IMG/VR virus record: IMGVR_UViG_3300028361_000024
Location: 1 to 64,000 of that record
Length of the DNA stretch: 64,000 bases
Source of the DNA: a virus
Direction: 5' to 3' (one strand)
The notes below the pieces were generated by a model. That model had not been told where the DNA came from. It worked only from the letters and a program-made list of their open reading frames with translations, and searched no databases. Every line of letters starts with the position of its first letter. Position 1 is the stretch's first letter. This document shows positions 1-64,000 of this stretch, in pieces. A program made the position numbers and the translations under genes.

Positions 1-792
1 ACTGTTGGTGGAACAATTTCCCGTACAGGCAGTACCGTAACGGTCACAACGGCGCAAGCTCACAACATCCCAGCAAGCAATAACGTTGGAGTGTACTTTA
101 TCGAAACAGCAGCAGGCGCGGCGATTACGAACTTGCCAGACTTCTACGTGGGCGCGGTAGTCGTGACAAGCGCGACAACCTTTACCTTCACAGTTGCTGG
201 GTCGTTTACAGTTGCCTCTACTTCTATCCCTAACGCTGCTATTGGTGAGGTACTGAACTTTACTTCACAAGGTAACACTCAATACGCTTACTCCTTGTAT
301 CCAGACGGCTCACTAAACAACACTTCTGGACCAAACTATCAGCCACTGATTTCTCTTCGCTTGAGCCCGTCAGTGTCTGAAGGTCTAACAGGAGCCTTGG
401 GTGACCGAGACATTATCAACCGAATGCAGCTAAGGCTACAAGAAGTTGGTGTCTCTAGTAATGAGCTTGTGGATGTCAAGATGCTGCTAAACAGCCGCCT
501 TAACAACCTAAACTTCCAAGGAGTAGATTCTCCTTCGCTAGTTCAGATTGTTGAGCACACAGCAGCGGACACCGTTTCTGGTGGAGTTCAGGTGTTCAAC
601 TTCCGTGCATCAGGCGGGGGCAGTGAAACCACAGTTCAGGTTGGAGAGCTGTTTGAGCTCTCAAACTCGATTCTTGGTGGAGACTCTATCTTCCCTGACG
701 GCCCAGACATTATCACCATTGCGGTTGCTAGACTTACAGGTGCCAATACAAGAACTTCAGCTAAGCTATCTTGGTCTGAAGCTCAGGCGTAG
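1..792 (+). CDS. C-terminal part of a tail/baseplate structural protein (partial)
   Basis: The frame is open from the first base of the window and stops at 790-792, so the N-terminus lies outside. The first visible residues (TVTVTTAQAHNIPASNNVGV, then a Thr/Phe-rich stretch) resemble the repeat found in the distal tail proteins and major tail protein further right: a run like VATLTT, then HGF or HN, then a VG-type turn. The remaining 200 residues have no motif I recognise. The next gene follows after 12 bases, and two fibre genes come behind it, which suggests a baseplate or fibre-attachment role. The function is inferred from context and the repeat only. Confidence 0.75.
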   Translation, partial: TVGGTISRTGSTVTVTTAQAHNIPASNNVGVYFIETAAGAAITNLPDFYVGAVVVTSATTFTFTVAGSFTVASTSIPNAAIGEVLNFTSQGNTQYAYSLYPDGSLNNTSGPNYQPLISLRLSPSVSEGLTGALGDRDIINRMQLRLQEVGVSSNELVDVKMLLNSRLNNLNFQGVDSPSLVQIVEHTAADTVSGGVQVFNFRASGGGSETTVQVGELFELSNSILGGDSIFPDGPDIITIAVARLTGANTRTSAKLSWSEAQA

Positions 793-804
793 GAGGAAGA
801 GCAA

Positions 805-1422
805 GTGCCAATTCAAAGACTTGGAATTGCAAATCCAACAGCAAACTCTGACATTGCTTTAGCTGAGTTCACCGAAAAGTATTTAATTTCAGTGGTTGTC
901 GCGAACAGAGCTGTAACAGCAACTCCTATCACAAAAATTAGTATCTATATAGTGCCTGCCAATGCAACTATTGCGGCTCAGTATGCATACATTGCAGCCA
1001 ACATTGAGCTAGGTGTTGGTACCTCTTTTGAGACATTCCGATTTGGAGTGACAGATGGCGACACACTATTTGTGAGGTCTAGCACTGCTACCACCTCTTT
1101 CAGTGTGAATGGGATATTGCAAGACGATGCTGCTCTTGCTAAGAACATCCCCGAGGTGTTCACTAATAAAACAATTAGGGGTATAGAAAATACTCTTTAT
1201 CTAGATAAAGGCACAACTGCTGCTCGTAGTAGCAGCGTTGAGTCTGGCTACACAAGATTTAATACTGAGACAAACGAGCTAGAGTCTTATACCACTGGAG
1301 GAGATTGGAAGGGTTCCCAGTCATACACTCCCGCAGACGGTTCCGATTGGGACGTGACACCGACCACAATTTCTGGTGCTTTAGATGAAATAGCTGCCAG
1401 ACTAAAAGCTTTGGAGGCATAA
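805..1422 (+). CDS. Short tail fibre / fibre-attachment protein, paralogous to the next gene
   Basis: A 205-residue protein starting at GTG, preceded by a strong ribosome binding site (AGGAGG at 791-796). Residues 1-105 align by eye with residues 1-105 of the following collagen-like fibre: both begin with a short basic/aromatic start, and both carry FETFRF, then GD, FV and SS in the same order. This shared domain probably attaches the proteins to the tail tip. The C-terminus (residues 115-205) contains a typical phage fibre phrase with [15 protein letters not shown] and ends in a short helical segment ([14 protein letters not shown]) that may trimerise. No enzymatic motif is seen. Confidence 0.7.
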
Positions 1423-1423
1423 A

Positions 1424-3739
1424 ATGGCAGTTGAGAGATTTGGCACAGCGTCCCCTCCTGCTTTTACAGGAGCCCACACTGAGCTTGGAACCGCAACAAA
1501 GCCAAGCGTTACTTCTGTTATTACTGTAAACAAGGGAACTGTCGACATGGCAGTAACTGTCTTCGTTGAGCCAGCGGAGTCTCCTGGCTCTATTGGAGAA
1601 CGTGCCTACATTGTAGATAATCTTGTAGTGACTGCTGGACAAGCCTTTGAGACATTTCGATTCGCTCTAGCTATTGGCGACAAAATTTTTGTTAGCTCTT
1701 CTAGTCCTAACGGTGCTTTCGTAGCTACCTCACTTTTTGAGCAGGCAGGGCGCACTAACGTTCTGTATCAGCCAATCCAGCCAGGAAGCCCTCAGGTCGG
1801 GGACATTTGGATTAATAGCAATACTGAAGAAATCACCGTTTTCAACGGAAGCCAGTTCAGCACTATTGCTAGTGCCGCCCCTGTTGGACCAACGGGACCT
1901 ACTGGCCCCGTGGGTACCTTCGGGCCTCAAGGTCCTACGGGTCCTCAAGGCTCAAGCGTCTCTGTTTTAGGTACCTACGCCACCGTAGAACTTTTAGAAG
2001 CTGACACTCCCGTAGGGAACATTGGAGACTCTTACTACATCACTGGAGAAGCCGCTCTTTATATTTGGTCTGACCTTAATCAAGAGTGGGTAGGGGCTGG
2101 TCCTTTAGGAATTACAGGACCCACGGGTGCCGCTGGCGCTGCGGGAGCAACAGGTGCAGCAGGTATTGGCGGAGCAGACAGCACTGTCACTGGGCCGATA
2201 GGACCTACGGGCCCATCGGGTGGACCTACTGGGCCAACGGGTTCAGAGGGGGTCACTGGTCCGACGGGTGCTACAGGGCCAGCAGTGACTGGCCCCACTG
2301 GTGCTGACTCGACTGTGGTTGGACCCACTGGGCCTACTGGCGCTACTGGTGCTCAGGGAGTAGCAGGTCCAACTGGTGCTGACTCAGATGTTGTAGGACC
2401 GACAGGTGCAACGGGCGCAAGCGGCGGTATAACCTATGAAATATCAAGTAGCGGTTCTTCTGCGTATTTGATTAATGGCTCTTCAAACCCAACTCTTTCA
2501 GTAATCCGCGGACACAGGTATATCCTCAATGTAAACGCTTCTGGGCACCCTTTCTGGATTCAGACAGTTTCTGGGGCATACAGCTCTGGGAACGTCTACT
2601 CGGGTGGCGTCACAAACGGTGGCGCTGCGGTAGGAACAATTGTCTGGGAAGTCCCATTTGACGCTCCTGACACTCTTTACTACGTTTGCCAGATTCACAG
2701 CAGCATGGCTGGCTCCATCACTGTCTCAAACTTAGGACCTACAGGTCCAACTGGTGCAGTCGGTGCTGTTGGTGCGACTGGTCCAACCGTTGTGTCAAGG
2801 ACCAACGTACTTATAAACTCGGACTTCTCAATATGGCAAAGGGGGGCAGGCGCAGTTTCCTCAGGGTACAGTGCTGACCGCTGGCTGTTTGACGCTTCGG
2901 GTGCAACCATGACCGCTCAACGGGGGGAGTTTGCTCCTGATGAGTTGGAAGTAGACGTCTACGGAGACGCTTGGTACTTTATGGAGTGGGACATTACTAC
3001 TGGAAACGTTGGGTGCTCTCTAGAGCAAAGGTTGGAAGGTGTTCGTGGCATGGCTGGACAGCCTGTAGCGGCTTCCTTCTGGGCAAAAGCTGCTTCGGGT
3101 ATTAATTTAGATGTCTCTCTAAATCAGAACTTCGGGTCTGGAGGGTCTTCATCAGTCAGCACCTCTTTAGGGTCTGTCACCCTCACTACTTCTTGGCAGC
3201 GGTTTGCTGTGACAGGAACTGTGCCTTCTCTTGCAGGTAAGACTATTGGCTCTTCTAATTATATGGCTTTGCAAATTGTAGAACCTGACGGAGATACTGA
3301 CACCATATCTATATGGGGGGCTCAGCTGGAGCATGGGACAGCAGCCACAGAATTCAAATCTGAAGGTGGCGGTGCCGAAAATGCAGACCTTGCTTTGTGC
3401 CAGCGATACTACTACCGAGTCCAGCCCGATGCAATTGACACAGTTATGGGAGTAGGGTTTAACTCAACAACACTCATTGCGGACATTGCTATACCATTCC
3501 CTGTCCAAATGAGGGTTGCGCCAACAGCACTTGAGCAATCTGGCACCGCAGGACACTATCAAGTGTTCCACGCAACAACTGCTACTGTTTGCAGTGCGGT
3601 TCCAAGTTTCTCAAGCCGCTCAACGAGAAATATTGGAATAGTGAATTTCACAGTTGCCGCTGGACTGACCGCTGGGGCTGGGTCTATGGGGTCTTCTGCA
3701 AATGTGGCTGCCTACCTTGCTTGGGACGCCGAGCTGTAG
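1424..3739 (+). CDS. Collagen-like tail fibre with cupredoxin-like insert
   Basis: A 771-residue fibre; the start is set by GGAGG at 1411-1415, which lies inside the end of the preceding gene. Domain order: residues 1-105, the attachment domain shared with the previous protein; 153-176, 228-334 and 438-455, collagen-like Gly-X-Y runs dominated by GPTGPTG and GATGA; 336-437, a beta-rich insert with GHPFWIQT (His375) and [10 protein letters not shown] (Cys422, His425, Met428), the ligand pattern of type 1 copper proteins; 458-771, a beta-sandwich, CBM-like fibre head with [13 protein letters not shown] and [10 protein letters not shown], phrases common in phage receptor-binding fibres. It likely forms a trimeric fibre that contacts the host surface. 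Copper binding is inferred from the ligand pattern only. Confidence 0.85.
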
Positions 3740-3798
3740 AAAGCGGCTCATTAAGGTTTCATACCTAATATTTAGCATTTATGCACTATCCTTAGAGC

Positions 3799-4380
3799 AT
3801 GTCCGATTACCCCAACTGGTTCGCCAACGATGGTAGTCTGAATTTTTCTAAATACCTGGTCCCCGTATTTCAAGGGCGTCCAGGTAGGTTTCTTCAAATC
3901 GGCGCTTATACGGGAGACGCCTCCCTGTGGCTGTATGACAATCTTCTAAAAAACAATACTGGCTCGACTCTTGTTGATGTTGATACTTGGGAGGGGTCAG
4001 ACGAGCCTGCCCACCATCAAATGAACTGGGGCACAGTAGAAACCGTTTACGACGCAAAAACTTTAGCTGGGCGCAATCAAAGAAAAATTTTAAAGTACAA
4101 AGGTACAAGCGACTCTTTCTTTAAAAACAATCGCGAACTGTATGACTTTGTTTATGTTGACGGTGACCACACTTCCTACGGAGTTCTCAAGGACGCTATC
4201 GCATCCTATGAGTGTCTAAACGTTGGCGGGATAATTGCTTTTGACGACTACCTTTGGTCAGGAGCAGATGACTCAGCAGATTGTCCCCGAATGGCGATAG
4301 ACTCCTTTATGGAGGTCTACAAAAAAAGAGTGAGCCTCGTCCACAAAGGGTACCAACTGTGGGTTAAAAAAATAAGGTAA
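3799..4380 (+). CDS. Class I SAM-dependent methyltransferase-like protein
   Basis: A 193-residue protein. RFLQIGAYTGDASLWL (residues 34-50) is a glycine-rich SAM-binding loop in a form typical of Methyltransf_24-like proteins. Later come LVDVDTWEG, YDFVYVDGDHTSYGV and GGIIAFDDY, which fit motifs II-IV of that family. The substrate is unknown. It sits directly after the fibre genes and before a glycosyltransferase, so modification of virion proteins, surface sugars or the host envelope is plausible. No strong Shine-Dalgarno sequence is seen; the start was chosen as the only ATG that keeps the full N-terminus. Confidence 0.7.
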   Translation: MSDYPNWFANDGSLNFSKYLVPVFQGRPGRFLQIGAYTGDASLWLYDNLLKNNTGSTLVDVDTWEGSDEPAHHQMNWGTVETVYDAKTLAGRNQRKILKYKGTSDSFFKNNRELYDFVYVDGDHTSYGVLKDAIASYECLNVGGIIAFDDYLWSGADDSADCPRMAIDSFMEVYKKRVSLVHKGYQLWVKKIR

Positions 4381-4403
4381 CATCGATTAGTGCAGGAGAG
4401 AAA

Positions 4404-4589
4404 ATGACAAAAAAAGAAGAGACTAAGCCGACACTGTGTTACAGCTATGAAGTAACTATGGTCATACAGATTTTCGCTGAGACCGAGGAGTCTGCAAAAG
4501 ACAAACTTGACTCAGACGGCGGCTTTGTAAGTCGACGTTCTATTGTCCTGAAAGACGCAGTACCTCTGTACAGCGGAGAAGAGATTTAA
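4404..4589 (+). CDS. Small hypothetical protein
   Basis: A 61-residue protein preceded by AGGAGAG at a good distance. It is mostly charged beta-strand-like sequence (YEVTMVIQIFAETEESAKDK) ending in an acidic tail. Its stop codon touches the GTG start of the glycosyltransferase gene, so the two are probably translationally coupled. I do not recognise a family. Confidence 0.6.
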   Translation: MTKKEETKPTLCYSYEVTMVIQIFAETEESAKDKLDSDGGFVSRRSIVLKDAVPLYSGEEI

Positions 4590-5651
4590 GTGAAATCAGC
4601 AATCTACACAATTGCTCTTAACGAACGCAAGTTTGTAGACAAGTGGTACGAGTCAGCTAAAGACGCGGACTATCTGCTAATAGCAGACACTGGCTCTACA
4701 GACGGAACCGTAGAGCGAGCGCGTGAGCTTGGCATACATGTCATCGAAATTAAAGTCACGCCTTGGAGATTTGATGATGCACGCAACGCTGCCTTAGCCG
4801 CACTTCCAGAAGATATTGACATGTGTGTTTCCCTGGACATGGACGAAGTAATTACTCCTGGCTGGGATAAGATTCTTTCAGATGCTTGGGAGCGCGGTGT
4901 AAATCGACCTCGTTATAAGCACATTTGGTCTTGGAATGAGGATGGGACCCCAGGGCTTGAGTTTAGCTATGACCACATCCACGGTCGTAAGGGATTCCGC
5001 TGGCGTCACCCCGTCCACGAGTGCATTTACTCTTATGGCATCGAGGAGAAGCAAGAGTGGCTAGACGGCATTGCAACTCATCACCACCCAGACCCAAGCA
5101 AGAGTCGCTCACAGTACCTTCCCCTGCTTGAGATGTCTGTCAAAGAAGACCCTCACAACGACCGAAACGCTTTCTACTATGGGCGTGAACTTTACTTCTA
5201 CGGGCGCTACATGGAAGCAGCGCAAGAGCTGAAGAGACACCTAGACCTTCCTACAGCCCACTGGGCACCAGAACGTGCTGCCTCAATGCGGTTTATTGGT
5301 AAGTCATTGCCCGCAGAGTCCGAGATTTGGTTTCGCAAGGCCATAGAGCAGGCTCCAGGACGCCGTGAGCCCTATGTAGACCTCACAAAACTCTACTATG
5401 ACCGTCAGGACTGGGTAAGATGCCTAGAAGTTGCAGAAGAGGCACTAGCCATTAAAGACAAGCCTCTAGAGTATCTTTGCGAGGCAGAGTCTTGGGGTGC
5501 TGCTCCAAACGACTACGCCTCTATTGCAGCGTACTGGCTCGGGCAGTATGAAAAAGCAACAGAGCACGCTCAAAAGGCTGTCGACATTGAGCCGCAGAAT
5601 GCACGAATGAAGAATAACCTAGTCTTCTGCCAAGCAGCCTTAGCTAAGTAG
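4590..5651 (+). CDS. Family 2 glycosyltransferase with C-terminal TPR region
   Basis: A 353-residue protein starting at GTG immediately after the previous stop. Residues 1-100 form a GT-A fold: YTIALNERKFVDKW, then ADTGSTDGT (nucleotide-sugar loop), WRFDDARNAAL and SLDMDEV, where the DMDE stands in for the metal-binding DXD. The middle holds HHHPDPSKSRSQYLPLL. Residues 180-350 are helical repeats of TPR type (RNAFYYGREL, then WAPERAASMRFIG, APNDYASIAAYWLGQYEKA). This architecture is known from SunS-like and other peptide- or cell-surface-modifying glycosyltransferases. Its place after the fibre genes suggests modification of fibres or of the host surface. It ends 8 bases inside the convergent whiB-like gene. 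Confidence 0.85.
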   Translation: MKSAIYTIALNERKFVDKWYESAKDADYLLIADTGSTDGTVERARELGIHVIEIKVTPWRFDDARNAALAALPEDIDMCVSLDMDEVITPGWDKILSDAWERGVNRPRYKHIWSWNEDGTPGLEFSYDHIHGRKGFRWRHPVHECIYSYGIEEKQEWLDGIATHHHPDPSKSRSQYLPLLEMSVKEDPHNDRNAFYYGRELYFYGRYMEAAQELKRHLDLPTAHWAPERAASMRFIGKSLPAESEIWFRKAIEQAPGRREPYVDLTKLYYDRQDWVRCLEVAEEALAIKDKPLEYLCEAESWGAAPNDYASIAAYWLGQYEKATEHAQKAVDIEPQNARMKNNLVFCQAALAK

Positions 5652-6171
5652 AGGGGCGAGAGACTTTAGGTCTTTTTGCTGCTTGCCTATCTTTTTCTCT
5701 TTGGCGTTTCAAAGCTTTTTCGGTGCGCTCTTGTTGATAAGCCAAAACCGCGTTAACGCTGGTTCTGCTTTTCCACGAAAACTCGCATACGGTGCAGATA
5801 ACTAATCTGGCAGTGGTCCATCTTCCGCCACCTGGAATCTCTACCGACTCTGTGACAAGCTTTGAGGGCCTAGCTGAACAGTATGGACAGTTAGGATAGC
5901 GCCTTCTACGGGCTTCTTCTCCCTTGTATGAGACTGAGAGCGTCCTACGCATTTCTACTTCGTCTTTGCCACCCCAGATGCCCCAAATCTGCCTGTGCTC
6001 AAGCGCCCACTGGAGGCACTGCTTTCTTACAGGGCAACTAAAACATAAATTTTTTGCATCGTATTTTTCGCTGGGCTCTTTAGAAAAGAACCAGTCAACT
6101 GCTCCACTATTCTCTGGCTGAGCGCAAAGAGCGTCCGCCTGCCATTTTAGATTGTCTGCTGGAGTCCACAC
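5644..6171 (-). CDS. WhiB-family Fe-S regulator with C-terminal zinc-ribbon extension
   Basis: A 175-residue protein starting at GTG. Residues 15-75 form a WhiB domain: Cys in ALCAQPE, then LCFSCPVRKQC gives C-X2-C-X5-C, followed by the GIWGG turn, so the four cysteines that hold a 4Fe-4S cluster are present. Unlike a usual 80-130 residue WhiB protein it continues with CPYC and CTVC, a C-X2-C...C-X2-C pair likely to bind zinc, and a basic tail (KALKRQREKDRQAAKR) suited to DNA or RNA contact. WhiB proteins are restricted to actinobacteria and their phages and act with the primary sigma factor. The gene faces the glycosyltransferase and overlaps it by 8 bases. Confidence 0.9.
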   Translation of the reverse strand: MWTPADNLKWQADALCAQPENSGAVDWFFSKEPSEKYDAKNLCFSCPVRKQCLQWALEHRQIWGIWGGKDEVEMRRTLSVSYKGEEARRRRYPNCPYCSARPSKLVTESVEIPGGGRWTTARLVICTVCEFSWKSRTSVNAVLAYQQERTEKALKRQREKDRQAAKRPKVSRPST

Positions 6172-6224
6172 GAGGACTATACTACCTTAGCGTTGTATAA
6201 AATTTAAACTAAAACACTATAAAA

Positions 6225-6560
6225 CTAAAACTCTATCCAAGTAAATTCTTGAGGAATTTCTATAGAATCTCCGTATTGTGTCTCGCCATCTTCGTCACAA
6301 TATGTGTATTCGTTTTCCTCTGGGAGAATTCCAGCCCAACCAGCATGGATATCGCGATTTTCTAGGAATTTAAATCCATCGCCCAAGGAGTCAACAACTC
6401 CGTCACGTTGAAGAACAGAGGCCAGAGCTCTTCGGACAATTTCATTGTCCATGTCTATGTGACCAATTGTGCAGAATATGAGGTCAGAATCCCCCTCGGA
6501 AAAATAGCCACTTCCGCTCCACTGGAACCAAAGGTGCTCTCCGTGCCTAATGTCCCTCAT
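6225..6560 (-). CDS. Hypothetical acidic protein
   Basis: A 111-residue, strongly acidic protein rich in aromatic residues (LWFQWSGSGYFSEGDSD near the N-terminus and FTWIEF at the end). Its ATG overlaps the stop of the upstream Cys-rich gene (ATGA arrangement), so it is co-translated with it. I do not recognise a family or motif. Confidence 0.6.
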   Translation of the reverse strand: MRDIRHGEHLWFQWSGSGYFSEGDSDLIFCTIGHIDMDNEIVRRALASVLQRDGVVDSLGDGFKFLENRDIHAGWAGILPEENEYTYCDEDGETQYGDSIEIPQEFTWIEF

Positions 6561-6859
6561 AGATAGTAATCTTCTTCGCTATCAGTCTCTCCGACGAGCC
6601 CAAATCCGCGCTTTACGTTGCTCTTAAAAACTCTGTTATCCTCACTGTCTAGCTCGTAGATGCCCGAGATAGTGAGTTCTCCGCATAGGTGGCATGTTTC
6701 AACCGCACCTGTATTGTGCTTCAAGGGCACATCTACCCCTTTTAGACGCATAAGAATGTTCCCTGAGTCATCAATACTCTGAGGTTCCCAGTGAGCGTGA
6801 TTTTTTAACCAACACTTTTCGCAGGTTGGTTGAGGTATCTCCGCACGTTTCGCACTCAT
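6557..6859 (-). CDS. Small protein with two CXXC knuckles
   Basis: A 100-residue protein with PTCEKCWLKNH near residue 13 and TCHLCGELT near residue 57, giving a C-X2-C...C-X2-C set that most likely binds zinc. Such treble-clef-like mini-proteins are frequent in actinophages as uncharacterised accessory proteins. It sits between the two whiB-like genes, within the same leftward cluster. Function unknown. Confidence 0.65.
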   Translation of the reverse strand: MSAKRAEIPQPTCEKCWLKNHAHWEPQSIDDSGNILMRLKGVDVPLKHNTGAVETCHLCGELTISGIYELDSEDNRVFKSNVKRGFGLVGETDSEEDYYL

Positions 6860-6868
6860 ACCTACAGT

Positions 6869-7177
6869 CTACCGCTTAACGCGAAGTGGCAGTGGGATTC
6901 TAGGCTCCCTTATCGGGGGGACTCTCCTTTCAGAACGCAAGGCTCTACGCTGAAGGGGGGTCAATCCTCCCCATACTCCGTACTCTTCGTTTTCTAATCC
7001 CCACTCGGCGCACTCAGCCTTGTGTGGGCATGTGGCGCATACTTGCCTTGCGTACCTGTAGAACTCTTTTTCTATTTTTCCCACTGGGTCGTCTTTATCG
7101 GGAGCAAAAAATAGAATTGTCCCCACCTCTGCGCAAGCTGGGCTTTCATAGTTCCAAGGCTCTCGAAGAGCTGTCAT
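6869..7177 (-). CDS. WhiB-family Fe-S regulator
   Basis: A 102-residue protein of normal WhiB size. Cys in SPACAEVG, then VCATCPHKAEC (C-X2-C-X5-C) and the EYGVWGGLT turn make up the complete Fe-S binding set. The C-terminal tail is basic and proline-rich (RRVPPIREPRIPLPLRVKR), as in WhiB proteins that touch the promoter minor groove. This is the second WhiB protein within 1.5 kb; unlike the first it has no zinc-ribbon extension. It probably binds host primary sigma factor to redirect transcription. Confidence 0.9.
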   Translation of the reverse strand: MTALREPWNYESPACAEVGTILFFAPDKDDPVGKIEKEFYRYARQVCATCPHKAECAEWGLENEEYGVWGGLTPLQRRALRSERRVPPIREPRIPLPLRVKR

Positions 7178-7208
7178 TTTTTGTCTCTCTGTTTTTTATG
7201 TTTAATTA

Positions 7209-7529
7209 TTAGCTGTTTAGATTTTCATCAAGCTTTTTACCTACTTCATAGCCGCACCCAGCGTACCCTGCGATGTCAATCCAAGTATCCGCTTGGAACC
7301 CAGAGTTGGCCGCGTACCTGGCAACCTTAAGCCCGACCATAGCCATAGCAACATCTTCCGTGGTGAACTCTCTCTGAAAGATGACAGACCAGACTTTAGC
7401 AATGTTCGAAAAGTTACTCTCTGGGCCGCCATACTGCTTGTCACGGTCTCCCGCAATGATTTTAGCTGCCTCACGAAGTGCCTCTACTCTTGGAAGCTCT
7501 TGGGCGGTGCCTTCTCTAGTCTCTTCCAT
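7209..7529 (-). CDS. DUF6378-like phage protein
   Basis: A 106-residue protein with GDRDKQYGGPESNFSNIAKV, EDVAMAMVGLKVAR and DTWIDIAGYAGCGYEV. This is the conserved pattern of a small phage family (DUF6378) that often lies in early or nucleotide-metabolism clusters. The helical layout recalls all-alpha NTP pyrophosphatases, but I see no clear EXXE metal motif. The start overlaps the end of the upstream gene by 14 bases. Confidence 0.75.
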   Translation of the reverse strand: MEETREGTAQELPRVEALREAAKIIAGDRDKQYGGPESNFSNIAKVWSVIFQREFTTEDVAMAMVGLKVARYAANSGFQADTWIDIAGYAGCGYEVGKKLDENLNS

Positions 7530-7758
7530 GTTTTATCCTCGCTATTACTTCTGCCGTGTAGTTGCTGTCATTTGTCATGTCCTGATTTTCAGTCACAACC
7601 ATTTCATAGTTTACGTTGTGACTGACCAGGTATTCTTCATCTTCAAAATCGGGCTCGCTGTTGCTTCGAAGAAACCCGACAATTAAAGCGTCTGCCTTGC
7701 TCCTCAGCTTCTCATGAGAGTCACCAGAGACTTCAAACTTAAATGTAGTACTAATCAA
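7516..7758 (-). CDS. Small hypothetical protein, probable TTG start
   Basis: About 80 residues if translation starts at the TTG at 7758, which overlaps the stop codon of the upstream gene (TTGATTAG). The frame stays open further upstream to 7875, but that part is antisense-like shadow sequence inside the upstream gene. The credible protein begins at ISTTFKFEVSGDSHEKLRSK, rich in charged residues and a beta-alpha layout, and ends KHGRD. No family recognised. The start is uncertain because no clear ribosome binding site precedes it. Confidence 0.5.
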   Translation of the reverse strand: MISTTFKFEVSGDSHEKLRSKADALIVGFLRSNSEPDFEDEEYLVSHNVNYEMVVTENQDMTNDSNYTAEVIARIKHGRD

Positions 7759-8176
7759 GGACAACCACCAACTTCTCAAGCATTTGCGGCGGGTAGTGTG
7801 CCCCCTCAAGAGATGGCTCTTTTCCGTCTGTGCTTTTGAAAATGATATCTCCGTAACGAACCCCGACCACAACACCTCTACGTCCGTTGTGGAGGGTGCC
7901 TGTCTCTCCTGAAAAAGCTTCGGCGCGTACTCTAACTTGGTCAGTAACTTTAATGTCCCCAGGTCGTGCCTGAACCCAAATTTCGTCTTTCTTGTTTTTT
8001 ACAAAGACGTGCCCCAGGGCGAGCTTAGAAAACATTTCTACAGTTTTTTCTCGATGCTCTTCGGGCAGGTCGATTGAGTCAAGGAACTCAATCAGTTTCA
8101 TTGTGGCGTCTCCTACAGGCTTACGAACTTTCGCAGCTTGCAGCTGTATTTTTATCCAGTTAATGTCAAGTCCCAT
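7751..8176 (-). CDS. Hypothetical protein with SH3/KOW-like C-terminal barrel
   Basis: A 141-residue protein with a good ribosome binding site (GAAGGAGTCCCTCATG). The N-terminal half is helical. The C-terminal half (VRVRAEAFSGETGTLHNGRR and GVVVGVRYGDIIFKSTDGKE) looks like a small beta-barrel of the KOW/SH3 kind that often binds nucleic acid or protein. The barrel assignment is from strand and glycine spacing only. Confidence 0.6.
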   Translation of the reverse strand: MGLDINWIKIQLQAAKVRKPVGDATMKLIEFLDSIDLPEEHREKTVEMFSKLALGHVFVKNKKDEIWVQARPGDIKVTDQVRVRAEAFSGETGTLHNGRRGVVVGVRYGDIIFKSTDGKEPSLEGAHYPPQMLEKLVVVLD

Positions 8177-8208
8177 GAGGGACTCCTTCCGTTTAGGGTG
8201 TTGAATTT

Positions 8209-9246
8209 TTACTTATTAGTAAAACTGAGTGCAGATGCTACTGATTGAATAGCTTCTGACATCTTTGCCTGACTGCTGCTTGCTGTTGCATCGAGATATG
8301 CGTCTCTCTGGTGTGCAGCAAGCTCTGCCCTTTCTAGGGCAGACATCTCCTCAATTGTGCTGGCTAAGTGGCTCCAGTGAGCTCCTAGCTTGCAGCTAAG
8401 CCGCCAATCTGTCACAACTGGTTTGCCTAGGGCGAGCGACTCTGCAATAAATGGAGTCCACCACGGCTCGGAAGAGCGGTAGACAGATACCAAGGTGCCT
8501 ATTGACTTCGACATACGAGTAATAATTTCTTCTCTATGCTCCCACCTACTCTGCCTGACAGGGACCATGGGATTGCGCAGGGTTCTTTCAATAGAGGTTG
8601 CCCATTTAGTTTTGGGTCCGTCACAAGTCCAAAAAGCTTCTTGCCCTTCAGACAACGTAATGTCACCCACGCTCTGCAATACTTGGTGGTCCAAATTAAC
8701 ACCAAAAAGTTTTGCCTCATTAATGTTTGGGATAGCCGACACAAGGGACTCAGAGGTAGACCAAGGTAGAGCTGCAAAAATTGTCGTAGGCCACTCCTCT
8801 GTGTACAGGTGCGCAATAAAGCTGTAGACATCTGCAGAGAACTCGGGATTGGAAAGCATCTGCTCATAGTCTTTACGACGGCTGTAGAACTCTTTTTTCA
8901 AGTCGGAGAGGGTTAGGTGACAGGATTTTATTGACGCCTGGAGTTTGTATGGCTCGGGGGCATCAAGAAAAATTGCCAAATTTCCTAATTCCTTGGCCTT
9001 ATTCGCTATAGCAAATGCTGAATAGACTTTGTTTGCTGACAGGCTAGTAGGGGGAGCTACACCTACCAAAACAGCGTCGTATGATGCAAGCTCTTCCTTG
9101 CTTGTGTGGGCAGATGGTTCTACAAAATCAACAGAGGCCCCAGAATCTGTCAAAGACTTATACATTAGAGCAGCAAAAGTAGTAAATCTTGAGGCAGTTT
9201 TTGAGGAGCTCTGTTGAGCAGTGGACCCTGTAATTAAAACTTTCAT
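8209..9246 (-). CDS. GT-B-like glycosyltransferase (tentative)
   Basis: A 345-residue protein. It begins MKVLITGS, as a Rossmann strand would, has a first domain to about residue 170, and a second domain in which SVYRSSEPWWTPFIAESLAL followed by GKPVV matches the C-terminal donor-binding region of GT-B enzymes (E...A...GKPVV). Phage GT-B proteins modify DNA bases, virion proteins or host surface sugars; nothing in the sequence decides between these. Its place next to the replication genes makes DNA modification possible, but no base-modifying enzyme is visible nearby. Overall similarity is weak. Confidence 0.5.
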   Translation of the reverse strand: MKVLITGSTAQQSSSKTASRFTTFAALMYKSLTDSGASVDFVEPSAHTSKEELASYDAVLVGVAPPTSLSANKVYSAFAIANKAKELGNLAIFLDAPEPYKLQASIKSCHLTLSDLKKEFYSRRKDYEQMLSNPEFSADVYSFIAHLYTEEWPTTIFAALPWSTSESLVSAIPNINEAKLFGVNLDHQVLQSVGDITLSEGQEAFWTCDGPKTKWATSIERTLRNPMVPVRQSRWEHREEIITRMSKSIGTLVSVYRSSEPWWTPFIAESLALGKPVVTDWRLSCKLGAHWSHLASTIEEMSALERAELAAHQRDAYLDATASSSQAKMSEAIQSVASALSFTNK

Positions 9247-9275
9247 TGTGTCACTTTCCTAAAGTTTTCTGATTA

Positions 9276-9315
9276 ACCTAGAAAGCCGCTCAGCGGACTG
9301 AACGGCAATCTAGGT
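9276..9315 (-). other. Intercistronic two-part hairpin
   Basis: Between the SSB-like gene and the GT-B-like gene the transcript can form a hairpin: 7 bp (ACCTAGA with TCTAGGT), a symmetrical two-base internal loop, 9 bp (with one G-U pair) and a four-base loop UCCG. No U-run follows, so it is not a classical terminator. It is more likely an RNA processing or stability element. Confidence 0.5.
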
Positions 9316-9331
9316 CATTCAAAAGCCCCTC

Positions 9332-9868
9332 TTAGAACGGAGCAGCGGGGGCTGCAGCAGCAGGAGCTGGTGCAGGTGCGGGAGCTGGTGCAGGTGCTGG
9401 CGCAGGGGCTGCAGCAGCTGGAGCGGCAGACGCCTCGGACGGAGCTGCAGAACCTGCCGAAACGTAATAGTTCTTAATCTCGTTACGCTTTTGTCCGTTG
9501 TATACGCGTGAACCAATCTGACCTCGGAACCCACGACCAACCAAGGCCTGCTCAATCTGAGAGTTATTTGGCTCGCGGTCGAAGAAGCCTTCCTTGGACA
9601 AGCCAAGTGCGTTCATTTTACGGAAGAAAATCCCGAGAGCAGTTGCATTGTCAGGCGAGACAACCAAGTTGTCCCACACAAGGCGGTTAGCATTTGCGCC
9701 ACCCTGAACCTGGCATTTAATTGCGAACATAGTCTTTCCAGATTGCGTTACCTTAGCCTCAGACTCCATGACTTTTAGCTCATAGTCGCCGTCTGGCAAT
9801 GGCTCATAGCTGGTAGAAGTTGATTCCGCAGCATCCTTAATTAGCTCTCCCCAGTTGAGTGAACTCAT
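9332..9868 (-). CDS. DUF669-type single-stranded DNA-binding-like protein
   Basis: A 178-residue protein. Residues 1-135 fit the DUF669 phage family that substitutes for SSB: LPDGDYELKV, GKTMFAIKCQV, RLVWDNLVV and GRGFRGQIGSRVYNGQ are typical OB-fold pieces. The remainder is a low-complexity Ala/Pro linker (repeated AP) that ends in Pro-Phe, the last two residues of bacterial SSB tails that recruit partner proteins, although the usual acidic residues before them are absent. It lies immediately downstream of the recombination ATPase, as expected for an SSB partner. Confidence 0.8.
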   Translation of the reverse strand: MSSLNWGELIKDAAESTSTSYEPLPDGDYELKVMESEAKVTQSGKTMFAIKCQVQGGANANRLVWDNLVVSPDNATALGIFFRKMNALGLSKEGFFDREPNNSQIEQALVGRGFRGQIGSRVYNGQKRNEIKNYYVSAGSAAPSEASAAPAAAAPAPAPAPAPAPAPAPAAAAPAAPF

Positions 9869-9870
9869 GT

Positions 9871-10653
9871 TTATACCTCTTCCTTATTTTTCTTGTTGTT
9901 ATTTGTCTTTTCGGCCTGTTTAGGTCCGAAGATGGTGTCAAGCATCGTCTCAATACTAAGATTTTGCTGCTCAACGATTGTGCCCAAACGTCCCTGAACA
10001 CGCTCACCTGCTTCATACTCTTTTGTTCGCTCGACGTACATACGACGAACTTTGTAGGGAGCGCCCATCGGGTCTTGGTTTGGGAACTCTTCAATAGTCA
10101 GGGCACCGAGGATGTCGTAAAAGTACGGTGCCATGATTTTAAGTTGCCCCTGCAGATACGGACGGTGGCGCCCATCCTGGGTCACCTGAGACATAGCCGT
10201 TAGCACGACTGCCTCAAGGGGGTTTGTGGCGTGCATCGTCAGGTCACGAAGGTCACGAAGAAGCCCGCCCATGTGGCGAAGGAGCTCGCCCCACTGCTGC
10301 ATCTTCATTTGCTCGCTACCTGCGATATTATCAATGCACTTAACCTGTAGCTCCGAAATAGAGTCAATGATTAAGGACTTGAACTGATGCTTACCACTTT
10401 GAAGCCATTGAAATGCCTTCAAAACAGTGTCGTAGTCTCGGACTGTGACAACAACTGTGTCCCAGGTTCCGTCAGCTACTGGTGGTTCCTCGCTCAGCGG
10501 ATTCCAATACTTTGTGACGATGGGCAAAAATCGGTGCCCACCCTCGACGTCAAGCATAAGGCGCGGATAAGGGGCAGTCACAGCGAAGGAGGATTTACCC
10601 ACCTTTGATTCGCCATAGACCATAACGGTTAGAGACCGCTGTACTTCACTCAT
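9871..10653 (-). CDS. Sak4-like RecA-fold ATPase (single-strand annealing/recombination)
   Basis: A 260-residue AAA_24/Sak4-like protein. Walker A is GESKVGKSS (residues 14-22), Walker B is SLIIDSI near residue 94, and LTAMSQVTQDGRHRPYLQGQ is the sensor/loop region seen in Sak4 proteins. The C-terminus is a Lys/Asn/Glu-rich tail. These ATPases promote annealing of single strands during phage recombination together with the SSB encoded next door. It is 2 bases upstream of that gene and 3 bases downstream of the nuclease gene, in one operon. Confidence 0.85.
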   Translation of the reverse strand: MSEVQRSLTVMVYGESKVGKSSFAVTAPYPRLMLDVEGGHRFLPIVTKYWNPLSEEPPVADGTWDTVVVTVRDYDTVLKAFQWLQSGKHQFKSLIIDSISELQVKCIDNIAGSEQMKMQQWGELLRHMGGLLRDLRDLTMHATNPLEAVVLTAMSQVTQDGRHRPYLQGQLKIMAPYFYDILGALTIEEFPNQDPMGAPYKVRRMYVERTKEYEAGERVQGRLGTIVEQQNLSIETMLDTIFGPKQAEKTNNNKKNKEEV

Positions 10654-10656
10654 ATG

Positions 10657-11583
10657 TCACTCACTTCCTTTTTTGTCTGTCTCACCATAGTATGCGTATG
10701 GGTCGGCTACTTCGTACATTGCTTCAATTGCTTGTTCGGCGGCAGAGCCGTCGTCCATTAGCGTGCATACAGTGAAGAATTGGCACTTCCATTTGCAATC
10801 CCTAGAAGGGGTTGGGTACGCGTGGAATGAAGAACTCTCCCCCTCATCCAAGGCAGTGCGAACACGCATCATGTCCGCAACGGTGCCATGGATTCGGTCC
10901 CAAAATGACCTCAAGGTGAAGACATTGTGACGTACCTCTATCTGGTCATAAAACGGAGGACGGGCAGCAGCAGTGCGACGAACCTTCTTTAGAAGTGTAA
11001 AGATTCCTCCCTCTGAGCGGTCCTCGCCTTTGTTTTGGTGCTGCTCAAGCAGCATGTACGTCAAAATCTGCTCGTTCATCGGGGCTAAGTTTGCAAAGTC
11101 GCTCAAAGAGCCGCCCACAGTTTTGAAATCTCGAAACATCCGAACACCGTCTACTCTACGACGGACACGCATGTCGAGCTTGCCTTGTAGTTCGACTTCT
11201 CCGTTAAACATGGGCATTGTAATTTTTTCTTCAGTAGAAATCATCTCTAGCTCAGAATCAATTCCGTTTTCCTCAACCCACTGAAGGTAGCCTTCGAGCA
11301 TGATGTGCCCTAGCTCAGCTTCTTTTTCAAGCTCCCCAACATCACGGAAGTCAGTTAAAAGAGTTTCTTTCTCCATCTCAACCAGCTTTGTGTGCGCTGC
11401 AAGAAGTGGCGCTCCCGTTGAGTAGTGCTGGTCTAAAGCTTCGTGTATCCGAGACCCTAGGGCCAGGGCACCCGTCATTTTCTTCTCTGTCGGCTGTAGA
11501 CGGCGGTAGTATGTGAACCACCAGCGACGCCTGCAGTCTTTGAATGTTTGGATTTCAGAGTTACTTATCCGCATAATTGTCAT
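10657..11583 (-). CDS. Cas4/RecB-like PD-(D/E)XK nuclease with Fe-S cysteines
   Basis: A 308-residue nuclease. The N-terminal SNSEIQTFKDCRRRWWFTYY holds the first cysteine of a Cas4/AddB-like 4Fe-4S cluster, and the C-terminal DCKWKCQFFTVC supplies three more. Between them lie the catalytic elements: GSRIHEALD, ELQGKLDMRVRR (the D of PD) and RDFKTVGG (the DXK part). It is expected to resect DNA ends and work with the neighbouring helicase and Sak4-like ATPase. Its start overlaps the helicase gene by 4 bases. Confidence 0.9.
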   Translation of the reverse strand: MTIMRISNSEIQTFKDCRRRWWFTYYRRLQPTEKKMTGALALGSRIHEALDQHYSTGAPLLAAHTKLVEMEKETLLTDFRDVGELEKEAELGHIMLEGYLQWVEENGIDSELEMISTEEKITMPMFNGEVELQGKLDMRVRRRVDGVRMFRDFKTVGGSLSDFANLAPMNEQILTYMLLEQHQNKGEDRSEGGIFTLLKKVRRTAAARPPFYDQIEVRHNVFTLRSFWDRIHGTVADMMRVRTALDEGESSSFHAYPTPSRDCKWKCQFFTVCTLMDDGSAAEQAIEAMYEVADPYAYYGETDKKGSE

Positions 11584-13388
11584 TTTTTAGCCTTGTCTTC
11601 CTTGAGCATCGAGAGCAGTTGGTCTTTATCTTTCACTATCTGCTCGAAGTTGTCTGCTTTTTTCTCTAGTACTTGGATGACTCGCTCTTCAATACTGTCT
11701 TCTGTAACGTAGTCAGTGATAATAATTGAGTCGTGAATCTCAGAACCAATCCTGTGTACGCGGTCCATCGCCTGCTTGTGGTCAACCAGAGACCACGGAC
11801 GCTGAAGCATGATGAGCCTGCGAGCTGCTGTCAAGGTGATTCCAACACCGCCAGCTTGGGCGGTGAAAAGAATCCATTTAATCCGTCCGCTTTGGAAATC
11901 ATCCACGGCCTGCTGGCGCTCGTCTTCGTCCTGTAGCCCAGTGATGAGACCGTGCTTGATTCCAGCTTTGGTCATGGCGGCACTCAATAAATAAATAAGC
12001 TGACGAGACACGGCACAAACTGCCACAGAGTCTTCGCCGAAGTCGTTGGCCTTTATATCTGACATCACAGCATCGACCTTACAAGAGGGCTCTGACAAAG
12101 TAGCTTTTATCTCTCCTGTCGACTCGTCCACTGTTAGCTCGGCGTAGGCGTTAGCAAACTGGTTGAGCCTAGTGGTCTGGGTCAAGATGCTTGGAGCAGT
12201 TAAGGCCTGTCCATCATCCAGCTCAGCAATCATTGTGTCGCGCATCTGAGCGTAGGCTTTTTTCTGCTTGGTAGACATCTCCACATCTCGGCGCTCGCTC
12301 ATAACTTCTGGCAGCCAAGGGAGGACTTTTTGTTTTAGCATACGGCGCATGTGGGGGTTAAGAGTTTTATAGAACTCGTCTTGCATGTGAGGTTTTACGC
12401 CCAAAACCAACATACCGCCAAAGGCGTTGAGCATGGTGTCCACCATTCGCTCAATCCATTTAGTTTTGCTTGGCCATTCACGAGCGTCTAGCCAATGTAA
12501 AATGGGCCACAGGTCCACAACATCATTAGCTATAGGGGTACCAGTCATTGCAAAACGAATGTCTGCATCTCCCGTAGCTGACCACAGCGCCCGAGTCTGT
12601 TTTGACTTAGGGTCCTTCGAGCGGTGAATTTCGTCGGCAACCACTGCCTTAAATTCGATGCTGTTTAGCTCGCGAATATGTACTTCGCAACGGGTCTCGC
12701 TGATGCTTTCATCGTGCCCACCGCATTTTGAACAGCGGGTAAGCGCGACGGAGCCATAAGGTGCGAGCCTACTGTGTGAGCGTAAAGACTCCCAATTTAT
12801 AATAAGCACATCAATGTTGCTTTCAACAGATATTTCAAATTGCTTTTTCCGCTGAGTCGCTGTGCCTTTAACAACTTGGGTAGTAACTTCAGGCCACCAT
12901 CTCTGGAATTCGCGTTCCCAGTTCTTTTTCAAAGTGTTTGGGCAGACAATCATGGCGGGAAAAACATCTTCCCCTTGCTCTTTAAGACGCTTTAGGGCAC
13001 GGATAGCTTGAGCAGTCTTGCCGAGACCTGGCTCGTCCGCCAGCAAAGCCCTCCTAGCGGTCGCCAGATAGGCTACACCAGCTCTTTGGTGGGGGAATAG
13101 GTCTTCATCCCCCTCATATTCTTCAAGCTCCCTGAGGGCCATAGAAGGCTCTATACGGGTTGTTATAGTGTTCTGAGCCCAGGCTGAAAGCCCCTCACCA
13201 ATCTCTAAGTTCTCTTTAAAAGTAGACCGTAAGGCTAGGCAGCTTGACCAACTGAGTGGCACACGCCAAACCTGCTCTTTTGTGCTCCAGGCAGACCCTG
13301 GGATGCTTTTACACAGCTCTTTGTACCGCCATTCGGCGTTTATGAGAATGTGGGTCCCGTTTGGGTCCAATTCTACAGATACAGACAC
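11580..13388 (-). CDS. SNF2-type superfamily 2 helicase/translocase with zinc-knuckle insert
   Basis: A 602-residue SF2 protein. Residues 10-60 resemble a HARP-like N-terminal domain. Motif I is DEPGLGKT (118-125). An insert with CSKCGGHDES and a later CEVH looks like a zinc knuckle. Motif II is DEIH in VVADEIHRSKD, motif III is FAMTGTPIAN, and the C-terminal core carries TAQAGGVGITLTAA and QAMDRVHRIG (motifs V and VI). Phage SNF2 proteins remodel or branch-migrate DNA during replication and recombination. It overlaps the nuclease gene by 4 bases. Confidence 0.9.
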   Translation of the reverse strand: MSVSVELDPNGTHILINAEWRYKELCKSIPGSAWSTKEQVWRVPLSWSSCLALRSTFKENLEIGEGLSAWAQNTITTRIEPSMALRELEEYEGDEDLFPHQRAGVAYLATARRALLADEPGLGKTAQAIRALKRLKEQGEDVFPAMIVCPNTLKKNWEREFQRWWPEVTTQVVKGTATQRKKQFEISVESNIDVLIINWESLRSHSRLAPYGSVALTRCSKCGGHDESISETRCEVHIRELNSIEFKAVVADEIHRSKDPKSKQTRALWSATGDADIRFAMTGTPIANDVVDLWPILHWLDAREWPSKTKWIERMVDTMLNAFGGMLVLGVKPHMQDEFYKTLNPHMRRMLKQKVLPWLPEVMSERRDVEMSTKQKKAYAQMRDTMIAELDDGQALTAPSILTQTTRLNQFANAYAELTVDESTGEIKATLSEPSCKVDAVMSDIKANDFGEDSVAVCAVSRQLIYLLSAAMTKAGIKHGLITGLQDEDERQQAVDDFQSGRIKWILFTAQAGGVGITLTAARRLIMLQRPWSLVDHKQAMDRVHRIGSEIHDSIIITDYVTEDSIEERVIQVLEKKADNFEQIVKDKDQLLSMLKEDKAKK

Positions 13389-13419
13389 TGCTACCTCTTT
13401 CGTCGTTATGTAGAGATAC

Positions 13420-13458
13420 TAACACATAATAAGACCCCGTGGGGCAAATCGTGTTAGT
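13420..13458 (-). other. Nested inverted repeat upstream of the helicase gene
   Basis: CTAACAC at 13420-13426 pairs with GTGTTAG at 13452-13458, enclosing a second palindrome CCCCGTGGGG at 13436-13445. The outer arm overlaps the stop region of the resolvase gene. There is no U-run of terminator type. It may be a weak attenuator, a processing site or an operator. Confidence 0.4.
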
Positions 13459-13940
13459 TACTTTTCATTATTCAATAATGCCCTAGGAATCCAACTTTGT
13501 CTAGCTAAAGCTAGTAGGGCGTGTCGGATTGCGTCAAGTGCATGCCCCTCGCCACCTTTGTGCCATGTTTCAAGCTTTTTTAGTGCGGTGTTGGGGAACA
13601 TGTTTTTTGCGTCCACGGGTGCCTGCACCTTTACTTTCTCTAAGTCGTGCCCAGCTTCCCGACATAGCTGCTTAAGAACGCCAATTTGCTCTAACGAGTA
13701 GGGAGCTTGAGAATTACGCACAGTTTGTTGATTTATGGTAAACCTTTCGTAGGCAACCACAAAGACATCAAAACCCTCGGCTCCCTGCTTTAGACCAGCT
13801 CTAACTCGTTCGGCATAATCATCTGCGTCAACTTCATCGGACCACTCAAGGACAGGATTAACGTCATGGTCGCCGTTCCAACTGACAAAAGCGATTCCAC
13901 TGGCTTTTCCAGGGTCTACTGACAAAATCCCAATCTTCAT
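13458..13940 (-). CDS. RuvC-like Holliday junction resolvase
   Basis: A 160-residue protein. The start is the ATG at 13940, which shares a base with the polymerase stop (TAATG). SVDPGKASGIAF carries the first catalytic Asp of the RNase H fold, VVAYERF the central Glu, and EGHALDAIRHALLALA the C-terminal Asp pair, so the family's acidic tetrad appears intact. It likely resolves branched replication and recombination intermediates before packaging. Coupling to the polymerase gene suggests equal expression. Confidence 0.85.
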   Translation of the reverse strand: MKIGILSVDPGKASGIAFVSWNGDHDVNPVLEWSDEVDADDYAERVRAGLKQGAEGFDVFVVAYERFTINQQTVRNSQAPYSLEQIGVLKQLCREAGHDLEKVKVQAPVDAKNMFPNTALKKLETWHKGGEGHALDAIRHALLALARQSWIPRALLNNEK

Positions 13941-16786
13941 TAGTACTTGGCCCCCCAGTTTTCTAAAGGACCGTCTACGTCTGCTGTTAGAGGCACTGAC
14001 CAGCCTTCTGTTGTAGTCATACATTCCTTCACTATTTTTTTAATCTCCTCCGCGTTCTCGCGAGGAGCCTGAAGCACTATCTCGTCGTGCACAGGGACAA
14101 TAAGATAGTCAGTCAAGTCTGCAGCATCCAACTTTACGAGGTTGGATTTAAACACCTCAGCTGCCCCGCCTTGCACAAGATAATTAACAAGTGTATAAGT
14201 TCGGTCATCATCACACGGCAGGCGTCTGCCAGTCCAGGTATGAACGTATCCCTGACCTTCATCGCGGTATCTCTTCTGCCCCACGTCATTGACCTGCTTT
14301 TGGAACATAGCCATACCTGGATAGTTAGCATCGAATGAGTCAGAGACAGCTTGCATATTTTCTTTTGGCACACCAGCAGTCAAAGCTTGCTTAGCCACTC
14401 CTGCTCCGTACAGGCGCCCGTAGACTGTATTTCCCGTCAAAACTGGGATTTTCTCATCCTGACGCATGGTCCAGGTTCCTAACTCTGTTGTAACGCACCA
14501 GACGTAGTCATTGGTGACATACTTTAGCGACGCTCTTTGGTTAGTCATTGTCTCTTTTTGATGCTGGACAACAGTAATGGGGTTTTTCTGCCAATTAGTC
14601 GAACCTTCTACAGGTAGGTATGTATCTTGTTTGGAATACTTCCCTGTTAAGTAGCCCAGCGCCACAACAAGCTCTGTTACGGGGCTATCTGATGCCTGAA
14701 CAATGGAAACATCAATTTTTGTTCTGGTTCTTCTTGCTGTCTTATTCTTGCCATCAGCTTCATCTAGCCCTCGAATCATTTTTTGGCGTGCTGTGAGCGT
14801 GAGACCAGAAGCAAGGTCCCAGGGAGTAAAGTTCTTCTTGTCGTGAATACCCGCCCTAGACAAAAGCTCTCTAGCGTAATCTGGGCAGATATTCCAAACA
14901 TTTTGTTTAGTTTTCTTATTTATCCACCGTGTATGCGGAACATTGATAAGCACATTTTTAATTAAAGCAATACCAGTTTTTTTTGTTTGAAAAATCTTAA
15001 CTTGACACCCGACACGGTCACCAAAAGACTGAGAGGGACCACCAACATCCTGAGACCGCTTTATTGAACCGTCTCCAAGAATCCATCCAAGAAGGTACGC
15101 CTCTTTATCGCTAATATCCAAAGAACCGTCCTCTGCTGGAGCAGAAAGAATAATTCTATTCTCCCCCGTAAGGAACTCATTTGCGTAGATTATTTTTGGC
15201 TCAGCGGCTCTGCTGCCTCCACGTCCGTTGTCAGCGACCCAGCGGTGGTCCTCTGTGCATAGAAAACTTTTATGTGCGTTCGAAAGTCTGTAAATGTCTG
15301 CATCTTCGTAGACGTGGACACCGAGAATTTTTGTCCACTTATTTTTGCCAGTAGCAAAGTCATAGCCGATTGTTTCATCGCTGTCTATAATCTCATTGTG
15401 ATTCAGCCATCCACGTTTAGTTAAAATTTGAGAAGATAACGGGACGCATCCCTTAATTAAGTTACGCCTTTTATCGGACTTAATCATCGTTGGGTCTTGG
15501 TAAACCTGACGGCCAATCTCAGTAAAGGGGTCAGAGCCTTCCGCGTCTGCGCGGTTAAAAAGTTCAATAAGATTGGCGTCCCCAGACATTGATGCAAACA
15601 TGCGAAATTCAACCTGGTCGAGGTCCGACGTGATGATAACGTGGTCATCGTCTTTAGGGAGAAACGCACGTCGTACAACATTGTCGCCCTTAGGCAAAGT
15701 TTGCAAGGCAGGCTCTGTGATGGACATTCGTGAAGTTCTAGCAGCTAAGGTGTTAATTGAGGGATGCAGAAAACCGTTGGAGTTTTTCTCCATGAAATTT
15801 TTAAAGTAGGTGCTCGCAAGTTTGTCTGCTTTACGCTGTTTTAGTACAATCTCTGCCAAATTTTTTACCTCTGTGTTGCCCTCAATAGCAAGGCGTTTAA
15901 TTTCGTCCTTGCTGGCAGATTTCTGTCCTGAAGGAGTAAAAGAGCTAATTTCAGCCCCGAGGTTTTCAAAGGTCCTGACTAGCTGAACGTTGCTTGTCAT
16001 AGAAGAGTTGTATGTGTTGTAAAACCAGAGCCTCGTACGCTCTGTGTAGTCGACAAGTTCTTCGTATTTATCTTTGGAGTACTCAAGGTCGACACGAGCG
16101 CCATTGACCTCCATACGAGTTGCAATTTTTCGCACAGCCATTTCGAGCTCATAAGCTTTGTAGTAAGGACCGTCTGGTCCACACTTTTCGTAAAACATTT
16201 CCCACAGGCGGGTCGTGAGAACGGTGTCTAGCGCCCCATAGGCCCAGTAGGGCTCATATGTCACTGGCACTGTGCCCCAAGTCCATCCGTTCTTGAGCAT
16301 CCCGATATCCAAGCCCTCTTGCAACTGAGCCGCGTGACGGTCTATGTGCTGCGCCGAAAGTGGTTTTAGTGCAGCAGACCCTAGAGGGTCAATGATGCGG
16401 GCCATAATCATTGTGTCGTGCGCACGCTCCCAAGGGATGTCCCACTCGGACTTAACGGCAAACCATTTGGCCTCAAAGGAAATGTTATGACAGATAATGG
16501 GGCCAGTAAATTGGCTCATCCCTTGATAAAAAACCCCTGCCCAAGTCTCCCAGGGGATGGACCAGCCCTGTAGCCCGTCTCCAACCTGAACTAAGCGAAT
16601 ACTCCCATGCCATGGGGAGAAGGCATCCTTTTTTCCCCCGCTAGGGAATTCGCCTGTTTCTATGTCGACAGCGACAGCGTTGTGAGGTCGTCGCTCACCT
16701 AGCCAGCGCAAAAAGCTTTCAGCTTTTTCTACACTGTCAACTAGGTGCAGCTGAACCTGGGAAAGGTCCGTCCTTTGATTCGTCAT
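13940..16786 (-). CDS. polA: Family A DNA polymerase with in-frame intein
   Basis: A 948-residue precursor; removal of a 340-residue intein (447-786) leaves a 608-residue polymerase, the usual phage length. The N-terminus is a 3'-5' exonuclease: AVDIETGEF (Asp41, Glu43), later CHNISFEAKWF and YGALDTVLTTRLWE. The palm has motif A in TSDLDQVEFRMFA, motif B in DKRRNLIKG joined after splicing to TVYGRLYG, and motif C in IVPVHDEIVLQ. All catalytic residues of the exonuclease and polymerase look present. The 5'-3' exonuclease domain is absent, as is normal in phages. The resolvase gene follows directly. Confidence 0.93.
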   Translation of the reverse strand: MTNQRTDLSQVQLHLVDSVEKAESFLRWLGERRPHNAVAVDIETGEFPSGGKKDAFSPWHGSIRLVQVGDGLQGWSIPWETWAGVFYQGMSQFTGPIICHNISFEAKWFAVKSEWDIPWERAHDTMIMARIIDPLGSAALKPLSAQHIDRHAAQLQEGLDIGMLKNGWTWGTVPVTYEPYWAYGALDTVLTTRLWEMFYEKCGPDGPYYKAYELEMAVRKIATRMEVNGARVDLEYSKDKYEELVDYTERTRLWFYNTYNSSMTSNVQLVRTFENLGAEISSFTPSGQKSASKDEIKRLAIEGNTEVKNLAEIVLKQRKADKLASTYFKNFMEKNSNGFLHPSINTLAARTSRMSITEPALQTLPKGDNVVRRAFLPKDDDHVIITSDLDQVEFRMFASMSGDANLIELFNRADAEGSDPFTEIGRQVYQDPTMIKSDKRRNLIKGCVPLSSQILTKRGWLNHNEIIDSDETIGYDFATGKNKWTKILGVHVYEDADIYRLSNAHKSFLCTEDHRWVADNGRGGSRAAEPKIIYANEFLTGENRIILSAPAEDGSLDISDKEAYLLGWILGDGSIKRSQDVGGPSQSFGDRVGCQVKIFQTKKTGIALIKNVLINVPHTRWINKKTKQNVWNICPDYARELLSRAGIHDKKNFTPWDLASGLTLTARQKMIRGLDEADGKNKTARRTRTKIDVSIVQASDSPVTELVVALGYLTGKYSKQDTYLPVEGSTNWQKNPITVVQHQKETMTNQRASLKYVTNDYVWCVTTELGTWTMRQDEKIPVLTGNTVYGRLYGAGVAKQALTAGVPKENMQAVSDSFDANYPGMAMFQKQVNDVGQKRYRDEGQGYVHTWTGRRLPCDDDRTYTLVNYLVQGGAAEVFKSNLVKLDAADLTDYLIVPVHDEIVLQAPRENAEEIKKIVKECMTTTEGWSVPLTADVDGPLENWGAKY
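14429..15448 (-). mobile_element. Intein with LAGLIDADG homing endonuclease in polymerase motif B
   Basis: The insert runs from Cys447 (CVPLSSQILTKRGWL, first nucleophile) to Asn786 (KIPVLTGN), with Thr787 as the +1 residue. Splicing block B is TEDHRW (T-X2-H). The endonuclease has two LAGLIDADG motifs, AYLLGWILGDGS and MIRGLDEADG, both with their acidic residue, so homing activity may be intact. The penultimate residue is Gly instead of the common His, a variant known among phage inteins. The insertion point, between LIKG and TVYGRLYG, is the most conserved part of the active site. Confidence 0.92.
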
Positions 16787-16823
16787 TTTGTCCTTGTCAT
16801 TTTATGTAGCTATTGTATCTTAT

Positions 16824-17297
16824 TTATGGAATCATTTCCACCCTGTAGATGCGGTCAATCTCTGGGTCCTTGCTTGCGGCCTGCTCTAGGAGTCTCTGGG
16901 CTACCTTTGTAAGGTATCTGGCACCGCCATTGGGGTCAAACTTGTATAGCGCATCCAGTACTGGTTCGGGGTCGTCGCTAACCTGAGCCCATGTGCGGTC
17001 CTTCTCTGGGAACAACAGGGGCATGGTCTTGTCGGGCCTGCACTCTTCGCAGGGAGTGGCGTCTGGTTCCAGTTGACTTGATTCGGCTTCACTAAGTCCG
17101 TATCGCCTGACCAGCGCGCAAGTTGCCGCGTGGAACACGAGAGAAACGCCTATTCTTGAGAGAATATACGAACCGTTCTCAGTGCGATAAAGTTTGAACT
17201 CAATCCATCTAACAGAGTCGAATCTTTTGGAAGATGATTCTCCCAGAAGCTGGCCACTGAACTGTAGGGTTCTTGACCCGTCTTTTACTTCAAACAT
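16824..17297 (-). CDS. Hypothetical actinophage protein
   Basis: A 157-residue protein. The N-terminal 70 residues are beta-rich (QFSGQLLGE, RWIEFKLYRTENGSYILSR), a layout seen in many unannotated actinobacterial proteins. Cys in HAATCALV and ATPCEECRP could form a metal site. The C-terminal third is helical. It lies between the polymerase gene and the tail cluster and starts at the stop of the upstream gene. Confidence 0.6.
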   Translation of the reverse strand: MFEVKDGSRTLQFSGQLLGESSSKRFDSVRWIEFKLYRTENGSYILSRIGVSLVFHAATCALVRRYGLSEAESSQLEPDATPCEECRPDKTMPLLFPEKDRTWAQVSDDPEPVLDALYKFDPNGGARYLTKVAQRLLEQAASKDPEIDRIYRVEMIP

Positions 17298-17659
17298 TAC
17301 TCTGGCTCCTCTTCATCCTGAAAGTACACGGACTCCCACCAGCGTAGAACTTCCTCTTTTGCCCACTCTATTTCTGCCCAACCGCCGTTAAAATGCCAGC
17401 CATCTGAAGAAGCGTCTTCGCCAAGTGCGATAGGAGATACCCCCTGAGAGATGTCTTTTATGTAGGACACAAGATTGTTTAAGTGTACGTAGACCTCTTG
17501 AGCGGTTAAGGAGTCTCGCTCCTCTGTGTTTCCAAAGTTTAAAATTACTTTTTGCTGTACACCGTCAGAGTCTGTAATTGTTTTTACCCAGCGTGGTCTG
17601 TCGGCCAACGAGGCACCGACCGCAGGTATTCCTCCATCGTACTCAAAAAGATAGGTCAT
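17297..17659 (-). CDS. Hypothetical protein, possible tail-fibre accessory
   Basis: A 120-residue acidic protein with several Trp residues near the end (HFNGGWAEIEWAKEEVLRWW). Its ATG overlaps the stop of the S74 fibre gene (ATGA), so it belongs to that operon. Small genes in this position often encode fibre-assembly helpers, but no motif supports this here. Confidence 0.6.
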   Translation of the reverse strand: MTYLFEYDGGIPAVGASLADRPRWVKTITDSDGVQQKVILNFGNTEERDSLTAQEVYVHLNNLVSYIKDISQGVSPIALGEDASSDGWHFNGGWAEIEWAKEEVLRWWESVYFQDEEEPE

Positions 17660-19026
17660 TTTTTGTCCTTAAGTTCTGTAACTTCTTCTTTAAGAGAGTC
17701 TATCTCAGTCTGTTGAACCTTGACCAGCTCTAGCACAAGCATTGACATAAGCCCATAGTCAAGATTTGCTGGTCTGCCTTCTTTGTCATAACCAATTGGC
17801 TCCGAGAATCCTAAATCAATTAACTCTTCAGCTAGGTAGCCGTGCATCCACTCTTTGTTGAGCTCTTGATGCGTCTTTCTCTCAGAGCGCTTGTATTGAT
17901 ATTTTTTTGGCTCTAGGTTGAGTAAATTTTTTATATCTGTTGGTGCATAGTTTTCGATGTTTTTCTTTAGCCTTTTAGTCGAAATGCTTGCGCTGTGTGA
18001 GTGTCGGTTTGCTCCACTTAGCGCTTGGCCAACATTTATTGAGTGGCTGTGATTGCCACGAGCAGCCTGCTGTGAACCAGTTCCCATATTGACACCTACA
18101 ATTACAGTGCTTTGGGTTCTTTGGACGTTTACAGGAGAGGAAGAGCCAACTACACGGACAAAAAAGCCATCAGTTTGAAGTGGCCCTACAGCACCATTGG
18201 CAATTTTAACTGAAGTTACCGAAAATGCTGCAAGCTCGCTAGTGCTTACAGCTCCCGAAGAAATTTTGTTAGCAGTCACCGAATTGTCAGATATTTTTTG
18301 GTTTGTCACTGCGCCATTGCCCAGCTGAGTCGCACCGACCGCGCCGTTTATAATTTCGGAAGCTCCAACAGAGTTGGGAGCAATAGCAGACGCGGTTACT
18401 GAGTTCACCGCTAGTTTTGCTTCTGTAACGGCACTATTTTGGAGCTCGTTGGTGCCGACAGACCCATCGATAATTTCGGAACTTCCCACTGAGTTGGCGC
18501 GGAGTTCTCCCGAACCAACAGAGTCATTCTGAAGTTCCCCTGAGCCAACAGAGTCGTTCGCAAGCTCGTCTTGACCTACGGCTCCGTCAACTATTTCTCC
18601 GCTATTGACAGAGTCGTTTTGCATCTCTCCTTGCCCAATAGCATCAAGCTGCATGTTCCCTTGGGCGATTGCGTCTTGGGCAACTGCTCTATTCTGCACA
18701 GCAGCATCTGCCAACTTGTTGGGGACAATGGCAAAGTTTGCAACTTTCCCCGTGGAAATGGAGAGGTCAATGAGTTCGTTTGTGCCAACAGAGTTGTTTT
18801 GCATGTTTTGTAGTGCTATGGCGTCCGCTTGAAGTTGGTTATTGGCAATAGCACCTGGCGCAATTTGGTCGGTCGAGACAGCGTGGGGTTGAATAGTGGT
18901 TCTGGTGACAACTTGATTGGCAAGTCTAGTGGGGTTGCCTCGGGCCTGCAGATACTTAACTCTTCTCTGCAGGTCAGTAATGTTTCCTGTAAGGGAGCTT
19001 CTGCTTGCTCTTCTTCTAGTTGCCAC
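17656..19026 (-). CDS. Tail fibre with ten-residue repeats and C-terminal S74 auto-cleaving chaperone
   Basis: A 456-residue protein. Residues 15-30 form a short coiled coil. Residues 50-285 consist of about 23 decapeptide repeats of the type NDSVGSGELQ, probably a beta-helical or triple-stranded shaft. HSHSINVG and RHSHSASIS follow. Residues 349-456 are an intramolecular chaperone of endosialidase type (peptidase S74): TKRLKKNIENYAP, LEPKKYQYK, MHGYLAEELIDLG and LDYGLMSMLVLELVK, closing in a coiled coil. The chaperone domain trimerises the fibre and then cuts itself off. Confidence 0.88.
   Translation of the reverse strand: MATRRRASRSSLTGNITDLQRRVKYLQARGNPTRLANQVVTRTTIQPHAVSTDQIAPGAIANNQLQADAIALQNMQNNSVGTNELIDLSISTGKVANFAIVPNKLADAAVQNRAVAQDAIAQGNMQLDAIGQGEMQNDSVNSGEIVDGAVGQDELANDSVGSGELQNDSVGSGELRANSVGSSEIIDGSVGTNELQNSAVTEAKLAVNSVTASAIAPNSVGASEIINGAVGATQLGNGAVTNQKISDNSVTANKISSGAVSTSELAAFSVTSVKIANGAVGPLQTDGFFVRVVGSSSPVNVQRTQSTVIVGVNMGTGSQQAARGNHSHSINVGQALSGANRHSHSASISTKRLKKNIENYAPTDIKNLLNLEPKKYQYKRSERKTHQELNKEWMHGYLAEELIDLGFSEPIGYDKEGRPANLDYGLMSMLVLELVKVQQTEIDSLKEEVTELKDKK
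18172..18879 (-). repeat. Tandem 30-bp units coding for decapeptide fibre repeats
   Basis: Residues 50-285 of the S74 fibre are built from 10-residue units. Two adjacent units are almost identical (NDSVGSGELQ, NDSVGSGELR); outer ones are more divergent (DLSISTGKVA, NFAIVPNKLA). The register is kept without gaps over most of the region. The unit number can change by unequal recombination, which would alter shaft length. Confidence 0.8.
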
Positions 19027-21013
19027 GTTGGTCTACCTTCCAGTCTGTCACTAATCTGAGCTGAACTTCTTCGGGGACTGGTACGCCGTCTGGTACCGTT
19101 ACCGAAAAAGAATCGATTTTTCTAATAAGAATGTCATCGCGGGGTTCTTGGTCACTTGCCAGGCGTTGCCGTACAAACTCATCGTCAACAATTATCGAAC
19201 ACCACTGACCAGGAAAAAATGTCCCAACCTGGGGGTAAAGGGAGCCGTTTACAGTTACGTTGTACACCCCTATTGGGGGCCTCGACTCAAAAAGGTAGTC
19301 TTGGGCATACGCATGGAGAGTTAGCTCATCTTCAATCTCGTCTAGCTGCTCTGCCTGGTCAAGCAGAGGCCAGCTTCGGCCATCGGGATTATTAAGCATT
19401 ATGCGGTCAGCAGCTCCCGCGTACGGTTGGCTGGCGTCGTCCGACAAGTCTTCGATGTTTCCAATCACAAAGAACCGAGTGGCGGAGTCCTCCGCGGACT
19501 CTTCGACAGTAAACGTAATAATATTGCCTGGGTACTCAAAAACTAATTTTTCTGCACCAAAGGCAGTAATCGGATAAATGTCTCCTTCTGGAGGAGCGTC
19601 CGCCACGTTTGCAGAGAAAAGTTTGAAAGTCCTACTGAATGTGGCAGTACTGAAATTGTAATCACAATCAATGCGGTATTCAAACCCGCCTTCCACAGTG
19701 TTTGAGTACTGCTCTAGAATCTCCCCAATAGTTTTTTGCTCAAATCCTCTAAAAATCTGAGTATCTTGGAAAAAACCGCTCTTATCTAAGTTTTCAAAGT
19801 CAATCCCGATATCGGCATTAGCTGTGTAGCTTCCATAGTCCCCGTATATAACTTTAGAGCCAAATAGAGCAACTCCACCTGCTACACCTTCTGGGCCGAC
19901 ATTTAGGATTCCACCAGAGCTAAAACTAAAACTGTTTGCATTGGGGATGTTTATAATCGTAAAGCGCCCGTTGAATGTCGTATCTAAACGACCAGTAAAA
20001 AATGCGTCGACACCAGTTACGATAACCGTCTGTCCGATAAACGCCCCGTGGGACTCATCGAGGGTTAGGGTAGCTACGTTATTGAGTAGCTGCTTTGTCT
20101 CTACGTTTAAGATTCTAATACCAGGGACTGAGGAAATGGGAATATCTGCTCCATCAAGTACAAACTTTATAGTGCGTTTATCGGGGACTGCAGTTACAGT
20201 CTGAAACCCATCTAGCTCGGAGTCAACTTCAACAATTTCCATTTCTTGCCCTGGCACAAGACTGTGGTCTTCACTTGTTCTCAGGGTGACCACACCAGCG
20301 GACCTCTGCTTAGAGATAATCGCTACTTGAAGCTCTTTTGCTGGCTTAATCACTTCGTTAGCAAAGTTTAGACCGCCCAGGTCGGTTGCCGCACGGAATA
20401 TAAGGTCACGAGCAAAGTCGTAGGAATCTACTAAACTTCGAACGGCACCACTTGTGCTGACCCCGCCTCCATCTCCAAAAGTTGTTGCAAAGCTGAATTG
20501 CGTTGTGGAATTAATTTCAGTGACCGTCTGGGTGCCATCGACAATTGGGTTGGTAAACGAAATGGCAACTCTTTGCCCAACCGAGAACCCGTGCGGGAAT
20601 TCAGTGGTCACAGTGCCAATACCCGAGGAAACAGCATATGAAGCAATACCTATAAAGTCTGAGCCGTATTGAATGGTCTGCCATATATTGCGATGGTAAA
20701 AGTAGCTCATAAATTCGCCAGCATTAACGTCTAGGGTTCTGCTAGCAACATCGTAGGTACGTGACCATATAATTCCGCCCCAAACACAGACACCATTTCG
20801 CATTATGTACAGCCCCGTACGCCCAGGCATAGTCGCCTCGTAGAGGTCTAGCCCCTTAGTCGCTTCAAGGAATGGAATCTGCCCAGTAAAAGCACCAGCT
20901 CTGCGGTTTGCTCTTTCGTAAGATACGCCCTTAAAGGGCACCTCAGAAATTACGTTATTGCTAAGCAAATCGGTCAAAAAGTACCGATACTGTACCTGCG
21001 TCTCAAGAGTCAT
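19016..21013 (-). CDS. Minor tail protein, Gp37-like baseplate component with inserted repeats
   Basis: A 665-residue protein. The N-terminus (SYERANRRAGAFTGQIPFLE, GLYIMRNGVCVWGGIIWSRT, then TLDVNAGEFMSYFYHRNIW) matches the siphovirus ReqiPepy6 Gp37-like tail component that caps the tail tip. Three copies of a 65-80 residue beta repeat interrupt it at about residues 125-192, 233-300 and 305-385, each with VATLTT-like and HGF/VGQ-like phrases. The C-terminal part resumes the baseplate sequence. It overlaps the S74 fibre gene by 11 bases. Confidence 0.82.
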   Translation of the reverse strand: MTLETQVQYRYFLTDLLSNNVISEVPFKGVSYERANRRAGAFTGQIPFLEATKGLDLYEATMPGRTGLYIMRNGVCVWGGIIWSRTYDVASRTLDVNAGEFMSYFYHRNIWQTIQYGSDFIGIASYAVSSGIGTVTTEFPHGFSVGQRVAISFTNPIVDGTQTVTEINSTTQFSFATTFGDGGGVSTSGAVRSLVDSYDFARDLIFRAATDLGGLNFANEVIKPAKELQVAIISKQRSAGVVTLRTSEDHSLVPGQEMEIVEVDSELDGFQTVTAVPDKRTIKFVLDGADIPISSVPGIRILNVETKQLLNNVATLTLDESHGAFIGQTVIVTGVDAFFTGRLDTTFNGRFTIINIPNANSFSFSSGGILNVGPEGVAGGVALFGSKVIYGDYGSYTANADIGIDFENLDKSGFFQDTQIFRGFEQKTIGEILEQYSNTVEGGFEYRIDCDYNFSTATFSRTFKLFSANVADAPPEGDIYPITAFGAEKLVFEYPGNIITFTVEESAEDSATRFFVIGNIEDLSDDASQPYAGAADRIMLNNPDGRSWPLLDQAEQLDEIEDELTLHAYAQDYLFESRPPIGVYNVTVNGSLYPQVGTFFPGQWCSIIVDDEFVRQRLASDQEPRDDILIRKIDSFSVTVPDGVPVPEEVQLRLVTDWKVDQRGN

Positions 21014-21035
21014 TTAGTGTCCTTAAAGTGTTGCG

Positions 21036-23396
21036 TTAGCCAAGCCATCCAGAGCGATAGAACACACGCAAAGAAGAGATACCTTCTGGGTTACCTGTAT
21101 CAATAAATTCTAACTCATTTGGGCCAGGAGCTAGTTGGATAAAGTCAGCCAGAACGTCAACTCGACCTCTTGCACCCTCTATCTCGCCATTAAACGCCAC
21201 TTCGCGATTCTTGGTATCAATTTCGAGAATGTCGGCTGAAACAATCGCAGTAGCTCCCGTTAGACCAGGAGTAAATTGCACATTCTGAGTTTGAATAACG
21301 TTTCCAGCGGCGGGGATTTCAGCAATAGTATCTGAGACAGTTGCGATTCCGCTTAATGCGCTCAGTGGGAGACTTCCGCCTACCTCAGCTTGCCCATCTG
21401 GCACAACTGCTTGAGAGCTAATAGACCCCACAAACTCGGCAAATACATCAGGAGTGGCTCCTGTCTGCTCATTTGCTGGGTACTCAATTGGCCCCGCATT
21501 AGCGGCAACTTTAGTGTACTCAAATACATTTAAGAACGGGATTGCGGTAACTACGTACGTCCCATTGAAAGGCGCGCCTACACCAGTGATAGTGACGCTC
21601 TCCCCGAAGATTGCACCATGGCTGTCTCTTGTTGTCACAGTAACTACATTGCCAGCAAGCAAAATACTGGAAATTTTTCGGCTTCCAGCGCGAACTGTTC
21701 CGTTAGGTACGACAGTAGACACTTGGTCACTTCCAGAATTAACGTAAGTAAAAGTTGTCGCACTGGGGAGACTTGTTATTGTGTGTGTGCCGTTGTATAC
21801 GGTGGTTCCTACGTTGTCAACAACAACCTTTTCCCCAACAACAAACCCGTGAGGTTGCGAAGTTGTCAGAGTTGCTACGTTAGACGAGCGGGCTCGAACG
21901 GATACGGTTTTTTGCGTACTGCGAGTCCTTTTGTACTCAAACTGTGTGGCGGAGGGCGTGTCTGTGATTGTGTACCCACCATTTAGGGAAAGGTCTACCC
22001 CCGAAACGTTAACGGTTTCGCCGACAACAAAACCGTGAGGGAGTGACGACGTCAAAGTTACAACGTCTGCAGCCATTGTCTTATTCACAATAGGCCTAGC
22101 ATTGGTTCTAGTGGATGCGTAGCTAAACGAGGTTGAGGACGGGATTGCGGTAATTTGAAAAGTCCCGTTGTAGTTAACTCCCGCCCCAGAGACAGTGACG
22201 TTCTCTCCCACAATAAATTGATGCACGTCTGATGTGCTAATTGTCGCGATGTTAGAAATAAGCGAAGCAGAGATAATGGTTCTTGGCGGTATACGAGTCT
22301 TCGCGTACTCCACTGAAGCAACAGTAGGGGTGGCTGTCACGGTGTGTACACCGTCAAATACAGAATCAACCCCAGCAACCACAATGGAGTCTCCTACAGA
22401 CAGCTCGTGCGCTTCAGTTGTTTTAAGCGTTGCGACACTGTTCACAAGGGCCTTAAATGCGACAGAAGTGACATTTGCTGCATCTGTCTCATAGCTTAGG
22501 GTTGTGCTTGTTGGTACCGAAGTAATCAGGCTATCACCGTCAAACGGCGAGCCAGTGCCTGACACAAAAACGCTGTCTCCGAGAGCAAACCCATGAGACT
22601 CAGTGGTAGTCAAGGTTGCAATGTCTTTTAGAGTCGAAATGTCAAATGTCAGCTGTTTATTGACAACAGTTCGAGAGATTGGGCCTTTCAAGCCCTGAGT
22701 TAAGATAATAAGTTCTTCAGTTGTTTTGTTAAAAATAGTCCCTGGGCCAGCAAAGGGCCCTGAAATTTCTAAATAGCAGGGGACTGAGTAATTCCCAATG
22801 TTAACAACCACGCCCGTACCGTCAGAGCCTGTGGCGACATTTCTCACAGGGACCTCAGAAAGATTGTAGCCGTCGGGGCTTGCGTCATTCCATGCGTACT
22901 TAATTGGGTCTGCGGCCCGAAGACCAATTTCAAAATTGGTTCTCCCTCGAAGGTTTCTAGTTTCAATAGAGACGTCGCCGTTTAGCGTGACATACGCTGC
23001 TCGGATGGGGTCATTCCCTGTTTTAAACCACACGCCTCTTCGTGCCATGTTGGCGGTAGCAGCAATGAGCCTGTCTCTTGCGGCCTCAACAAGGGAGGGA
23101 TTAGGGACAAGGAACGAGCCCCGAATAGAAAAAGACCTGGAGTTGTACCTTCCGCGCACTTCATAAGAGCCGTCTCCAAAGCCTCTAGCTATGTCTGGAA
23201 CATCAGCTCTGGGCGACTCCCACCACCCTGGGATATCTGTGACTACCCAAACCACTCCTTGGGAGTCCATAGTGTTAAGAATGAAGTCTCCAAGTACGAT
23301 GTTGGCTTCAAGTTTTAGACGACCGATGTCTGGGCTAAAAACCTCCTGCAGACCTCTGTCTACTGAAAAGTTCTCTTGTCCTTGTGTATAGACCAT
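21036..23396 (-). CDS. Distal tail protein (Dit-like) with six tandem HGF repeats
   Basis: A 786-residue protein. Residues 1-190 look like the siphovirus distal tail domain (GDGSYEVRGRYNSRSFSIRG, RRGVWFKTGND, NFEIGLRAADPIKYAW). Residues 246-640 carry six consecutive repeats of about 60-70 residues with the consensus VATLTT..HGF.VGE.V.V.GV...NGT..IT..PS.T.F.Y. Residues 650-786 end in a beta domain with EFIDTGN and SSLRVFYRSGWLG. The extra repeats probably decorate the outside of the tail tip and may bind carbohydrate. The start overlaps the tape measure stop by one base. Confidence 0.8.
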   Translation of the reverse strand: MVYTQGQENFSVDRGLQEVFSPDIGRLKLEANIVLGDFILNTMDSQGVVWVVTDIPGWWESPRADVPDIARGFGDGSYEVRGRYNSRSFSIRGSFLVPNPSLVEAARDRLIAATANMARRGVWFKTGNDPIRAAYVTLNGDVSIETRNLRGRTNFEIGLRAADPIKYAWNDASPDGYNLSEVPVRNVATGSDGTGVVVNIGNYSVPCYLEISGPFAGPGTIFNKTTEELIILTQGLKGPISRTVVNKQLTFDISTLKDIATLTTTESHGFALGDSVFVSGTGSPFDGDSLITSVPTSTTLSYETDAANVTSVAFKALVNSVATLKTTEAHELSVGDSIVVAGVDSVFDGVHTVTATPTVASVEYAKTRIPPRTIISASLISNIATISTSDVHQFIVGENVTVSGAGVNYNGTFQITAIPSSTSFSYASTRTNARPIVNKTMAADVVTLTSSLPHGFVVGETVNVSGVDLSLNGGYTITDTPSATQFEYKRTRSTQKTVSVRARSSNVATLTTSQPHGFVVGEKVVVDNVGTTVYNGTHTITSLPSATTFTYVNSGSDQVSTVVPNGTVRAGSRKISSILLAGNVVTVTTRDSHGAIFGESVTITGVGAPFNGTYVVTAIPFLNVFEYTKVAANAGPIEYPANEQTGATPDVFAEFVGSISSQAVVPDGQAEVGGSLPLSALSGIATVSDTIAEIPAAGNVIQTQNVQFTPGLTGATAIVSADILEIDTKNREVAFNGEIEGARGRVDVLADFIQLAPGPNELEFIDTGNPEGISSLRVFYRSGWLG
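21477..22661 (-). repeat. Six tandem HGF-type domain repeats
   Basis: Each unit is 180-210 bases. Units are divergent at DNA level but share spacing: a beta strand ending in LTT, SHGF or PHGF, VGE or LGD, VSG, then NGT or NGG, ITxxPS and a final aromatic strand. The same unit appears three times in the next gene, once in the major tail protein and once at the left edge of the window. Confidence 0.8.
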
Positions 23397-26300
23397 TAGG
23401 CCGCACCTCTTCTAAGCTCAAAAGCCAATCTGCGGGAAACAAGCTCTGCCAGCTCACGTTCATTCATTCCAGCGGACGGATACACATTAATTGTGGTTCC
23501 GCCACCAGAAAGCATACTTATCATTGCCTTGTCACGTGTTGATAAGCCGTCCTTATCAAGAGGCTCTACTCGCTCTGCACGTCCACCTTCTCCAATAATC
23601 GCGGCTATTCCACCTGGCGTAGCAGGGACTATGCCACCAGCAGCCAAACGAGGGATGTTTGGGGTCTCAATGGTAAATCCTTTGCCAGCAACACCAAGAG
23701 CTCTTGTTGCAAAGTTTGACGGGATTCGAATGTCTAGTTGGAAGTTATTCCACCTGTCAATTATGAAGTTAAGAGCACTCTTAAAACTATCTTTGAGCCA
23801 GTCCCAAAGTCCTGCTGCAGCGTTTTTTAGTCTGGTTGGCAGGTTCCTAAACCATGGGAGAAGGGTGTTGGTAAAATAGTTGGTCACTCCGATAAAGGCG
23901 TTTCTAAACAAGTTAGTAAAAAACGCCCATATGTTGCCAGCAGCATTTGAAATTACACTGCCTAAGTTTCTAAACCAGTTAGGGACGGTGGTAGTGAAGA
24001 AGTTTAAAAATCCCTGCCAAGCATCCCTAAAGAAATTTAGGAACCAATCAAAAGCTGCCTTAGCAGCGTCACCTATGGTACTACCTAGATTGGTGAAGAA
24101 CGGAATCACAGTTCCAGTCCACCACTCAACCGTACGGCCCCAAGCCTCTTGGAAGATAGTAACAATAGATTCCCAAAGCTTGGAGAACGTCTCACCAATG
24201 TAGGTGAATATCCCCGCAAAAAACTCAACGATTTTGTCCCAGTTTTTTATGATTAAGGGCACAGCTATTAAAAGAACACTGATAATAATTCCAATAGGAC
24301 CAGCAAACTTAACTAAAAATCCAAAAATTCTTCCCAAAAACCCGAATACCTTCAAAAGTGCTCCGCCAAACTTTCCAAACGAACCAACAAACTTTGCTAT
24401 GGCGGCTCCTACAGGTATCAGGGGTTTAAAGGCAAAGCTAAGAACGCCAAAAACAACCTTTCCAAAAAATTTAACGGTTCTCAGGACAAGCCCAAAACCG
24501 AGGATAAATCCAAAAATTGGCGCTACCGCTTTTAGAATCGCCTTTACGGTGTCATTCTCCAGAATAGCGTTTACACTTATAAGGGCATTATTGACTGCCG
24601 TAAAGAATCCTACAAAAGTCCCATCTTCGGTGGTGTTTTTGATGAGAGTTGCAAATTGTTCTGCAAATACGCCCAGCTGTGCGAGAGCACCGTCTGGGCC
24701 GCTAATTTCCTCGCCAAGCTCGCCAAAAGCATCTACAGCCCCTTGGATACCGTCCAAAAACTGGCCAAGCCCCTCGCTAGCGCCGAGATTGAGGATATCT
24801 CCAGCAATATCGGCTAAAATGTCAAGAATCTTGGTGAAGTTTGTCGTAGAGTCCGTGAAGAACTTGTTTAGGCTTCCGTCTTTCTCCCCTGCTTGAATGA
24901 AGTCAAGGAAATTCTTGGAGGCAGTCTCAAAGTAAGTAAGCAGCTGGTCTCCAGCGCCGCCTGGCTGATTGATAACATCAAAAATTTCCCCAAAGGCAGT
25001 CTTGTAATTGCCAAAGATGCCTGTGATTCTTTCAATTTTAGTTTGCAGTGTCTCAAACTCTGTAGCCAGTTCGCCGTTTTTTTCCTTAAAAATCTGAGTC
25101 TGTTTCCAGGCTTCGCTGGTGTTTAGCGCCCAGTCCCCAAAGGCCTTAACTAGAGGCTCTGCAGCATTTAGAAGGATTAAAAACCCTTCCAGCAAATTTA
25201 TTGCCGTTTGGCCAAGTTTTCCGAGAAGCTCATTGTTAGTGGACCAAACAGCTTTTAATCTTTCAAAACTTTCGCCTTGGAAGAATGTCTCAGCAAAACT
25301 AACAGCCAAGTCCCCAAGGATGCTGCCTGTTTCTTGAAACAGGGGCTCTAGTTCTTTAAACTTCCCAATAATTATTGTTAGAGCTGTTTCAAGCTTCGGG
25401 AAGAGCTCTCGTCCAGCAGCGTCACGAAGGCTGTCAAAAGCTTCCTGCTGCGCAATAAGGAACTTGACAAAACTTTGCGCTTCGGGAGACAGCTTTTCTA
25501 AAGCTTTTCGGAACTCATCGACGCCCCCACCAGCTGCTTTTCCAGCTGCTTTCTGAGCGAGCTCTACTTCTTCTCTAGCAGTGGCAATTCTTCGGTTTAG
25601 GTCTCGCTCTACACTACCGCCAGCCGCTGCGTCAGCTGCCGCCTTAGCCGCTTCTTCCGTGGCTCTGCTCGCGCTTCTAATTGCTTTGGCGGCAGCAATC
25701 CCAGCATCAACTTCGGACTGCTGCGCATCAGTAATTGCCTCTTTAGCTGCGACAACCTCTTTTGACCCCTCGACGCCCGCTTTAGTGGATTCTTGCTCTG
25801 ATTTTTTAAGGTCAGAGTTATTGTCAATAGCTTTACGAAGATTTAGCTCGGCTTCTGCAAAAGCAATTTCGGCCTCTTGACGTGCTCGGGAATTCGGTGG
25901 AAGGTCTTGAACCCTTTGAAGGGAGTCACGAGTCTTCTCAAACTGAAGACGAGCTTTCTTTTCTGATATAGCCCCGCCCTCAACCTCAAAACGGAGCTGT
26001 TGAATTTTTTCACGTGCGTTGTCGCGGGCATCGTTAAGGTCATCAAGCGCATCGAGGCTTCGTTTTTGGGCCTGGTTGTAGGTTCTAGTGGCTCTTTCGG
26101 TCCCGAGCAATGCGTCAGCAGCCGCTTCTTCGGCTCTGACAGCCCTCTCACGGGCCTCTGCAAGGGCTTCTGGCTTCTCTTCTTCTAAGAGTCTTTTAAG
26201 GGACAGTCGGGCGTCCCTGAGGCGTCTGGCGGCTGCAGCTTGGGCATCGCTAGTGTCTATGCCCGCTTCTTGCGCTTTTAGCCCAGCCGAAAGTGCGTCA

Positions 26301-26716
26301 CTCACGCCCCTGAATGCTACTTTTGACACAATTGCAGCTTGAGCCAGTGCGCCTAAAGCAGATGCAAAAACAATCGAGCCTCTGGCAGCATTGCCTAGAA
26401 CCCCAACAAGAACTAGAAGACCGCTACCCAACGCGCCAACAGCACCCAAAACACCAGTTATTGCTGGAATCAAAAATTGCTGCGCGATTGCCAGCCTTCG
26501 AAATAGAAGACGGGCTCTTTCTGCCTCAGCCTCAAATTCGGGGGTTACAATTTTTAAACCGCCGCCCCTTCTAGAGCCGCGCTTAAATCCTTCGCTTACA
26601 TTTTGACCAGCTTTTTCGCCGACGCTTCCAAGCCCGTTTAGGTCACTCTCAATCTGTTTTTTGAATCCAGAAGTGAGAGCGCGGACTACTACATATGCAT
26701 CACCTACTACTGCCAT
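23396..26716 (-). CDS. Tape measure protein
   Basis: A 1106-residue protein, by far the longest of the tail cluster, directly after the two chaperone genes. Residues 95-165 hold hydrophobic Ala/Gly/Leu stretches. Residues 160-430 are long charged Ala/Glu/Lys-rich coiled coils (ARRLRDARLSLKRLLEEEKP, KKARLQFEKTRDSLQRVQDL). Residues 780-870 contain strongly hydrophobic helices (GPIGIIISVLLIAVPLIIKN). Residues 860-1010 contain repeated Trp/Phe-rich amphipathic units (WFRNLGSVISNAAG and variants). The protein sets tail length and is probably ejected at infection. No lysozyme or peptidase motif is evident. Confidence 0.9.
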   Translation of the reverse strand: MAVVGDAYVVVRALTSGFKKQIESDLNGLGSVGEKAGQNVSEGFKRGSRRGGGLKIVTPEFEAEAERARLLFRRLAIAQQFLIPAITGVLGAVGALGSGLLVLVGVLGNAARGSIVFASALGALAQAAIVSKVAFRGVSDALSAGLKAQEAGIDTSDAQAAAARRLRDARLSLKRLLEEEKPEALAEARERAVRAEEAAADALLGTERATRTYNQAQKRSLDALDDLNDARDNAREKIQQLRFEVEGGAISEKKARLQFEKTRDSLQRVQDLPPNSRARQEAEIAFAEAELNLRKAIDNNSDLKKSEQESTKAGVEGSKEVVAAKEAITDAQQSEVDAGIAAAKAIRSASRATEEAAKAAADAAAGGSVERDLNRRIATAREEVELAQKAAGKAAGGGVDEFRKALEKLSPEAQSFVKFLIAQQEAFDSLRDAAGRELFPKLETALTIIIGKFKELEPLFQETGSILGDLAVSFAETFFQGESFERLKAVWSTNNELLGKLGQTAINLLEGFLILLNAAEPLVKAFGDWALNTSEAWKQTQIFKEKNGELATEFETLQTKIERITGIFGNYKTAFGEIFDVINQPGGAGDQLLTYFETASKNFLDFIQAGEKDGSLNKFFTDSTTNFTKILDILADIAGDILNLGASEGLGQFLDGIQGAVDAFGELGEEISGPDGALAQLGVFAEQFATLIKNTTEDGTFVGFFTAVNNALISVNAILENDTVKAILKAVAPIFGFILGFGLVLRTVKFFGKVVFGVLSFAFKPLIPVGAAIAKFVGSFGKFGGALLKVFGFLGRIFGFLVKFAGPIGIIISVLLIAVPLIIKNWDKIVEFFAGIFTYIGETFSKLWESIVTIFQEAWGRTVEWWTGTVIPFFTNLGSTIGDAAKAAFDWFLNFFRDAWQGFLNFFTTTVPNWFRNLGSVISNAAGNIWAFFTNLFRNAFIGVTNYFTNTLLPWFRNLPTRLKNAAAGLWDWLKDSFKSALNFIIDRWNNFQLDIRIPSNFATRALGVAGKGFTIETPNIPRLAAGGIVPATPGGIAAIIGEGGRAERVEPLDKDGLSTRDKAMISMLSGGGTTINVYPSAGMNERELAELVSRRLAFELRRGAA

Positions 26717-26735
26717 ACGCTCTCACCCCCTTCTT

Positions 26736-27200
26736 TTAAAGACTTTCAGGCTGGTCTAGGACCCGCCCAAATGGAAGCGGACTATCCGCATCAAAGTCTG
26801 TCGTCGGTGTATAGGGCCTAGTTGGCCGCTTTTGTTCCATCGGGTCTGGGATTACCTCATTGGTAGTCCCCACCAGCCCATCCGAAGGATAGGAGGTGTC
26901 ATCATTATTATAACTTTGTCCTGTATTGTTGACTCCGTACTTATACGTAGTTCCATACAGGTCCTTATACAAAACGGAACGTATCTGTGTTTTAGCTTCA
27001 GCCTCTTCAGAGGAGCGGACCAGCACATCTTCTTCAAAGAAGTAGTGAAGAACATCTAGCATGTCTGCCAGCTCCATTTCTTTTAGCTTTAGCCCTTGCA
27101 CAAGGGCTTTTCCGTTTATATAAGGCCAGAGGTCAATAGCCCACTCTACAAGTCCTCTGGCCCCACCGTAGGGCGGCTTGAATACTCCTCTACTAGCCAT
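26736..27200 (-). CDS. Tail assembly chaperone, downstream frame (gpGT-like extension)
   Basis: 154 residues if translated from its own ATG. It lies in the -1 frame relative to the upstream chaperone and overlaps it by 55 bases, the arrangement used for programmed frameshifting between G and T type chaperones. GGARGLVEWAIDLWPYING and ELADMLDVLHYFFEEDVL are chaperone-like; the tail is Asn/Asp/Pro-rich. No good ribosome binding site precedes the ATG, which favours expression by frameshift. Confidence 0.75.
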   Translation of the reverse strand: MASRGVFKPPYGGARGLVEWAIDLWPYINGKALVQGLKLKEMELADMLDVLHYFFEEDVLVRSSEEAEAKTQIRSVLYKDLYGTTYKYGVNNTGQSYNNDDTSYPSDGLVGTTNEVIPDPMEQKRPTRPYTPTTDFDADSPLPFGRVLDQPESL

Positions 27201-27209
27201 GCGGTGATT
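27146..27209 (-). other. Window for -1 programmed frameshift
   Basis: The second frame has a TGA at about 27210, so a -1 shift must occur between there and the first-frame stop at 27146. The codons GTG GGG CCA (near 27165) are the most slip-prone run visible: P-site GGG can re-pair on GGG after a one-base slip. This is not a classical heptamer, so the exact site is uncertain. Confidence 0.4.
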
Positions 27210-27484
27210 TCACCGAGTGTCTCAACTGAGACGATGCGGACTGGGTCTTTTAGGAGCGTTTCGAAACGGGCATAACTCTCCTCAATTAGTACCGCTTTAA
27301 AAAACGAGTCAATAGTTTTAGCCACTGCAGCTCCATTGTCTTCGTTCGAGTTCGCCACCAAGTCGAGCAGCATTTTCCCCTGCAAAGCTGGGTAGCACTG
27401 AAAATCTTCTCCGTGGAGTTTGAACGAAACGGGTGTATCTGCAACAGTTGTTCCCGAACCGAAGTCCTTGAATCTGTTCGTCAT
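27146..27484 (-). CDS. Tail assembly chaperone, upstream frame (gpG-like)
   Basis: A 112-residue helical protein typical in size and position of siphovirus tail assembly chaperones: FKLHGEDFQCYPALQGKMLL, then VAKTIDSFFKAVL, then ITAWLVEEYSSRPTVGPEDL at the end. It lies just downstream of the major tail protein and connector genes and upstream of the tape measure. It should coat the tape measure during tail assembly together with the frameshifted longer form. Confidence 0.85.
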   Translation of the reverse strand: MTNRFKDFGSGTTVADTPVSFKLHGEDFQCYPALQGKMLLDLVANSNEDNGAAVAKTIDSFFKAVLIEESYARFETLLKDPVRIVSVETLGEITAWLVEEYSSRPTVGPEDL

Positions 27485-27542
27485 ATCTCTTCCTTATCTA
27501 TGTCATTTACGCACAGCTAATGCAATGCGTCCTTACTACTGC

Positions 27543-27935
27543 CTATCTTATCAACTTCAGGTTGTCTGTTAGGTAGCGGTTTGGCTTTGTTCCAGGGTGC
27601 CTTACTAGAGGTGCAAAAACAATCACACCTTTACTAAAAAACCTCAGTTGTTTATTAGGCGCTTTGGGGCGAATCAAGTGGGGTTTGGTGCCTTCGTGAT
27701 GCATGTAAGCGTATTTAACAGAGGAACCGATTTTGAGGTACTGGCCCCTGGCATCACGCATGTGTCTCATGTGAATAGACGCACGAAGCTGCCCAGTTTT
27801 AAACCCAACTTGGCCTCTAGCAGCAGCCGTAACTTTACGGCCCTTTGCTTTCAGGTACCGCCCAACCTCGCCCATAGGAGAGTTCAGATATCGGTCAATT
27901 ACTGGCTGTCGCCAAACTAGTTGTATTCTAGACAT
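27543..27935 (-). CDS. HK97 gp10-like head-tail/tail completion protein
   Basis: A 130-residue basic protein. RYLKAKGRKVTAAARGQVGF, KTGQLRASIHMRH, SSVKYAYMHHEGTKPHLIRP and the final RYLTDNL fit the HK97 gp10-like family, which completes the neck or tail top. It starts on the stop base of the upstream gene, in the standard order connector, completion protein, terminator, tail. Confidence 0.82.
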   Translation of the reverse strand: MSRIQLVWRQPVIDRYLNSPMGEVGRYLKAKGRKVTAAARGQVGFKTGQLRASIHMRHMRDARGQYLKIGSSVKYAYMHHEGTKPHLIRPKAPNKQLRFFSKGVIVFAPLVRHPGTKPNRYLTDNLKLIR

Positions 27936-28447
27936 TATGGGACCGCCATCGTAATAGTCATCCGAGTTGTCTGATAGCCACCCTCTGGGGGGTCAACGTC
28001 TACAGTAGCAATCACTCCCAGGCCCAGGCCACTTGGAAGACCGCTCCAGCTTGAATCAAAATCTCTAACACTCTCCATGAGAATCCAAGCATCTAAAGCG
28101 CAAACTTCAGTTGCATCTTGAATGTTTGTAGAGCTTGGGGGGTTGCCATTTGACTGTGCAACGGGAACTTCCCGAGCTACAGAAATTAAAAGAGTAGCGC
28201 TGCGGGGGTCGTTGCAACGGCGAGGTTCGTTTGCCTCGTCTCCAGGCGTGCCAATGTACATTTGGATAAGGGACACAACCATTTGTTCGCAATCAACCGC
28301 AGGGGAGCCAAAAGTGTAGTAACGCCTTTCTGGCAAGGGCATGCTGTAGGAGTCGTAAACAGTGACAACTCTGGATAGAACTTCTTCGAGAAAGGTTGCT
28401 AAAGCTTTAGCGTCGTCACTAACGCCGCTGATGTCCATTATCGCCAT
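27935..28447 (-). CDS. Probable neck/tail terminator protein
   Basis: A 170-residue protein between the connector-like gene and the gp10-like gene. It has a helical N-terminus (SDDAKALATFLEEVLSRVVT), a central acidic part and a beta-rich C-terminus ending RMTITMAVP, a layout common in tail terminator proteins. Sequence motifs are weak, so the assignment rests mainly on size and position. Confidence 0.5.
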   Translation of the reverse strand: MAIMDISGVSDDAKALATFLEEVLSRVVTVYDSYSMPLPERRYYTFGSPAVDCEQMVVSLIQMYIGTPGDEANEPRRCNDPRSATLLISVAREVPVAQSNGNPPSSTNIQDATEVCALDAWILMESVRDFDSSWSGLPSGLGLGVIATVDVDPPEGGYQTTRMTITMAVP

Positions 28448-28466
28448 GTCATTTCCTTTTTATGTA

Positions 28467-29606
28467 TTACGCAATTGCTATTGGTGTTACGCGTTCCCCT
28501 AGTTGGTAGATAACATTTCCTGTTATCAAGTTTATTACCTCGTTAACTTCGGGGTTTCCCAAACTTGGACGACTCGCATACAAATCAATCAAACCAGGGT
28601 CACGCGGGCCCAAAATACCCAGTAGGGATGAATACCCCATAGCTACTCTAATGGTCCCCTCTATTCGGTCTAGTTGAACCTCTTTTGAGAAATCGGTAGA
28701 TGTGGAGCTGTTGAAATTAGAAATGCCTGCGTAGACAGTCCAAGAGCTGTCATCAGTCAAAAAGTCTGCACCAAATTCGTCAATGTAGTAAATCTGTGTG
28801 CCGCCCCTAGAGTTAAAGTACAAATCGTAAGAGCTCAGCTCAAAGGCAGGTGACTTACCAATAATGCGACGAGCACGAGGCTGGTCTGGTGAGAACACAC
28901 GAGAACGGGCACGGGCCTTGTCTGGGTTAACAGCACGCAAGAAAAGGTCAACTGCGTAAATACCAGTTTTGAGCTCGTCAATAAAATCTTGATTATCAAG
29001 TATGGTGTATGAGACTCCCTGACGGGCAACGGAGGTTACACGTTGTGGGAGGGCGCAGGTATCGTCTCCTGCAAAAAGTTTTACTAATTCTGTGGCTAGA
29101 ATTCTAGCTGCGGCTCGTCCCGAGGCGGGGGGAGGCGTGCCGTATGTGTAGGTGACCTCAACATTTGTAGCAGACCATTTGGCGTTTGGTGTTCCGTACA
29201 CCACGGAGTGGTCCGCCAAGTAGTAAGTGTCTGGGTCAATAATTTCGCCGTCTTGGTCCCGAAGGTTGTGTATCTCAATAACCTTGCGTCCACGCAGTCT
29301 TACGCGGGTTAGGGCGTTGCTACCGTCTCCAAGAAAGTCACGGTTTGAGTAGCGACCAAATCCACCACCAGCAATGTTCTGAACCTGCCCATTTATCAGC
29401 TGAGGGCTGTAGGTCATGCGGGATGCTCCCGTACGAAGGTACGGGTCGTAAGCAGACACGTATCGCTCGGTAACAGTTGTAGTTCCAGAAAACTTACGGC
29501 CCGACAAACTCCAAAGAAGGTGGGACGCCGTTTTTACTGCTTCATAAGCATAATCAGAATCCGCGTATGCACCAAGTTCCTCGACATCTAGCCATAAGTT
29601 ACTCAT
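28467..29606 (-). CDS. Head-tail connector-like protein, enlarged
   Basis: A 379-residue protein. The N-terminal 220 residues resemble a head-tail adaptor: EELGAYADSDYAYEAVKTAS, LLWSLSGRKFSG, VIEIHNLRDQDGE, then VTYTYGTPPPASGRAAARIL and SVARQGVSYTILD. The remaining 160 residues are an extra domain (IYYIDEFGADFLTDDSSWTV and later beta strands) not seen in ordinary 100-200 residue adaptors. It lies after the major tail protein gene in transcription order, an unusual place for a connector. Confidence 0.65.
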   Translation of the reverse strand: MSNLWLDVEELGAYADSDYAYEAVKTASHLLWSLSGRKFSGTTTVTERYVSAYDPYLRTGASRMTYSPQLINGQVQNIAGGGFGRYSNRDFLGDGSNALTRVRLRGRKVIEIHNLRDQDGEIIDPDTYYLADHSVVYGTPNAKWSATNVEVTYTYGTPPPASGRAAARILATELVKLFAGDDTCALPQRVTSVARQGVSYTILDNQDFIDELKTGIYAVDLFLRAVNPDKARARSRVFSPDQPRARRIIGKSPAFELSSYDLYFNSRGGTQIYYIDEFGADFLTDDSSWTVYAGISNFNSSTSTDFSKEVQLDRIEGTIRVAMGYSSLLGILGPRDPGLIDLYASRPSLGNPEVNEVINLITGNVIYQLGERVTPIAIA

Positions 29607-29677
29607 TGCGGCTCCTTAGATTAGTAAAGCGGGCAGCCGACGAGTATTCCCATCGAAAACTGCCCGCCTCAACTAAA

Positions 29678-30724
29678 TTACGCTGTTGGGTTCTCGGTTG
29701 ACGCAATAATGAAGTCAATCGGGAGGTCGGGGTTGTAGTACTCGCCACCAGGTACGTTGTAGCTGGTGGTTGAGCCCTGGCTCTCGAAGTCCGAGACTGC
29801 AAGATACCCACGCTGACGAACAACTACTCCAGCAGGAGACACGGGGGTAGAGGCAACGTCTGCCCCTGTTTTGGAGTAGCGGAAGGTTGTCGTCGTAGGT
29901 GCAGCTGTGATGACGTGGGTACCGTTAAAGTCCCCATCAACCTCGCCAACAACCACAGTCTGACCAACAGCAAAGCCATGAGCTGTTGCGGTAGTCAAAG
30001 TAGCAACGTTAGAGGTCAAGCTCTTGTTGCTAATTGTGTTTGTAGCCTCTTTATGCCAAGTGTAGAAGCCCTGCAAGCCTTCAGGAGCCCAGTCGCCACG
30101 TGCGTAGCTGTATGGACGCTCTGTGGCAATTGGGAACTCCCAGCGACCGTCAAGACCGCTACCGAATGCAATGTTCCCAAGACCGTAGCCTTCGAAGGTG
30201 TTAGCAAGTAGGCCGTTCTCAATTACGCGGTCACCAGACTGGCGAAGCTTCGCATATGGGAAGACCCAGTAGAAGTAAGGAAGAGTAGAGGCACGCCTTC
30301 CGTCTTTAATAGCGAAAGACCAAACTTCGATAGTGACACCGTTACCAGCAGGGTCGTCTCCAACTGCAGGTGCTGACCAACCAATGCTCTGGTTGGTAGG
30401 CGAACCGAATGTGCCGAAGTTTTTGCGAAGAAGAAGACCACCAGACATGAGAGAAGTAAGCTCTGGGTCTGGCTCGCAGATAGCGATTTCCAGGGTGATT
30501 CTCTTCAATGTGTCAGGGGCCTTGTAGGAGACACAAATTGTGCCGTCTGCAGACTTCTCTGTGATTTCGTCGCCCTCTTCGTACTCGGGGGTGAACGATG
30601 CACGTAAGAATGCTGTGGTGGTGTAGCTGTCTCCTGGTTGATTCAGAAGGTTGCCAGCGGCGTCCAGTCGAGTGACTCGAATCGCCACACCTTGGACGCT
30701 GGCTGCGTAATCCTGTGTAGCCAT
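29678..30724 (-). CDS. Major tail (tube) protein with one C-terminal HGF repeat
   Basis: A 348-residue protein. Residues 1-225 fit a siphovirus tail tube subunit (VAIRVTRLDAAGNLLNQPGD, YEEGDEITEKSADGTICVSY, RITLEIAICEPDPELTSLMS, WSFAIKDGRRASTLPYFYWV). Residues 230-300 hold one copy of the repeat found in the distal tail proteins (VATLTTATAHGFAVGQTVVV). The last 45 residues return to tube-like sequence. The repeat probably projects from the tube surface, as Ig-like domains do in other phages. Confidence 0.85.
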   Translation of the reverse strand: MATQDYAASVQGVAIRVTRLDAAGNLLNQPGDSYTTTAFLRASFTPEYEEGDEITEKSADGTICVSYKAPDTLKRITLEIAICEPDPELTSLMSGGLLLRKNFGTFGSPTNQSIGWSAPAVGDDPAGNGVTIEVWSFAIKDGRRASTLPYFYWVFPYAKLRQSGDRVIENGLLANTFEGYGLGNIAFGSGLDGRWEFPIATERPYSYARGDWAPEGLQGFYTWHKEATNTISNKSLTSNVATLTTATAHGFAVGQTVVVGEVDGDFNGTHVITAAPTTTTFRYSKTGADVASTPVSPAGVVVRQRGYLAVSDFESQGSTTSYNVPGGEYYNPDLPIDFIIASTENPTA

Positions 30725-30764
30725 TAGTGCTTCTCCTTATAAGTTGGGGTTATTGACTTAATCA

Positions 30765-31679
30765 TTAGGTAGTGGGAACTGTCACTCGTACTGCGAAATG
30801 CATCGATGGGTCAGAGTAGACCGCCGCGGGGCGATATGCTTTGATTCTCATGTTATTTATTGTAGCATCTACGCCTTGACCCAAGTCTTCGTTGACAACC
30901 TCAAGCTTGCCGAGGTGGACTTCAACCGAACCAGTCGCGTACATCCATTTATTGGTTACAGAAGCTTCAGCTCCTGTTGCACCAATTGGACCTCCGCCAT
31001 CATAGCCAGAGCCGATAACTACATCTGTTCCAAGACGTGTCATTAGACTTCCTGGAGACTCGTCATCGCCTTTTTTATAGACAAGACGAGAGCCTAAGTT
31101 CGAGGCGATGTCGCGTGTCATGTGAATAACACCGTTCTCGCCTGTTGGTGAGTTAGAAATTGCCTGCTCAAGGTACATAAGAGCAATTTGAGGAGCAAAT
31201 GCTCCCACCACTGGAACCGTAGAGGCTCCAGCCTTCCTTAGATAAAAATTGTCAGCGCCTACTTCGGGCACATCTGGGCCAGTGCTCACTAACGCACGAG
31301 CAGCGTGGCCACCCCAGTACTCATATTCCAAAGCTTTTTGAGTAACTGCGTCAAGTTCGTTCTTTACGCGGTCGAACCTGTCTTGGCCTAAAATGCCAAA
31401 GGTCGAAGCAAAGTCTTCTACATCAATAAAAAACGGAACGTAGTCAAGATAGCGGGCCTCAGATTGATTATCTGTGAGCTCGCCATTTGGTACTACAGCG
31501 TCGTTTACGGTTAAAAGTCGGACATAGGACGGCATAGTGTTAAATTCTTGGCTAAAGCCACGAATCCAACGTTCGTCATACTCTCGTCCAGTGTGAAGCG
31601 TGGTATTAGCAACGCTCAGGAGCCCACAGGGAGCGGTAATTAACTCTGTAGGGGGGAAAACCCCTCTAAATATAGCCAT
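30765..31679 (-). CDS. Capsid-associated protein, possibly a second HK97-fold protein
   Basis: A 304-residue protein directly after the major capsid protein. Its length fits an HK97-fold subunit without an N-terminal arm. Phrases such as KNELDAVTQKALEYEYWGG, NGVIHMTRDIASNLGSRLVY and TDVVIGSGYDG look like a spine helix and P-domain strands. It could be a vertex or minor head protein, or a decoration protein. I cannot confirm the fold from sequence alone. Confidence 0.5.
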   Translation of the reverse strand: MAIFRGVFPPTELITAPCGLLSVANTTLHTGREYDERWIRGFSQEFNTMPSYVRLLTVNDAVVPNGELTDNQSEARYLDYVPFFIDVEDFASTFGILGQDRFDRVKNELDAVTQKALEYEYWGGHAARALVSTGPDVPEVGADNFYLRKAGASTVPVVGAFAPQIALMYLEQAISNSPTGENGVIHMTRDIASNLGSRLVYKKGDDESPGSLMTRLGTDVVIGSGYDGGGPIGATGAEASVTNKWMYATGSVEVHLGKLEVVNEDLGQGVDATINNMRIKAYRPAAVYSDPSMHFAVRVTVPTT

Positions 31680-31745
31680 TTTCCTTATTCTCCTCTGCGG
31701 GTCCTGAGCGTTACTTTTACTTAGTACTTAGTGCTTGGGTTGGGC

Positions 31746-33929
31746 TTAGAGCTCAATGGCTGCTGAGGCTACTCCACCAAGAGTGTCGCGAAGTGCAGCA
31801 GCTGCACCGTTGACACTAATGGTTGAAGTAATAGCAAGACCCTCAACGCCGACCTTGGCAATGCCCTCGAAGGTTTCAACGAACATTTTGTAATCGTTGG
31901 TTCCAACAAGAGTGCTGTCACGGATAATTCCGAGGTCCAGCGTACCTCCGTCAAGGAACAAGAATGTTCCTTCAGCGAACAGGTACCAAGTGAACGAGTC
32001 AGCGAACTCAACAAGTGCAGTTGCACCCTGAGCGCCAAATGCGTTCTGGTCGAGCGAGAAGCTCACGATTACGTTGCGGCTTGCAAGGTATCCATCAATC
32101 TCGGCGTAAGCGTCGAGAGTGTTGTCACCAGGCATTGCCAACGCAAGGTCAGCTGCCATAGCGTCTTTTACCCACGCAGGGATAATAATACGCAATGGAG
32201 CGTCAGCCTCTAGACGGTGACGTGAGCGGTACCCAGAAGCAGCGCGGCCAACCTGGACCAAGAAGTCACGACCAAAACCGATAAGGTTTGTGGTTGTAAC
32301 AGCGGTCGAAGCGGCAGCAATCTTGCCAAGCAAGCTCTGCTCTGCCTCACGTGCGTGCTGAATCAGACCAAGCTCGTTGTGACGAGCAATCAATTCAGGG
32401 TACGCACGAGTAGCAAGGTTACCGAACTGCAGCTGAAGAGTAATAGCGTCAGTTGCGACGGTCTGCTCAGCAGCGGCCAGAACTGTCAGGCTAAGCTTCT
32501 CAGAAGGGCTTGGGGTTTCTGCGGCATCATTAGCTGCAGTCCAAACACCAACGGCGTCAGCATACTCTGAAAGTACGGGCGGGGTAACGTAACGGATACC
32601 ACCACGGTCGGCCTGGAAGCGAGGCAGAGCGTCACGCACGGGGCGAGCGGTCGAGCCGATTCCAAAAACGTCGTAGCGGGCTTCGAATGGCGCAACGTGT
32701 CCACCAGCTGCAACGATAGCGGCTGGGGAAACAAGGTTATTAATCTTGGCCCAGTTGCTTTCTGCATCCGAGGACAGGGTGCGGTCTTCAGGGTAGGACT
32801 GAGTGATAGACGCAACAATGTGCTGCTCACCGTCCCCGCCATTCACGCGACGAAGCCCGTGAAGGCGTTTTGCCATTGCCTCAGCAACGGTACTCATACT
32901 GTCTAGTGAACTACCAGCTGTATAACCAGGGATGTCTGCGCCCGCTGTGATTGCAACGGGAGCTACTGTCTCCTTGGATGCCAGACGGCGGTCCGCTGGT
33001 ACCTCTAGGTCGAGGTTGTCTGCTTGTTCGGCAGAAGCGGTCACAGGTGCCTCCATAGTTTCTTGAGCTGATAATTCAGCTACATTTGATGTGATTTCTT
33101 CGTTTGTTGCGGCTTCGGCTGAAACGTCTACCTCAAATGCGGCCTCTACTTCGGAGTCCACAGAAGCTTCAGCTTCTGCACTCTCTTCGACGGAAGCAAC
33201 CTCTTCGGTTGACTTTTCTACTTCGGCGGTCTCTACTTCATCTTCAGCTTCAACAACTGTCTCCACAGAAGCCTCTTCGGCCTCTACTTCAACAACTGTG
33301 TCCTCATCGGCAGCAGCAGTGATTGTCTCTTCGGCGGATGCCTCTGAGACGGTTTCTTCTTGAGTCGAGAGTTCGGTAGTCTCTTTCACTTCAGTTGATG
33401 CTTCAGACATTTTTTTCTTCTTTTCCATTTCATCCTCATCCTCATCGTTATCATCTTCCATTTCGGAATCGGAATCGGAATCGGAATCGGTTGGAGTTTC
33501 GGATTCGGCTACTGGAGCCTCGTCTTCCATCTCCTCGGATAGCTGAACAGGAGTGTCAATTTCGGGCATTTCCTTCTCTTTGTCAGAGTCCATAGCGGCC
33601 TCTGCGTCAGATGAGGTCATTTCCTCTTCCTTCATCTCCTCTTCGCCTTCAGAAGAATCCATATCTTCTTTAGCTTCGTCGCCACGCACGCGGTTAGCTG
33701 CATCAGCTGCCCGCTGGGCGAGCTCCTGAATTGCGGCCTCGCGCTGCCTGAGTTCGCCGCGAACGGCGTCAAGCATGTCGGCAAGCGACGTCATCGCGTC
33801 AACTGTCTGTGAGGAAGGTTCCTCATTCTCGACCGCTTCGAATTCGTTGACAATCATTTCCTGAAGCTCGCTAACCTGTTCGTCAGCGAGTTCGGAGAGC
33901 TGATTCATCATCTCCGTAATACGGTCCAC
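31746..33929 (-). CDS. Major capsid protein with long coiled-coil/acidic N-terminal arm
   Basis: A 727-residue protein starting at GTG with AAGGAGG in front. Residues 1-85 form a coiled coil (LRQREAAIQELAQRAADAAN). Residues 85-315 are extremely acidic and low-complexity, including a Ser-Asp run and a Glu/Val/Ala-rich stretch. Residues 316-727 are the HK97-type shell part (GHVAPFEARYDVFGIGSTAR, YVTPPVLSEYADAVG, GRDFLVQVGRAASGYRSRHR, RIIIPAWVKDAMAADLALAM). The arm probably acts as a built-in scaffold and may be removed by the protease encoded upstream. Confidence 0.88.
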   Translation of the reverse strand: MDRITEMMNQLSELADEQVSELQEMIVNEFEAVENEEPSSQTVDAMTSLADMLDAVRGELRQREAAIQELAQRAADAANRVRGDEAKEDMDSSEGEEEMKEEEMTSSDAEAAMDSDKEKEMPEIDTPVQLSEEMEDEAPVAESETPTDSDSDSDSEMEDDNDEDEDEMEKKKKMSEASTEVKETTELSTQEETVSEASAEETITAAADEDTVVEVEAEEASVETVVEAEDEVETAEVEKSTEEVASVEESAEAEASVDSEVEAAFEVDVSAEAATNEEITSNVAELSAQETMEAPVTASAEQADNLDLEVPADRRLASKETVAPVAITAGADIPGYTAGSSLDSMSTVAEAMAKRLHGLRRVNGGDGEQHIVASITQSYPEDRTLSSDAESNWAKINNLVSPAAIVAAGGHVAPFEARYDVFGIGSTARPVRDALPRFQADRGGIRYVTPPVLSEYADAVGVWTAANDAAETPSPSEKLSLTVLAAAEQTVATDAITLQLQFGNLATRAYPELIARHNELGLIQHAREAEQSLLGKIAAASTAVTTTNLIGFGRDFLVQVGRAASGYRSRHRLEADAPLRIIIPAWVKDAMAADLALAMPGDNTLDAYAEIDGYLASRNVIVSFSLDQNAFGAQGATALVEFADSFTWYLFAEGTFLFLDGGTLDLGIIRDSTLVGTNDYKMFVETFEGIAKVGVEGLAITSTISVNGAAAALRDTLGGVASAAIEL

Positions 33930-34091
33930 TGTCCCTCCTTAGGGCAGTCACATAGGACGGGTGTCCTACTTGCTCATCAGTCGAGGCCGAGGGACTCCTG
34001 AACGCACAAGGCGTGGAGGCACTCCACCTACATACAATGTTACATAAGTTGTAAAGTAGTGATTGTACGAATAGTCGATTAGATGTGGTGA
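33930..34091 (-). promoter_or_regulatory. Leader of the major capsid gene with two small hairpins
   Basis: This 162-base gap precedes the capsid gene. In the transcript direction it holds an AT-rich part, then the perfect hairpins GTGGAG-TGC-CTCCAC and TAGGAC-ACCC-GTCCTA, and then the AAGGAGG ribosome binding site. A weak -10-like TATGTA lies in the AT-rich part without a convincing -35. A separate promoter or stabilising leader would fit the need for more capsid protein than protease. Confidence 0.45.
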
Positions 34092-37000
34092 TTAGGTAAG
34101 GAGCCTAAGTAGCTTCGACATCTCTGCAGAAATCTCACTCTGGTTGAAGTAATCTCCGCCAGACATGAATCTCTTAAGGTCAGCAGTAGCTATATCCGCG
34201 TCTTCGTCGCCAATTTTGGCTTCAACCCGCTCAATCATGTCCTTCATCAGCTGCTGGAGAGGGTCGGGCACATCGCTATACCTAATCTTCTGAGACTCTT
34301 CGCCAAACTGAAGGGGGAGGTTAGCAATCACTTCGCCTAGCTTCCCAGAACTCTCACGAATGTTCTCTAAAGCTTCAGGATTAAGTGCTTTTGCGTCCAA
34401 TCGGTCAACAAACCCGATTAATTTCTGAGCAGACTCTGTTGCTTGGTCGGTGTCTCCCGACTCATCGAAGTTCTCAATCTCTTTAGCTCTTTCAACTGCG
34501 TCATTGAGACCAGCAATGCCTAGGTCCGTCTTTAGGCGAGCTAAAACTTTACGGAACTTGCCCGAGTCATCTCTCGGCTGAGTGTCAGGCGTAAGTTTAG
34601 GACGAAGGTCCTCGTTTTCACGAGAAGTTTTTTCCGTCTTTAGGGCCTCAACTTCTTCAGGCGTTAGGTCTTCTAAATTTTCGTCATCTCCTGCTGCTGC
34701 AGTAAAACCCTTTTCAGTAAAAAGTGCTTCTAAATTTTCTGAATCAGAGCTCTTTTTCATGCTTAAAATACCTGAAGCAGTGATAGCACGGTCGCGTAGC
34801 GAAAGTTCCTCACCGTTTTCGCTAAATTTCGTGCTCCACTTTGGTGGAATCAGGTCTGGACGGTTTAGTCCGCGTGCACGCTTCATGATGTGCTTGCGGA
34901 CTGCTCCCTTAGCTCCAGGCTTTGCCCGTCCGTACGCACGGACCGCATTTCGAAGGTCAGAAATATTTCTGATTGGGAAAGAGCCATCAGGCATCGCCTT
35001 ACCCTCACGAGCAAGACGCTGACGAATCCTCCGAGGAACAACGGCAAGCTCGTTTTCTGGGTCATCATCCATCATCTGAATCATGTATTCCCATGATTCG
35101 TCATCTTTCTTTTTCGCCTCTTTGACGCGGAGAGAGAGCTCGTTCATACGTTCAAGATTGGTAGAGCGAATTTCTTCGCGTGCTTGGGCAAATCGAGCGC
35201 GTGCATTCTCAATTAGAGGCTCAGACTGAGCAACAGCGAGCGCATCAATTTTTGCATTTAGTTCCGCGAGGGGGTCACTCTTTAATTGTGCAAGCACGTT
35301 TGCGCCAGCTGCAACCAAAGCCATAACCTGACCCGAAGCAACTCTTGCGCGAGCGATAGGGAATCCAGGGACATTTACCTGACATACAGCGACTAGTTCT
35401 AGGCTGCCCTTAATTGGACGCCAGTCTCCAGAAGGTGCTGATGCACGGGCTGCACGAATCTGCTCTGGGGTGGTGCCAGAACGGAGCGAACCAGCAACCC
35501 AGATTCCGTAGGAATCTTCTCCAGCGTGGACATCGGCAAACGCAGACCCTGTGTCGTCGTAGTGCTTAGCTGCTTGCTGAGCAGATGCCTCAAGCCCAGC
35601 GTGACCGCCAGCAAGGGTCAACTGACCCACTGGGACATCTGAACCCTCTTCGGTGCGGACAACTCCAGTGTGGAAGTAGGAATACTGGCTACGGCTGCGG
35701 GGTGGCTTAGTACCAAATGCCATACCGATGTGGTCAACATGCCATGCAGCAATGTGACCAAATACGCGACCGTCATCTCCGATAGTCAAAGGCGTAGCTT
35801 TTTTAAGTTTGGGGTTCTCGAACCAGGTTGTTGGGGGCTCATTTGGAATTGCACCAGCAACCATTCCGCAGGCGACTAAAGCAGACGCATCTAGCGGGTT
35901 AACGTTATCTACGTACACACCATCTGGTTGCATTGTTTCCTCCTCGGCATCGCTGGTTTCATCAACGATTTGTATGAAGCACTCCTGAAATGCTGGCTTG
36001 GGCACGATAGTGACCGCCATCACACGGGCGCTTGTTATATTTATTCTACCTGAGCTAATGCTTTTCGAGTCGCCGCCTGTGTCGTCTGTGGTCTCTTCAT
36101 CAGCCTCAAACTTATCCATATCAGCAGACACCCCTCGGACAAATCCGTGACGTACAAGCCTCTCGGCTTCTTTACCAAATTCACCGCTATCAAATAGCCC
36201 AATGGCGTTTCCAATACCACTCTTAGTGCGCTCCATGCTAATAATCTGCCCCACAACCACAGACCCGTCGTGGCCGTTGCCTGTTTTAATCTGCCAAAGC
36301 AGGGGAAGCGGAAGGTCTCGCATACCGATGGAGTCTTTTTGGAAAACGCGACCGTCACCAGTTTCGATTCCTTCAGGGATTACCAAAGGAATTACAAACT
36401 TTGCTCCATGCTCCGTGGGGCTAGCACCTGCCCTTCCCTTAACCTTGGATTTAGCAGACATTGCGCGTGCACGGAGAGTGGCCATCTCAATAATCTGAGC
36501 TTCCGACCTAAGCGTGCTCAGGGGGGTGCTCTGTAGTTCGGCAGATGCCTTCAAAGCGCTGCCCCTTTTTTTCTTGCCTACATTCTTTTTGTCACCAGGC
36601 CATACGCCCGTCATCTCTTTGTGACGAAGCGCACAGTAGCCTTTTGCACGGGGGCCCATATATTTCTTGAGCTGACGGTTACACCTAGTCCAGTCCCCTG
36701 GGGTGTTCCATCGAATCTTTAGTCCGCCTTTGCCAACTGTCCAATAGCGACGTAGGTTCTCAGCGTTGCCTTTGTTGCGGTCGGCACCGCCCGCAGCCAT
36801 AAGTGCAGAAATTGTTGTGTTCCTAGTCAAAGCAAAATGTGACTGTACTACTGCACTAGCCACCACAGCGTCACCATCTATTTGCTCGGTGACAATAGCT
36901 AAATTCTCATTGTCCAGCACAATTACAGGCGGTGGAGTAGGACTGTTCAAATCCGCAAGGACCTGCTCGTCTTTGACCCACTCGCCAGGTCTTCTAACGA

Positions 37001-39002
37001 AAGTGGTGGGAGAAGCTGTTCCAGTAGATGCTGGAATCAAGCAAACCAGATTTAAAACAGCTTGGGGGTCGTCATCAGCAACAATAGCCAAGTACATCGG
37101 CTTTACATCAGTACTCTCTGGAGTCAGCATTCTTGCTTTGCCATCAGCTGCTGCAGTCAGTCCTTCGGCAGAAAGCTTGGTTGGGTCAAACCTACTGTCC
37201 CAGGACCTGCGATTTTCTTGGCCTACTACTTTGTCGCGAGACTGCTTGTCGTCTACTTTTACCCCAGGGAAGCTTTTTGGTTTGTACCAGCTACCGTATG
37301 TCTGTCCAGAGCCTCTGCCAGACTTATCGCCGTACACAGAATCTAACCAGTCACGAAGAAGTGGCTCGTTGTAGACGTTCTCTGTTGTAGCAGGGCTCCA
37401 TCCAGGCTTAGCCGTACCATCTGGGTTAAAAGAGCCCTTGTGGTAACGTCCCAGCGCAGTGTTGATGTCTGGTACAGCCTTAGGAACAAACGGAGGAATT
37501 GGGTCACCGTCATACTCAGGGGCTAACCTTTGGTCTGCAACCCACGAGCCCCAGTCTCTAACTAATGTGCCAACATTTGAAGCGGTTAGTGGTGGAAGGC
37601 GGCCAGGCAATTGAGCGTTTGGCTGGTCGATAGGGACTCTTGGTTCGCCAAGGATTCCAGTAAAATCTAAGTTATTTGCGGGGAAGTTGGCCTGAGATAC
37701 AGGCTCAAAGGTTTCTACTTTTTGAGTTGAGCTTCCAGCTACTGTAACTGATTCTCCGTTATTTAACTCAACAGTGACCGTCTTGTCAGTAGGGTTCTGA
37801 GATGTAACAACCCCTTGATAGTTAAAATCTCCGCCAATCACAACTGTCGAACCGTTTTCTGCGAACCGCCCCAACTTGTCACGAACTTGCGTCTCAGCTC
37901 GCGCTGCCCTTTCTTCTGGGGTGTCTACTCCTGGGCTTGTATCGACGGAAGACTCCTCAGCAAAAGTTGCGACCCCTGAAGCCATAAGACCGTCGTCGTA
38001 GTAGTCCTCTTCTTCCAAGAGGTCAGGAGTCTCGTCACTGAACTGGTCTAACAACTCAAAGTCAAGTTCTGGCATTGCTGCCTCAAAAAGCTCTGTTTCG
38101 TTGAAGTTCAACTGCTTGAGAAATACTGGCTCCATAGGAGCATTGTCCAACATCGCGGAGCAGGAGATGGCGGTCTCACGGTCTACTGGAACATAGGTTT
38201 TTTGGCTTTTATCGTAGGGGTCATCTAAAGCTTTGTCGTAAGTGATAAAGTCATTTTCAACGTTGCCCATGTCTTCCCACGAGCCGTCATCCCAGACCTT
38301 GCAAGTTCCGTCTTCGTCTACTTTGTAGAGGCGGTCAATCCCGCCACTAGTCAGATTAATTCGGATATAGAAATCAGGCTCTACACCAGTCGCAGCGTAG
38401 GAACCATAGTCAACCCTCTGCTCTGCATAATATTCGTCGTAGCCCCCAGCCGAAAGGCCTTCTTTGCTATTCTCGCGCTCAACGATGGCTGATGCCCAGC
38501 GCTGTGCAGCGTCCCCACCCCAAAGTGCCCAAGCAATGCGACCATTACTTGGGTAGTTATCCTCAGCTGGCTTGTAGCCTTTGGCTTTTTTGTCTACTTC
38601 GTGGCGCGGGAAATACTTAGCAATGTGGCGAACTTTTTCAATTCCAACTTGACCACCCTTGACAAGACTGCGAGCATTGTTAAGGCCAACGGGAGTGCCT
38701 CCCCGCTTCTCTTCTTTACGCCACGCAAGCCCCCGCTTAGCCTCAGCGATGACAGACTTAGGGATTGTGTACATACGGTCATTAGCCGCAAAAACTCTGA
38801 TGTCCAGCTCGGTAATCGCGGCCTTGGCCAACTCTGCTGAGGGGCCTATTGGCTCTTCGATTGAAGCGTCCCACTGGGCTGACGCAACGAGGGTCTCAGT
38901 CTCGTCTACGCGAATAATCGTGTTGGACATTACGTCGACAACTACGCCTCTTTCAGCGTCCGTGTACAAAAGTTGATTCCCGTGGCTACCGTGGTATTCC
39001 AT
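34092..39002 (-). CDS. Multidomain capsid maturation protease
   Basis: A 1636-residue protein. Residues 100-165 hold a head-associated domain (GIEKVRHIAKYFPRHEVDKK, GRIAWALWGGDAAQRWA). About 365-415 is a KDKLGRFAE-type linker followed by a small beta-barrel. About 754-800 has LRRYWTVGKGGLKIRW and CNRQLKKYMG. Residues 865-1220 are the actinophage-type prohead protease (VIPEGIETGDG, MRDLPLPLLWQ, VFGHIAAWHVDHIGM, TLAGGHAGLEAS, DTGSAFADVHAGEDSYGIWV). About 1345-1390 has NAVRAYGRAKPGAKGAVRKH. It is far longer than a free-standing protease (200-500 residues) and probably also acts as a scaffold. Confidence 0.8.
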   Translation of the reverse strand: MEYHGSHGNQLLYTDAERGVVVDVMSNTIIRVDETETLVASAQWDASIEEPIGPSAELAKAAITELDIRVFAANDRMYTIPKSVIAEAKRGLAWRKEEKRGGTPVGLNNARSLVKGGQVGIEKVRHIAKYFPRHEVDKKAKGYKPAEDNYPSNGRIAWALWGGDAAQRWASAIVERENSKEGLSAGGYDEYYAEQRVDYGSYAATGVEPDFYIRINLTSGGIDRLYKVDEDGTCKVWDDGSWEDMGNVENDFITYDKALDDPYDKSQKTYVPVDRETAISCSAMLDNAPMEPVFLKQLNFNETELFEAAMPELDFELLDQFSDETPDLLEEEDYYDDGLMASGVATFAEESSVDTSPGVDTPEERAARAETQVRDKLGRFAENGSTVVIGGDFNYQGVVTSQNPTDKTVTVELNNGESVTVAGSSTQKVETFEPVSQANFPANNLDFTGILGEPRVPIDQPNAQLPGRLPPLTASNVGTLVRDWGSWVADQRLAPEYDGDPIPPFVPKAVPDINTALGRYHKGSFNPDGTAKPGWSPATTENVYNEPLLRDWLDSVYGDKSGRGSGQTYGSWYKPKSFPGVKVDDKQSRDKVVGQENRRSWDSRFDPTKLSAEGLTAAADGKARMLTPESTDVKPMYLAIVADDDPQAVLNLVCLIPASTGTASPTTFVRRPGEWVKDEQVLADLNSPTPPPVIVLDNENLAIVTEQIDGDAVVASAVVQSHFALTRNTTISALMAAGGADRNKGNAENLRRYWTVGKGGLKIRWNTPGDWTRCNRQLKKYMGPRAKGYCALRHKEMTGVWPGDKKNVGKKKRGSALKASAELQSTPLSTLRSEAQIIEMATLRARAMSAKSKVKGRAGASPTEHGAKFVIPLVIPEGIETGDGRVFQKDSIGMRDLPLPLLWQIKTGNGHDGSVVVGQIISMERTKSGIGNAIGLFDSGEFGKEAERLVRHGFVRGVSADMDKFEADEETTDDTGGDSKSISSGRINITSARVMAVTIVPKPAFQECFIQIVDETSDAEEETMQPDGVYVDNVNPLDASALVACGMVAGAIPNEPPTTWFENPKLKKATPLTIGDDGRVFGHIAAWHVDHIGMAFGTKPPRSRSQYSYFHTGVVRTEEGSDVPVGQLTLAGGHAGLEASAQQAAKHYDDTGSAFADVHAGEDSYGIWVAGSLRSGTTPEQIRAARASAPSGDWRPIKGSLELVAVCQVNVPGFPIARARVASGQVMALVAAGANVLAQLKSDPLAELNAKIDALAVAQSEPLIENARARFAQAREEIRSTNLERMNELSLRVKEAKKKDDESWEYMIQMMDDDPENELAVVPRRIRQRLAREGKAMPDGSFPIRNISDLRNAVRAYGRAKPGAKGAVRKHIMKRARGLNRPDLIPPKWSTKFSENGEELSLRDRAITASGILSMKKSSDSENLEALFTEKGFTAAAGDDENLEDLTPEEVEALKTEKTSRENEDLRPKLTPDTQPRDDSGKFRKVLARLKTDLGIAGLNDAVERAKEIENFDESGDTDQATESAQKLIGFVDRLDAKALNPEALENIRESSGKLGEVIANLPLQFGEESQKIRYSDVPDPLQQLMKDMIERVEAKIGDEDADIATADLKRFMSGGDYFNQSEISAEMSKLLRLLT

Positions 39003-39005
39003 AGG

Positions 39006-39287
39006 TTATTTGCCTTCCTCGTAGTCAACCAAATCCTCAGAAGTGAGTAACTCGTTGTCGTCAAACCGCTTAACAAGTTCTGAAGCTTTTTCGTAATCCA
39101 GTTCAGTAATTTCGGTGCCGTCAAACTCTATAGCTATATCCGAAGTACCAAGGGTCCATTTACCGTCAATACGAAAAAAGGTACCCAAGTTTTCAATGTC
39201 GTAGACAAGCGTGACTACTTGGTTAAGTTCTGTGTCTACCAAAGCTTCTACGGATTGGTTAAAATCAACCGCCTCATTCTCCGCCAT
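39006..39287 (-). CDS. Small acidic hypothetical protein
   Basis: A 93-residue acidic protein with repeated beta-strand-like segments (VTLVYDIENLGTFFRIDGKW). It starts at the stop of the neighbouring 102-residue protein and lies between the two giant virion genes. No motif recognised; it may be a small virion or chaperone component. Confidence 0.55.
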   Translation of the reverse strand: MAENEAVDFNQSVEALVDTELNQVVTLVYDIENLGTFFRIDGKWTLGTSDIAIEFDGTEITELDYEKASELVKRFDDNELLTSEDLVDYEEGK

Positions 39288-39595
39288 TAGGCTTCCTCGC
39301 TGTCTTCAGGTTCTGGATTAAGACTTGTTAAGTTGTCATCTTCTGCTACCTTACGAATGACGTATTTAGCGTCATGTGCTTCAAACTCAATTGTACCGTC
39401 TGGGGATATGGTGACATCCTCGCTATCAACCAGATAGTCGTATCCATAGTCGCCCATGTCAACCGTAATGTAGTCGTTCTCATCCTCGCTGGAAGCAACA
39501 AGAACAGCCCCCAGGATTAGACGTTTGAAGGTCCCCTCGCTTGTGGATTTCTCTAAAATGCCCACACCCTCGTATACAAGTCGTACGTCTTTCAT
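39287..39595 (-). CDS. Small acidic hypothetical protein
   Basis: A 102-residue acidic protein (YITVDMGDYGYDYLVDSEDV; tail with several Glu/Asp). The start codon shares a base with the stop of the giant gene upstream. Together with the following 93-residue protein it may form a small translationally coupled pair, but I see no convincing sequence similarity between them. Confidence 0.55.
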   Translation of the reverse strand: MKDVRLVYEGVGILEKSTSEGTFKRLILGAVLVASSEDENDYITVDMGDYGYDYLVDSEDVTISPDGTIEFEAHDAKYVIRKVAEDDNLTSLNPEPEDSEEA

Positions 39596-42500
39596 TATTT
39601 AACTCCAAATAATTCGTTTACGGGCTTACCAGCAATTTCTGTAATTCCCTCGCTTGTCAATCGCTCTAGTAAAAACTTTCTGGCAGCTGAGTCAAGCGAT
39701 ATTCCAGATAAATCAGCCCAGCTAAGATTGTCCTTAAACAGAACTTCCGACACGTTCGCGCCTTTCAAAAGCTCTAGATAGTCGGTGTCTTCGTACTTTT
39801 TACCCCACTCGTCGTAGTTAGAGCCATAAAACTCTGGGCGACGGATTAGCTGGACTCCATCAAAGAAAAACTCTAGGCCCTTGTACGAACCCTGGTTTAG
39901 GTCCATTTTTGGGGTCTTTCGAGTGAACACATACCCTGCGCCAACTCCTGCAAGGTCAGAAGAGCTTGACTGGCCAGAGGTATTTAACCCCTCGGTCCAA
40001 CGAGTGACTGTGGAGTACAATCCGCCACCAGTTTTGAACAGCAAGTCGTAGACAAAATCTGCTCTTGCTTTTTCGTCGCTTGGAAGGTTTCCGCTAGCAA
40101 AGTTGTGCTTAAAGAAGCTAACTCCATAGGTTGCAGCCAGCTGTTCTGCAACCTCTTCGGGAAGCAGGTACTGAATTGCGCCTTTTTGCTGCTCATCTAC
40201 ACGAACCTCCATGTTATCAGCAGTAAAGTTATAATTTTTCTCTACTTCATCAAGAATTTGCTTACGAAGTTCTCCCTCGTAGTTCTTTGCTCCATTGCCC
40301 TTTTTACCAAAAAGCGAAATAATTTTGTTCTCTGCAACTCCTCGGAAATCTGCTTCTGTGGCGGGGCGGACTTCTTGAACTCCACCAACTTCCTTTATGG
40401 CTTCAGCTATCTGCTCTGGAGTTGCGTTTTCTGGCAAAAGAATTTCTACACGGTTATGGAGCGAAACTGGGCCGTTGCTGGACCCGCCTTTTTTGAAAAA
40501 GTCGGGGGTGGTTGCACTGCGATTGGCACGAATGAATTGGAACGCTCCGCTGCCCCCAGCAATCTCACCTCGGTAAGTACGGCCCTTGTTGTTGCCATCT
40601 ACGTTCCCTGTGCTCCACTCTTCGCTAAACGTTAAAGAGCCGTCTGCGTTGGTCTTGTACTTGTCTAGCCTCGCGTTATCACTAACGTCTAGGTCCTGCT
40701 GCTTAGCTAGTTTTTTGGTGAAAGCGTTGCCCGCCCAGTTGGTCAATTTAAAGGAAAGACGAATTTGCTTTTTGCCGTCTTTCTCTACTTTCTGAATCCG
40801 AACTTTCAGGTCTTCGATGTCCCCAGCGTCAATCATTACTTGAGAACCATTGGCAGCTTCTAGAGGACTTCCAGCATCCAGCTTAGTAACCGCGCTCTGG
40901 AGGCTTGGGACCTGCTCAAGGGGAGTGTCTCCCCAATTAGCTGGGCCATCGAGAGTCTCCACGGAAAAGCCAGGGCCCTCGACTGTGAACTTATCCGCTA
41001 AGTCTTGCTTGGCTTTCTCGATTACGGCTTTTTTAGCAGATTCTTCTTTTTGCTTCTTTTCTTGCTCTGCTTGGGCGACGGCTTGCTTTTTTGCCTCTTC
41101 AGCTTTGGCACCCTGAGCCTTTATGGCTTCAGCACGAATTGAGTCGTCTACTTCAATTCCCAGCTCTTTGGACTGCTCGTTAGTTAAAAACTTCTCGCGG
41201 CTCCATACGTTTTTTTGTTCTAGCTTCTGAGTAGTGCCTTTCATTGGCCCGTCGAAGTAGGTAACCTCTACGGCAAGTTCATTTGGGAAAGTCTTTGTTA
41301 CGACACCGTGGCTTGCAAGTTCTGGGTTTGGCGCGTCTGGGTCTTGGTTAGAAGCAATAATTCCAGGGAGCATATTCTGACCAGTGGACGTTGCGTCTTT
41401 CACCAAGTACTTTTTAACAAGGCTTTTGTATTCGTTCTTATTTGAAGCTCCAAAGTACGAAGTGTGCATCGCAGAGTTCTTGTCTACAGCGACAGATTCA
41501 ACCTCAGCCAACGTACTTTCTGGAGTAAGACCACTTGGGGCCACTGCTTCAGCTGGTTGTAACTCTTCTGGCTCGGGCGTAGGCGCTTCAGGCGCTGGTG
41601 TCTCGGGAGTAGTTGGTGGGGTTGGTGTTCCGCCGCCGCCGTCTCCTTCTTGTCCAGGGTCTTGGTCAGGGCCATCCTCAGGGGCTTGAGAGCCTTCAGG
41701 CATTAAGAAGGTAGAGGCTTTCCAGTTTGCCTTTGACTGTCCTTCAAATTTAACTTTTGCAACGTCTGTGTAGGTGTAGGTCTTGCCTCCAGCTTTCACA
41801 ACGTACTGGTCCTTAAGGGAGGTAACAACCCCCTTCTTGCCTGTCTTGGTATCAGTAACTGTCATCCCAACCTGAATAACGGTCGTGCCGTCTGCTGAAA
41901 CGTAAGACTCCTGCTGCTTAGGGGGCATGGATGGCTGAATAGTGGAGGCGGTCTCTTTTTTGGACCCAGCGAGAATCTTTGCAGGGAAGGCCTTGCTCTT
42001 GTAGATTTCGTTATTTATCCGACTGTTTAGGGCGGTAGATGAGTGCCAGCGACCTTTCAGCTCTTTAACCCTAGTGACACCCGTTTCTTCGTCTGTAATG
42101 CGGTGGTAGGTGCTAAATGTGTTGTCGGAGTTACGTTTTACTAAAACGTCAAAACGCTTATTGTTAAATTTGGTAGAAGAGACAACAATGTGTCCGTTGT
42201 CTAGAGTGCTAGCACTGTAGTCTTCGATAACCTGCGCCCAAATTAAGTCAGGGTCAGTTGGGTTCGCAAGTTCTTTGGCAAGCTCGTCGAGGTCAATTTT
42301 CGAGACCGCGTCTGTAGGAATATCCTCGTCGCCATCTACGGGAGTAAGTGCCTGCTCTAAATCATCAGTTATCTTTTCCTCGGGAGTTGCCTTTGGAGTA
42401 GCTGCTGGTGCAGGGTTAGTCAAGTCATTGAGAATGGACTCAACAAGCTCTGGGTCCTCTACTTCGTTGTCTTTGAAGCCTTGTAGTAGCTGCTTAATCT

Positions 42501-45500
42501 TTTCTGGGTCTTTGCTGCCGAACAAAGCTTCAGCTATGTTCTCAACCTTTTGTACAAGTTTTTGCTTCTGGTCTTGAGGCACCTCAGTGGGCTTTACAGA
42601 CTCGACGGGCTCGGCTTGAGGGTCAAGGGTTATCTCGTCAGATGGCTGAGGGGTTGCCACGCTTGGCTCCGATGCCTGAGGGGCAGCATCGTTTTCTTGT
42701 TCCATCTTTGTAAGGTTGTAGGTGTAGAACTTTCCATTAGGAAGTGTCCCAACAACGTTAACGTTTCCGTTTTTGGCGGTCTTCACTTCTGCTGGGGAAA
42801 GGTCTACTGTTTTGCCGTTGTACTTAAAGACAATGTTGTTTCCAGTAGCGATTGCATCCTGAATTTGAGCATCAAGGTCGTCAATCAAATCTTCTGGGTC
42901 TATGTCGTCAAGTGAAAGAAGTACCTTGTCTGGACCATCCTCTGAAGCAATAGGGGCTTCGATTGGCTCATCGTCAAGTCCATATATCTCAATAAGCTCT
43001 TTACGACGACGCTTCAAGTTCTCCTTGAGGCTGTTCGCAATTGATTGACTGCTAATTCCATCGATTCCGCCAGCAAAGGCCTCATCTACTAATTCATCAA
43101 TCTTGGCTTCGTCAATATTTGCAACGAGCTTTGCTGACTCGCCAATCTCGGCGTCGGTCATGTCTCCGAATACGCTTGCTGTCTGGGAGTTAACATTTGA
43201 ATCGCGAAGTGAGCTAATCTGCTCTGCGACATTTGTATCCAGCTCTTTGGCCTTGTCAGCTCCCTGAGCACGGAAGAGCAGTGCACCACCAGCGTCAATA
43301 CGGAAAGGCTTGGCGTTGGCAACAACAATGTTGTCCTTCTCAAGGCCGATGACATCGTAGTTGTTGAGCCATGCGTCAACCGCAAAACCCTTTTTGATTT
43401 CGTCAGTGATGTTTTGGTTAGGTGCAATCTGACCGAGAGTTCCGTCGGTTCCATCAATGACGGGAGAGACTATAACAATTTTGCCAGCCTTGTTTTTCCC
43501 GATGTAGGCACGCCCGACAGCCAAGCCAGCCTCTTCATACAGCGCAGAAGCAAGAACTTCATTAGCTGCGTGAGCTTCGGTCTTTGGGGTCTTGACGTAA
43601 TACTGTTGCCCACTGTCTGGGTCGACATAGAATGCTCCCTGATTTGACCCAGCTTGCCCTGAAACTTTTTTCCAGTTAGAGGTGTCAAAGACTTGACCCA
43701 ATGAGCCGCTCTGTACCTCAGGGATAACAATTTCATCAGGCTCAGCTGTCGTAGGCTCGTCGAGCGCAAGGCCCAAGAGAACATCTGCGGTGTCTGCAAA
43801 GTTGTCCTGAAGAGTGCCTTGAGAAGCCATCTTGCTAATTTGGTCAGCAGTGAACCAACCAACCTCAGAGCTTTCTCCATCTTTCGGTGACAAGTCGTTT
43901 AGCTGGCCTGGTCCCACCTCGAAGACATGAGTGTTGTATGTCCAACCAGGAGCAACTTCATTAGCAAACTGACCGACTGGGAGAACGGAGTCTGGTCCTA
44001 AGTCGCCGCCAACTTCTTCTTCAAATTCGTTGATTGCAGTGATAATGCCGTTATTTTCTTCGGAGTCACTCTTATCCTTGTGGGCACCCCCTGGGTATCC
44101 CCACTTTCCGCCCCCCTGCGAAAGCCCAGAGGAGCGCTTTGCTAGGAAGTACTCAAAGACGCCCTCGTTGTTCTTACGGCGAACTAGAGCGCCAGCAGCG
44201 CCAAACTTGCCCCAGAAACGCATTCCATTTGTAGCAAAGAAGTAGCCATCACCTTGGTCGGGCTTATTGCCGCCACCTATCGGAGCAAAGAACGGCAACT
44301 GAGGGGGAGTCATCACGCCGCTTCGTAGCTTCTGAACATCAGAGCTAGAAATTCCGTCAGCATAGTAGACACCGTCAGCATCTTGCTTAATGTCGTAGGT
44401 CTGCCACTTTTCAATGGTAGCTTCTGTGTCGACGTTAGGGGCTGCTTCCTCAAGAACAGGGGCCTCAACTTCGCCATTGCGTCGTCTAATACCGTAAGCC
44501 TGGAACTTTACCCAAGACTTGTTCATACCGTACTCTTTGCCATTGGCAAGCAAGCGTCGCCTTACAAAGACTTTGTTTGGGTCAGCTGGGTCATCGAGAA
44601 TCTCAAGAACTTCAAACCAGCCCTCTGATGGGGCACTTACGAAGTCCCCTACCTGCCACTCCTCAATAGCAACCTTGCCAAGTGATGTGGTGTTCTCGTT
44701 GTCCTCTACCCAGTTATTTGAGATGGAGTCGCCTAGTACTGATTCAATTGCTAGGTCACCGTCTGCCAAGTCAGACTTGGTTGCAGCTGTAGCAGAGGTA
44801 GCTTCGTCAGAAGTTGGGCGGACCTTAGGCATTGACTTTACAATCTCGTCAACTGTCGCAATTTTGTTGTCACCATCAAAAGCATCCTGGATAACTTTAG
44901 AAACAGCAAGGCTTGTGTCAGCGAGGTCTTTCTTGCCTTGAGCCGCCTTGAACTCTGCAAGCTCCTCTTCGTACTTTTGCATGTTGGCGTCAACGTCAAG
45001 AGCTGAGATTCCTTGATTGGTCTTAGCCATCTCCTGCATAAGGTTCTTCAGAATCGAAGGGAGAACATCGCTATCAGTTACTGCATCGTGCCAGTCACCA
45101 TCAGGAACAATTCCGTAGCGGTTTGCAACACTCTGAAGAGTGTGAGCACCGTTTCCTCCGTTAATAACAAGGCGGGCTAGCGATAGAGTGTCTACCTCTC
45201 CGCTTGGGCTGTAGTTGAGGCCAAACTTTTGAGCGAAGCGCTTCATAATGCCACCATCAAACGGCAAGTTATGCGCTAGAACAATTGTGTCAGGGCCAAT
45301 CTTTTCAAGAAGCTTTGTCATCTGCTCTTCTAGAGAAGGCTGCTTTGCCAAGAACTCATCTGAGACTGGATTACCAGAGGGGTCTTTTAGTGTTTTGTCT
45401 GGGTCAGCTTTTTTATAGAAATCTCCAAGTGGTACTTCTGGATTCATCCAGTAAGCACCAGCAGCGGTTGCCAGACCATCGTCAATTTTGGTCCATGCAA

Positions 45501-48500
45501 CTTGAATAGGTGTTTGGCTGTCAAATGCGCCATCGGCTGCGGTCTCAAAGTCAAGATAGATTATCTCTTCTTTTTCAAGGAGCTCTAGGAACTTTATAGG
45601 GTCGCCAGCTGCTTCAACTTCAATCTGCTTAAGCTTTTCCCCAGAGAATGCTGGAGAGGCAGGAGCCTTTGGCTTAGAGGGAGTTTTTTTCTTAGGCTTG
45701 TCAGTGTCGCCTGTTTGAGCAGTTGAAACGGAGTCTGGGTCAATTGGAGGAGTAAAGCCCTCTGCGGAGAGTTTCTTTGCAGCTTTGAACGCCGCTTTCT
45801 TTTCTACTAAGTCTGGGTCATCTTTTTTAGGACGCTCAAGAGCTGGAGCGTTTCCAGGGGCTGGCAAATCAGAAGCACCACGCATAACCGTAATTTCAGT
45901 TGTAGCGTTCCACTCTTTTGTCTGAGAGACGTGCCCTGGGTAGTACCCCTGAACAACGGCCTTTCCGTCTACCTCTTCTACGCCTTCAATAATGAAGTAC
46001 TCGTAAAAATCAGAACCCCACTCTTTTTTGAAAGTGACGTCTCCAGCTTTAACTTCTGTAGCCTTAACCGTGGTTACACCAACGGGGTTCGCTGGGCTAA
46101 AGGGTGAAGCAACTTCTTCGGTCTGCCACACAGCAAGAGTCTCGGTGTCAGGTGCAGTCCATAGCCCCTGAGCTTGCGCAAGGTTTTTGTTGTACTCGTC
46201 TAGGGCATCAAGAAATTTACTACGCGCTTCTGCGTCCTTAGGAACAAAGGCCCCTAAGTTTGTGTCGTTAAAAATCTTGCCTTCGGGGTCAAATTCTTTT
46301 GGCTTTGGCTTAGATAGAGTTGGGAGGTCCCCCTTTGCGGGGACCTCTACATTACGGTAAACTTTAATCTGAACATTCTTGTTCCAGAGCTTGGTCTTCT
46401 GAGTCTGGTGCCCAGGGTAGTATCCCTCAATCCAAACGCTTCCTGGCTTCTGTGCCTCGGAGTCGGCGTCGGAGAATACATTCTCAATTACAAAGTTGTC
46501 AGAGAACGTAATGTCTCCTGCTTTGAGGTTCTCGGCGCTGGCGCTTAGGAGGGCTGGTCCGTCTGGTTCTCCTGTAAAGATTCCTGGGGTAGCTGTTCCT
46601 GCTCCACCATCATCAGCGGTGTCTGCTGCTTGGTCTTGCGAGTCCTCTGTAGGCGGTTGCGGGGCTTCGGCTGTAGGTTCTTGGACCTCGGGGGCATCTT
46701 CGAGGGATTCGTCTTCTTGGACATTTTCTCCTTCAAGAGCATCCTGAACCTCTTCGGGAGTCGGCTCGTCGGAGCTCTGCCCTTTAAGGCCTTCTTGGTA
46801 GATATTGTCTATTAATTCGTCAGTGTCCACGCCCTGCAACTGCAGAGCGTCACGAATTGCTTCAGCTGGGACGTTTGCTAGGTACTGCTCTCCCTCGGGA
46901 GTGTCCATACCCAAGATTCCATAGCCTGGGGTTGCGGTTCCTGGCTCTAGGGCACGACGAAGCTCCGTAACAAGCTCATCGTTTTTATAGTCATTGGCAA
47001 TGTCAACTGGGTTGACAGAAAAGCCTTCAGGCGCATCTTGCGGAGTATCGCCTTCAATTTCATTAAAAGGCGCATCGTCGATTGAGGAATAGCCCTCTGG
47101 AACCTCAGATTCTTCGTAAACCTTATTCTTTGGGAGATATGACTTATAGTCACCCGAATCTAGGAACGCCTTCTGCTCGTCCTCGGTCATCCCCTCAATA
47201 ATCGGAGGAAGGGTTTTGTTAGAGGGTGTGGCCTTAGCTGCATCAGGAATCTCTTCGCCCAAGGATTCTTCAGTTGCCTTAGGAACTTTGGTACCTAAGT
47301 CGCCAGTACCGCCCTTATAGATATCGTCAAGAATGGCTTTAGCATCTTCGCCTTTTTCGTTGAGCGCTTCATAGATAGCTTCAACGGGAACGGGCTCGGT
47401 CCCATCGGAGAAAGGCAGATACCCAAAACCAGTGCCAGACTGCTCCTCAGTGCCAGCAACACCCTCGTTGAGGGCCGTGGCTAAGTCTTTGGTCGAATAC
47501 TCTTCGGAAAGCTGTGAAGGGTCGTCTGTGTAGTCTTCTGAGATTTGATTATCAACAGCACCCTGTGGCTCGTAAGGGGCGTCTGTGTTCCATGAGTAAA
47601 AGTTTTCGGGAGTGGTCCCTGTTTCTGGTGAAGCCTCGGTCTCGTCTGCGGGAGACTCTTCTTGATTTTGAGTGCCCTGCTCGTCAAAGTCATCCAGCCA
47701 AGCGTCAGGGTTGGCATTTCCAAGAGAGTCACGAAGAACGCGTCCCGTCTCGGAATCAATAACAGTTCCGTCGTCCATCATAAAGTGGTCGCGGGTTGGG
47801 TCTAGAGGGAATTCGCCGCCCTCTTCTTTAAACTTTTTTAATTTTCTCCGATAAGCGGTCTGTTTTACCTTAGAAGCGTTAGCGTCTCCAGGAATCTCTT
47901 GACCGTCGAAATCGGCGATGTCAACTTTATCGCCAATCTGAAGTTCTGGGTCAAGCAGTCCCGCTGCCCTTTCGGGGCGCTGTGGGTCAGCTGGGTCGCC
48001 TGCTTCGTAGAGGTCTTCGTCCTTAGAGATAAAGCTTTGAACATCTCCCCAAGACTGAACAGTGGCAAATTCCTTTTCCTTGCCATCTTTACGACGGACA
48101 AAGTAAACAGGCAGAGTTGGGTCGAGCTCTCCGTTTTCGCCCATACCTAAAGCAACGACATTGTTGCCTTCAGCCTCTTTTTGCTGCTGGGCTTCGAATT
48201 TATGCATTGCCGCAACGTTATTTCCGTTGTCGAACTTTACAATTTCGTAATTATCGTTATCGTCGACGAACCTAGTTCCAAGGTCAATATTTGGGCCGTA
48301 GTAGTCAAGGTCATCCTGCGTAGGCTTGAAAGAAGGGTCTTTTGCGTAACCGTCGGGGGAGTCTACAAATTCTAGGTCTGCTTCATCAATCACATCACTG
48401 TCAGCTGAAGATTTGGCGGGAGTCTTGCTAAATCCCTGGGCATCCTGTTGACTAGGGAGAATAGCCTTAACGGACTTACCAGCAGAGGCTGGTGTCCTAA

Positions 48501-49221
48501 TGAGCCTGCCATCTGGGAGCTCTTGGATAAAAGTTTTATTGCTGGGGTTCGTCGAAACGATACGACCAGCAAGCCACGAAACGCCTCCACCTATGCGACG
48601 CACTAGCCTACGAAGGCCTCCGCCCATGTTGGAGAATTTACCTTCGCTGTCTCGAAGCTGGAAGCGCCAGAAGCCTTTGTTACCGCCCATTTTGAATGCC
48701 GCAACTAGGGCAATCAAAGGGACCTTACCTGGGCCCATAGCATTTAGACGAGCAACAGCGTACTGCTGAGCAGGACTCCCTGGCTCAGAGGCAAAGGCGG
48801 ACGCAAGAAGCGGACCAACCAAAGGGTCTGTTACGCGAGAGTCGTCGGCGAACCAACGCGCTTGAGCCTTGCGAAGCTCTTTCCAATCCATCGAAGTCTT
48901 GCGAGTGGAGCGTGGGTGTGCAAGGGAGAGTAAGTCGGTATGTGCGGCGGCAGTGATTACTTTGTCCTGCTGAACTAGAGCAGCAAACTCCGAGAGCTCA
49001 GAAAAAGCGCGGTGGCGACGGACAGAGTAGCTCTCGTCTGCGCTCTTGATGAGAGAACGTGTGGCGACTTTTTTGGCCATTCCAGACGTGATTCGACGTG
49101 TACCACGATGCGCGCCATTAAGGTCTGCAAGAGAGTCAATAGCGTCGCGAATAATGTTCGCGTCCTGCTCTGCAACAGACAGTACGTGTGTTGCTGGTTT
49201 GGTTGGGTGGTTGCTACTCAT
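39595..49221 (-). CDS. Giant multidomain protein: DnaQ-like exonuclease, NUDIX, kinase-like and ART-like regions
   Basis: About 3208 residues from the ATG at 49221, chosen because AGAGGG lies at good distance; an upstream ATG at 49251 also exists. N-terminal 250 residues are head-associated (RFQLRDSEGKFSNMGGG). Two related modules with KAGDxTF and GYYPGH lie near 920-1140. About 1225-1400 is a DEDD exonuclease (IYLDFETAADG, AHNLPFDGGIM, DWHDAVTDSD). About 1690-1830 is a NUDIX domain (YPGGAHKDK, EFEEEVGG). About 1865-2090 is HipA/phosphoinositide-kinase-like (YYVKTPKTEAHAANEVLASA, FRIDAGGALLF). About 3075-3180 resembles ADP-ribosyltransferase-type regions of actinobacterial toxins. Long acidic Pro/Glu linkers separate the parts. 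It is probably a virion protein with enzymes delivered to the cell. Confidence 0.75.
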   Translation of the reverse strand: MSSNHPTKPATHVLSVAEQDANIIRDAIDSLADLNGAHRGTRRITSGMAKKVATRSLIKSADESYSVRRHRAFSELSEFAALVQQDKVITAAAHTDLLSLAHPRSTRKTSMDWKELRKAQARWFADDSRVTDPLVGPLLASAFASEPGSPAQQYAVARLNAMGPGKVPLIALVAAFKMGGNKGFWRFQLRDSEGKFSNMGGGLRRLVRRIGGGVSWLAGRIVSTNPSNKTFIQELPDGRLIRTPASAGKSVKAILPSQQDAQGFSKTPAKSSADSDVIDEADLEFVDSPDGYAKDPSFKPTQDDLDYYGPNIDLGTRFVDDNDNYEIVKFDNGNNVAAMHKFEAQQQKEAEGNNVVALGMGENGELDPTLPVYFVRRKDGKEKEFATVQSWGDVQSFISKDEDLYEAGDPADPQRPERAAGLLDPELQIGDKVDIADFDGQEIPGDANASKVKQTAYRRKLKKFKEEGGEFPLDPTRDHFMMDDGTVIDSETGRVLRDSLGNANPDAWLDDFDEQGTQNQEESPADETEASPETGTTPENFYSWNTDAPYEPQGAVDNQISEDYTDDPSQLSEEYSTKDLATALNEGVAGTEEQSGTGFGYLPFSDGTEPVPVEAIYEALNEKGEDAKAILDDIYKGGTGDLGTKVPKATEESLGEEIPDAAKATPSNKTLPPIIEGMTEDEQKAFLDSGDYKSYLPKNKVYEESEVPEGYSSIDDAPFNEIEGDTPQDAPEGFSVNPVDIANDYKNDELVTELRRALEPGTATPGYGILGMDTPEGEQYLANVPAEAIRDALQLQGVDTDELIDNIYQEGLKGQSSDEPTPEEVQDALEGENVQEDESLEDAPEVQEPTAEAPQPPTEDSQDQAADTADDGGAGTATPGIFTGEPDGPALLSASAENLKAGDITFSDNFVIENVFSDADSEAQKPGSVWIEGYYPGHQTQKTKLWNKNVQIKVYRNVEVPAKGDLPTLSKPKPKEFDPEGKIFNDTNLGAFVPKDAEARSKFLDALDEYNKNLAQAQGLWTAPDTETLAVWQTEEVASPFSPANPVGVTTVKATEVKAGDVTFKKEWGSDFYEYFIIEGVEEVDGKAVVQGYYPGHVSQTKEWNATTEITVMRGASDLPAPGNAPALERPKKDDPDLVEKKAAFKAAKKLSAEGFTPPIDPDSVSTAQTGDTDKPKKKTPSKPKAPASPAFSGEKLKQIEVEAAGDPIKFLELLEKEEIIYLDFETAADGAFDSQTPIQVAWTKIDDGLATAAGAYWMNPEVPLGDFYKKADPDKTLKDPSGNPVSDEFLAKQPSLEEQMTKLLEKIGPDTIVLAHNLPFDGGIMKRFAQKFGLNYSPSGEVDTLSLARLVINGGNGAHTLQSVANRYGIVPDGDWHDAVTDSDVLPSILKNLMQEMAKTNQGISALDVDANMQKYEEELAEFKAAQGKKDLADTSLAVSKVIQDAFDGDNKIATVDEIVKSMPKVRPTSDEATSATAATKSDLADGDLAIESVLGDSISNNWVEDNENTTSLGKVAIEEWQVGDFVSAPSEGWFEVLEILDDPADPNKVFVRRRLLANGKEYGMNKSWVKFQAYGIRRRNGEVEAPVLEEAAPNVDTEATIEKWQTYDIKQDADGVYYADGISSSDVQKLRSGVMTPPQLPFFAPIGGGNKPDQGDGYFFATNGMRFWGKFGAAGALVRRKNNEGVFEYFLAKRSSGLSQGGGKWGYPGGAHKDKSDSEENNGIITAINEFEEEVGGDLGPDSVLPVGQFANEVAPGWTYNTHVFEVGPGQLNDLSPKDGESSEVGWFTADQISKMASQGTLQDNFADTADVLLGLALDEPTTAEPDEIVIPEVQSGSLGQVFDTSNWKKVSGQAGSNQGAFYVDPDSGQQYYVKTPKTEAHAANEVLASALYEEAGLAVGRAYIGKNKAGKIVIVSPVIDGTDGTLGQIAPNQNITDEIKKGFAVDAWLNNYDVIGLEKDNIVVANAKPFRIDAGGALLFRAQGADKAKELDTNVAEQISSLRDSNVNSQTASVFGDMTDAEIGESAKLVANIDEAKIDELVDEAFAGGIDGISSQSIANSLKENLKRRRKELIEIYGLDDEPIEAPIASEDGPDKVLLSLDDIDPEDLIDDLDAQIQDAIATGNNIVFKYNGKTVDLSPAEVKTAKNGNVNVVGTLPNGKFYTYNLTKMEQENDAAPQASEPSVATPQPSDEITLDPQAEPVESVKPTEVPQDQKQKLVQKVENIAEALFGSKDPEKIKQLLQGFKDNEVEDPELVESILNDLTNPAPAATPKATPEEKITDDLEQALTPVDGDEDIPTDAVSKIDLDELAKELANPTDPDLIWAQVIEDYSASTLDNGHIVVSSTKFNNKRFDVLVKRNSDNTFSTYHRITDEETGVTRVKELKGRWHSSTALNSRINNEIYKSKAFPAKILAGSKKETASTIQPSMPPKQQESYVSADGTTVIQVGMTVTDTKTGKKGVVTSLKDQYVVKAGGKTYTYTDVAKVKFEGQSKANWKASTFLMPEGSQAPEDGPDQDPGQEGDGGGGTPTPPTTPETPAPEAPTPEPEELQPAEAVAPSGLTPESTLAEVESVAVDKNSAMHTSYFGASNKNEYKSLVKKYLVKDATSTGQNMLPGIIASNQDPDAPNPELASHGVVTKTFPNELAVEVTYFDGPMKGTTQKLEQKNVWSREKFLTNEQSKELGIEVDDSIRAEAIKAQGAKAEEAKKQAVAQAEQEKKQKEESAKKAVIEKAKQDLADKFTVEGPGFSVETLDGPANWGDTPLEQVPSLQSAVTKLDAGSPLEAANGSQVMIDAGDIEDLKVRIQKVEKDGKKQIRLSFKLTNWAGNAFTKKLAKQQDLDVSDNARLDKYKTNADGSLTFSEEWSTGNVDGNNKGRTYRGEIAGGSGAFQFIRANRSATTPDFFKKGGSSNGPVSLHNRVEILLPENATPEQIAEAIKEVGGVQEVRPATEADFRGVAENKIISLFGKKGNGAKNYEGELRKQILDEVEKNYNFTADNMEVRVDEQQKGAIQYLLPEEVAEQLAATYGVSFFKHNFASGNLPSDEKARADFVYDLLFKTGGGLYSTVTRWTEGLNTSGQSSSSDLAGVGAGYVFTRKTPKMDLNQGSYKGLEFFFDGVQLIRRPEFYGSNYDEWGKKYEDTDYLELLKGANVSEVLFKDNLSWADLSGISLDSAARKFLLERLTSEGITEIAGKPVNELFGVK

Positions 49222-50389
49222 CAAAGCCCTCTCGTGGGAGCAAGTCAGCATCTAGACTATCGTGTGCAAGGATTGCGAGAAGCTTTGCCCTTGTGTAGGG
49301 GTCTTCTCCATTTCGTAGACCGCGAAGCCAGCTTGCTCTAATAGCAGGCTCTGCTTCGTAGCCAAAATCTGAAAACTCGGTCAAAGCAAGAATTGCTTCT
49401 TCGGCACTGGCAAAAGTGTTTTCTGCGGGCAGCTCGATTTCGAGTTCTGCCTCTGCGTACTCAGATGCAGCTGAAAGCTCTAACTCGGAGTGCAGCTGAG
49501 CGTCTGCGGTCAAGGACTCAATAGACGAGTCCTTCTTTGTGGACCTTGGGTGGGAAGCGGGAAGTAGGTCGTTGTCCTGCACATAAGCAGCCTTAGAGGG
49601 CTTGCCTGAGGAAAGCAAACGCAGGAAAGCGTTAACGCGAGCAAGTGCCCAAGAGTTTCGGTTCTGTCCAGGTCGGAAGCTTGTGGAGAAAGCCCCAGCT
49701 CCGCGGCGGTAGACAGCCTTTAGCATCCCAAGAGTTGCGCGGCGTCCCTTAGATGCTTTTTTGTTGTGGGTCTCAACCTTATTGGAAAGAGCTTTTTCTA
49801 CGGCCTTTGAAAAGGTAATTTTCTTACTGCCAGAAGCCGAGCCCTTTTTGTTCTTTGAAGAGCCTTTTATTTGGTCCTTTTTGGGAGCAGGAGTCTGGGC
49901 AGCAGTGCGCTTCTTTTTAGCTGCAGCTTCGTCATCGTGGTCAGAGTCCAACATAAGATTTCCGTCTGGCATGTAGTGATAACCTTCGGGAGCTTCTGGT
50001 CTTGGGGCATTCTCTTCATGTGCCGAGTCTGGCATCAGTTCGCCGTCTGGCATGTAGTGGAAGCCCTCGGGGGCAGCTGGTCTGTTCTCAGCGGCAAACG
50101 TTGCAGCTTCGGCGATAGCTGAAGTAGTAGCAGGGACGCAGTTGGGGACTTGATTGCCGTTTTTGCCTTTTTTGGTGCCTACTTGGACGTAGCCGTCCCA
50201 GCAGGGGCTGTTGGAAAGCTCTTCGGATGCATACTCTTGTCTGATGCTCTTGCGAAGTTCGTGAACTTCATTCTCCAAGGTCGACAAAGTACGGATAAGA
50301 GCATTCTTATCCGAAACTCTGACTGAGCTGGTTGGCTTAGGGGTAGGCGCATGGCTCTGACCCCCTCCCAGCTCTCCTCGGGATTCCAT
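49214..50389 (-). CDS. Head-module protein with CW/PNC motif
   Basis: About 391 residues from the ATG at 50389, which follows the upstream stop by two bases and has GGAG in front; a longer frame to 50443 overlaps the upstream gene and is less likely. A coiled coil near the start is followed by CWDGYVQVG...KGKNGNQVPNC, a motif seen in many phage head proteins. Two near-identical phrases, EGFHYMPDGELM and EGYHYMPDGNLM, form an internal repeat. RPGQNRNSWALARVNAFLRL and VQDNDLLPASHPRS match regions of other actinophage head-cluster proteins. Function unknown. Confidence 0.7.
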   Translation of the reverse strand: MESRGELGGGQSHAPTPKPTSSVRVSDKNALIRTLSTLENEVHELRKSIRQEYASEELSNSPCWDGYVQVGTKKGKNGNQVPNCVPATTSAIAEAATFAAENRPAAPEGFHYMPDGELMPDSAHEENAPRPEAPEGYHYMPDGNLMLDSDHDDEAAAKKKRTAAQTPAPKKDQIKGSSKNKKGSASGSKKITFSKAVEKALSNKVETHNKKASKGRRATLGMLKAVYRRGAGAFSTSFRPGQNRNSWALARVNAFLRLLSSGKPSKAAYVQDNDLLPASHPRSTKKDSSIESLTADAQLHSELELSAASEYAEAELEIELPAENTFASAEEAILALTEFSDFGYEAEPAIRASWLRGLRNGEDPYTRAKLLAILAHDSLDADLLPREGFDE

Positions 50390-50391
50390 AC

Positions 50392-50874
50392 TTAGTAAGC
50401 TCCGCCCAAGCCCTTTAGGTGAGAGCGCAACTGCCACTGCCACATCATGTGAACGTCAATGCGCCCAGAGTAGAAATCGCTAGTGCCATATTCGCAGGCC
50501 TTCTCGGAAAGCTCGTAGCCTCTTTTGAGGTTCTCAAGAAACACCTGGTTAGAGTCATACAAATCCTGAACCATGTCACGAACAGTTGAGCACTCTGTCA
50601 TAGGGTCTTGGATATTCGACATCTTTAAGAATTGGTGCAAAGTGAACGGAGCTTTTACATCCATCTTGCGGATGCTCTCTGCCATAGGGTCAATCGAGTC
50701 TTGAACCTCTTCGTAGATTTCTCCAAAGAATCTGTGGAACTCGCTGAAGTCTGAGCCTTCGACATTCCAGTGATGCCCCTGAGCCTTAAATGTAAAAACA
50801 ACAGCGTTTCCTAGGTTGCAGGCGAGGTTGTTTACAAGCTCCATGCGTACATCATCTTTTTTCATACCATGCAT
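50392..50874 (-). CDS. Dps/ferritin-like protein in the head module
   Basis: A 160-residue four-helix protein. FKAQGHHWNVEG, then FSEFH and DSIDPMAESIRKM, are the Dps signature; His35, His47, Asp62 and Glu66 match the inter-subunit ferroxidase site. FTLHQFLKM and the C-terminal WQLRSHLKGLG complete the fold. Dps dodecamers oxidise iron, limit hydroxyl radicals and in many bacteria bind DNA. The start overlaps the portal stop (TAATG), so it is made together with virion proteins. It could be packaged or could protect DNA late in infection. Confidence 0.88.
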   Translation of the reverse strand: MHGMKKDDVRMELVNNLACNLGNAVVFTFKAQGHHWNVEGSDFSEFHRFFGEIYEEVQDSIDPMAESIRKMDVKAPFTLHQFLKMSNIQDPMTECSTVRDMVQDLYDSNQVFLENLKRGYELSEKACEYGTSDFYSGRIDVHMMWQWQLRSHLKGLGGAY

Positions 50875-52619
50875 TAGTTAGTGCCCCCTTCAGGTGCGGC
50901 TTCCTCTGTTACAGGTGCAGGTTCTCCTGCAGCTGCTCTTTTCAAGACCTCTTCAACGTCGGGAGGCAGAGGAGCAACGGATTGCCCCTGCTGAGCCGAC
51001 CGAACGGCATTCATAATCTCTGGAGAAATCGCCCCAAGCATTGCTTCGGTAAGTTCTGGTGTAAGTGCGCCCTTTTCCTGAAGCAAACGTACTGCAACTT
51101 CAGTAGGGGTAGGAGCATCCTGGTCTGAGAAGCCGTGTGCGCGCCGCCAGGCGTCGTAAGACACTGCCCCGCGGTCGAAGCCTGCATCAGCATCTGAGGC
51201 CCTGTCGTTGCGTGTGGAGACCGCTGAAGGGTCATACCAAACAGTAATACGGCTAACATCTATGTCTGAGTAGCCATTTGCAATCAAATATGGGCGCAAA
51301 TAGACAACTGTGAGGGCGTCAACAATCAAAAGCATCAACGGTTCGATGTGCGCTTTGTACAACGCTTCATCAATTTGTAGAGCGTTGGAGTACTTTACGT
51401 TAGCCAAGCCTGTAACAACGTCCTTAGGAACGTCAAGGCCCTGCAGGATGCGCTCCAGAACGCGGTCGGAACGCTCAGCAAGTGCTGGGTCAAACGAACG
51501 CTCAAACTTGAACTGCTTGATAGCATCGCCAAGCTCGGCTGGTCCACGAATAATCAGAGGAACCACGGCAGATGCGGACTCTTCGTCACGAATCGGCGTG
51601 GTCATAGCGTCAATTAGCTGCTCTTCAAACTCATCTTCTGCTTCCTCGGCAGTAAATCCCGTCCCGATTCCATCCTCAGAGTCGTAAGGATAGTCAGGGT
51701 CGCCCTGAGCAGCCACAGATAGACCGTCAGGAAGATAAAGCGCGCCAGCGTTAAGGCGAGAGCGAGCAGTTGCACGGAATGTCCTGTTCAGTAGAAGGAG
51801 TTCGGCACAAAGGTCAAGGAGCCCACGCAAGCTTGAGTCGGACTCATCCGAATAACGAGGGTGTGAGCGCCAGATACGGCCAACAAAAGCGTTCTTGCCT
51901 AAGTTGACAACTCCTTCGCGACCTCCTCCTCCCGACCCAGAGCTCTGCTCTCGACGACCGATAACGGTGTAGTTACCGCGAGCGTCAGTTATTACCTCGT
52001 CAACGGAGCGGATGTCCCAAGATTCAGGCTCTCCAGTTCCTTGACGGGCTGGCATCTGAACTAGGTAGCATTCGCCAGTGACGGCAAGGTTAAGAGCGGC
52101 GTCTTTTAAAAGTCCAGGCTGTCCGCCGTACGCCGAGTTAAGTCGCAAAAGAGCGCGTTCTGCAGCAGCAGCAAGTGCTGGGTCCACTGAGCGAGACTCG
52201 CTTGCGGAAACGGGGGCCTGACTTGGGTCGTCAATTGCAGCCGCGAAGATGCGGATACGAGAGACAACGGATGCTACAAGATTAAAAGCGTATTTGATTT
52301 CGCCAATTGCGTCGTAGTATTCCCATGCTTCGCCCTGCCATGCAGATGAGGAAGCGGAACGTCGAGCCTTAAACTGCTCGAACTCGCCCTTGTCGTTCAT
52401 TTTTACTTGCGAGGCTGCAGCCGTCAGGGCGCGGGGGGCGTTATAGGCAACTGGAGGAGGGCTGTTGAAGAAGACGGGTGAGCCTGTCGGCTGAGGCGTC
52501 CTGGCGTTACGAACATTCTGATTTGAACGGGAGGTGGCTTTATTCTTAGCGGGCTTTACAGGCGTCGCTTTAGCCTTTGGAGCCTCTGGCGTTGGCTCTT
52601 CTCTATTAAATACACCCAT
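50874..52619 (-). CDS. Portal protein
   Basis: A 581-residue protein. The first 70 residues are a basic, Pro/Ala/Asn-rich arm. AWEYYDAIGEIKYAFNLVAS, SYLV-like ECYLVQMPAR, RIWRSHPRYSDESDSSLRGL and LERILQGLDVPKDVVTG are typical of siphovirus portals, as are DEALYKAHIEPLMLLIVDAL and the acidic Pro/Glu tail. It forms the dodecameric DNA entry channel. The ribosome binding site is GAGGAG. Unusually, no large terminase gene stands in front of it. Confidence 0.9.
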   Translation of the reverse strand: MGVFNREEPTPEAPKAKATPVKPAKNKATSRSNQNVRNARTPQPTGSPVFFNSPPPVAYNAPRALTAAASQVKMNDKGEFEQFKARRSASSSAWQGEAWEYYDAIGEIKYAFNLVASVVSRIRIFAAAIDDPSQAPVSASESRSVDPALAAAAERALLRLNSAYGGQPGLLKDAALNLAVTGECYLVQMPARQGTGEPESWDIRSVDEVITDARGNYTVIGRREQSSGSGGGGREGVVNLGKNAFVGRIWRSHPRYSDESDSSLRGLLDLCAELLLLNRTFRATARSRLNAGALYLPDGLSVAAQGDPDYPYDSEDGIGTGFTAEEAEDEFEEQLIDAMTTPIRDEESASAVVPLIIRGPAELGDAIKQFKFERSFDPALAERSDRVLERILQGLDVPKDVVTGLANVKYSNALQIDEALYKAHIEPLMLLIVDALTVVYLRPYLIANGYSDIDVSRITVWYDPSAVSTRNDRASDADAGFDRGAVSYDAWRRAHGFSDQDAPTPTEVAVRLLQEKGALTPELTEAMLGAISPEIMNAVRSAQQGQSVAPLPPDVEEVLKRAAAGEPAPVTEEAAPEGGTN

Positions 52620-52656
52620 TGGGCGGTCTCCTCGTCAATCAGTTGCGGAACACGAG

Positions 52657-52941
52657 TTATTTTTGCTCGTATGCGGTCAACAGACCTGCTATCGCCGAAG
52701 CCGCGAATACGGCGTAGACGTAAACAAGTACTGGAATAATCATAGCGGATGGTACGACTATTGATGCGACCCAAATAGAGGTGCACCAATCGCAGGTTAT
52801 AAGATAGCCAAGTTTGCTCTTATGGGGAGGAAACTTAGCCCAAAGACGATTTCTTAGGGACTCAAATATCGTATCAGTCGTGATAAGACGAGTAAGACGA
52901 AACACTGCTAGAGCAATGATGACAAATTCTAATAGTGTCAT
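52657..52941 (-). CDS. DUF1360 membrane protein
   Basis: A 94-residue protein with an N-terminal helix (VIIALAVFRLTRLITTD), a middle WAKFPPHKSKLGYLITCDWC and two C-terminal membrane helices (VPSAMIIPVLVYVYAVFAAS). FRLTRLITTD and LITCDWC are the hallmarks of DUF1360, widespread in actinophages near the portal gene. The CDWC pair may bind metal or form a disulphide. Role unknown. Confidence 0.85.
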   Translation of the reverse strand: MTLLEFVIIALAVFRLTRLITTDTIFESLRNRLWAKFPPHKSKLGYLITCDWCTSIWVASIVVPSAMIIPVLVYVYAVFAASAIAGLLTAYEQK

Positions 52942-53306
52942 GTAGGGTCCTGGTTAGAAGTTATGAAAGAGCCATAGGGGTTCCAGCCACGAAGGCGGGT
53001 CCCACAGCCACAGTTATTGTCTTTGGCAACTGTAACTATCTTTCCTGACTCGGTCAAGGCGTGATAGGTCTTGCCTATCTTCTCTAGTTGGGTAATTTTT
53101 TCGCGAAAAACGACTTGAGTGCCCTCTGGGGAATCTACCCCAATAATCAGGACGTCTTGGATAACTACAGCGCGGGCGGTGTCGACGCGGCGAGTCCCCT
53201 GCGGAGCGTCTCCAATAATCGGGAGCTCAGTGATGTCGGAGAGGGAGCCTGGGGGAGCCAACCTGATGATTGCGGGGAAAACGTCCATTGTTTTAACTGC
53301 AGCCAT
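52938..53306 (-). CDS. Hypothetical protein with C-terminal Cys pair
   Basis: A 122-residue protein, beta-rich (VVIQDVLIIGVDSPEGTQVV, HALTESGKIVTVAKDNN), ending with NCGCGTRLRGWNPYG. Its ATG and stop overlap both neighbours, so it is tightly coupled between DUF1360 and the 109-residue protein. Possibly a small head protein; no family recognised. Confidence 0.6.
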   Translation of the reverse strand: MAAVKTMDVFPAIIRLAPPGSLSDITELPIIGDAPQGTRRVDTARAVVIQDVLIIGVDSPEGTQVVFREKITQLEKIGKTYHALTESGKIVTVAKDNNCGCGTRLRGWNPYGSFITSNQDPT

Positions 53307-53635
53307 TAACTTGTGTACTCCGATGGTATGTAGAAGTCTTCCCAGCCGAAAGCTGCTCGGGCTACGGGAATGGGGATGATTAGTGGTCGGGACCGCTCAG
53401 TGGTGCGTATAGCTCCAAAAACATCGTCCTTCTTGTTAACAAGAGTGGCGTTCTGCCAGTCGCGAGAACTCGTAAGACTCTTTAGCGGAAATGCCATGGG
53501 AAAGAGCGAGTTCTCAGATGTCATAGTCTCAAGAAAGCGGGACTGGTTGGATTCCTTGTTTTTAGGGTTCATCCATACAACCACAGCTAATTCATCTTCT
53601 GTATAGCTGCCACTCTGTGTCTTGTAAGTTCTCAC
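53306..53635 (-). CDS. Hypothetical protein
   Basis: A 109-residue protein starting at GTG that overlaps the upstream stop (GTGA). It has an aromatic C-terminus (FGWEDFYIPSEYTS) and a conserved-looking centre (RSRPLIIPIPVARAA). It belongs to the same coupled set of small genes in front of the portal. Function unknown. Confidence 0.55.
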   Translation of the reverse strand: MRTYKTQSGSYTEDELAVVVWMNPKNKESNQSRFLETMTSENSLFPMAFPLKSLTSSRDWQNATLVNKKDDVFGAIRTTERSRPLIIPIPVARAAFGWEDFYIPSEYTS

Positions 53636-54129
53636 TTGCTCAGTCTTCTGGCCATAGCGCGGTACGAAACCCCAGCGGCTGTGGCAATCTTTGCTGTGGG
53701 GACGCCCATGCTTCTGAGAGCCACAGCCATTGCGGTGAGGTCTCGGTTTGCTTGGGAGAACGGAGAGTCCGAAGTTGTGCGGGCGCGATAGCGCTTTGCA
53801 AGCTTGGCCAGCTCCTTGAGGCGCGGTTTCATGTCTGGCGGAACGTTGGGGGAGACTGAGCGCAGTCGGGGTGCTTTTTTAGTGGGAGTTGCGGTGGTGA
53901 GACTGCGAGGTGGCGGTGTGGGTATTTCGCGGAACTGCTTTGTTGCTTCCGCTTTTTTTACCCAGAAGTGGATTGTAGTCTTGGGTCGTTTGGGGTCAAG
54001 CGACTCGCCAAGAATAGATAAAGACCATCCAGCCTCCCAGAGAGCCCTAAGACGTGACTCAGCAACAGGGCGGGAAAGGGAACTGATGAAGTTCACTTCG
54101 TCCTGAGGAAGCAATGTCTTTGAGCTCAT
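53632..54129 (-). CDS. Two-HTH DNA-binding protein, candidate small terminase
   Basis: A 165-residue basic protein. A first helix-turn-helix lies in SRLRALWEAGWSLSILGESL with TTIHFWVKK as a recognition part; a second lies at the C-terminus in LRSMGVPTAKIATAAGVSYR. A Thr/Pro-rich linker joins them, and RLKELAKLAKRYRA lies between. It is first in the leftward late cluster, where a small terminase is often found, and similar two-HTH proteins are common in actinophages. A regulator role is equally possible. No good ribosome binding site is visible. Confidence 0.6.
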   Translation of the reverse strand: MSSKTLLPQDEVNFISSLSRPVAESRLRALWEAGWSLSILGESLDPKRPKTTIHFWVKKAEATKQFREIPTPPPRSLTTATPTKKAPRLRSVSPNVPPDMKPRLKELAKLAKRYRARTTSDSPFSQANRDLTAMAVALRSMGVPTAKIATAAGVSYRAMARRLSK

Positions 54130-54212
54130 TGTTCTATGGTACAGGGTTCTGAGAAAGCGTACAGGGGCGAGAGTCCAAAGAATCCTGAACGGCAGAGTCG
54201 AAAGTATGAACG

Positions 54213-54377
54213 TTAAGTTTTTTTGGATTTGGCCTGTGAGTGGGCAGTCATTATATTTGAACTTTTTTTGAAACGTTTCCTAAAATCTTCAGCACGTTCC
54301 GAGAGACTTACTGGTTTTTTTCTGAAGGTCTGGATATTTATTTGCTGTCTATTATTTTTTTCAAGAACTTTTTCCAA
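54213..54377 (-). CDS. Possible small basic protein with TTG start
   Basis: A frame open from about 54395 to the TAA at 54213. It reads as a charged helical peptide, including RKKPVSLSERAEDFRKRFKK, which looks like real protein rather than shadow sequence. No ATG or GTG is available near its beginning; TTG at 54377 is the best candidate, giving 54 residues. GGGG lies too far upstream to be a good ribosome binding site. Treat as tentative. Confidence 0.35.
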   Translation of the reverse strand: MEKVLEKNNRQQINIQTFRKKPVSLSERAEDFRKRFKKSSNIMTAHSQAKSKKT

Positions 54378-54506
54378 AGCTGCTTTTCTATTTTCCCCTG
54401 ACTAGACAAGAATTATTTACAAAGCTTTTTTCAAAGTCATCTAGTCAAGCTAGAAACATCTCACATTCAAATAGCTTTGCTATCTGGGTTGGCCTGATGA
54501 ATTTAT

Positions 54507-54523
54507 CTAGACATTCTGTCTAG
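54507..54523. repeat. Perfect 7-bp inverted repeat around CTAGACA
   Basis: CTAGACA and TGTCTAG are separated by TTC. Half sites CTAGACA and CTAGTCA recur at about 54402 and 54440. The spacing and symmetry suit a dimeric repressor operator. Confidence 0.6.
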
Positions 54524-54570
54524 CTAAAAAATTACACCTATGAATGCCAAGCTAGGCAATGACACACGTC

Positions 54571-54590
54571 CCCCCTCTGGCCCCCTCTGG
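54571..54590. repeat. Exact tandem repeat of CCCCCTCTGG
   Basis: Two adjacent identical 10-mers; related CCCTCTGG recurs at 54682-54689. They lie in a GC-rich island inside an AT-rich gap. Confidence 0.6.
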
Positions 54591-54775
54591 GGCTGGGGCT
54601 AGGGATTGGTTTTGGGGATGCCTAGCAAATGCTCACACATCTATACAAGACTCAGACGCTCTGCCCCCCTGGGGCCTAGTGCCCTCTGGTCGCCTTTAGG
54701 TCTGGGCACATTGAAATTTTTCTACACCTACTAATACGAATGAAAAAAATAAAAAAACTTTTTTTCCAAATGAGC

Positions 54776-54808
54776 TTGACATATGTCAGGAAGGTGTACT
54801 AATATAAT
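54776..54808 (+). promoter_or_regulatory. Early promoter with CAGGAAGGT element
   Basis: TTGACA (54776-54781), then five bases, then CAGGAAGGT, then a -10 either TAATAT (18-base spacer) or TATAAT (54803-54808, 21-base spacer). It drives the first rightward early gene. Confidence 0.75.
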
Positions 54809-54851
54809 AACTACAAGCCACCGCAAGGGGCACAACGAAGGGGAAAACAAA

Positions 54852-55055
54852 ATGACTACTTATTCAATCCGCATCATGGCAAACGGAATCGACTTCAACT
54901 TCCACACCACTAGCGTTGCGCAGTTGCGCGAATTGTTCGCTAGTACTTACCGCACTGGGACAATGGGAGACTTCACTATCTGGGCCGACAACGAAGAGCT
55001 AGGCCGCAACCAGAAGGCAGTGCTCGCTTTTGGACAACTTGCTTACACCAACTAA
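54852..55055 (+). CDS. Small early protein
   Basis: A 67-residue protein from the ATG at 54852, preceded by CGAAGGGGAAAACAAA, a leader almost identical to that of the next two genes. Upstream in-frame ATG at 54783 falls inside the promoter and is rejected. The sequence (YSIRIMANGIDFNFHTTSVA, LRELFASTYRTGTMGDFTIW) is a beta-alpha-beta layout of unknown family. Confidence 0.7.
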   Translation: MTTYSIRIMANGIDFNFHTTSVAQLRELFASTYRTGTMGDFTIWADNEELGRNQKAVLAFGQLAYTN

Positions 55056-55087
55056 CACCAACTAACACGAACGAAGGGAAAAACAAA

Positions 55088-55408
55088 ATGAAAGCAATGA
55101 CCGTCTCAACAGAAGGCAACATCTCAAAGATGGAGACCATGGACCTGGCCGCGCTTCAAACCGCGGTGGGGGGCTATGTGCAAGCTGTAGACCTAGGGGA
55201 TGACCTAACTATGTGGCTAAATGAGGAAGGCAAGCTAGAGGGGTTACCGCACAATGACGTCGGGCAAGTTCTATGGGATGCAACCTATGGCGCAGGCACA
55301 GACTACATCGTGGGTAACGTCGTAATAACGGGTGGCACAGGGGAGGAAGGCGAAACCTTGCCCCTTACTGCAAGCGCCGTTTTCAAGATTATGAGGATGC
55401 TCGAATAG
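55088..55408 (+). CDS. DUF3846-like early protein
   Basis: A 106-residue protein. LAALQTAVGGYVQAVDLGDD, LTMWLNEEGKLEGLPHN and IVGNVVITGG fit DUF3846, a small domain frequent in actinophage early regions and plasmids and of unknown function. It is preceded by the same AACGAAGGGAAAAACAAA leader as its neighbours and followed by a terminator. Confidence 0.78.
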   Translation: MKAMTVSTEGNISKMETMDLAALQTAVGGYVQAVDLGDDLTMWLNEEGKLEGLPHNDVGQVLWDATYGAGTDYIVGNVVITGGTGEEGETLPLTASAVFKIMRMLE

Positions 55409-55422
55409 TCACCGCGCTGAAG

Positions 55423-55449
55423 ACCCCGTCAGAAATGGCGGGGTTTTTC
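55423..55449 (+). terminator. Rho-independent terminator
   Basis: ACCCCG pairs with CGGGGT across a 10-base loop, followed by a T-run. It ends the first early transcript. Confidence 0.85.
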
Positions 55450-55485
55450 TGTTACCTAACCGTTACAAAGAAATGTCAGAAAGAT

Positions 55486-55515
55486 TTGACAAAGTACAGG
55501 AAGGTCTGCCATACT
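55486..55515 (+). promoter_or_regulatory. Early promoter with CAGGAAGGT element
   Basis: TTGACA (55486-55491), five bases, CAGGAAGGT, and CATACT as -10 after an 18-base spacer. It lies directly behind a terminator. Confidence 0.75.
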
Positions 55516-55544
55516 GTAACTACACAACGACGAAGGGAAACAAA

Positions 55545-55676
55545 ATGACTGCAATAATCCTAAAAGATGGAGTCACCACCACCTACCACTTTGACCCTCA
55601 GCACCACGAAGCCGTAAGTGCCTTTTACTCTGAAGCTTTTGCAAAGGGAGAAATTCAGAATTACCAACTTTACTAA
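55545..55676 (+). CDS. Very small early protein (43 residues)
   Basis: Starts at the ATG at 55545 behind ACGACGAAGGGAAACAAA; the in-frame ATG at 55473 lies upstream of the promoter and is rejected. The peptide (TAIILKDGVTTTYHFDPQHH, then AVSAFYSEAFAKGEIQNYQL) has a beta-alpha layout resembling a shortened version of the 67-residue early protein. It is flanked by its own promoter and terminator. Confidence 0.65.
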   Translation: MTAIILKDGVTTTYHFDPQHHEAVSAFYSEAFAKGEIQNYQLY

Positions 55677-55698
55677 ACCAACCAACAACAACCGAAAG

Positions 55699-55727
55699 CC
55701 CCCGCCGTAAAAAGCGGGGGTTTTTTT
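55699..55727 (+). terminator. Rho-independent terminator
   Basis: CCCCCGC pairs with GCGGGGG across an 8-base loop and is followed by seven T. Confidence 0.9.
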
Positions 55728-55762
55728 GTTACCTAACTGTGATAAAAACTTTCCTGACTTAC

Positions 55763-55792
55763 TTGACAAAGTGCAGGAAGGTCTGAGAGAAT
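55763..55792 (+). promoter_or_regulatory. Early promoter with CAGGAAGGT element
   Basis: TTGACA (55763-55768), five bases, CAGGAAGGT, and GAGAAT as a weak -10 after 18 bases. Confidence 0.7.
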
Positions 55793-55819
55793 GTACTTAT
55801 AACAACGAAGGGACACACT

Positions 55820-55966
55820 ATCAAAACAGAAACCCGTCAGTTTTTATCGCTAGTCACACTTGCCATCTTGGGAGTCTGGTTCATAGTGACAGAGAGCCAC
55901 CGCGTTGTAATCGGCTGGGCTTGGGACTTATTCGTATCATTCACCGACACCTACATAACTCTCTAA
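55820..55966 (+). CDS. Small membrane protein, apparent AUC start
   Basis: A 48-residue reading with one clear membrane helix (FLSLVTLAILGVWFIVTES) and an aromatic C-terminus. The leader CGAAGGGACACACT resembles the GGGACACA-ATG leaders of its neighbours, but the codon at the expected place is ATC. The next alternative would be an internal TTG inside the membrane helix, which would truncate it. Either AUC initiates, or the start has been lost by mutation or sequencing error. Confidence 0.5.
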   Translation: MKTETRQFLSLVTLAILGVWFIVTESHRVVIGWAWDLFVSFTDTYITL

Positions 55967-55976
55967 GGGGGACACA

Positions 55977-56261
55977 ATGACCAAGTCTAAAAATTATGAA
56001 GTAACAATCTGGGCTGATGGATTTCGACAATGGCACGCTAAGGCGGAGTTTTATCCCGCACTTGGCAACACAGGGGAAGCCGAGAGAATAGTAAGCAATG
56101 CCCTCAAAATGATGAAGCGAAACCTAAAGCGGATTATTGAGTATAACGACAGCGCAAGTCCTGATTATAGGTTCAAGTGGGAAGTTTGCGCGAACACCAC
56201 TACACCAGGACTAGGCACTCTAAGGAGTATCACAATCAGAGAAAAACAAACAACCGACTAA
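55977..56261 (+). CDS. Hypothetical early protein
   Basis: A 94-residue protein with GGGGGACACA directly before the ATG. YEVTIWADGFRQWHAKAEFY and a helical middle (RIVSNALKMMKRNLKRIIEY) give an alpha/beta layout; no family recognised. It follows the small membrane protein by 10 bases and probably shares its transcript. Confidence 0.65.
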   Translation: MTKSKNYEVTIWADGFRQWHAKAEFYPALGNTGEAERIVSNALKMMKRNLKRIIEYNDSASPDYRFKWEVCANTTTPGLGTLRSITIREKQTTD

Positions 56262-56273
56262 GGAGATAGCCAA

Positions 56274-56402
56274 ATGAACACCGCGAAGCCCCCCGAGAAA
56301 TTGGGGGGTTTTTCTTTGCCCAGGTACTTGACAAAGTGCAGGAAGGTATGTCATAATAGAGACATAGACAGAGAGGGACACAATGTACGGACTACCAGAT
56401 AG
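56274..56402 (+). CDS. Possible 42-codon mini-gene running through terminator and promoter
   Basis: AAGGAGATAGCCAA followed by ATG is the best ribosome binding site of the region. The frame covers the whole terminator hairpin and the next promoter, and stops inside the following gene. The peptide is basic and unremarkable. It may be a leader peptide whose translation opens the terminator rather than a functional protein. Confidence 0.35.
   Translation: MNTAKPPEKLGGFSLPRYLTKCRKVCHNRDIDREGHNVRTTR
56289..56313 (+). terminator. Rho-independent terminator
   Basis: CCCCCC pairs with GGGGGG across 8 bases, followed by TTTTTC. Located 15 bases inside the mini-gene. Confidence 0.85.
56328..56357 (+). 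promoter_or_regulatory. Early promoter with CAGGAAGGT element
   Basis: TTGACA (56328-56333), five bases, CAGGAAGGT, CATAAT (56352-56357) after 18 bases. This is the best match of the set to a primary sigma promoter. Confidence 0.8.
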
Positions 56403-56601
56403 CGCAATAGTAGGAACCGCAAAACGTGTTACCAGAGGAATCCGCGGGAAGCTAGTCAAGAATGACCGAGACTATGTAGAATTTCCCACCCCCTTCTGGG
56501 ACATGGTGGCCGAAAAAATAGACCAAGTAGCAGAGCGCAGAATCAAAAAGCAGACTCGCAAAGCTCACTTTGAAAAGCACGGGTTCTACCCCGCAGACTA
56601 G
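56383..56601 (+). CDS. Hypothetical early protein
   Basis: A 72-residue basic protein with AGAGAGGGACACA in front of the ATG. It begins YGLPDSAIVGTAKRVTRGIR and has a helical, Lys/Arg-rich end (ERRIKKQTRKAHFEKHGFYP), suggesting nucleic acid or protein contact. It has its own promoter and is the last rightward gene before the lysis genes. Confidence 0.65.
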   Translation: MYGLPDSAIVGTAKRVTRGIRGKLVKNDRDYVEFPTPFWDMVAEKIDQVAERRIKKQTRKAHFEKHGFYPAD

Positions 56602-56621
56602 AAACCAGCAAAATAGAGAAA

Positions 56622-56650
56622 GCCCCCTAGGGTAAAAATTCCTGGGGGGC
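56622..56650. terminator. Bidirectional terminator between early and lysis genes
   Basis: GCCCCCTAGG pairs with CCTGGGGGGC with one G-T pair. The leftward transcript sees TTTCTCTATTTT after it, the rightward one only CTTCTCGTTC. The loop contains GGTAAAAATT and belongs to the GGGTAAAAA family. Confidence 0.75.
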
Positions 56651-56689
56651 CTTCTCGTTCCTCAAACAAACGGCGCTGCTACTACGAAT

Positions 56690-56953
56690 TTAGTCGTCGG
56701 GGTTGCTAGCTTTCGACCCAGCTTCGCCAAACACTTCGTTTATTTCAGCAAGTGATAGTTTCCCGTCCTTGAGATACGCCCGTGATAGCCCCTCAACTAC
56801 TGTAGCTACTCCGCCAATCCCCGCCATCAAGAACGATTGCCAGAGCTCAACGCCCACAATCGTACCCGCTGCAACCACACTCAGTCCCGTTGCCAGGAAC
56901 ACAGCAACCATGCGGCCAACTATTGTTGCAACTTTTCGTGCTCTTTTTGACAT
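56690..56953 (-). CDS. Holin
   Basis: An 87-residue protein with two hydrophobic stretches (IVGRMVAVFLATGLSVVAAG and LWQSFLMAGIGGVATVVEGL), a basic N-terminus and a helical charged tail, as in r1t-like actinophage holins. It lies just downstream of the peptidoglycan-binding and transglycosylase genes in one leftward lysis cluster. It likely forms membrane holes that release the muralytic enzymes. Confidence 0.82.
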   Translation of the reverse strand: MSKRARKVATIVGRMVAVFLATGLSVVAAGTIVGVELWQSFLMAGIGGVATVVEGLSRAYLKDGKLSLAEINEVFGEAGSKASNPDD

Positions 56954-56990
56954 GGTCTTTCCTCTCCTATTGCATCTACGCCAGACGCAG

Positions 56991-57033
56991 CAACGCCCAG
57001 CACTCTCTATGATAAGAGAGATACTGGGCGTTG
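56991..57033. other. Long near-perfect hairpin in the lysis operon
   Basis: CAACGCCCAG pairs with CTGGGCGTTG, and inside CTCTCT pairs with AGAGAG across a 6-base loop; a two/three-base internal bulge separates the stems. No U-run follows in either direction. It lies between the holin and the peptidoglycan-binding gene and probably processes or stabilises the message. Confidence 0.65.
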
Positions 57034-57043
57034 ATTTGGGGGC

Positions 57044-57640
57044 TTAGATACTTACTGTTACTGGGGTACCAGCAAAAATAGCCTGAACCAGCTTCTCGTT
57101 CGTAAGGTTATTTGATTCAAAACCGTGGTCTGCAGCAAATTCCTTGATAGCTGCAAGAGTGCCCTTGCTCAAGTACCCGCGGTTGTCTGAACCCGCGCTT
57201 ACGTAACCAAGCTCCATCAACCTAACCTGAGTTACGCCAACTGAACGCGAGTTGTGCTCGTACATGCTCTCAAACACCAACTTGGTGCGTGAAACACTGA
57301 TTTCAGAGCCCAGGACTGTCGGAACAGTCTTTGGCTCGGGTTTTTTACCCTTTGGTGCTGCTGCCGCAGGGGTTGGGGCTTCAACCTTCTTCTCCTTGGC
57401 AACTTCAACAACCACTTCTGGTTCTTCTTCTACTGCTGCTGCTGACGCAACGACCACTTCTGGCTCAACTGCGCGCTCAAAGTCTGTTCCATCCTGAACC
57501 AGCCCGTCGCCGTCACCATCAACCGCGCCAACTTTGAAACCTTCAGGCTTTTCGCCTACTTTGCGTTCGAACTTTGTGCCGTCTTGTACCAGCCCGTCGC
57601 CGTCACCATCTCTGGCGTTAGCTTTGAATTTATCTGCCAT
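57044..57640 (-). CDS. Peptidoglycan-binding-like protein with two EF-hand-like loops
   Basis: A 198-residue protein. Two copies of DGDGDGLVQDGT (residues 11-22 and 41-52) are calcium-loop-like (D-X-D-X-D-G). A Val/Glu/Ala- and Pro/Lys-rich linker follows. Residues 125-198 (VGVTQVRLMELGYVSAGSDN, GYLSKGTLAAIKEFAADHGF) resemble a PG_binding_1 domain with its typical repeat of LG and a final AI. It starts on the stop base of the transglycosylase gene. A partner of the lysin or a second endolysin subunit is the likely role. Confidence 0.75.
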   Translation of the reverse strand: MADKFKANARDGDGDGLVQDGTKFERKVGEKPEGFKVGAVDGDGDGLVQDGTDFERAVEPEVVVASAAAVEEEPEVVVEVAKEKKVEAPTPAAAAPKGKKPEPKTVPTVLGSEISVSRTKLVFESMYEHNSRSVGVTQVRLMELGYVSAGSDNRGYLSKGTLAAIKEFAADHGFESNNLTNEKLVQAIFAGTPVTVSI

Positions 57641-58287
57641 TACTTACCTCCTGGGTATTCTTTGTACCATGTGTGATACGAACCTGTTGTACCTCCATTA
57701 TAAGCATCAGGGCCAATGCCCCATGGGCCCCAATTGGTCCCCTGTCTGCTCATCTCAAAGGCGATGCGTGCATTGACATACGGGTCAAACAAGTCTTCAT
57801 AAGAAGACAACCCGTACTTCTCCATGCGTGCAACTCCAAGCTTTCCTATCATGTTGATTTGGAATAGCCCGTAGCTGTTGTCTCCCGTACTGCTGTTGCC
57901 ATTGTGGGCTAAAGGATTGCCTGTGCTCTCCTTCATTGCCACGGCCCAAGCCTTACGCAGGGTGCTTTCTTCGAAACCAACACTCCTTAGCACTTCAATC
58001 AACTCTTCTTCATAAAAATGCTTCGGAAAGTCAGCAACTTCAGCAACTTCTGCAGCGGCAGCTAGTGGAATTTTTACCCCCACTTCCTCTGTTGCAGCGG
58101 CGTCTTCTTCATAACTTTGGGACCTTTGCGGCACAACCCGCTCTGATTCCTGCACTTCAATGCTTGATTCCGCAGCAATTTGACTTGCTGATGACCCAAA
58201 CTTTGCGCTTGCTATCGCTGACACGCTGATTAGTGCCAAAGTTATTCCGAACACGGTTATTTCTGCCGTTTTTCGATTGATACTCAT
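57640..58287 (-). CDS. SLT-type transglycosylase / lysozyme-like muralytic enzyme
   Basis: A 215-residue protein. An N-terminal membrane segment or signal (ITVFGITLALISVSAIASAK) is followed by an acidic linker to about residue 90. The catalytic domain holds AWAVAMKESTGNP (catalytic Glu), NSYGLFQINMIGKLG and FDPYVNARIAFEMSRQGTNW with GPWG, as in soluble lytic transglycosylase and Rpf-related folds. It cleaves peptidoglycan; the signal-anchor form suggests export by the host and release without holin action. Confidence 0.88.
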   Translation of the reverse strand: MSINRKTAEITVFGITLALISVSAIASAKFGSSASQIAAESSIEVQESERVVPQRSQSYEEDAAATEEVGVKIPLAAAAEVAEVADFPKHFYEEELIEVLRSVGFEESTLRKAWAVAMKESTGNPLAHNGNSSTGDNSYGLFQINMIGKLGVARMEKYGLSSYEDLFDPYVNARIAFEMSRQGTNWGPWGIGPDAYNGGTTGSYHTWYKEYPGGK

Positions 58288-58298
58288 AGAGTTCCTCT

Positions 58299-58709
58299 CT
58301 ACGAACGTCCGTAGTACATTACGTTCTCGTCGTTCCAGTCATACGCATTGACTCCTCGACGGTACGTCTGCTTATTCTTGGGCTTACCTAAGTCCTCAAG
58401 CTCCAGCATGGTGCTCCACACTGTATGCAGCGGACGCGTAAAGTCGTGTCCTCGTGCTTGGCCAGCTCTAGTTTTATAGTTTGTGTACTTCAGGGTCTCG
58501 CCCAGCTCCACTAACCAATCAACAAACTGTTCCCGAGTCAAGAAAACACGGTGCGGGTAGTCCCTGTTCTTTAGTTGGACTATTTTTGCGTCGTACCTCT
58601 CAACGAGTGGCTTCAGCGATTCCATGTCTCGACCTCGCACAACCATCTTGTTTTTATCTTGCGGGTCCTGCACTACGCTGACGAACCCTGTTTCACTAAA
58701 TAACCACAT
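58299..58709 (-). CDS. Hypothetical protein, pre-lysis gene
   Basis: A 136-residue protein. GFVSVVQDPQDKNKMVVRGR and LVERYDAKIVQLKNRDYPHR form a small alpha/beta unit that resembles uncharacterised actinophage proteins; the second half is helical and basic. The ATG follows AGAGGTAAAA, a member of the GGGTAAAAA family placed at the ribosome binding site. Confidence 0.65.
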   Translation of the reverse strand: MWLFSETGFVSVVQDPQDKNKMVVRGRDMESLKPLVERYDAKIVQLKNRDYPHRVFLTREQFVDWLVELGETLKYTNYKTRAGQARGHDFTRPLHTVWSTMLELEDLGKPKNKQTYRRGVNAYDWNDENVMYYGRS

Positions 58710-58711
58710 TT

Positions 58712-58867
58712 TTACCTCTGTTCTCTCGCGGAAAGCACCGCGCTAATAATTCCTATGAACCCTGCTGCTAGAACCCAGAGTTCGTTACCTAAAATGGCTG
58801 ACACCAAGATGCCAACAGCTGCAACAGCGGAGATAACCGATGTCCACACTACGTTTTGTAGCTTCAT
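58712..58867 (-). CDS. Small two-helix membrane protein
   Basis: A 51-residue protein. The first helix spans VISAVAAVGILVSAILG and the second LWVLAAGFIGIISAVLSA. The start overlaps the stop of the upstream HTH gene (TGATG) and the next gene follows after two bases, so it is well embedded in the operon. It could be a second holin or antiholin. Confidence 0.75.
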   Translation of the reverse strand: MKLQNVVWTSVISAVAAVGILVSAILGNELWVLAAGFIGIISAVLSAREQR

Positions 58868-59058
58868 CAGCTCCTCTTCTTGTCTGGACGAGTTCGTCCC
58901 ACTAGACGGGCGTGGGGGTCACGCAACACAACACCTTGGGCAAAGATTGCCTTCCGTGCTGTTCTGTATGCAACTCCCAGTTGTTTCGCCACTGCTTCAA
59001 GGGCTAGGCCCTCTTCATACAACTTGGCGGCTTCTTCTGCGATTTTTTCGCTTTTCAT
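58867..59058 (-). CDS. Small helix-turn-helix protein
   Basis: A 63-residue basic protein. AKLYEEGLALEAVAKQLGVA followed by YRTARKAIFAQG is a homeodomain/resolvase-like HTH, with the tail HARLVGRTRPDKKRS. It overlaps the small membrane protein gene by a TGATG junction and probably regulates this region. No partner domain present. Confidence 0.75.
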   Translation of the reverse strand: MKSEKIAEEAAKLYEEGLALEAVAKQLGVAYRTARKAIFAQGVVLRDPHARLVGRTRPDKKRS

Positions 59059-59084
59059 TCTGTCTTTTCCTCTTTCTATTGTCT

Positions 59085-59279
59085 TTATTGAGTAATAAAG
59101 TCTTTACACCAAAGGCTCATCTCTTCGAAAGGGACTTTGCACGCTTCAGGGGTGCCTAGTTCGGTCGCAACGGCCCATAGGGCAATAAACATTGCGAGTA
59201 AGGTCCACCCAATAAATAACCTACCGCGTCGGGTAAGCCTAATAGAGAGCTTGTGCTCGATTGCTTCGAAGAGGTCCAT
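59085..59279 (-). CDS. Small membrane protein
   Basis: A 64-residue protein with a basic N-terminus and one membrane helix (LFIGWTLLAMFIALWAVATE) followed by a Cys-containing extracellular-type tail. It is the first gene after the promoter at 59310-59338 and has AAAGGAC in front. Function unknown. Confidence 0.65.
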   Translation of the reverse strand: MDLFEAIEHKLSIRLTRRGRLFIGWTLLAMFIALWAVATELGTPEACKVPFEEMSLWCKDFITQ

Positions 59280-59309
59280 TATTTGTCCTTTTGTCCTTTG
59301 AATAATGCA

Positions 59310-59338
59310 AGACTAGCACACCTTCCTGCATAATGCAA
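59310..59338 (-). promoter_or_regulatory. Leftward promoter with CAGGAAGGT element
   Basis: TTGCAT as -35 (59338-59333), a 17-base spacer that contains GCAGGAAGGTG, and TAGTCT as -10 (59315-59310). It drives the lysis-side genes. Confidence 0.7.
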
Positions 59339-59356
59339 GAAGGTTGGCAAAAAGGA

Positions 59357-59611
59357 TTACTTAGTGCGTAACGCAATCAGACTGCGCAAAACTTCTTCTA
59401 GCTTGTCTGCGCTGTTGAAATGGCTCTTGTGCGAAATGTCTTCCTCTTCAATGAGCCTGTCAAGAGATAGAACCGCGATGTGGCCCTCTTGCTCGAACAT
59501 CACAACAAGTTTGGTTTCCCCGTCATTGGGGTCATCAATGATGCTTGCTGTAAATGGGGACGCTGTCCCGTTTGAATGGGTGTCAATGGCTAAGATGACT
59601 GGCTCTAACAT
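59357..59611 (-). CDS. Hypothetical protein
   Basis: An 84-residue beta-rich protein (MLEPVILAIDTHSNG, ETKLVVMFEQEGHIAVLSLD) with a helical end. It lies between a terminator and the 59.3 kb promoter and has no clear ribosome binding site, so expression is less sure. No family recognised. Confidence 0.5.
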   Translation of the reverse strand: MLEPVILAIDTHSNGTASPFTASIIDDPNDGETKLVVMFEQEGHIAVLSLDRLIEEEDISHKSHFNSADKLEEVLRSLIALRTK

Positions 59612-59801
59612 GCAATTAGTTTACTGCGAGCGCCGACCTTTGATTGGCAGACCACACACTTCTCCCCCCGAGAGAGAGGGAGGAGATGTGCGGGGAAAGG
59701 TAGAACCCCTCATCGCAAGCAGCGAGGCGAACTCCAGCAACTTGCGGCACCTCAAGGATACCTAAATTTTTACCCCTGTATTGCCGCCAGGAAAAGAAAA
59801 A

Positions 59802-59820
59802 GGCCCCCAGCAAGGAGGCC
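59802..59820. terminator. Bidirectional terminator
   Basis: GGCCCCC and GGAGGCC pair with one mismatch across AGCAA. T-rich runs follow in both directions (TTTCTTCTT rightward, TTTTTCTTTT leftward). It ends the 60.4-59.8 kb transcript. Confidence 0.8.
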
Positions 59821-59839
59821 TTTCTTCTTCAGCTGGCTG

Positions 59840-60055
59840 CTATTCGTCTACAATCCCAACATCATTGGCAGCTTCGAGGACATCCCACCCGTAATGCTCG
59901 CCCATCCAGACGGCAGCAATCCTAATTGCGAAGTCGTCATCTTTCTCAGCTTCTTGCCGTAGCACTTCATCGAGCTGAACTGTTGTCATCAGCGTGAAGT
60001 AATCCCCCACGAAGACCACTGTTCGGGTCAAAGCTACCTTGTCTACTGTGTCCAT
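59840..60055 (-). CDS. Hypothetical protein
   Basis: A 71-residue acidic protein (DEVLRQEAEKDDDFAIRIAA, then VWMGEHYGWDVLEAANDVG). The start codon directly follows GAAGGGTAAAAA, so the GGGTAAAAA family element doubles as ribosome binding region here. Function unknown. Confidence 0.6.
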   Translation of the reverse strand: MDTVDKVALTRTVVFVGDYFTLMTTVQLDEVLRQEAEKDDDFAIRIAAVWMGEHYGWDVLEAANDVGIVDE

Positions 60056-60058
60056 TTT

Positions 60059-60190
60059 TTACCCTTCTAGTTGTCGCGTTGTCGCTATGAAAAAAGATGC
60101 CATCACCAGCAAGGTGAATGTCATCAAACTCATTGGCTGAATAGAAAGCCCAACTCCCAGGAGAGTTGAGCCCACCACCAATTTTGTCAT
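60059..60190 (-). CDS. Small membrane protein (43 residues)
   Basis: A frame that fills the gap between its neighbours, starting at ATG 60190 five bases after the upstream stop. Two hydrophobic helices (LVVGSTLLGVGLSI and MTFTLLVMASFFIATT) are predicted. It ends inside the ribosome binding region of the next gene. Confidence 0.6.
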   Translation of the reverse strand: MTKLVVGSTLLGVGLSIQPMSLMTFTLLVMASFFIATTRQLEG

Positions 60191-60195
60191 CAGGT

Positions 60196-60432
60196 CTAGT
60201 CTCTTCCCAGTTGTTCCGAAATGCGCTCTTGTGTGATGCCCTGCGCCTTCATCAGCTTTGTCCAGAGTACTCCTGCTGCTGCGTACTTGTCCATCTTCTG
60301 GAACATCCTGTCCATGCTCTCATCCTTGTACATCTTGTGGCGTGACACCTCCAAGTTGCTAAGGGTTACGTAGATAGACATGGCTTCCGCTAACATCTCT
60401 ACTTCTTGACTATCCAGTTCAAACTTGTCCAT
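60196..60432 (-). CDS. Hypothetical helical protein
   Basis: A 78-residue helical, Met-rich protein (QEVEMLAEAMSIYVTLSNLE, SMDRMFQKMDKYAAAGVLWT). GGGAGGACACA precedes its ATG, the same leader type as in the rightward early genes. Its promoter lies at 60459-60487. Confidence 0.65.
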   Translation of the reverse strand: MDKFELDSQEVEMLAEAMSIYVTLSNLEVSRHKMYKDESMDRMFQKMDKYAAAGVLWTKLMKAQGITQERISEQLGRD

Positions 60433-60458
60433 TGTGTCCTCCCTCTGTTGAATACTTC

Positions 60459-60487
60459 ATGGTAGCACCTTCCTGCTGTCTTCGCAA
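60459..60487 (-). promoter_or_regulatory. Leftward promoter with CAGGAAGGT element
   Basis: TTGCGA as -35, 17-base spacer containing GCAGGAAGGTGC, TACCAT as -10. Confidence 0.7.
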
Positions 60488-60529
60488 GTACATTCGAATA
60501 ACTTTTTACCCTGAGCCAGAAACACGAAA

Positions 60530-60549
60530 CCCCTCCCGAAGGGGAGGGG
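60530..60549 (-). terminator. Terminator hairpin
   Basis: CCCCTCCC pairs perfectly with GGGAGGGG across a four-base loop. In the leftward transcript it is followed by TTTCGTGTTTC, a moderate U-rich tail. Confidence 0.75.
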
Positions 60550-60573
60550 GAGGGGCTTCGCTTTGGGGGAAGA

Positions 60574-60909
60574 CTACTTCGGCATTAGTACCGTGTAGTC
60601 AGTCACAGTCTGTGTGGCTGTGAACGCTTCTGGGAACAACTTCTCCAGTAGTTTGCGGTCAGTCCCTGCACGGCTACGGCTACTAACTTCAATCCGCACG
60701 ATGCCATCAACGGTAACAACCTCAGCGTTGCCAATCAATGCCTTGACCTGCTCTTCTAGTGCCTTCTTGGTCTTCTCCAAGTCGGTTACTGCCCTACGAG
60801 TTGCAAGGTAGTCGTTGAGAAGAATGCGAGATTCTCCTTCAAACTCCACCGAAACCTGCTCGGTGATGATTTCCTGAACTACCTTGTTGATTACTTGGGT
60901 GGTTGTCAT
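60574..60909 (-). CDS. Helical hypothetical protein with structured leader
   Basis: A 111-residue protein from the ATG at 60909, chosen over the GTG at 60918 because AAAGAG is at better distance. A long amphipathic helix (RAVTDLEKTKKALEEQVKAL) precedes a beta hairpin (EVVTVDGIVRIEVSSRSRAG). This shape is shared by small phage proteins encoded near recombination exonucleases, but no such gene lies here. It is the only gene on its transcript, behind twin leader hairpins and in front of a terminator. Confidence 0.65.
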   Translation of the reverse strand: MTTTQVINKVVQEIITEQVSVEFEGESRILLNDYLATRRAVTDLEKTKKALEEQVKALIGNAEVVTVDGIVRIEVSSRSRAGTDRKLLEKLFPEAFTATQTVTDYTVLMPK

Positions 60910-60936
60910 AACAATCACTCTTTCTTTATGTCATTT

Positions 60937-60984
60937 ACCCAGAGAGGCTATCTCGCTGGGTGTTGAGGAGGCTATCTCTTCAAC
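60937..60984 (-). promoter_or_regulatory. Twin leader hairpins with identical apex
   Basis: Two adjacent hairpins fill the leader. One has outer arms ACCCAG/CTGGGT, the other GTTGA/TCAAC; both end in the same GAG-loop-CTC apex with loop ATAGC in the transcript. The transcript probably starts a few bases before the first one. Confidence 0.65.
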
Positions 60985-60991
60985 TAGTATT

Positions 60992-61020
60992 ACTTTATAG
61001 CACCTACCTGCACTTGTCAA
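60992..61020 (-). promoter_or_regulatory. Leftward promoter with variant CAGGTAGGT element
   Basis: TTGACA (61020-61015), four bases, CAGGTAGGT, then TAAAGT after 17 bases or the overlapping TATAAA after 15. Confidence 0.75.
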
Positions 61021-61056
61021 GCCCATTCTGAAAGTTTTTATAACAAATTTATAACG

Positions 61057-61257
61057 CTAGACAGACCACAACAACTTTTCGTCTTTGTAGAGCTTGTCAA
61101 TCACGTCCTGCGCTTTCACGGGTTGCGGGGTAGCGCTTCTTCTTATGATGGTCTCAATCCAAGTATCTAGATTTTTTACCCCAATGATTTCGAACTTCTC
61201 CGCATCGGTCTTGCTGTGCCAAGCTTCGATTATTTCGTCTGCATCTAGGGTAGCCAT
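61057..61257 (-). CDS. Hypothetical protein
   Basis: A 66-residue protein (IIEAWHSKTDAEKFEIIGVK, then VIDKLYKDEKLLWSV). Its start codon coincides with the stop of the upstream gene. It contains one GGGTAAAAA element in the reading frame. Function unknown. Confidence 0.6.
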   Translation of the reverse strand: MATLDADEIIEAWHSKTDAEKFEIIGVKNLDTWIETIIRRSATPQPVKAQDVIDKLYKDEKLLWSV

Positions 61258-61460
61258 CAGTCTTTTTTCTCTAAAGCGTCAATAAGTTTGTCTAACTCAA
61301 CTCGGACATCGTGGTACGCGCCCAATGAACCGTGCGCATACTTTACTTCCAACGGGTTGTGCCTGAACTGTTCTGAGAGCCTGGCAGCAAGTTCCGCTTT
61401 TCCTATGACCCAGCCCTTTAGCTCACGCAAATCTTTCAAATTCTGTACGTTCTTACTCAT
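61257..61460 (-). CDS. Hypothetical protein
   Basis: A 67-residue protein, helical and charged (NLKDLRELKGWVIGKAELAA, LGAYHDVRVELDKLIDALEK). It is preceded by AAGAGG and coupled to the next gene. No family recognised. Confidence 0.6.
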   Translation of the reverse strand: MSKNVQNLKDLRELKGWVIGKAELAARLSEQFRHNPLEVKYAHGSLGAYHDVRVELDKLIDALEKKD

Positions 61461-61497
61461 TAGTTTTCCTCTTTCATTAGTGTTTGTCTGTTGTCGT

Positions 61498-61599
61498 TTA
61501 GCATTTTCCGCATACTTTTCCGTGCGTGTACTCTCGTTCCTCGCAAGAGAATTGCTCTCCGCAAGTCCAGCAGTGAATCCAGATAAGTTGTTTTGTCAT
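61498..61599 (-). CDS. Tiny zinc-ribbon protein (33 residues)
   Basis: Starts at ATG 61599 behind AAAGGAGACAGAG. The whole protein is a zinc knuckle: HCWTCGEQFSC followed by KVCGKC. An in-frame upstream ATG at 61779 lies beyond the promoter and terminator and is rejected. It has its own promoter at 61629-61656. Confidence 0.65.
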   Translation of the reverse strand: MTKQLIWIHCWTCGEQFSCEEREYTHGKVCGKC

Positions 61600-61628
61600 C
61601 TCTGTCTCCTTTGTCGTTCTAGAAAGTA

Positions 61629-61656
61629 GTATTACATTTACCTGCATAAAAAGCAA
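61629..61656 (-). promoter_or_regulatory. Leftward promoter with GCAGGTAAAT variant
   Basis: TTGCTT as -35, 16-base spacer containing GCAGGTAAAT, TAATAC as -10. A weaker member of the family. Confidence 0.5.
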
Positions 61657-61699
61657 GCGAATTTGCAAACTAATTTTTAGCGTGTCGGAGAAAGGGAAA

Positions 61700-61725
61700 G
61701 CCCCCGCAAAAAAATCTACGGGGGC
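61700..61725 (-). terminator. Terminator behind the vWA gene
   Basis: GCCCCCG pairs with CGGGGGC across 12 bases. In the leftward direction it is followed by TTTCCCTTTCTCC. Confidence 0.75.
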
Positions 61726-61798
61726 GTCCTGTCTCTTGGGTTTGCGGTTGGACACGGCTGGGAAGGACGATACGCTCAACCAAGAGGTCTATGGAAGG

Positions 61799-63589
61799 TT
61801 AGGCGGTGTTCCGCCTACCTACGTTTGTAAGTGCTGCTGATGCGGCTCGTCCAATCTCAGACGCTGCTGTTGTCGGGTCTAGCTCTCCCTCAAGAATAGT
61901 AATGTTCTGACTTCTAACTAGGCCCTTCACAGTGTATCCACCATCGAATGGCAACCACAGGACGGCCACACCTGACTCGCCGCAACGTTTTATCCACTCT
62001 CTTGCGTGTTTGCGTTGGTCTGAGCGATAGTGGCCATCGGAAACAACTACCAGCAATCGTGCGCCATCTCCCCTCAACAGGTTCAATGCACCATCAAGAG
62101 CCCTGAACGCTGTATCGAATTCTTCAGTTGAGTCGTGGGCACCATAAATTTTTACCTCACTGAGATACTCACCTGGCTTCAATGTCGGAAAGACTGAATC
62201 TCCGTAGTAAACAATCGCTGTTCGCCCGTGGACTCGTCTAACTGCCTCGCTAAGCACATACGCTGTAACCGCCATAGGCTTCATCGCGTAGTGCATTGAC
62301 CCAGAGATGTCCACCATCACTCCAACAGTCAGGTTGGGGTCGTCAGTCTGCCTGCGAACAGTCTTCTTCCAGGGCTCAACCTCTTGATGCACCCCGCGTG
62401 CCCTCATGGCATTGCGCTGAACCAGGGCCCTTGTCCGCAAGCGCCCAGGCGGCGTGTTAGAGCTAATCTCAACCTGGGACCTGTCGCGGTACTTAGCCTG
62501 CTCCAGCATCCTCGCAACAACAACAGCTGCTCGGCGTTCTTCAGCAAGTGGGGGCCGCGTGCTCTCCAGGCGTGACCTAGTAGTTTTTTTACCCCCGTGA
62601 GAGCCCTTGGTGAATACTTCCTTTGCTGCTTCTTCGTTTAGCTGCTTCTCTTCAGACTTTCTCTGCTTTATTTCGACCTGTTCTCGCCAATCCTCTTTAG
62701 TCTCCTGGTCTGTCAAGTCATCAGTAGTCGAAATAATTACCGAAGACCTCAAATCCTCCATCGCATCCTGCATCGCATTCTGGAACTCGGCGCTCGCGGG
62801 CTGTGGGTTCTCTGCCGCTTCCTCGGGGCTCGGGTCATTGTTCTCTTTCGCGGCCTCACGAACCAGCTTCGCCCACTCCCGTGCTAGTGGGTAGAGAGCC
62901 TCGGCATTGCTGTGCTGTGCGTGAGCCTGGAACCTGCGTGCCACATCCCTGAGCTTCTCAACGATGCGTGGCTGAAGATAGGTATCAACCAGTTTTATCA
63001 GCTCAGTCGCTTCTTTCTCCTGCAAGATGCCTGCGTCAATGCGTGCATGAAGTAAAGCAACCAATGTAGCTGCGGAGTATGTGTTGGGCTGCGCGGCAAA
63101 GGCTTCCTGCGAATCAGCAATCACCAGGTCCATCGCACAGGCTCGTAAGAAATTTTTACCCTCTGGCCGCACGATGATTCCCTGTGCCTCAATCCGTCCT
63201 TCCTCCAGCAACATCATGGATTTGAATTCGTCAGGCTTCAGGGCCTTCCGCGCTTCTTCCATACTCCAGTGCGAGAATCGTGCATGAAAGGCTTCGTGTA
63301 TTACTGCGCCTGTTGCCTTGGCGAACTCATACTGCGTAGCCCGCATGTTGAAGTCGCCTATAAGGCTTGGCTTCACACCAGCAAATACTTGATTGGTGGA
63401 TACCTGAATCTCAGCAAGCTTGGGGTTGAAGGCTGCTGGGGCTCCGCCTGAGACCTCTGGGCCAATGTGCGCAACGATGTCGTGGCGGTCAGCCCATGTG
63501 TTAGCAAGCTCGCCAATGCTGCGTCCTACTGCGAACCACTCTGGAGAGGGCTTACCCAATCCATTTGATGAATAGTCGATGTGTGCCAT
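61799..63589 (-). CDS. vWA-domain protein with HEXXH metallopeptidase-like motif (CobT-like)
   Basis: About 596 residues from the ATG at 63589 (AAGGA at good distance); an upstream in-frame TTG at 63604 follows GGGGTAAAAAA. The N-terminal half has VIHEAFHARFSHW (HEXXH) with LLEEGRIEAQ as the possible third ligand. The middle is a charged coiled region. The C-terminal vWA domain has the metal-ion-dependent adhesion motif in VDISGSMHY (D-X-S-X-S), then a Thr in DSTEEFDTAF and VVVSDGHYRSD. CobT/vWA proteins act with a MoxR/CobS AAA ATPase, which is what the next gene encodes. Likely a metal-inserting or remodelling pair. Confidence 0.82.
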   Translation of the reverse strand: MAHIDYSSNGLGKPSPEWFAVGRSIGELANTWADRHDIVAHIGPEVSGGAPAAFNPKLAEIQVSTNQVFAGVKPSLIGDFNMRATQYEFAKATGAVIHEAFHARFSHWSMEEARKALKPDEFKSMMLLEEGRIEAQGIIVRPEGKNFLRACAMDLVIADSQEAFAAQPNTYSAATLVALLHARIDAGILQEKEATELIKLVDTYLQPRIVEKLRDVARRFQAHAQHSNAEALYPLAREWAKLVREAAKENNDPSPEEAAENPQPASAEFQNAMQDAMEDLRSSVIISTTDDLTDQETKEDWREQVEIKQRKSEEKQLNEEAAKEVFTKGSHGGKKTTRSRLESTRPPLAEERRAAVVVARMLEQAKYRDRSQVEISSNTPPGRLRTRALVQRNAMRARGVHQEVEPWKKTVRRQTDDPNLTVGVMVDISGSMHYAMKPMAVTAYVLSEAVRRVHGRTAIVYYGDSVFPTLKPGEYLSEVKIYGAHDSTEEFDTAFRALDGALNLLRGDGARLLVVVSDGHYRSDQRKHAREWIKRCGESGVAVLWLPFDGGYTVKGLVRSQNITILEGELDPTTAASEIGRAASAALTNVGRRNTA

Positions 63590-63639
63590 CTGTTGTCCTT
63601 CCAATTTTTTACCCCGTGTCCAGCGGGCAATTTGAACTT

Positions 63640-63663
63640 ATTATAGAAACCACTGGGTGTCAA
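63640..63663 (-). promoter_or_regulatory. Possible promoter for the vWA gene
   Basis: TTGACA (63663-63658) and TATAAT (63645-63640) are both perfect but only 12 bases apart; TAAGTT would give a 17-base spacer. No CAGGAAGGT element is present, which sets it apart from the other promoters. Confidence 0.35.
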
Positions 63664-63714
63664 CCTTAGGCGAGAGAAGAGAGGACACCCATGCACCCTC
63701 TCCTCCCGTTCCAG

Positions 63715-64000
63715 CTAGATTTTTGCTGGCTTTACTTCTTGAGGAAATACTTTCCCCAAGACATCTGCGACTACTGGCCTGTCCATCTCTGGAGTGGCGG
63801 CAAGTAAGTTTGAAATCGCCCACTCTGTCCCAAAAAGCTCTTCCGTGCTCTTGAAGGCAAGTAGTTCACGCATCTGAGGGGCCCAGGACGTTTCTCCGCT
63901 CAACATACGCTTAGAAAGGTTCTGCGCTCCAGTAACCAATCCTGTGGGGACTCCCATCAAGCGGGCCCTGCTCCAGTCCGTAGTCATCTCTGCTTGCACT
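63715..64000 (-). CDS. MoxR/CobS-type AAA ATPase, C-terminal part (partial)
   Basis: The frame is open to the edge of the window; the visible 94 residues (PTGLVTGAQNLSKRML, PQMRELLAFKSTEELFGTEW, MDRPVVADVLGKVF) correspond to the C-terminal lid and tail of MoxR-like ATPases found next to vWA proteins in actinophages. Walker motifs would lie outside the window. The pairing with the vWA protein supports the call. Confidence 0.65.
   Translation of the reverse strand, partial: VQAEMTTDWSRARLMGVPTGLVTGAQNLSKRMLSGETSWAPQMRELLAFKSTEELFGTEWAISNLLAATPEMDRPVVADVLGKVFPQEVKPAKI

Follow-up and report, generated by a model that had tools for sequence, protein, structure and literature searches.

We analyzed an element of 9-11 bases that is common to many early-region promoters of uncultured freshwater viruses of actinobacteria. 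The window, that is, the whole stretch of DNA that was analyzed, comprised 64,000 nucleotides of the 67.8-kb virus record IMGVR_UViG_3300028361_000024. The relevant genes and predicted features were as follows.

5644..6171, minus strand: WhiB-like protein 1, not the first-choice binder
6869..7177, minus strand: WhiB-like protein 2, not the first-choice binder
54776..54805, plus strand: promoter with putative operator; TTGACA 54776-54781, CAGGAAGGT 54787-54795, -10 TAATAT 54800-54805
start 54852, plus strand: 67-aa ORF under the 54776 promoter
55486..55515, plus strand: promoter with putative operator; TTGACA 55486, CAGGAAGGT 55497-55505, -10 CATACT 55510-55515
start 55545, plus strand: 43-aa ORF under the 55486 promoter
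55763..55792, plus strand: promoter with putative operator; TTGACA 55763, CAGGAAGGT 55774-55782, weak -10; downstream start codon not certain
56328..56357, plus strand: promoter with putative operator; TTGACA 56328, CAGGAAGGT 56339-56347, -10 CATAAT 56352-56357
56383-56601, plus strand: 72-aa ORF under the 56328 promoter
56622..56650, plus strand: terminator-like hairpin at the end of the plus-strand short-gene array
58867..59058, minus strand: 63-aa helix-turn-helix (HTH) protein, HTH63, candidate operator binder and autoregulator
59085..59279, minus strand: first gene of the HTH operon, encoding a 64-aa protein that contains a hydrophobic segment
59310..59344, minus strand: HTH operon promoter; -35 TTGCAT 59338-59333, motif 59328-59320, -10 TAGTCT 59315-59310
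59320-59344, minus strand: near-palindromic putative double operator ACCTTCCTGCATAATGCAAGAAGGT inside the HTH operon promoter
60196-60432, minus strand: 78-aa ORF under the 60487 promoter
60459..60487, minus strand: promoter with putative operator; TTGCGA 60487, CAGGAAGGT 60475-60467, -10 TACCAT; PWM support weak (11.3 bits)
from 60909, minus strand: 111-aa ORF under the 61020 promoter, with a PHROG match to RecE-like
60992..61020, minus strand: promoter with putative operator; TTGACA 61020, CAGGTAGGT 61010-61002, -10 TAAAGT 60997-60992
from 61599, minus strand: 33-aa ORF under the 61656 promoter
61626..61656, minus strand: promoter with putative operator; TTGCTT 61656, CAGGTAAAT 61644-61636, -10 TACTAC

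The 54776 promoter was conserved in L010-L012 and the 61656 promoter in L011. A DNA similarity search of a 10-kb region against phage records gave no match, and Rfam and tRNA scans found nothing. A BLAST match to Fusobacterium phage phiKSUM (31 bp, E 1e-3) was dismissed as chance, as it was intergenic and the annotation of that phage was otherwise unlike. An upstream AACTTTC element was observed mainly in the lineage of this record and is possibly part of terminator T-tracts.

The original prediction had listed eight promoter-like sites with a common element, and all eight coordinates, which mark where each -35 hexamer begins, were correct. The proposed plus-strand consensus, TTGACA-N5-CAGGAAGGT, also held at 54776, 55486, 55763 and 56328. 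On the minus strand, the sites were TTGCAT-N4 at 59338, TTGCGA-N6 at 60487, TTGACA-N4-CAGGTAGGT at 61020 and TTGCTT-N6-CAGGTAAAT at 61656, three of which have weak -35 boxes (3-4 of 6). The list itself was incomplete, since the same record beyond the window contains two more promoter copies, at 65305(-) and 66176(-), together with a degenerate copy at record position 67644(-) (TTGCAA-aatgtCAGATAAGTctg-TATAAT). We found TTGACA-N3..6-CAGGWARRT five times in the window compared with 0.00 in shuffles, and CAGGWARRT, when a -35 box was not required, 13 times compared with 4.2. For the whole record, the proposed motif search revealed that the excess of copies lies at promoters; the non-promoter copies in the window (3881, 14611, 35373 and 51728) are about as many as expected by chance. 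When a PWM was trained on 64 promoters, all from other phage lineages, its eight best matches in the record were all promoters (14.6-21.2 bits), and the lowest-scoring window sites, 61644(-) with 12.7 bits and 60475(-) with 11.3 bits, were level with a few chance matches.

Comparison of related phages revealed the same placement. An exact TTGACA preceded 112 of 318 unique motif contexts (35%) compared with 0.37% of random positions, and the spacer measured 17-18 bp in 101 of 126 promoter-like cases, with a variable gap between the -35 box and the motif. The motif was conserved between lineages with diverged flanks; in a thinned set of 96 promoters, conservation held for the 9-mer and the two preceding bases, and the other flanks carried little information. 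Most early promoters of sister lineages do not carry the motif. In some relatives, the motif was reversed inside the spacer in 16 cases (score of at least 11) compared with 1.3 expected, and motif pairs approximately 99 bp apart were found outside obvious promoters in G030, G044 and G011. The exact 20-mer matched 44 viral stretches, and a slightly looser form had a single match in cellular genomes totalling 257 Gb, namely L185, a chance coding match in a Bacteroidales MAG. The element is therefore phage-borne and not a host promoter feature. As it is bound to promoters, shared across lineages, specific to phages and sparse in sister lineages, the suggestion that it serves as a common operator for a regulon of short early genes was supported.

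Among the small HTH proteins that had been put forward as binders, one, HTH63, was favored by where its gene lies in distant relatives. Most other early promoters of these phages are motif-free, and the copies that remain are located at the HTH gene or the operon to which it belongs. In L349 and L350, the sole motif promoter is directly before the HTH gene (in L350, 40 bp upstream and one of 19 strong promoters), and in L329 the sole exact-motif promoter is 274 bp upstream. Paired direct copies 20-21 bp apart flank the -35 box of the HTH operon promoter in L336, L122, L339, L340 and L341, and 23 strong promoters of L339 do not carry the motif. Several relatives have an inverted motif pair with a 7-bp gap close to the HTH gene or upstream of it, as at the HTH operon of the window. 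HTH63 has the recognition helix GVAYRTARKAI and a conserved C-terminal arm, RDPSARLVGRTRP. Motif promoters were present in 62 of 67 HTH-bearing loci with the helix AYRTARK, although motif and HTH gene co-occur within one phage clade and these co-occurrences are thus not independent. In the related phages DSL-LC01 and L351, the helix of the HTH63 homologue is altered (YGKARQ and YAKARR), and these phages have a different repeated promoter, CTAAAGAWGTTATAAT. As a point against HTH63, L344-L348 have the same recognition helix and no motif promoters. When 111 short proteins of the 136-kb relative G044 were scanned against Pfam, HTH_23 was listed for the HTH63 homologue, and this was the sole HTH family, apart from WhiB and a serine recombinase, among the 25 commonest families listed per scan. 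A structure search with the HTH63 AlphaFold model gave only generic HTH matches, the best being VIA (Z 5.5). As judged from sequence, the putative operator is also present at the predicted promoter of the regulator itself, and the binder is most likely this 63-aa protein, a predicted autoregulator.

Another phage repressor, such as the 53632-54129(-) protein or an unrecognised small protein, might instead bind the motif, the link to HTH63 reflecting operon hitch-hiking. Every motif phage examined conserves the 53632-54129(-) protein, in which two HTH segments are suggested by the sequence; its gene adjoins the first promoter, and many small phage proteins lack annotation. However, DSL-LC01, which lacks the motif, has almost the same C-terminal helix in this protein, and the lone motif promoter of L349 and L350 argues against hitch-hiking. 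We therefore regard this explanation as rather unlikely.

The original prediction had also named WhiB proteins and an activator contact. A phage WhiB-like protein, together with sigma-A region 4, could read the spacer and switch the promoters on; the phage encodes two WhiB proteins, and the element adjoins the -35 box, next to which Wbl-sigma complexes sit. However, WhiB was discarded as the first-choice binder because DSL-LC01 conserves its homologues as well but lacks CAGGWARRT promoters. The WhiB genes are about 50 kb away, and the isolated sites of distant phages lie at the HTH gene. Since spacer sites also occur reversed and the TTGACA boxes are mostly perfect, and such boxes seldom need an activator, an activator contact is less likely, and action through WhiB appears quite improbable.

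It is similarly improbable that the spacer holds a lambda-Q-like loading element, at which an antiterminator joins paused RNA polymerase. Lambdoid Q binding elements at late promoters likewise lie between -35 and -10, with direct repeats at some, and phage-21 Q binds direct repeats by an HTH (PMC6606751); direct double sites also occur in the present phages. In contrast, Q elements serve a late-gene promoter in a set geometry to the paused polymerase (PMC6606751), whereas the element described here occurs at many promoters on both strands. The fixed spacer orientation expected of a Q-type loading site was not observed, and reversed sites fit poorly with a geometry fixed by RNA polymerase. Terminator-like hairpins follow some short genes, so read-through is not an obvious need, and HTH63 consists of little more than the HTH and a short arm. 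Finally, recent duplication of a promoter cassette with no function of its own is scarcely credible: several promoters share the extra bases AAAGTG, as recent copying would leave, but the flanks of the thinned promoters carry little information, the gap to -35 varies, the orientation flips, and a PWM of other lineages recovers the window sites.

Returning to HTH63, we consider it probable that this protein represses its own operon and the short early-region genes through the spacer operator; we infer both binding by the 63-aa protein and repression over activation from sequence. TG(N)CAGGWARRT would be an asymmetric operator that a freshwater actinophage clade carries in the spacers of its early-region, sigma-A-type promoters, bound by a phage-encoded regulator, for which HTH63 is the likeliest candidate. 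Reversed spacer sites favor a blocking repressor over RNA polymerase contact, and the repressor may sit on the -26 to -16 region and exclude RNA polymerase. Its targets would be the operon that encodes it and, within this clade, also the array of short early-region genes. Genome layout suggests that the motif-promoter genes are expressed early, and repression might shut off the early genes once an initial burst is over or keep them silent in a lysogen. More tentatively, with the chances slightly against it, the operator of a 63-aa single-HTH autoregulator, ancestrally at its own promoter only, may have been copied into many early-region spacers in either orientation in one clade, while sister clades built like arrays with another operator; these phages would then form a natural series in which a regulon expanded and its specificity changed.

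Little is charted of how phages of abundant freshwater actinobacteria control their genes, and the operator and candidate regulator form a testable pair. The 20-base signature picks related phages from metagenomes, and the comparative set covers a phage regulon that seems to have grown and switched specificity. If confirmed, a 63-aa protein controlling many promoters would be a compact, portable repressor.

The arrangement resembles the Cluster A operator/stoperator system (L5, TipsytheTRex), with an HTH regulator, a phage-specific asymmetric site in many copies, some in early promoters, and sister phages with different site sequences. The L5 repressor has 183 aa and two DNA-binding domains and recognizes a 13-bp site; most L5 sites lie away from promoters, are oriented with transcription and no longer repress if reversed (PMC9283540, PMC6550527). 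The asymmetric site described here, present in many copies, was likewise absent from the cellular genomes searched, apart from the one chance match. Unlike in L5, the excess copies are in promoters, with a few non-promoter pairs in other phages; both spacer orientations occur, reversed sites being present in relatives; and the candidate has 63 aa and one HTH. With regard to a Rep homologue (approximately 183 aa, HTH and Stoperator domain), the candidate gave generic HTH_23-type matches in searches that did not query Rep by name. Short repeats across actinophage genomes are also known as the Cluster K SAS/ESAS (PMC3203893) and the Cluster O 17-bp repeats (PMC4351075). SAS are confined to the non-structural half, with the exact copy absent from the host genome, and lie at translation starts (PMC3203893), and the Cluster O repeats are palindromic (PMC4351075), whereas this element lies in promoter spacers. 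A further parallel is the CTAAAGAWGTTATAAT array of DSL-LC01 and L351, which is likewise upstream of short genes, in related phages with a diverged HTH63 homologue, but has a different sequence that overlaps the -10 box and in DSL-LC01 is often flanked by GATTC..GAATC.

The full virus record is 67,828 bases long, with the window covering bases 1-64000, and represents one part of an actinophage genome; a relative of this phage is Actinomycetia phage DSL-LC01 (portal identity 71%), a 129-kb genome from a lake metagenome (PMC10611076). Checking in the sequence revealed that the eight predicted promoter-like sites between 54776 and 61656 were real and correctly positioned. The pattern TTGACA-N3..6-CAGGWARRT was found five times in the window versus 0 in 100 shuffles, and the remaining three of the eight sites had weaker -35 boxes. 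Beyond the window, the record contained two further promoter copies at 65305 and 66176 and a degenerate copy at 67644, all on the minus strand. The genes concerned were as follows:

54852, 55545 and 56383, plus strand: starts of short ORFs 3' of the plus-strand sites (no clear start codon follows the motif at 55774)
59279, 60432, 60909 and 61599, minus strand: ORF starts 3' of the minus-strand sites
58867-59058, minus strand: HTH63, a 63-aa HTH protein
53632-54129, minus strand: 165-aa protein, its sequence suggesting two HTH segments; conserved in all phages examined

Relatives were collected through two neighbouring genes and through the exact 20-base signature of the element (the 20-mer). 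Among 318 unique motif contexts in these relatives, 112 had an exact TTGACA at most 7 bases upstream (35%, a figure somewhat inflated by contigs recruited with the 20-mer), compared with 0.37% of random positions, and the spacer was 17-18 bases in most promoter-like cases. In a profile of 96 thinned promoters, information was concentrated in the -35 box, the motif and the two bases before it (TG or GT). As the motif positions in this profile were fixed by the search pattern, the independent test was a position weight matrix trained on promoters of other lineages, by which the record's promoter sites ranked top. Both this ranking and the TTGACA association run against the motif being equally frequent at non-promoter positions. 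The 20-mer was present in 44 viral stretches, whereas bacterial and archaeal genomes (257 Gb) gave one match to a slightly looser form, which fell within a coding gene; thus, the element is not a host promoter feature.

The original prediction had proposed an operator or an activator contact. In several relatives, we found the motif reversed inside good promoters, such as TTGACA-TCTTCCTGCACTCCTCTC-TATGAT in the related record G011; with a promoter score of at least 11, there were 16 reversed cases, part of them the same site in close relatives, against 1.3 expected at random positions. Since reversal would be tolerable for a blocking operator but not for an element touching RNA polymerase, and since the -35 boxes are near-perfect, we infer that repression is favoured over polymerase contact, and an activator contact appears less likely than an operator. 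Some promoters carried inverted motif pairs with a 7-base gap and some carried direct pairs 20-22 bases apart. The HTH operon promoter in the window, ACCTTCCTGCATAATGCAAGAAGGT (59320-59344), stood out as a near-palindrome. Motif pairs 99-100 bp apart were also observed outside obvious promoters in three phages (G044, 96809/96908; G030, 26289/26388; G011, 92420/92520), possibly marking an origin or a non-coding RNA region.

Conserved DNA-binding candidates were compared across the motif phages and DSL-LC01, from which the motif was absent. HTH63 was the candidate with a changed recognition helix in DSL-LC01 (YRTARK versus YGKARQ). Its predicted structure (mean pLDDT 80) contained three HTH helices followed by a short helix and an arm at the C terminus, and the fold matches from a structure search were generic. 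A homologue scan gave 80 loci, several of them on fragmentary records; as the loci come from one phage clade, the counts are not independent. At least one motif promoter was present in 62 of the 67 loci with helix AYRTARK, and few or none were present at loci with altered helices. The five exceptions formed one lineage (L344-L348), in which the recognition helix was the same, CAGGWARRT promoters were absent and the repeated words were CCCCTAAAAA and TCTATAATA.

The most telling evidence on the binder, as far as sequence can indicate, comes from distant phages in which most early promoters are motif-free. The sole motif promoter of L350 and L349 was located 40 bases upstream of the HTH gene (TTGACTTTTACAGGAAGGTGGTATAAAC, then ATG), and the sole exact-motif promoter of L329 lay 274 bases upstream of it. 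A direct motif pair flanked the -35 box of the promoter opening the HTH operon in L336, L122, L339, L340 and L341; L339 had 23 other strong promoters, all without the motif, and the other four had one further motif site each. The helix difference and these site positions favour HTH63 as the probable binder, in line with the proposal of a small HTH protein. Another weakly annotated small protein could instead be the binder. The 165-aa protein, whose gene adjoins the first promoter and which had no Pfam or PHROG match, is less favoured, being conserved in motif-less DSL-LC01; its function may lie in packaging or regulation. The WhiB proteins (5644-6171 and 6869-7177), also proposed, are likewise kept in DSL-LC01 and were rejected as first-choice binders.

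DSL-LC01 (L062:23597-40590) appeared to contain an operator-like promoter array of another kind: of its 20 TGTTATAAT copies, 17 lay in an array upstream of short genes, mostly in the form CTAAAGWTGTTATAAT, and many had GATTC on one side and GAATC on the other. The HTH at loci L351-L353 was of the same type as in DSL-LC01; L351 and L353 carried CTAAAGAAGTTATAAT promoters resembling the CTAAAGATGTTATAAT array of DSL-LC01, and none was found in the shorter L352 locus.

383, 1303, 2168, 2518 and 2743, plus strand of L351 (DSL-like HTH63 helix): five CTAAAGAAGTTATAAT promoters

Most likely, HTH63 regulates itself and blocks early-region promoters. It would be expressed from its own motif-bearing promoter, bind TG(N)CAGGWARRT between roughly -26 and -16 and block polymerase at that promoter and at other early-region promoters, with the double sites at its promoter providing tight autoregulation. 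Its role would be either to bring about an early shut-off during lytic growth or to keep a lysogen silent. G044, a relative of 136 kb, has a gene for a resolvase-type recombinase, and the authors of the DSL-LC01 study described that phage as lysogenic (PMC10611076), but neither fact decides between the two roles.

Other features were also observed. The most over-represented 9-mer of the source phage was GGGTAAAAA(T) (18 copies versus 0.7 expected), which was also the top 9-mer in several relatives (34 versus 0.4 expected in G031). It showed strong strand bias, usually recurred once every several hundred bases, and lay at gene junctions and in gene interiors, with few copies at start codons.

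53963-67229 of the record (e.g., 57350, 58079, 59775, 60064, 61181, 62594 and 63161), mostly minus strand: GGGTAAAAA(T) copies

Both ends of the related record G010 (160,704 bases) bore diverged copies of the same genes, and the record therefore seems to consist of overlapping variants of one genome of about 137 kb. A short G044 protein (alignment A1) matched the Thoeris inhibitor Tad3 (Pfam E 1e-18), making it a candidate counter-defence gene.

Among known systems, Cluster A mycobacteriophages (PMC9283540, PMC6550527) have the operators closest in way of working, but two defining points differed: the excess sites here were in promoters rather than gaps, and their orientation was not tied to transcription. 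The likeness to QBEs (PMC6606751) was limited to location, and the element differed in position from SAS/ESAS (PMC3203893) and the Cluster O repeats (PMC4351075). We therefore file the element with the phage-wide operator systems, as a putative new form of these.
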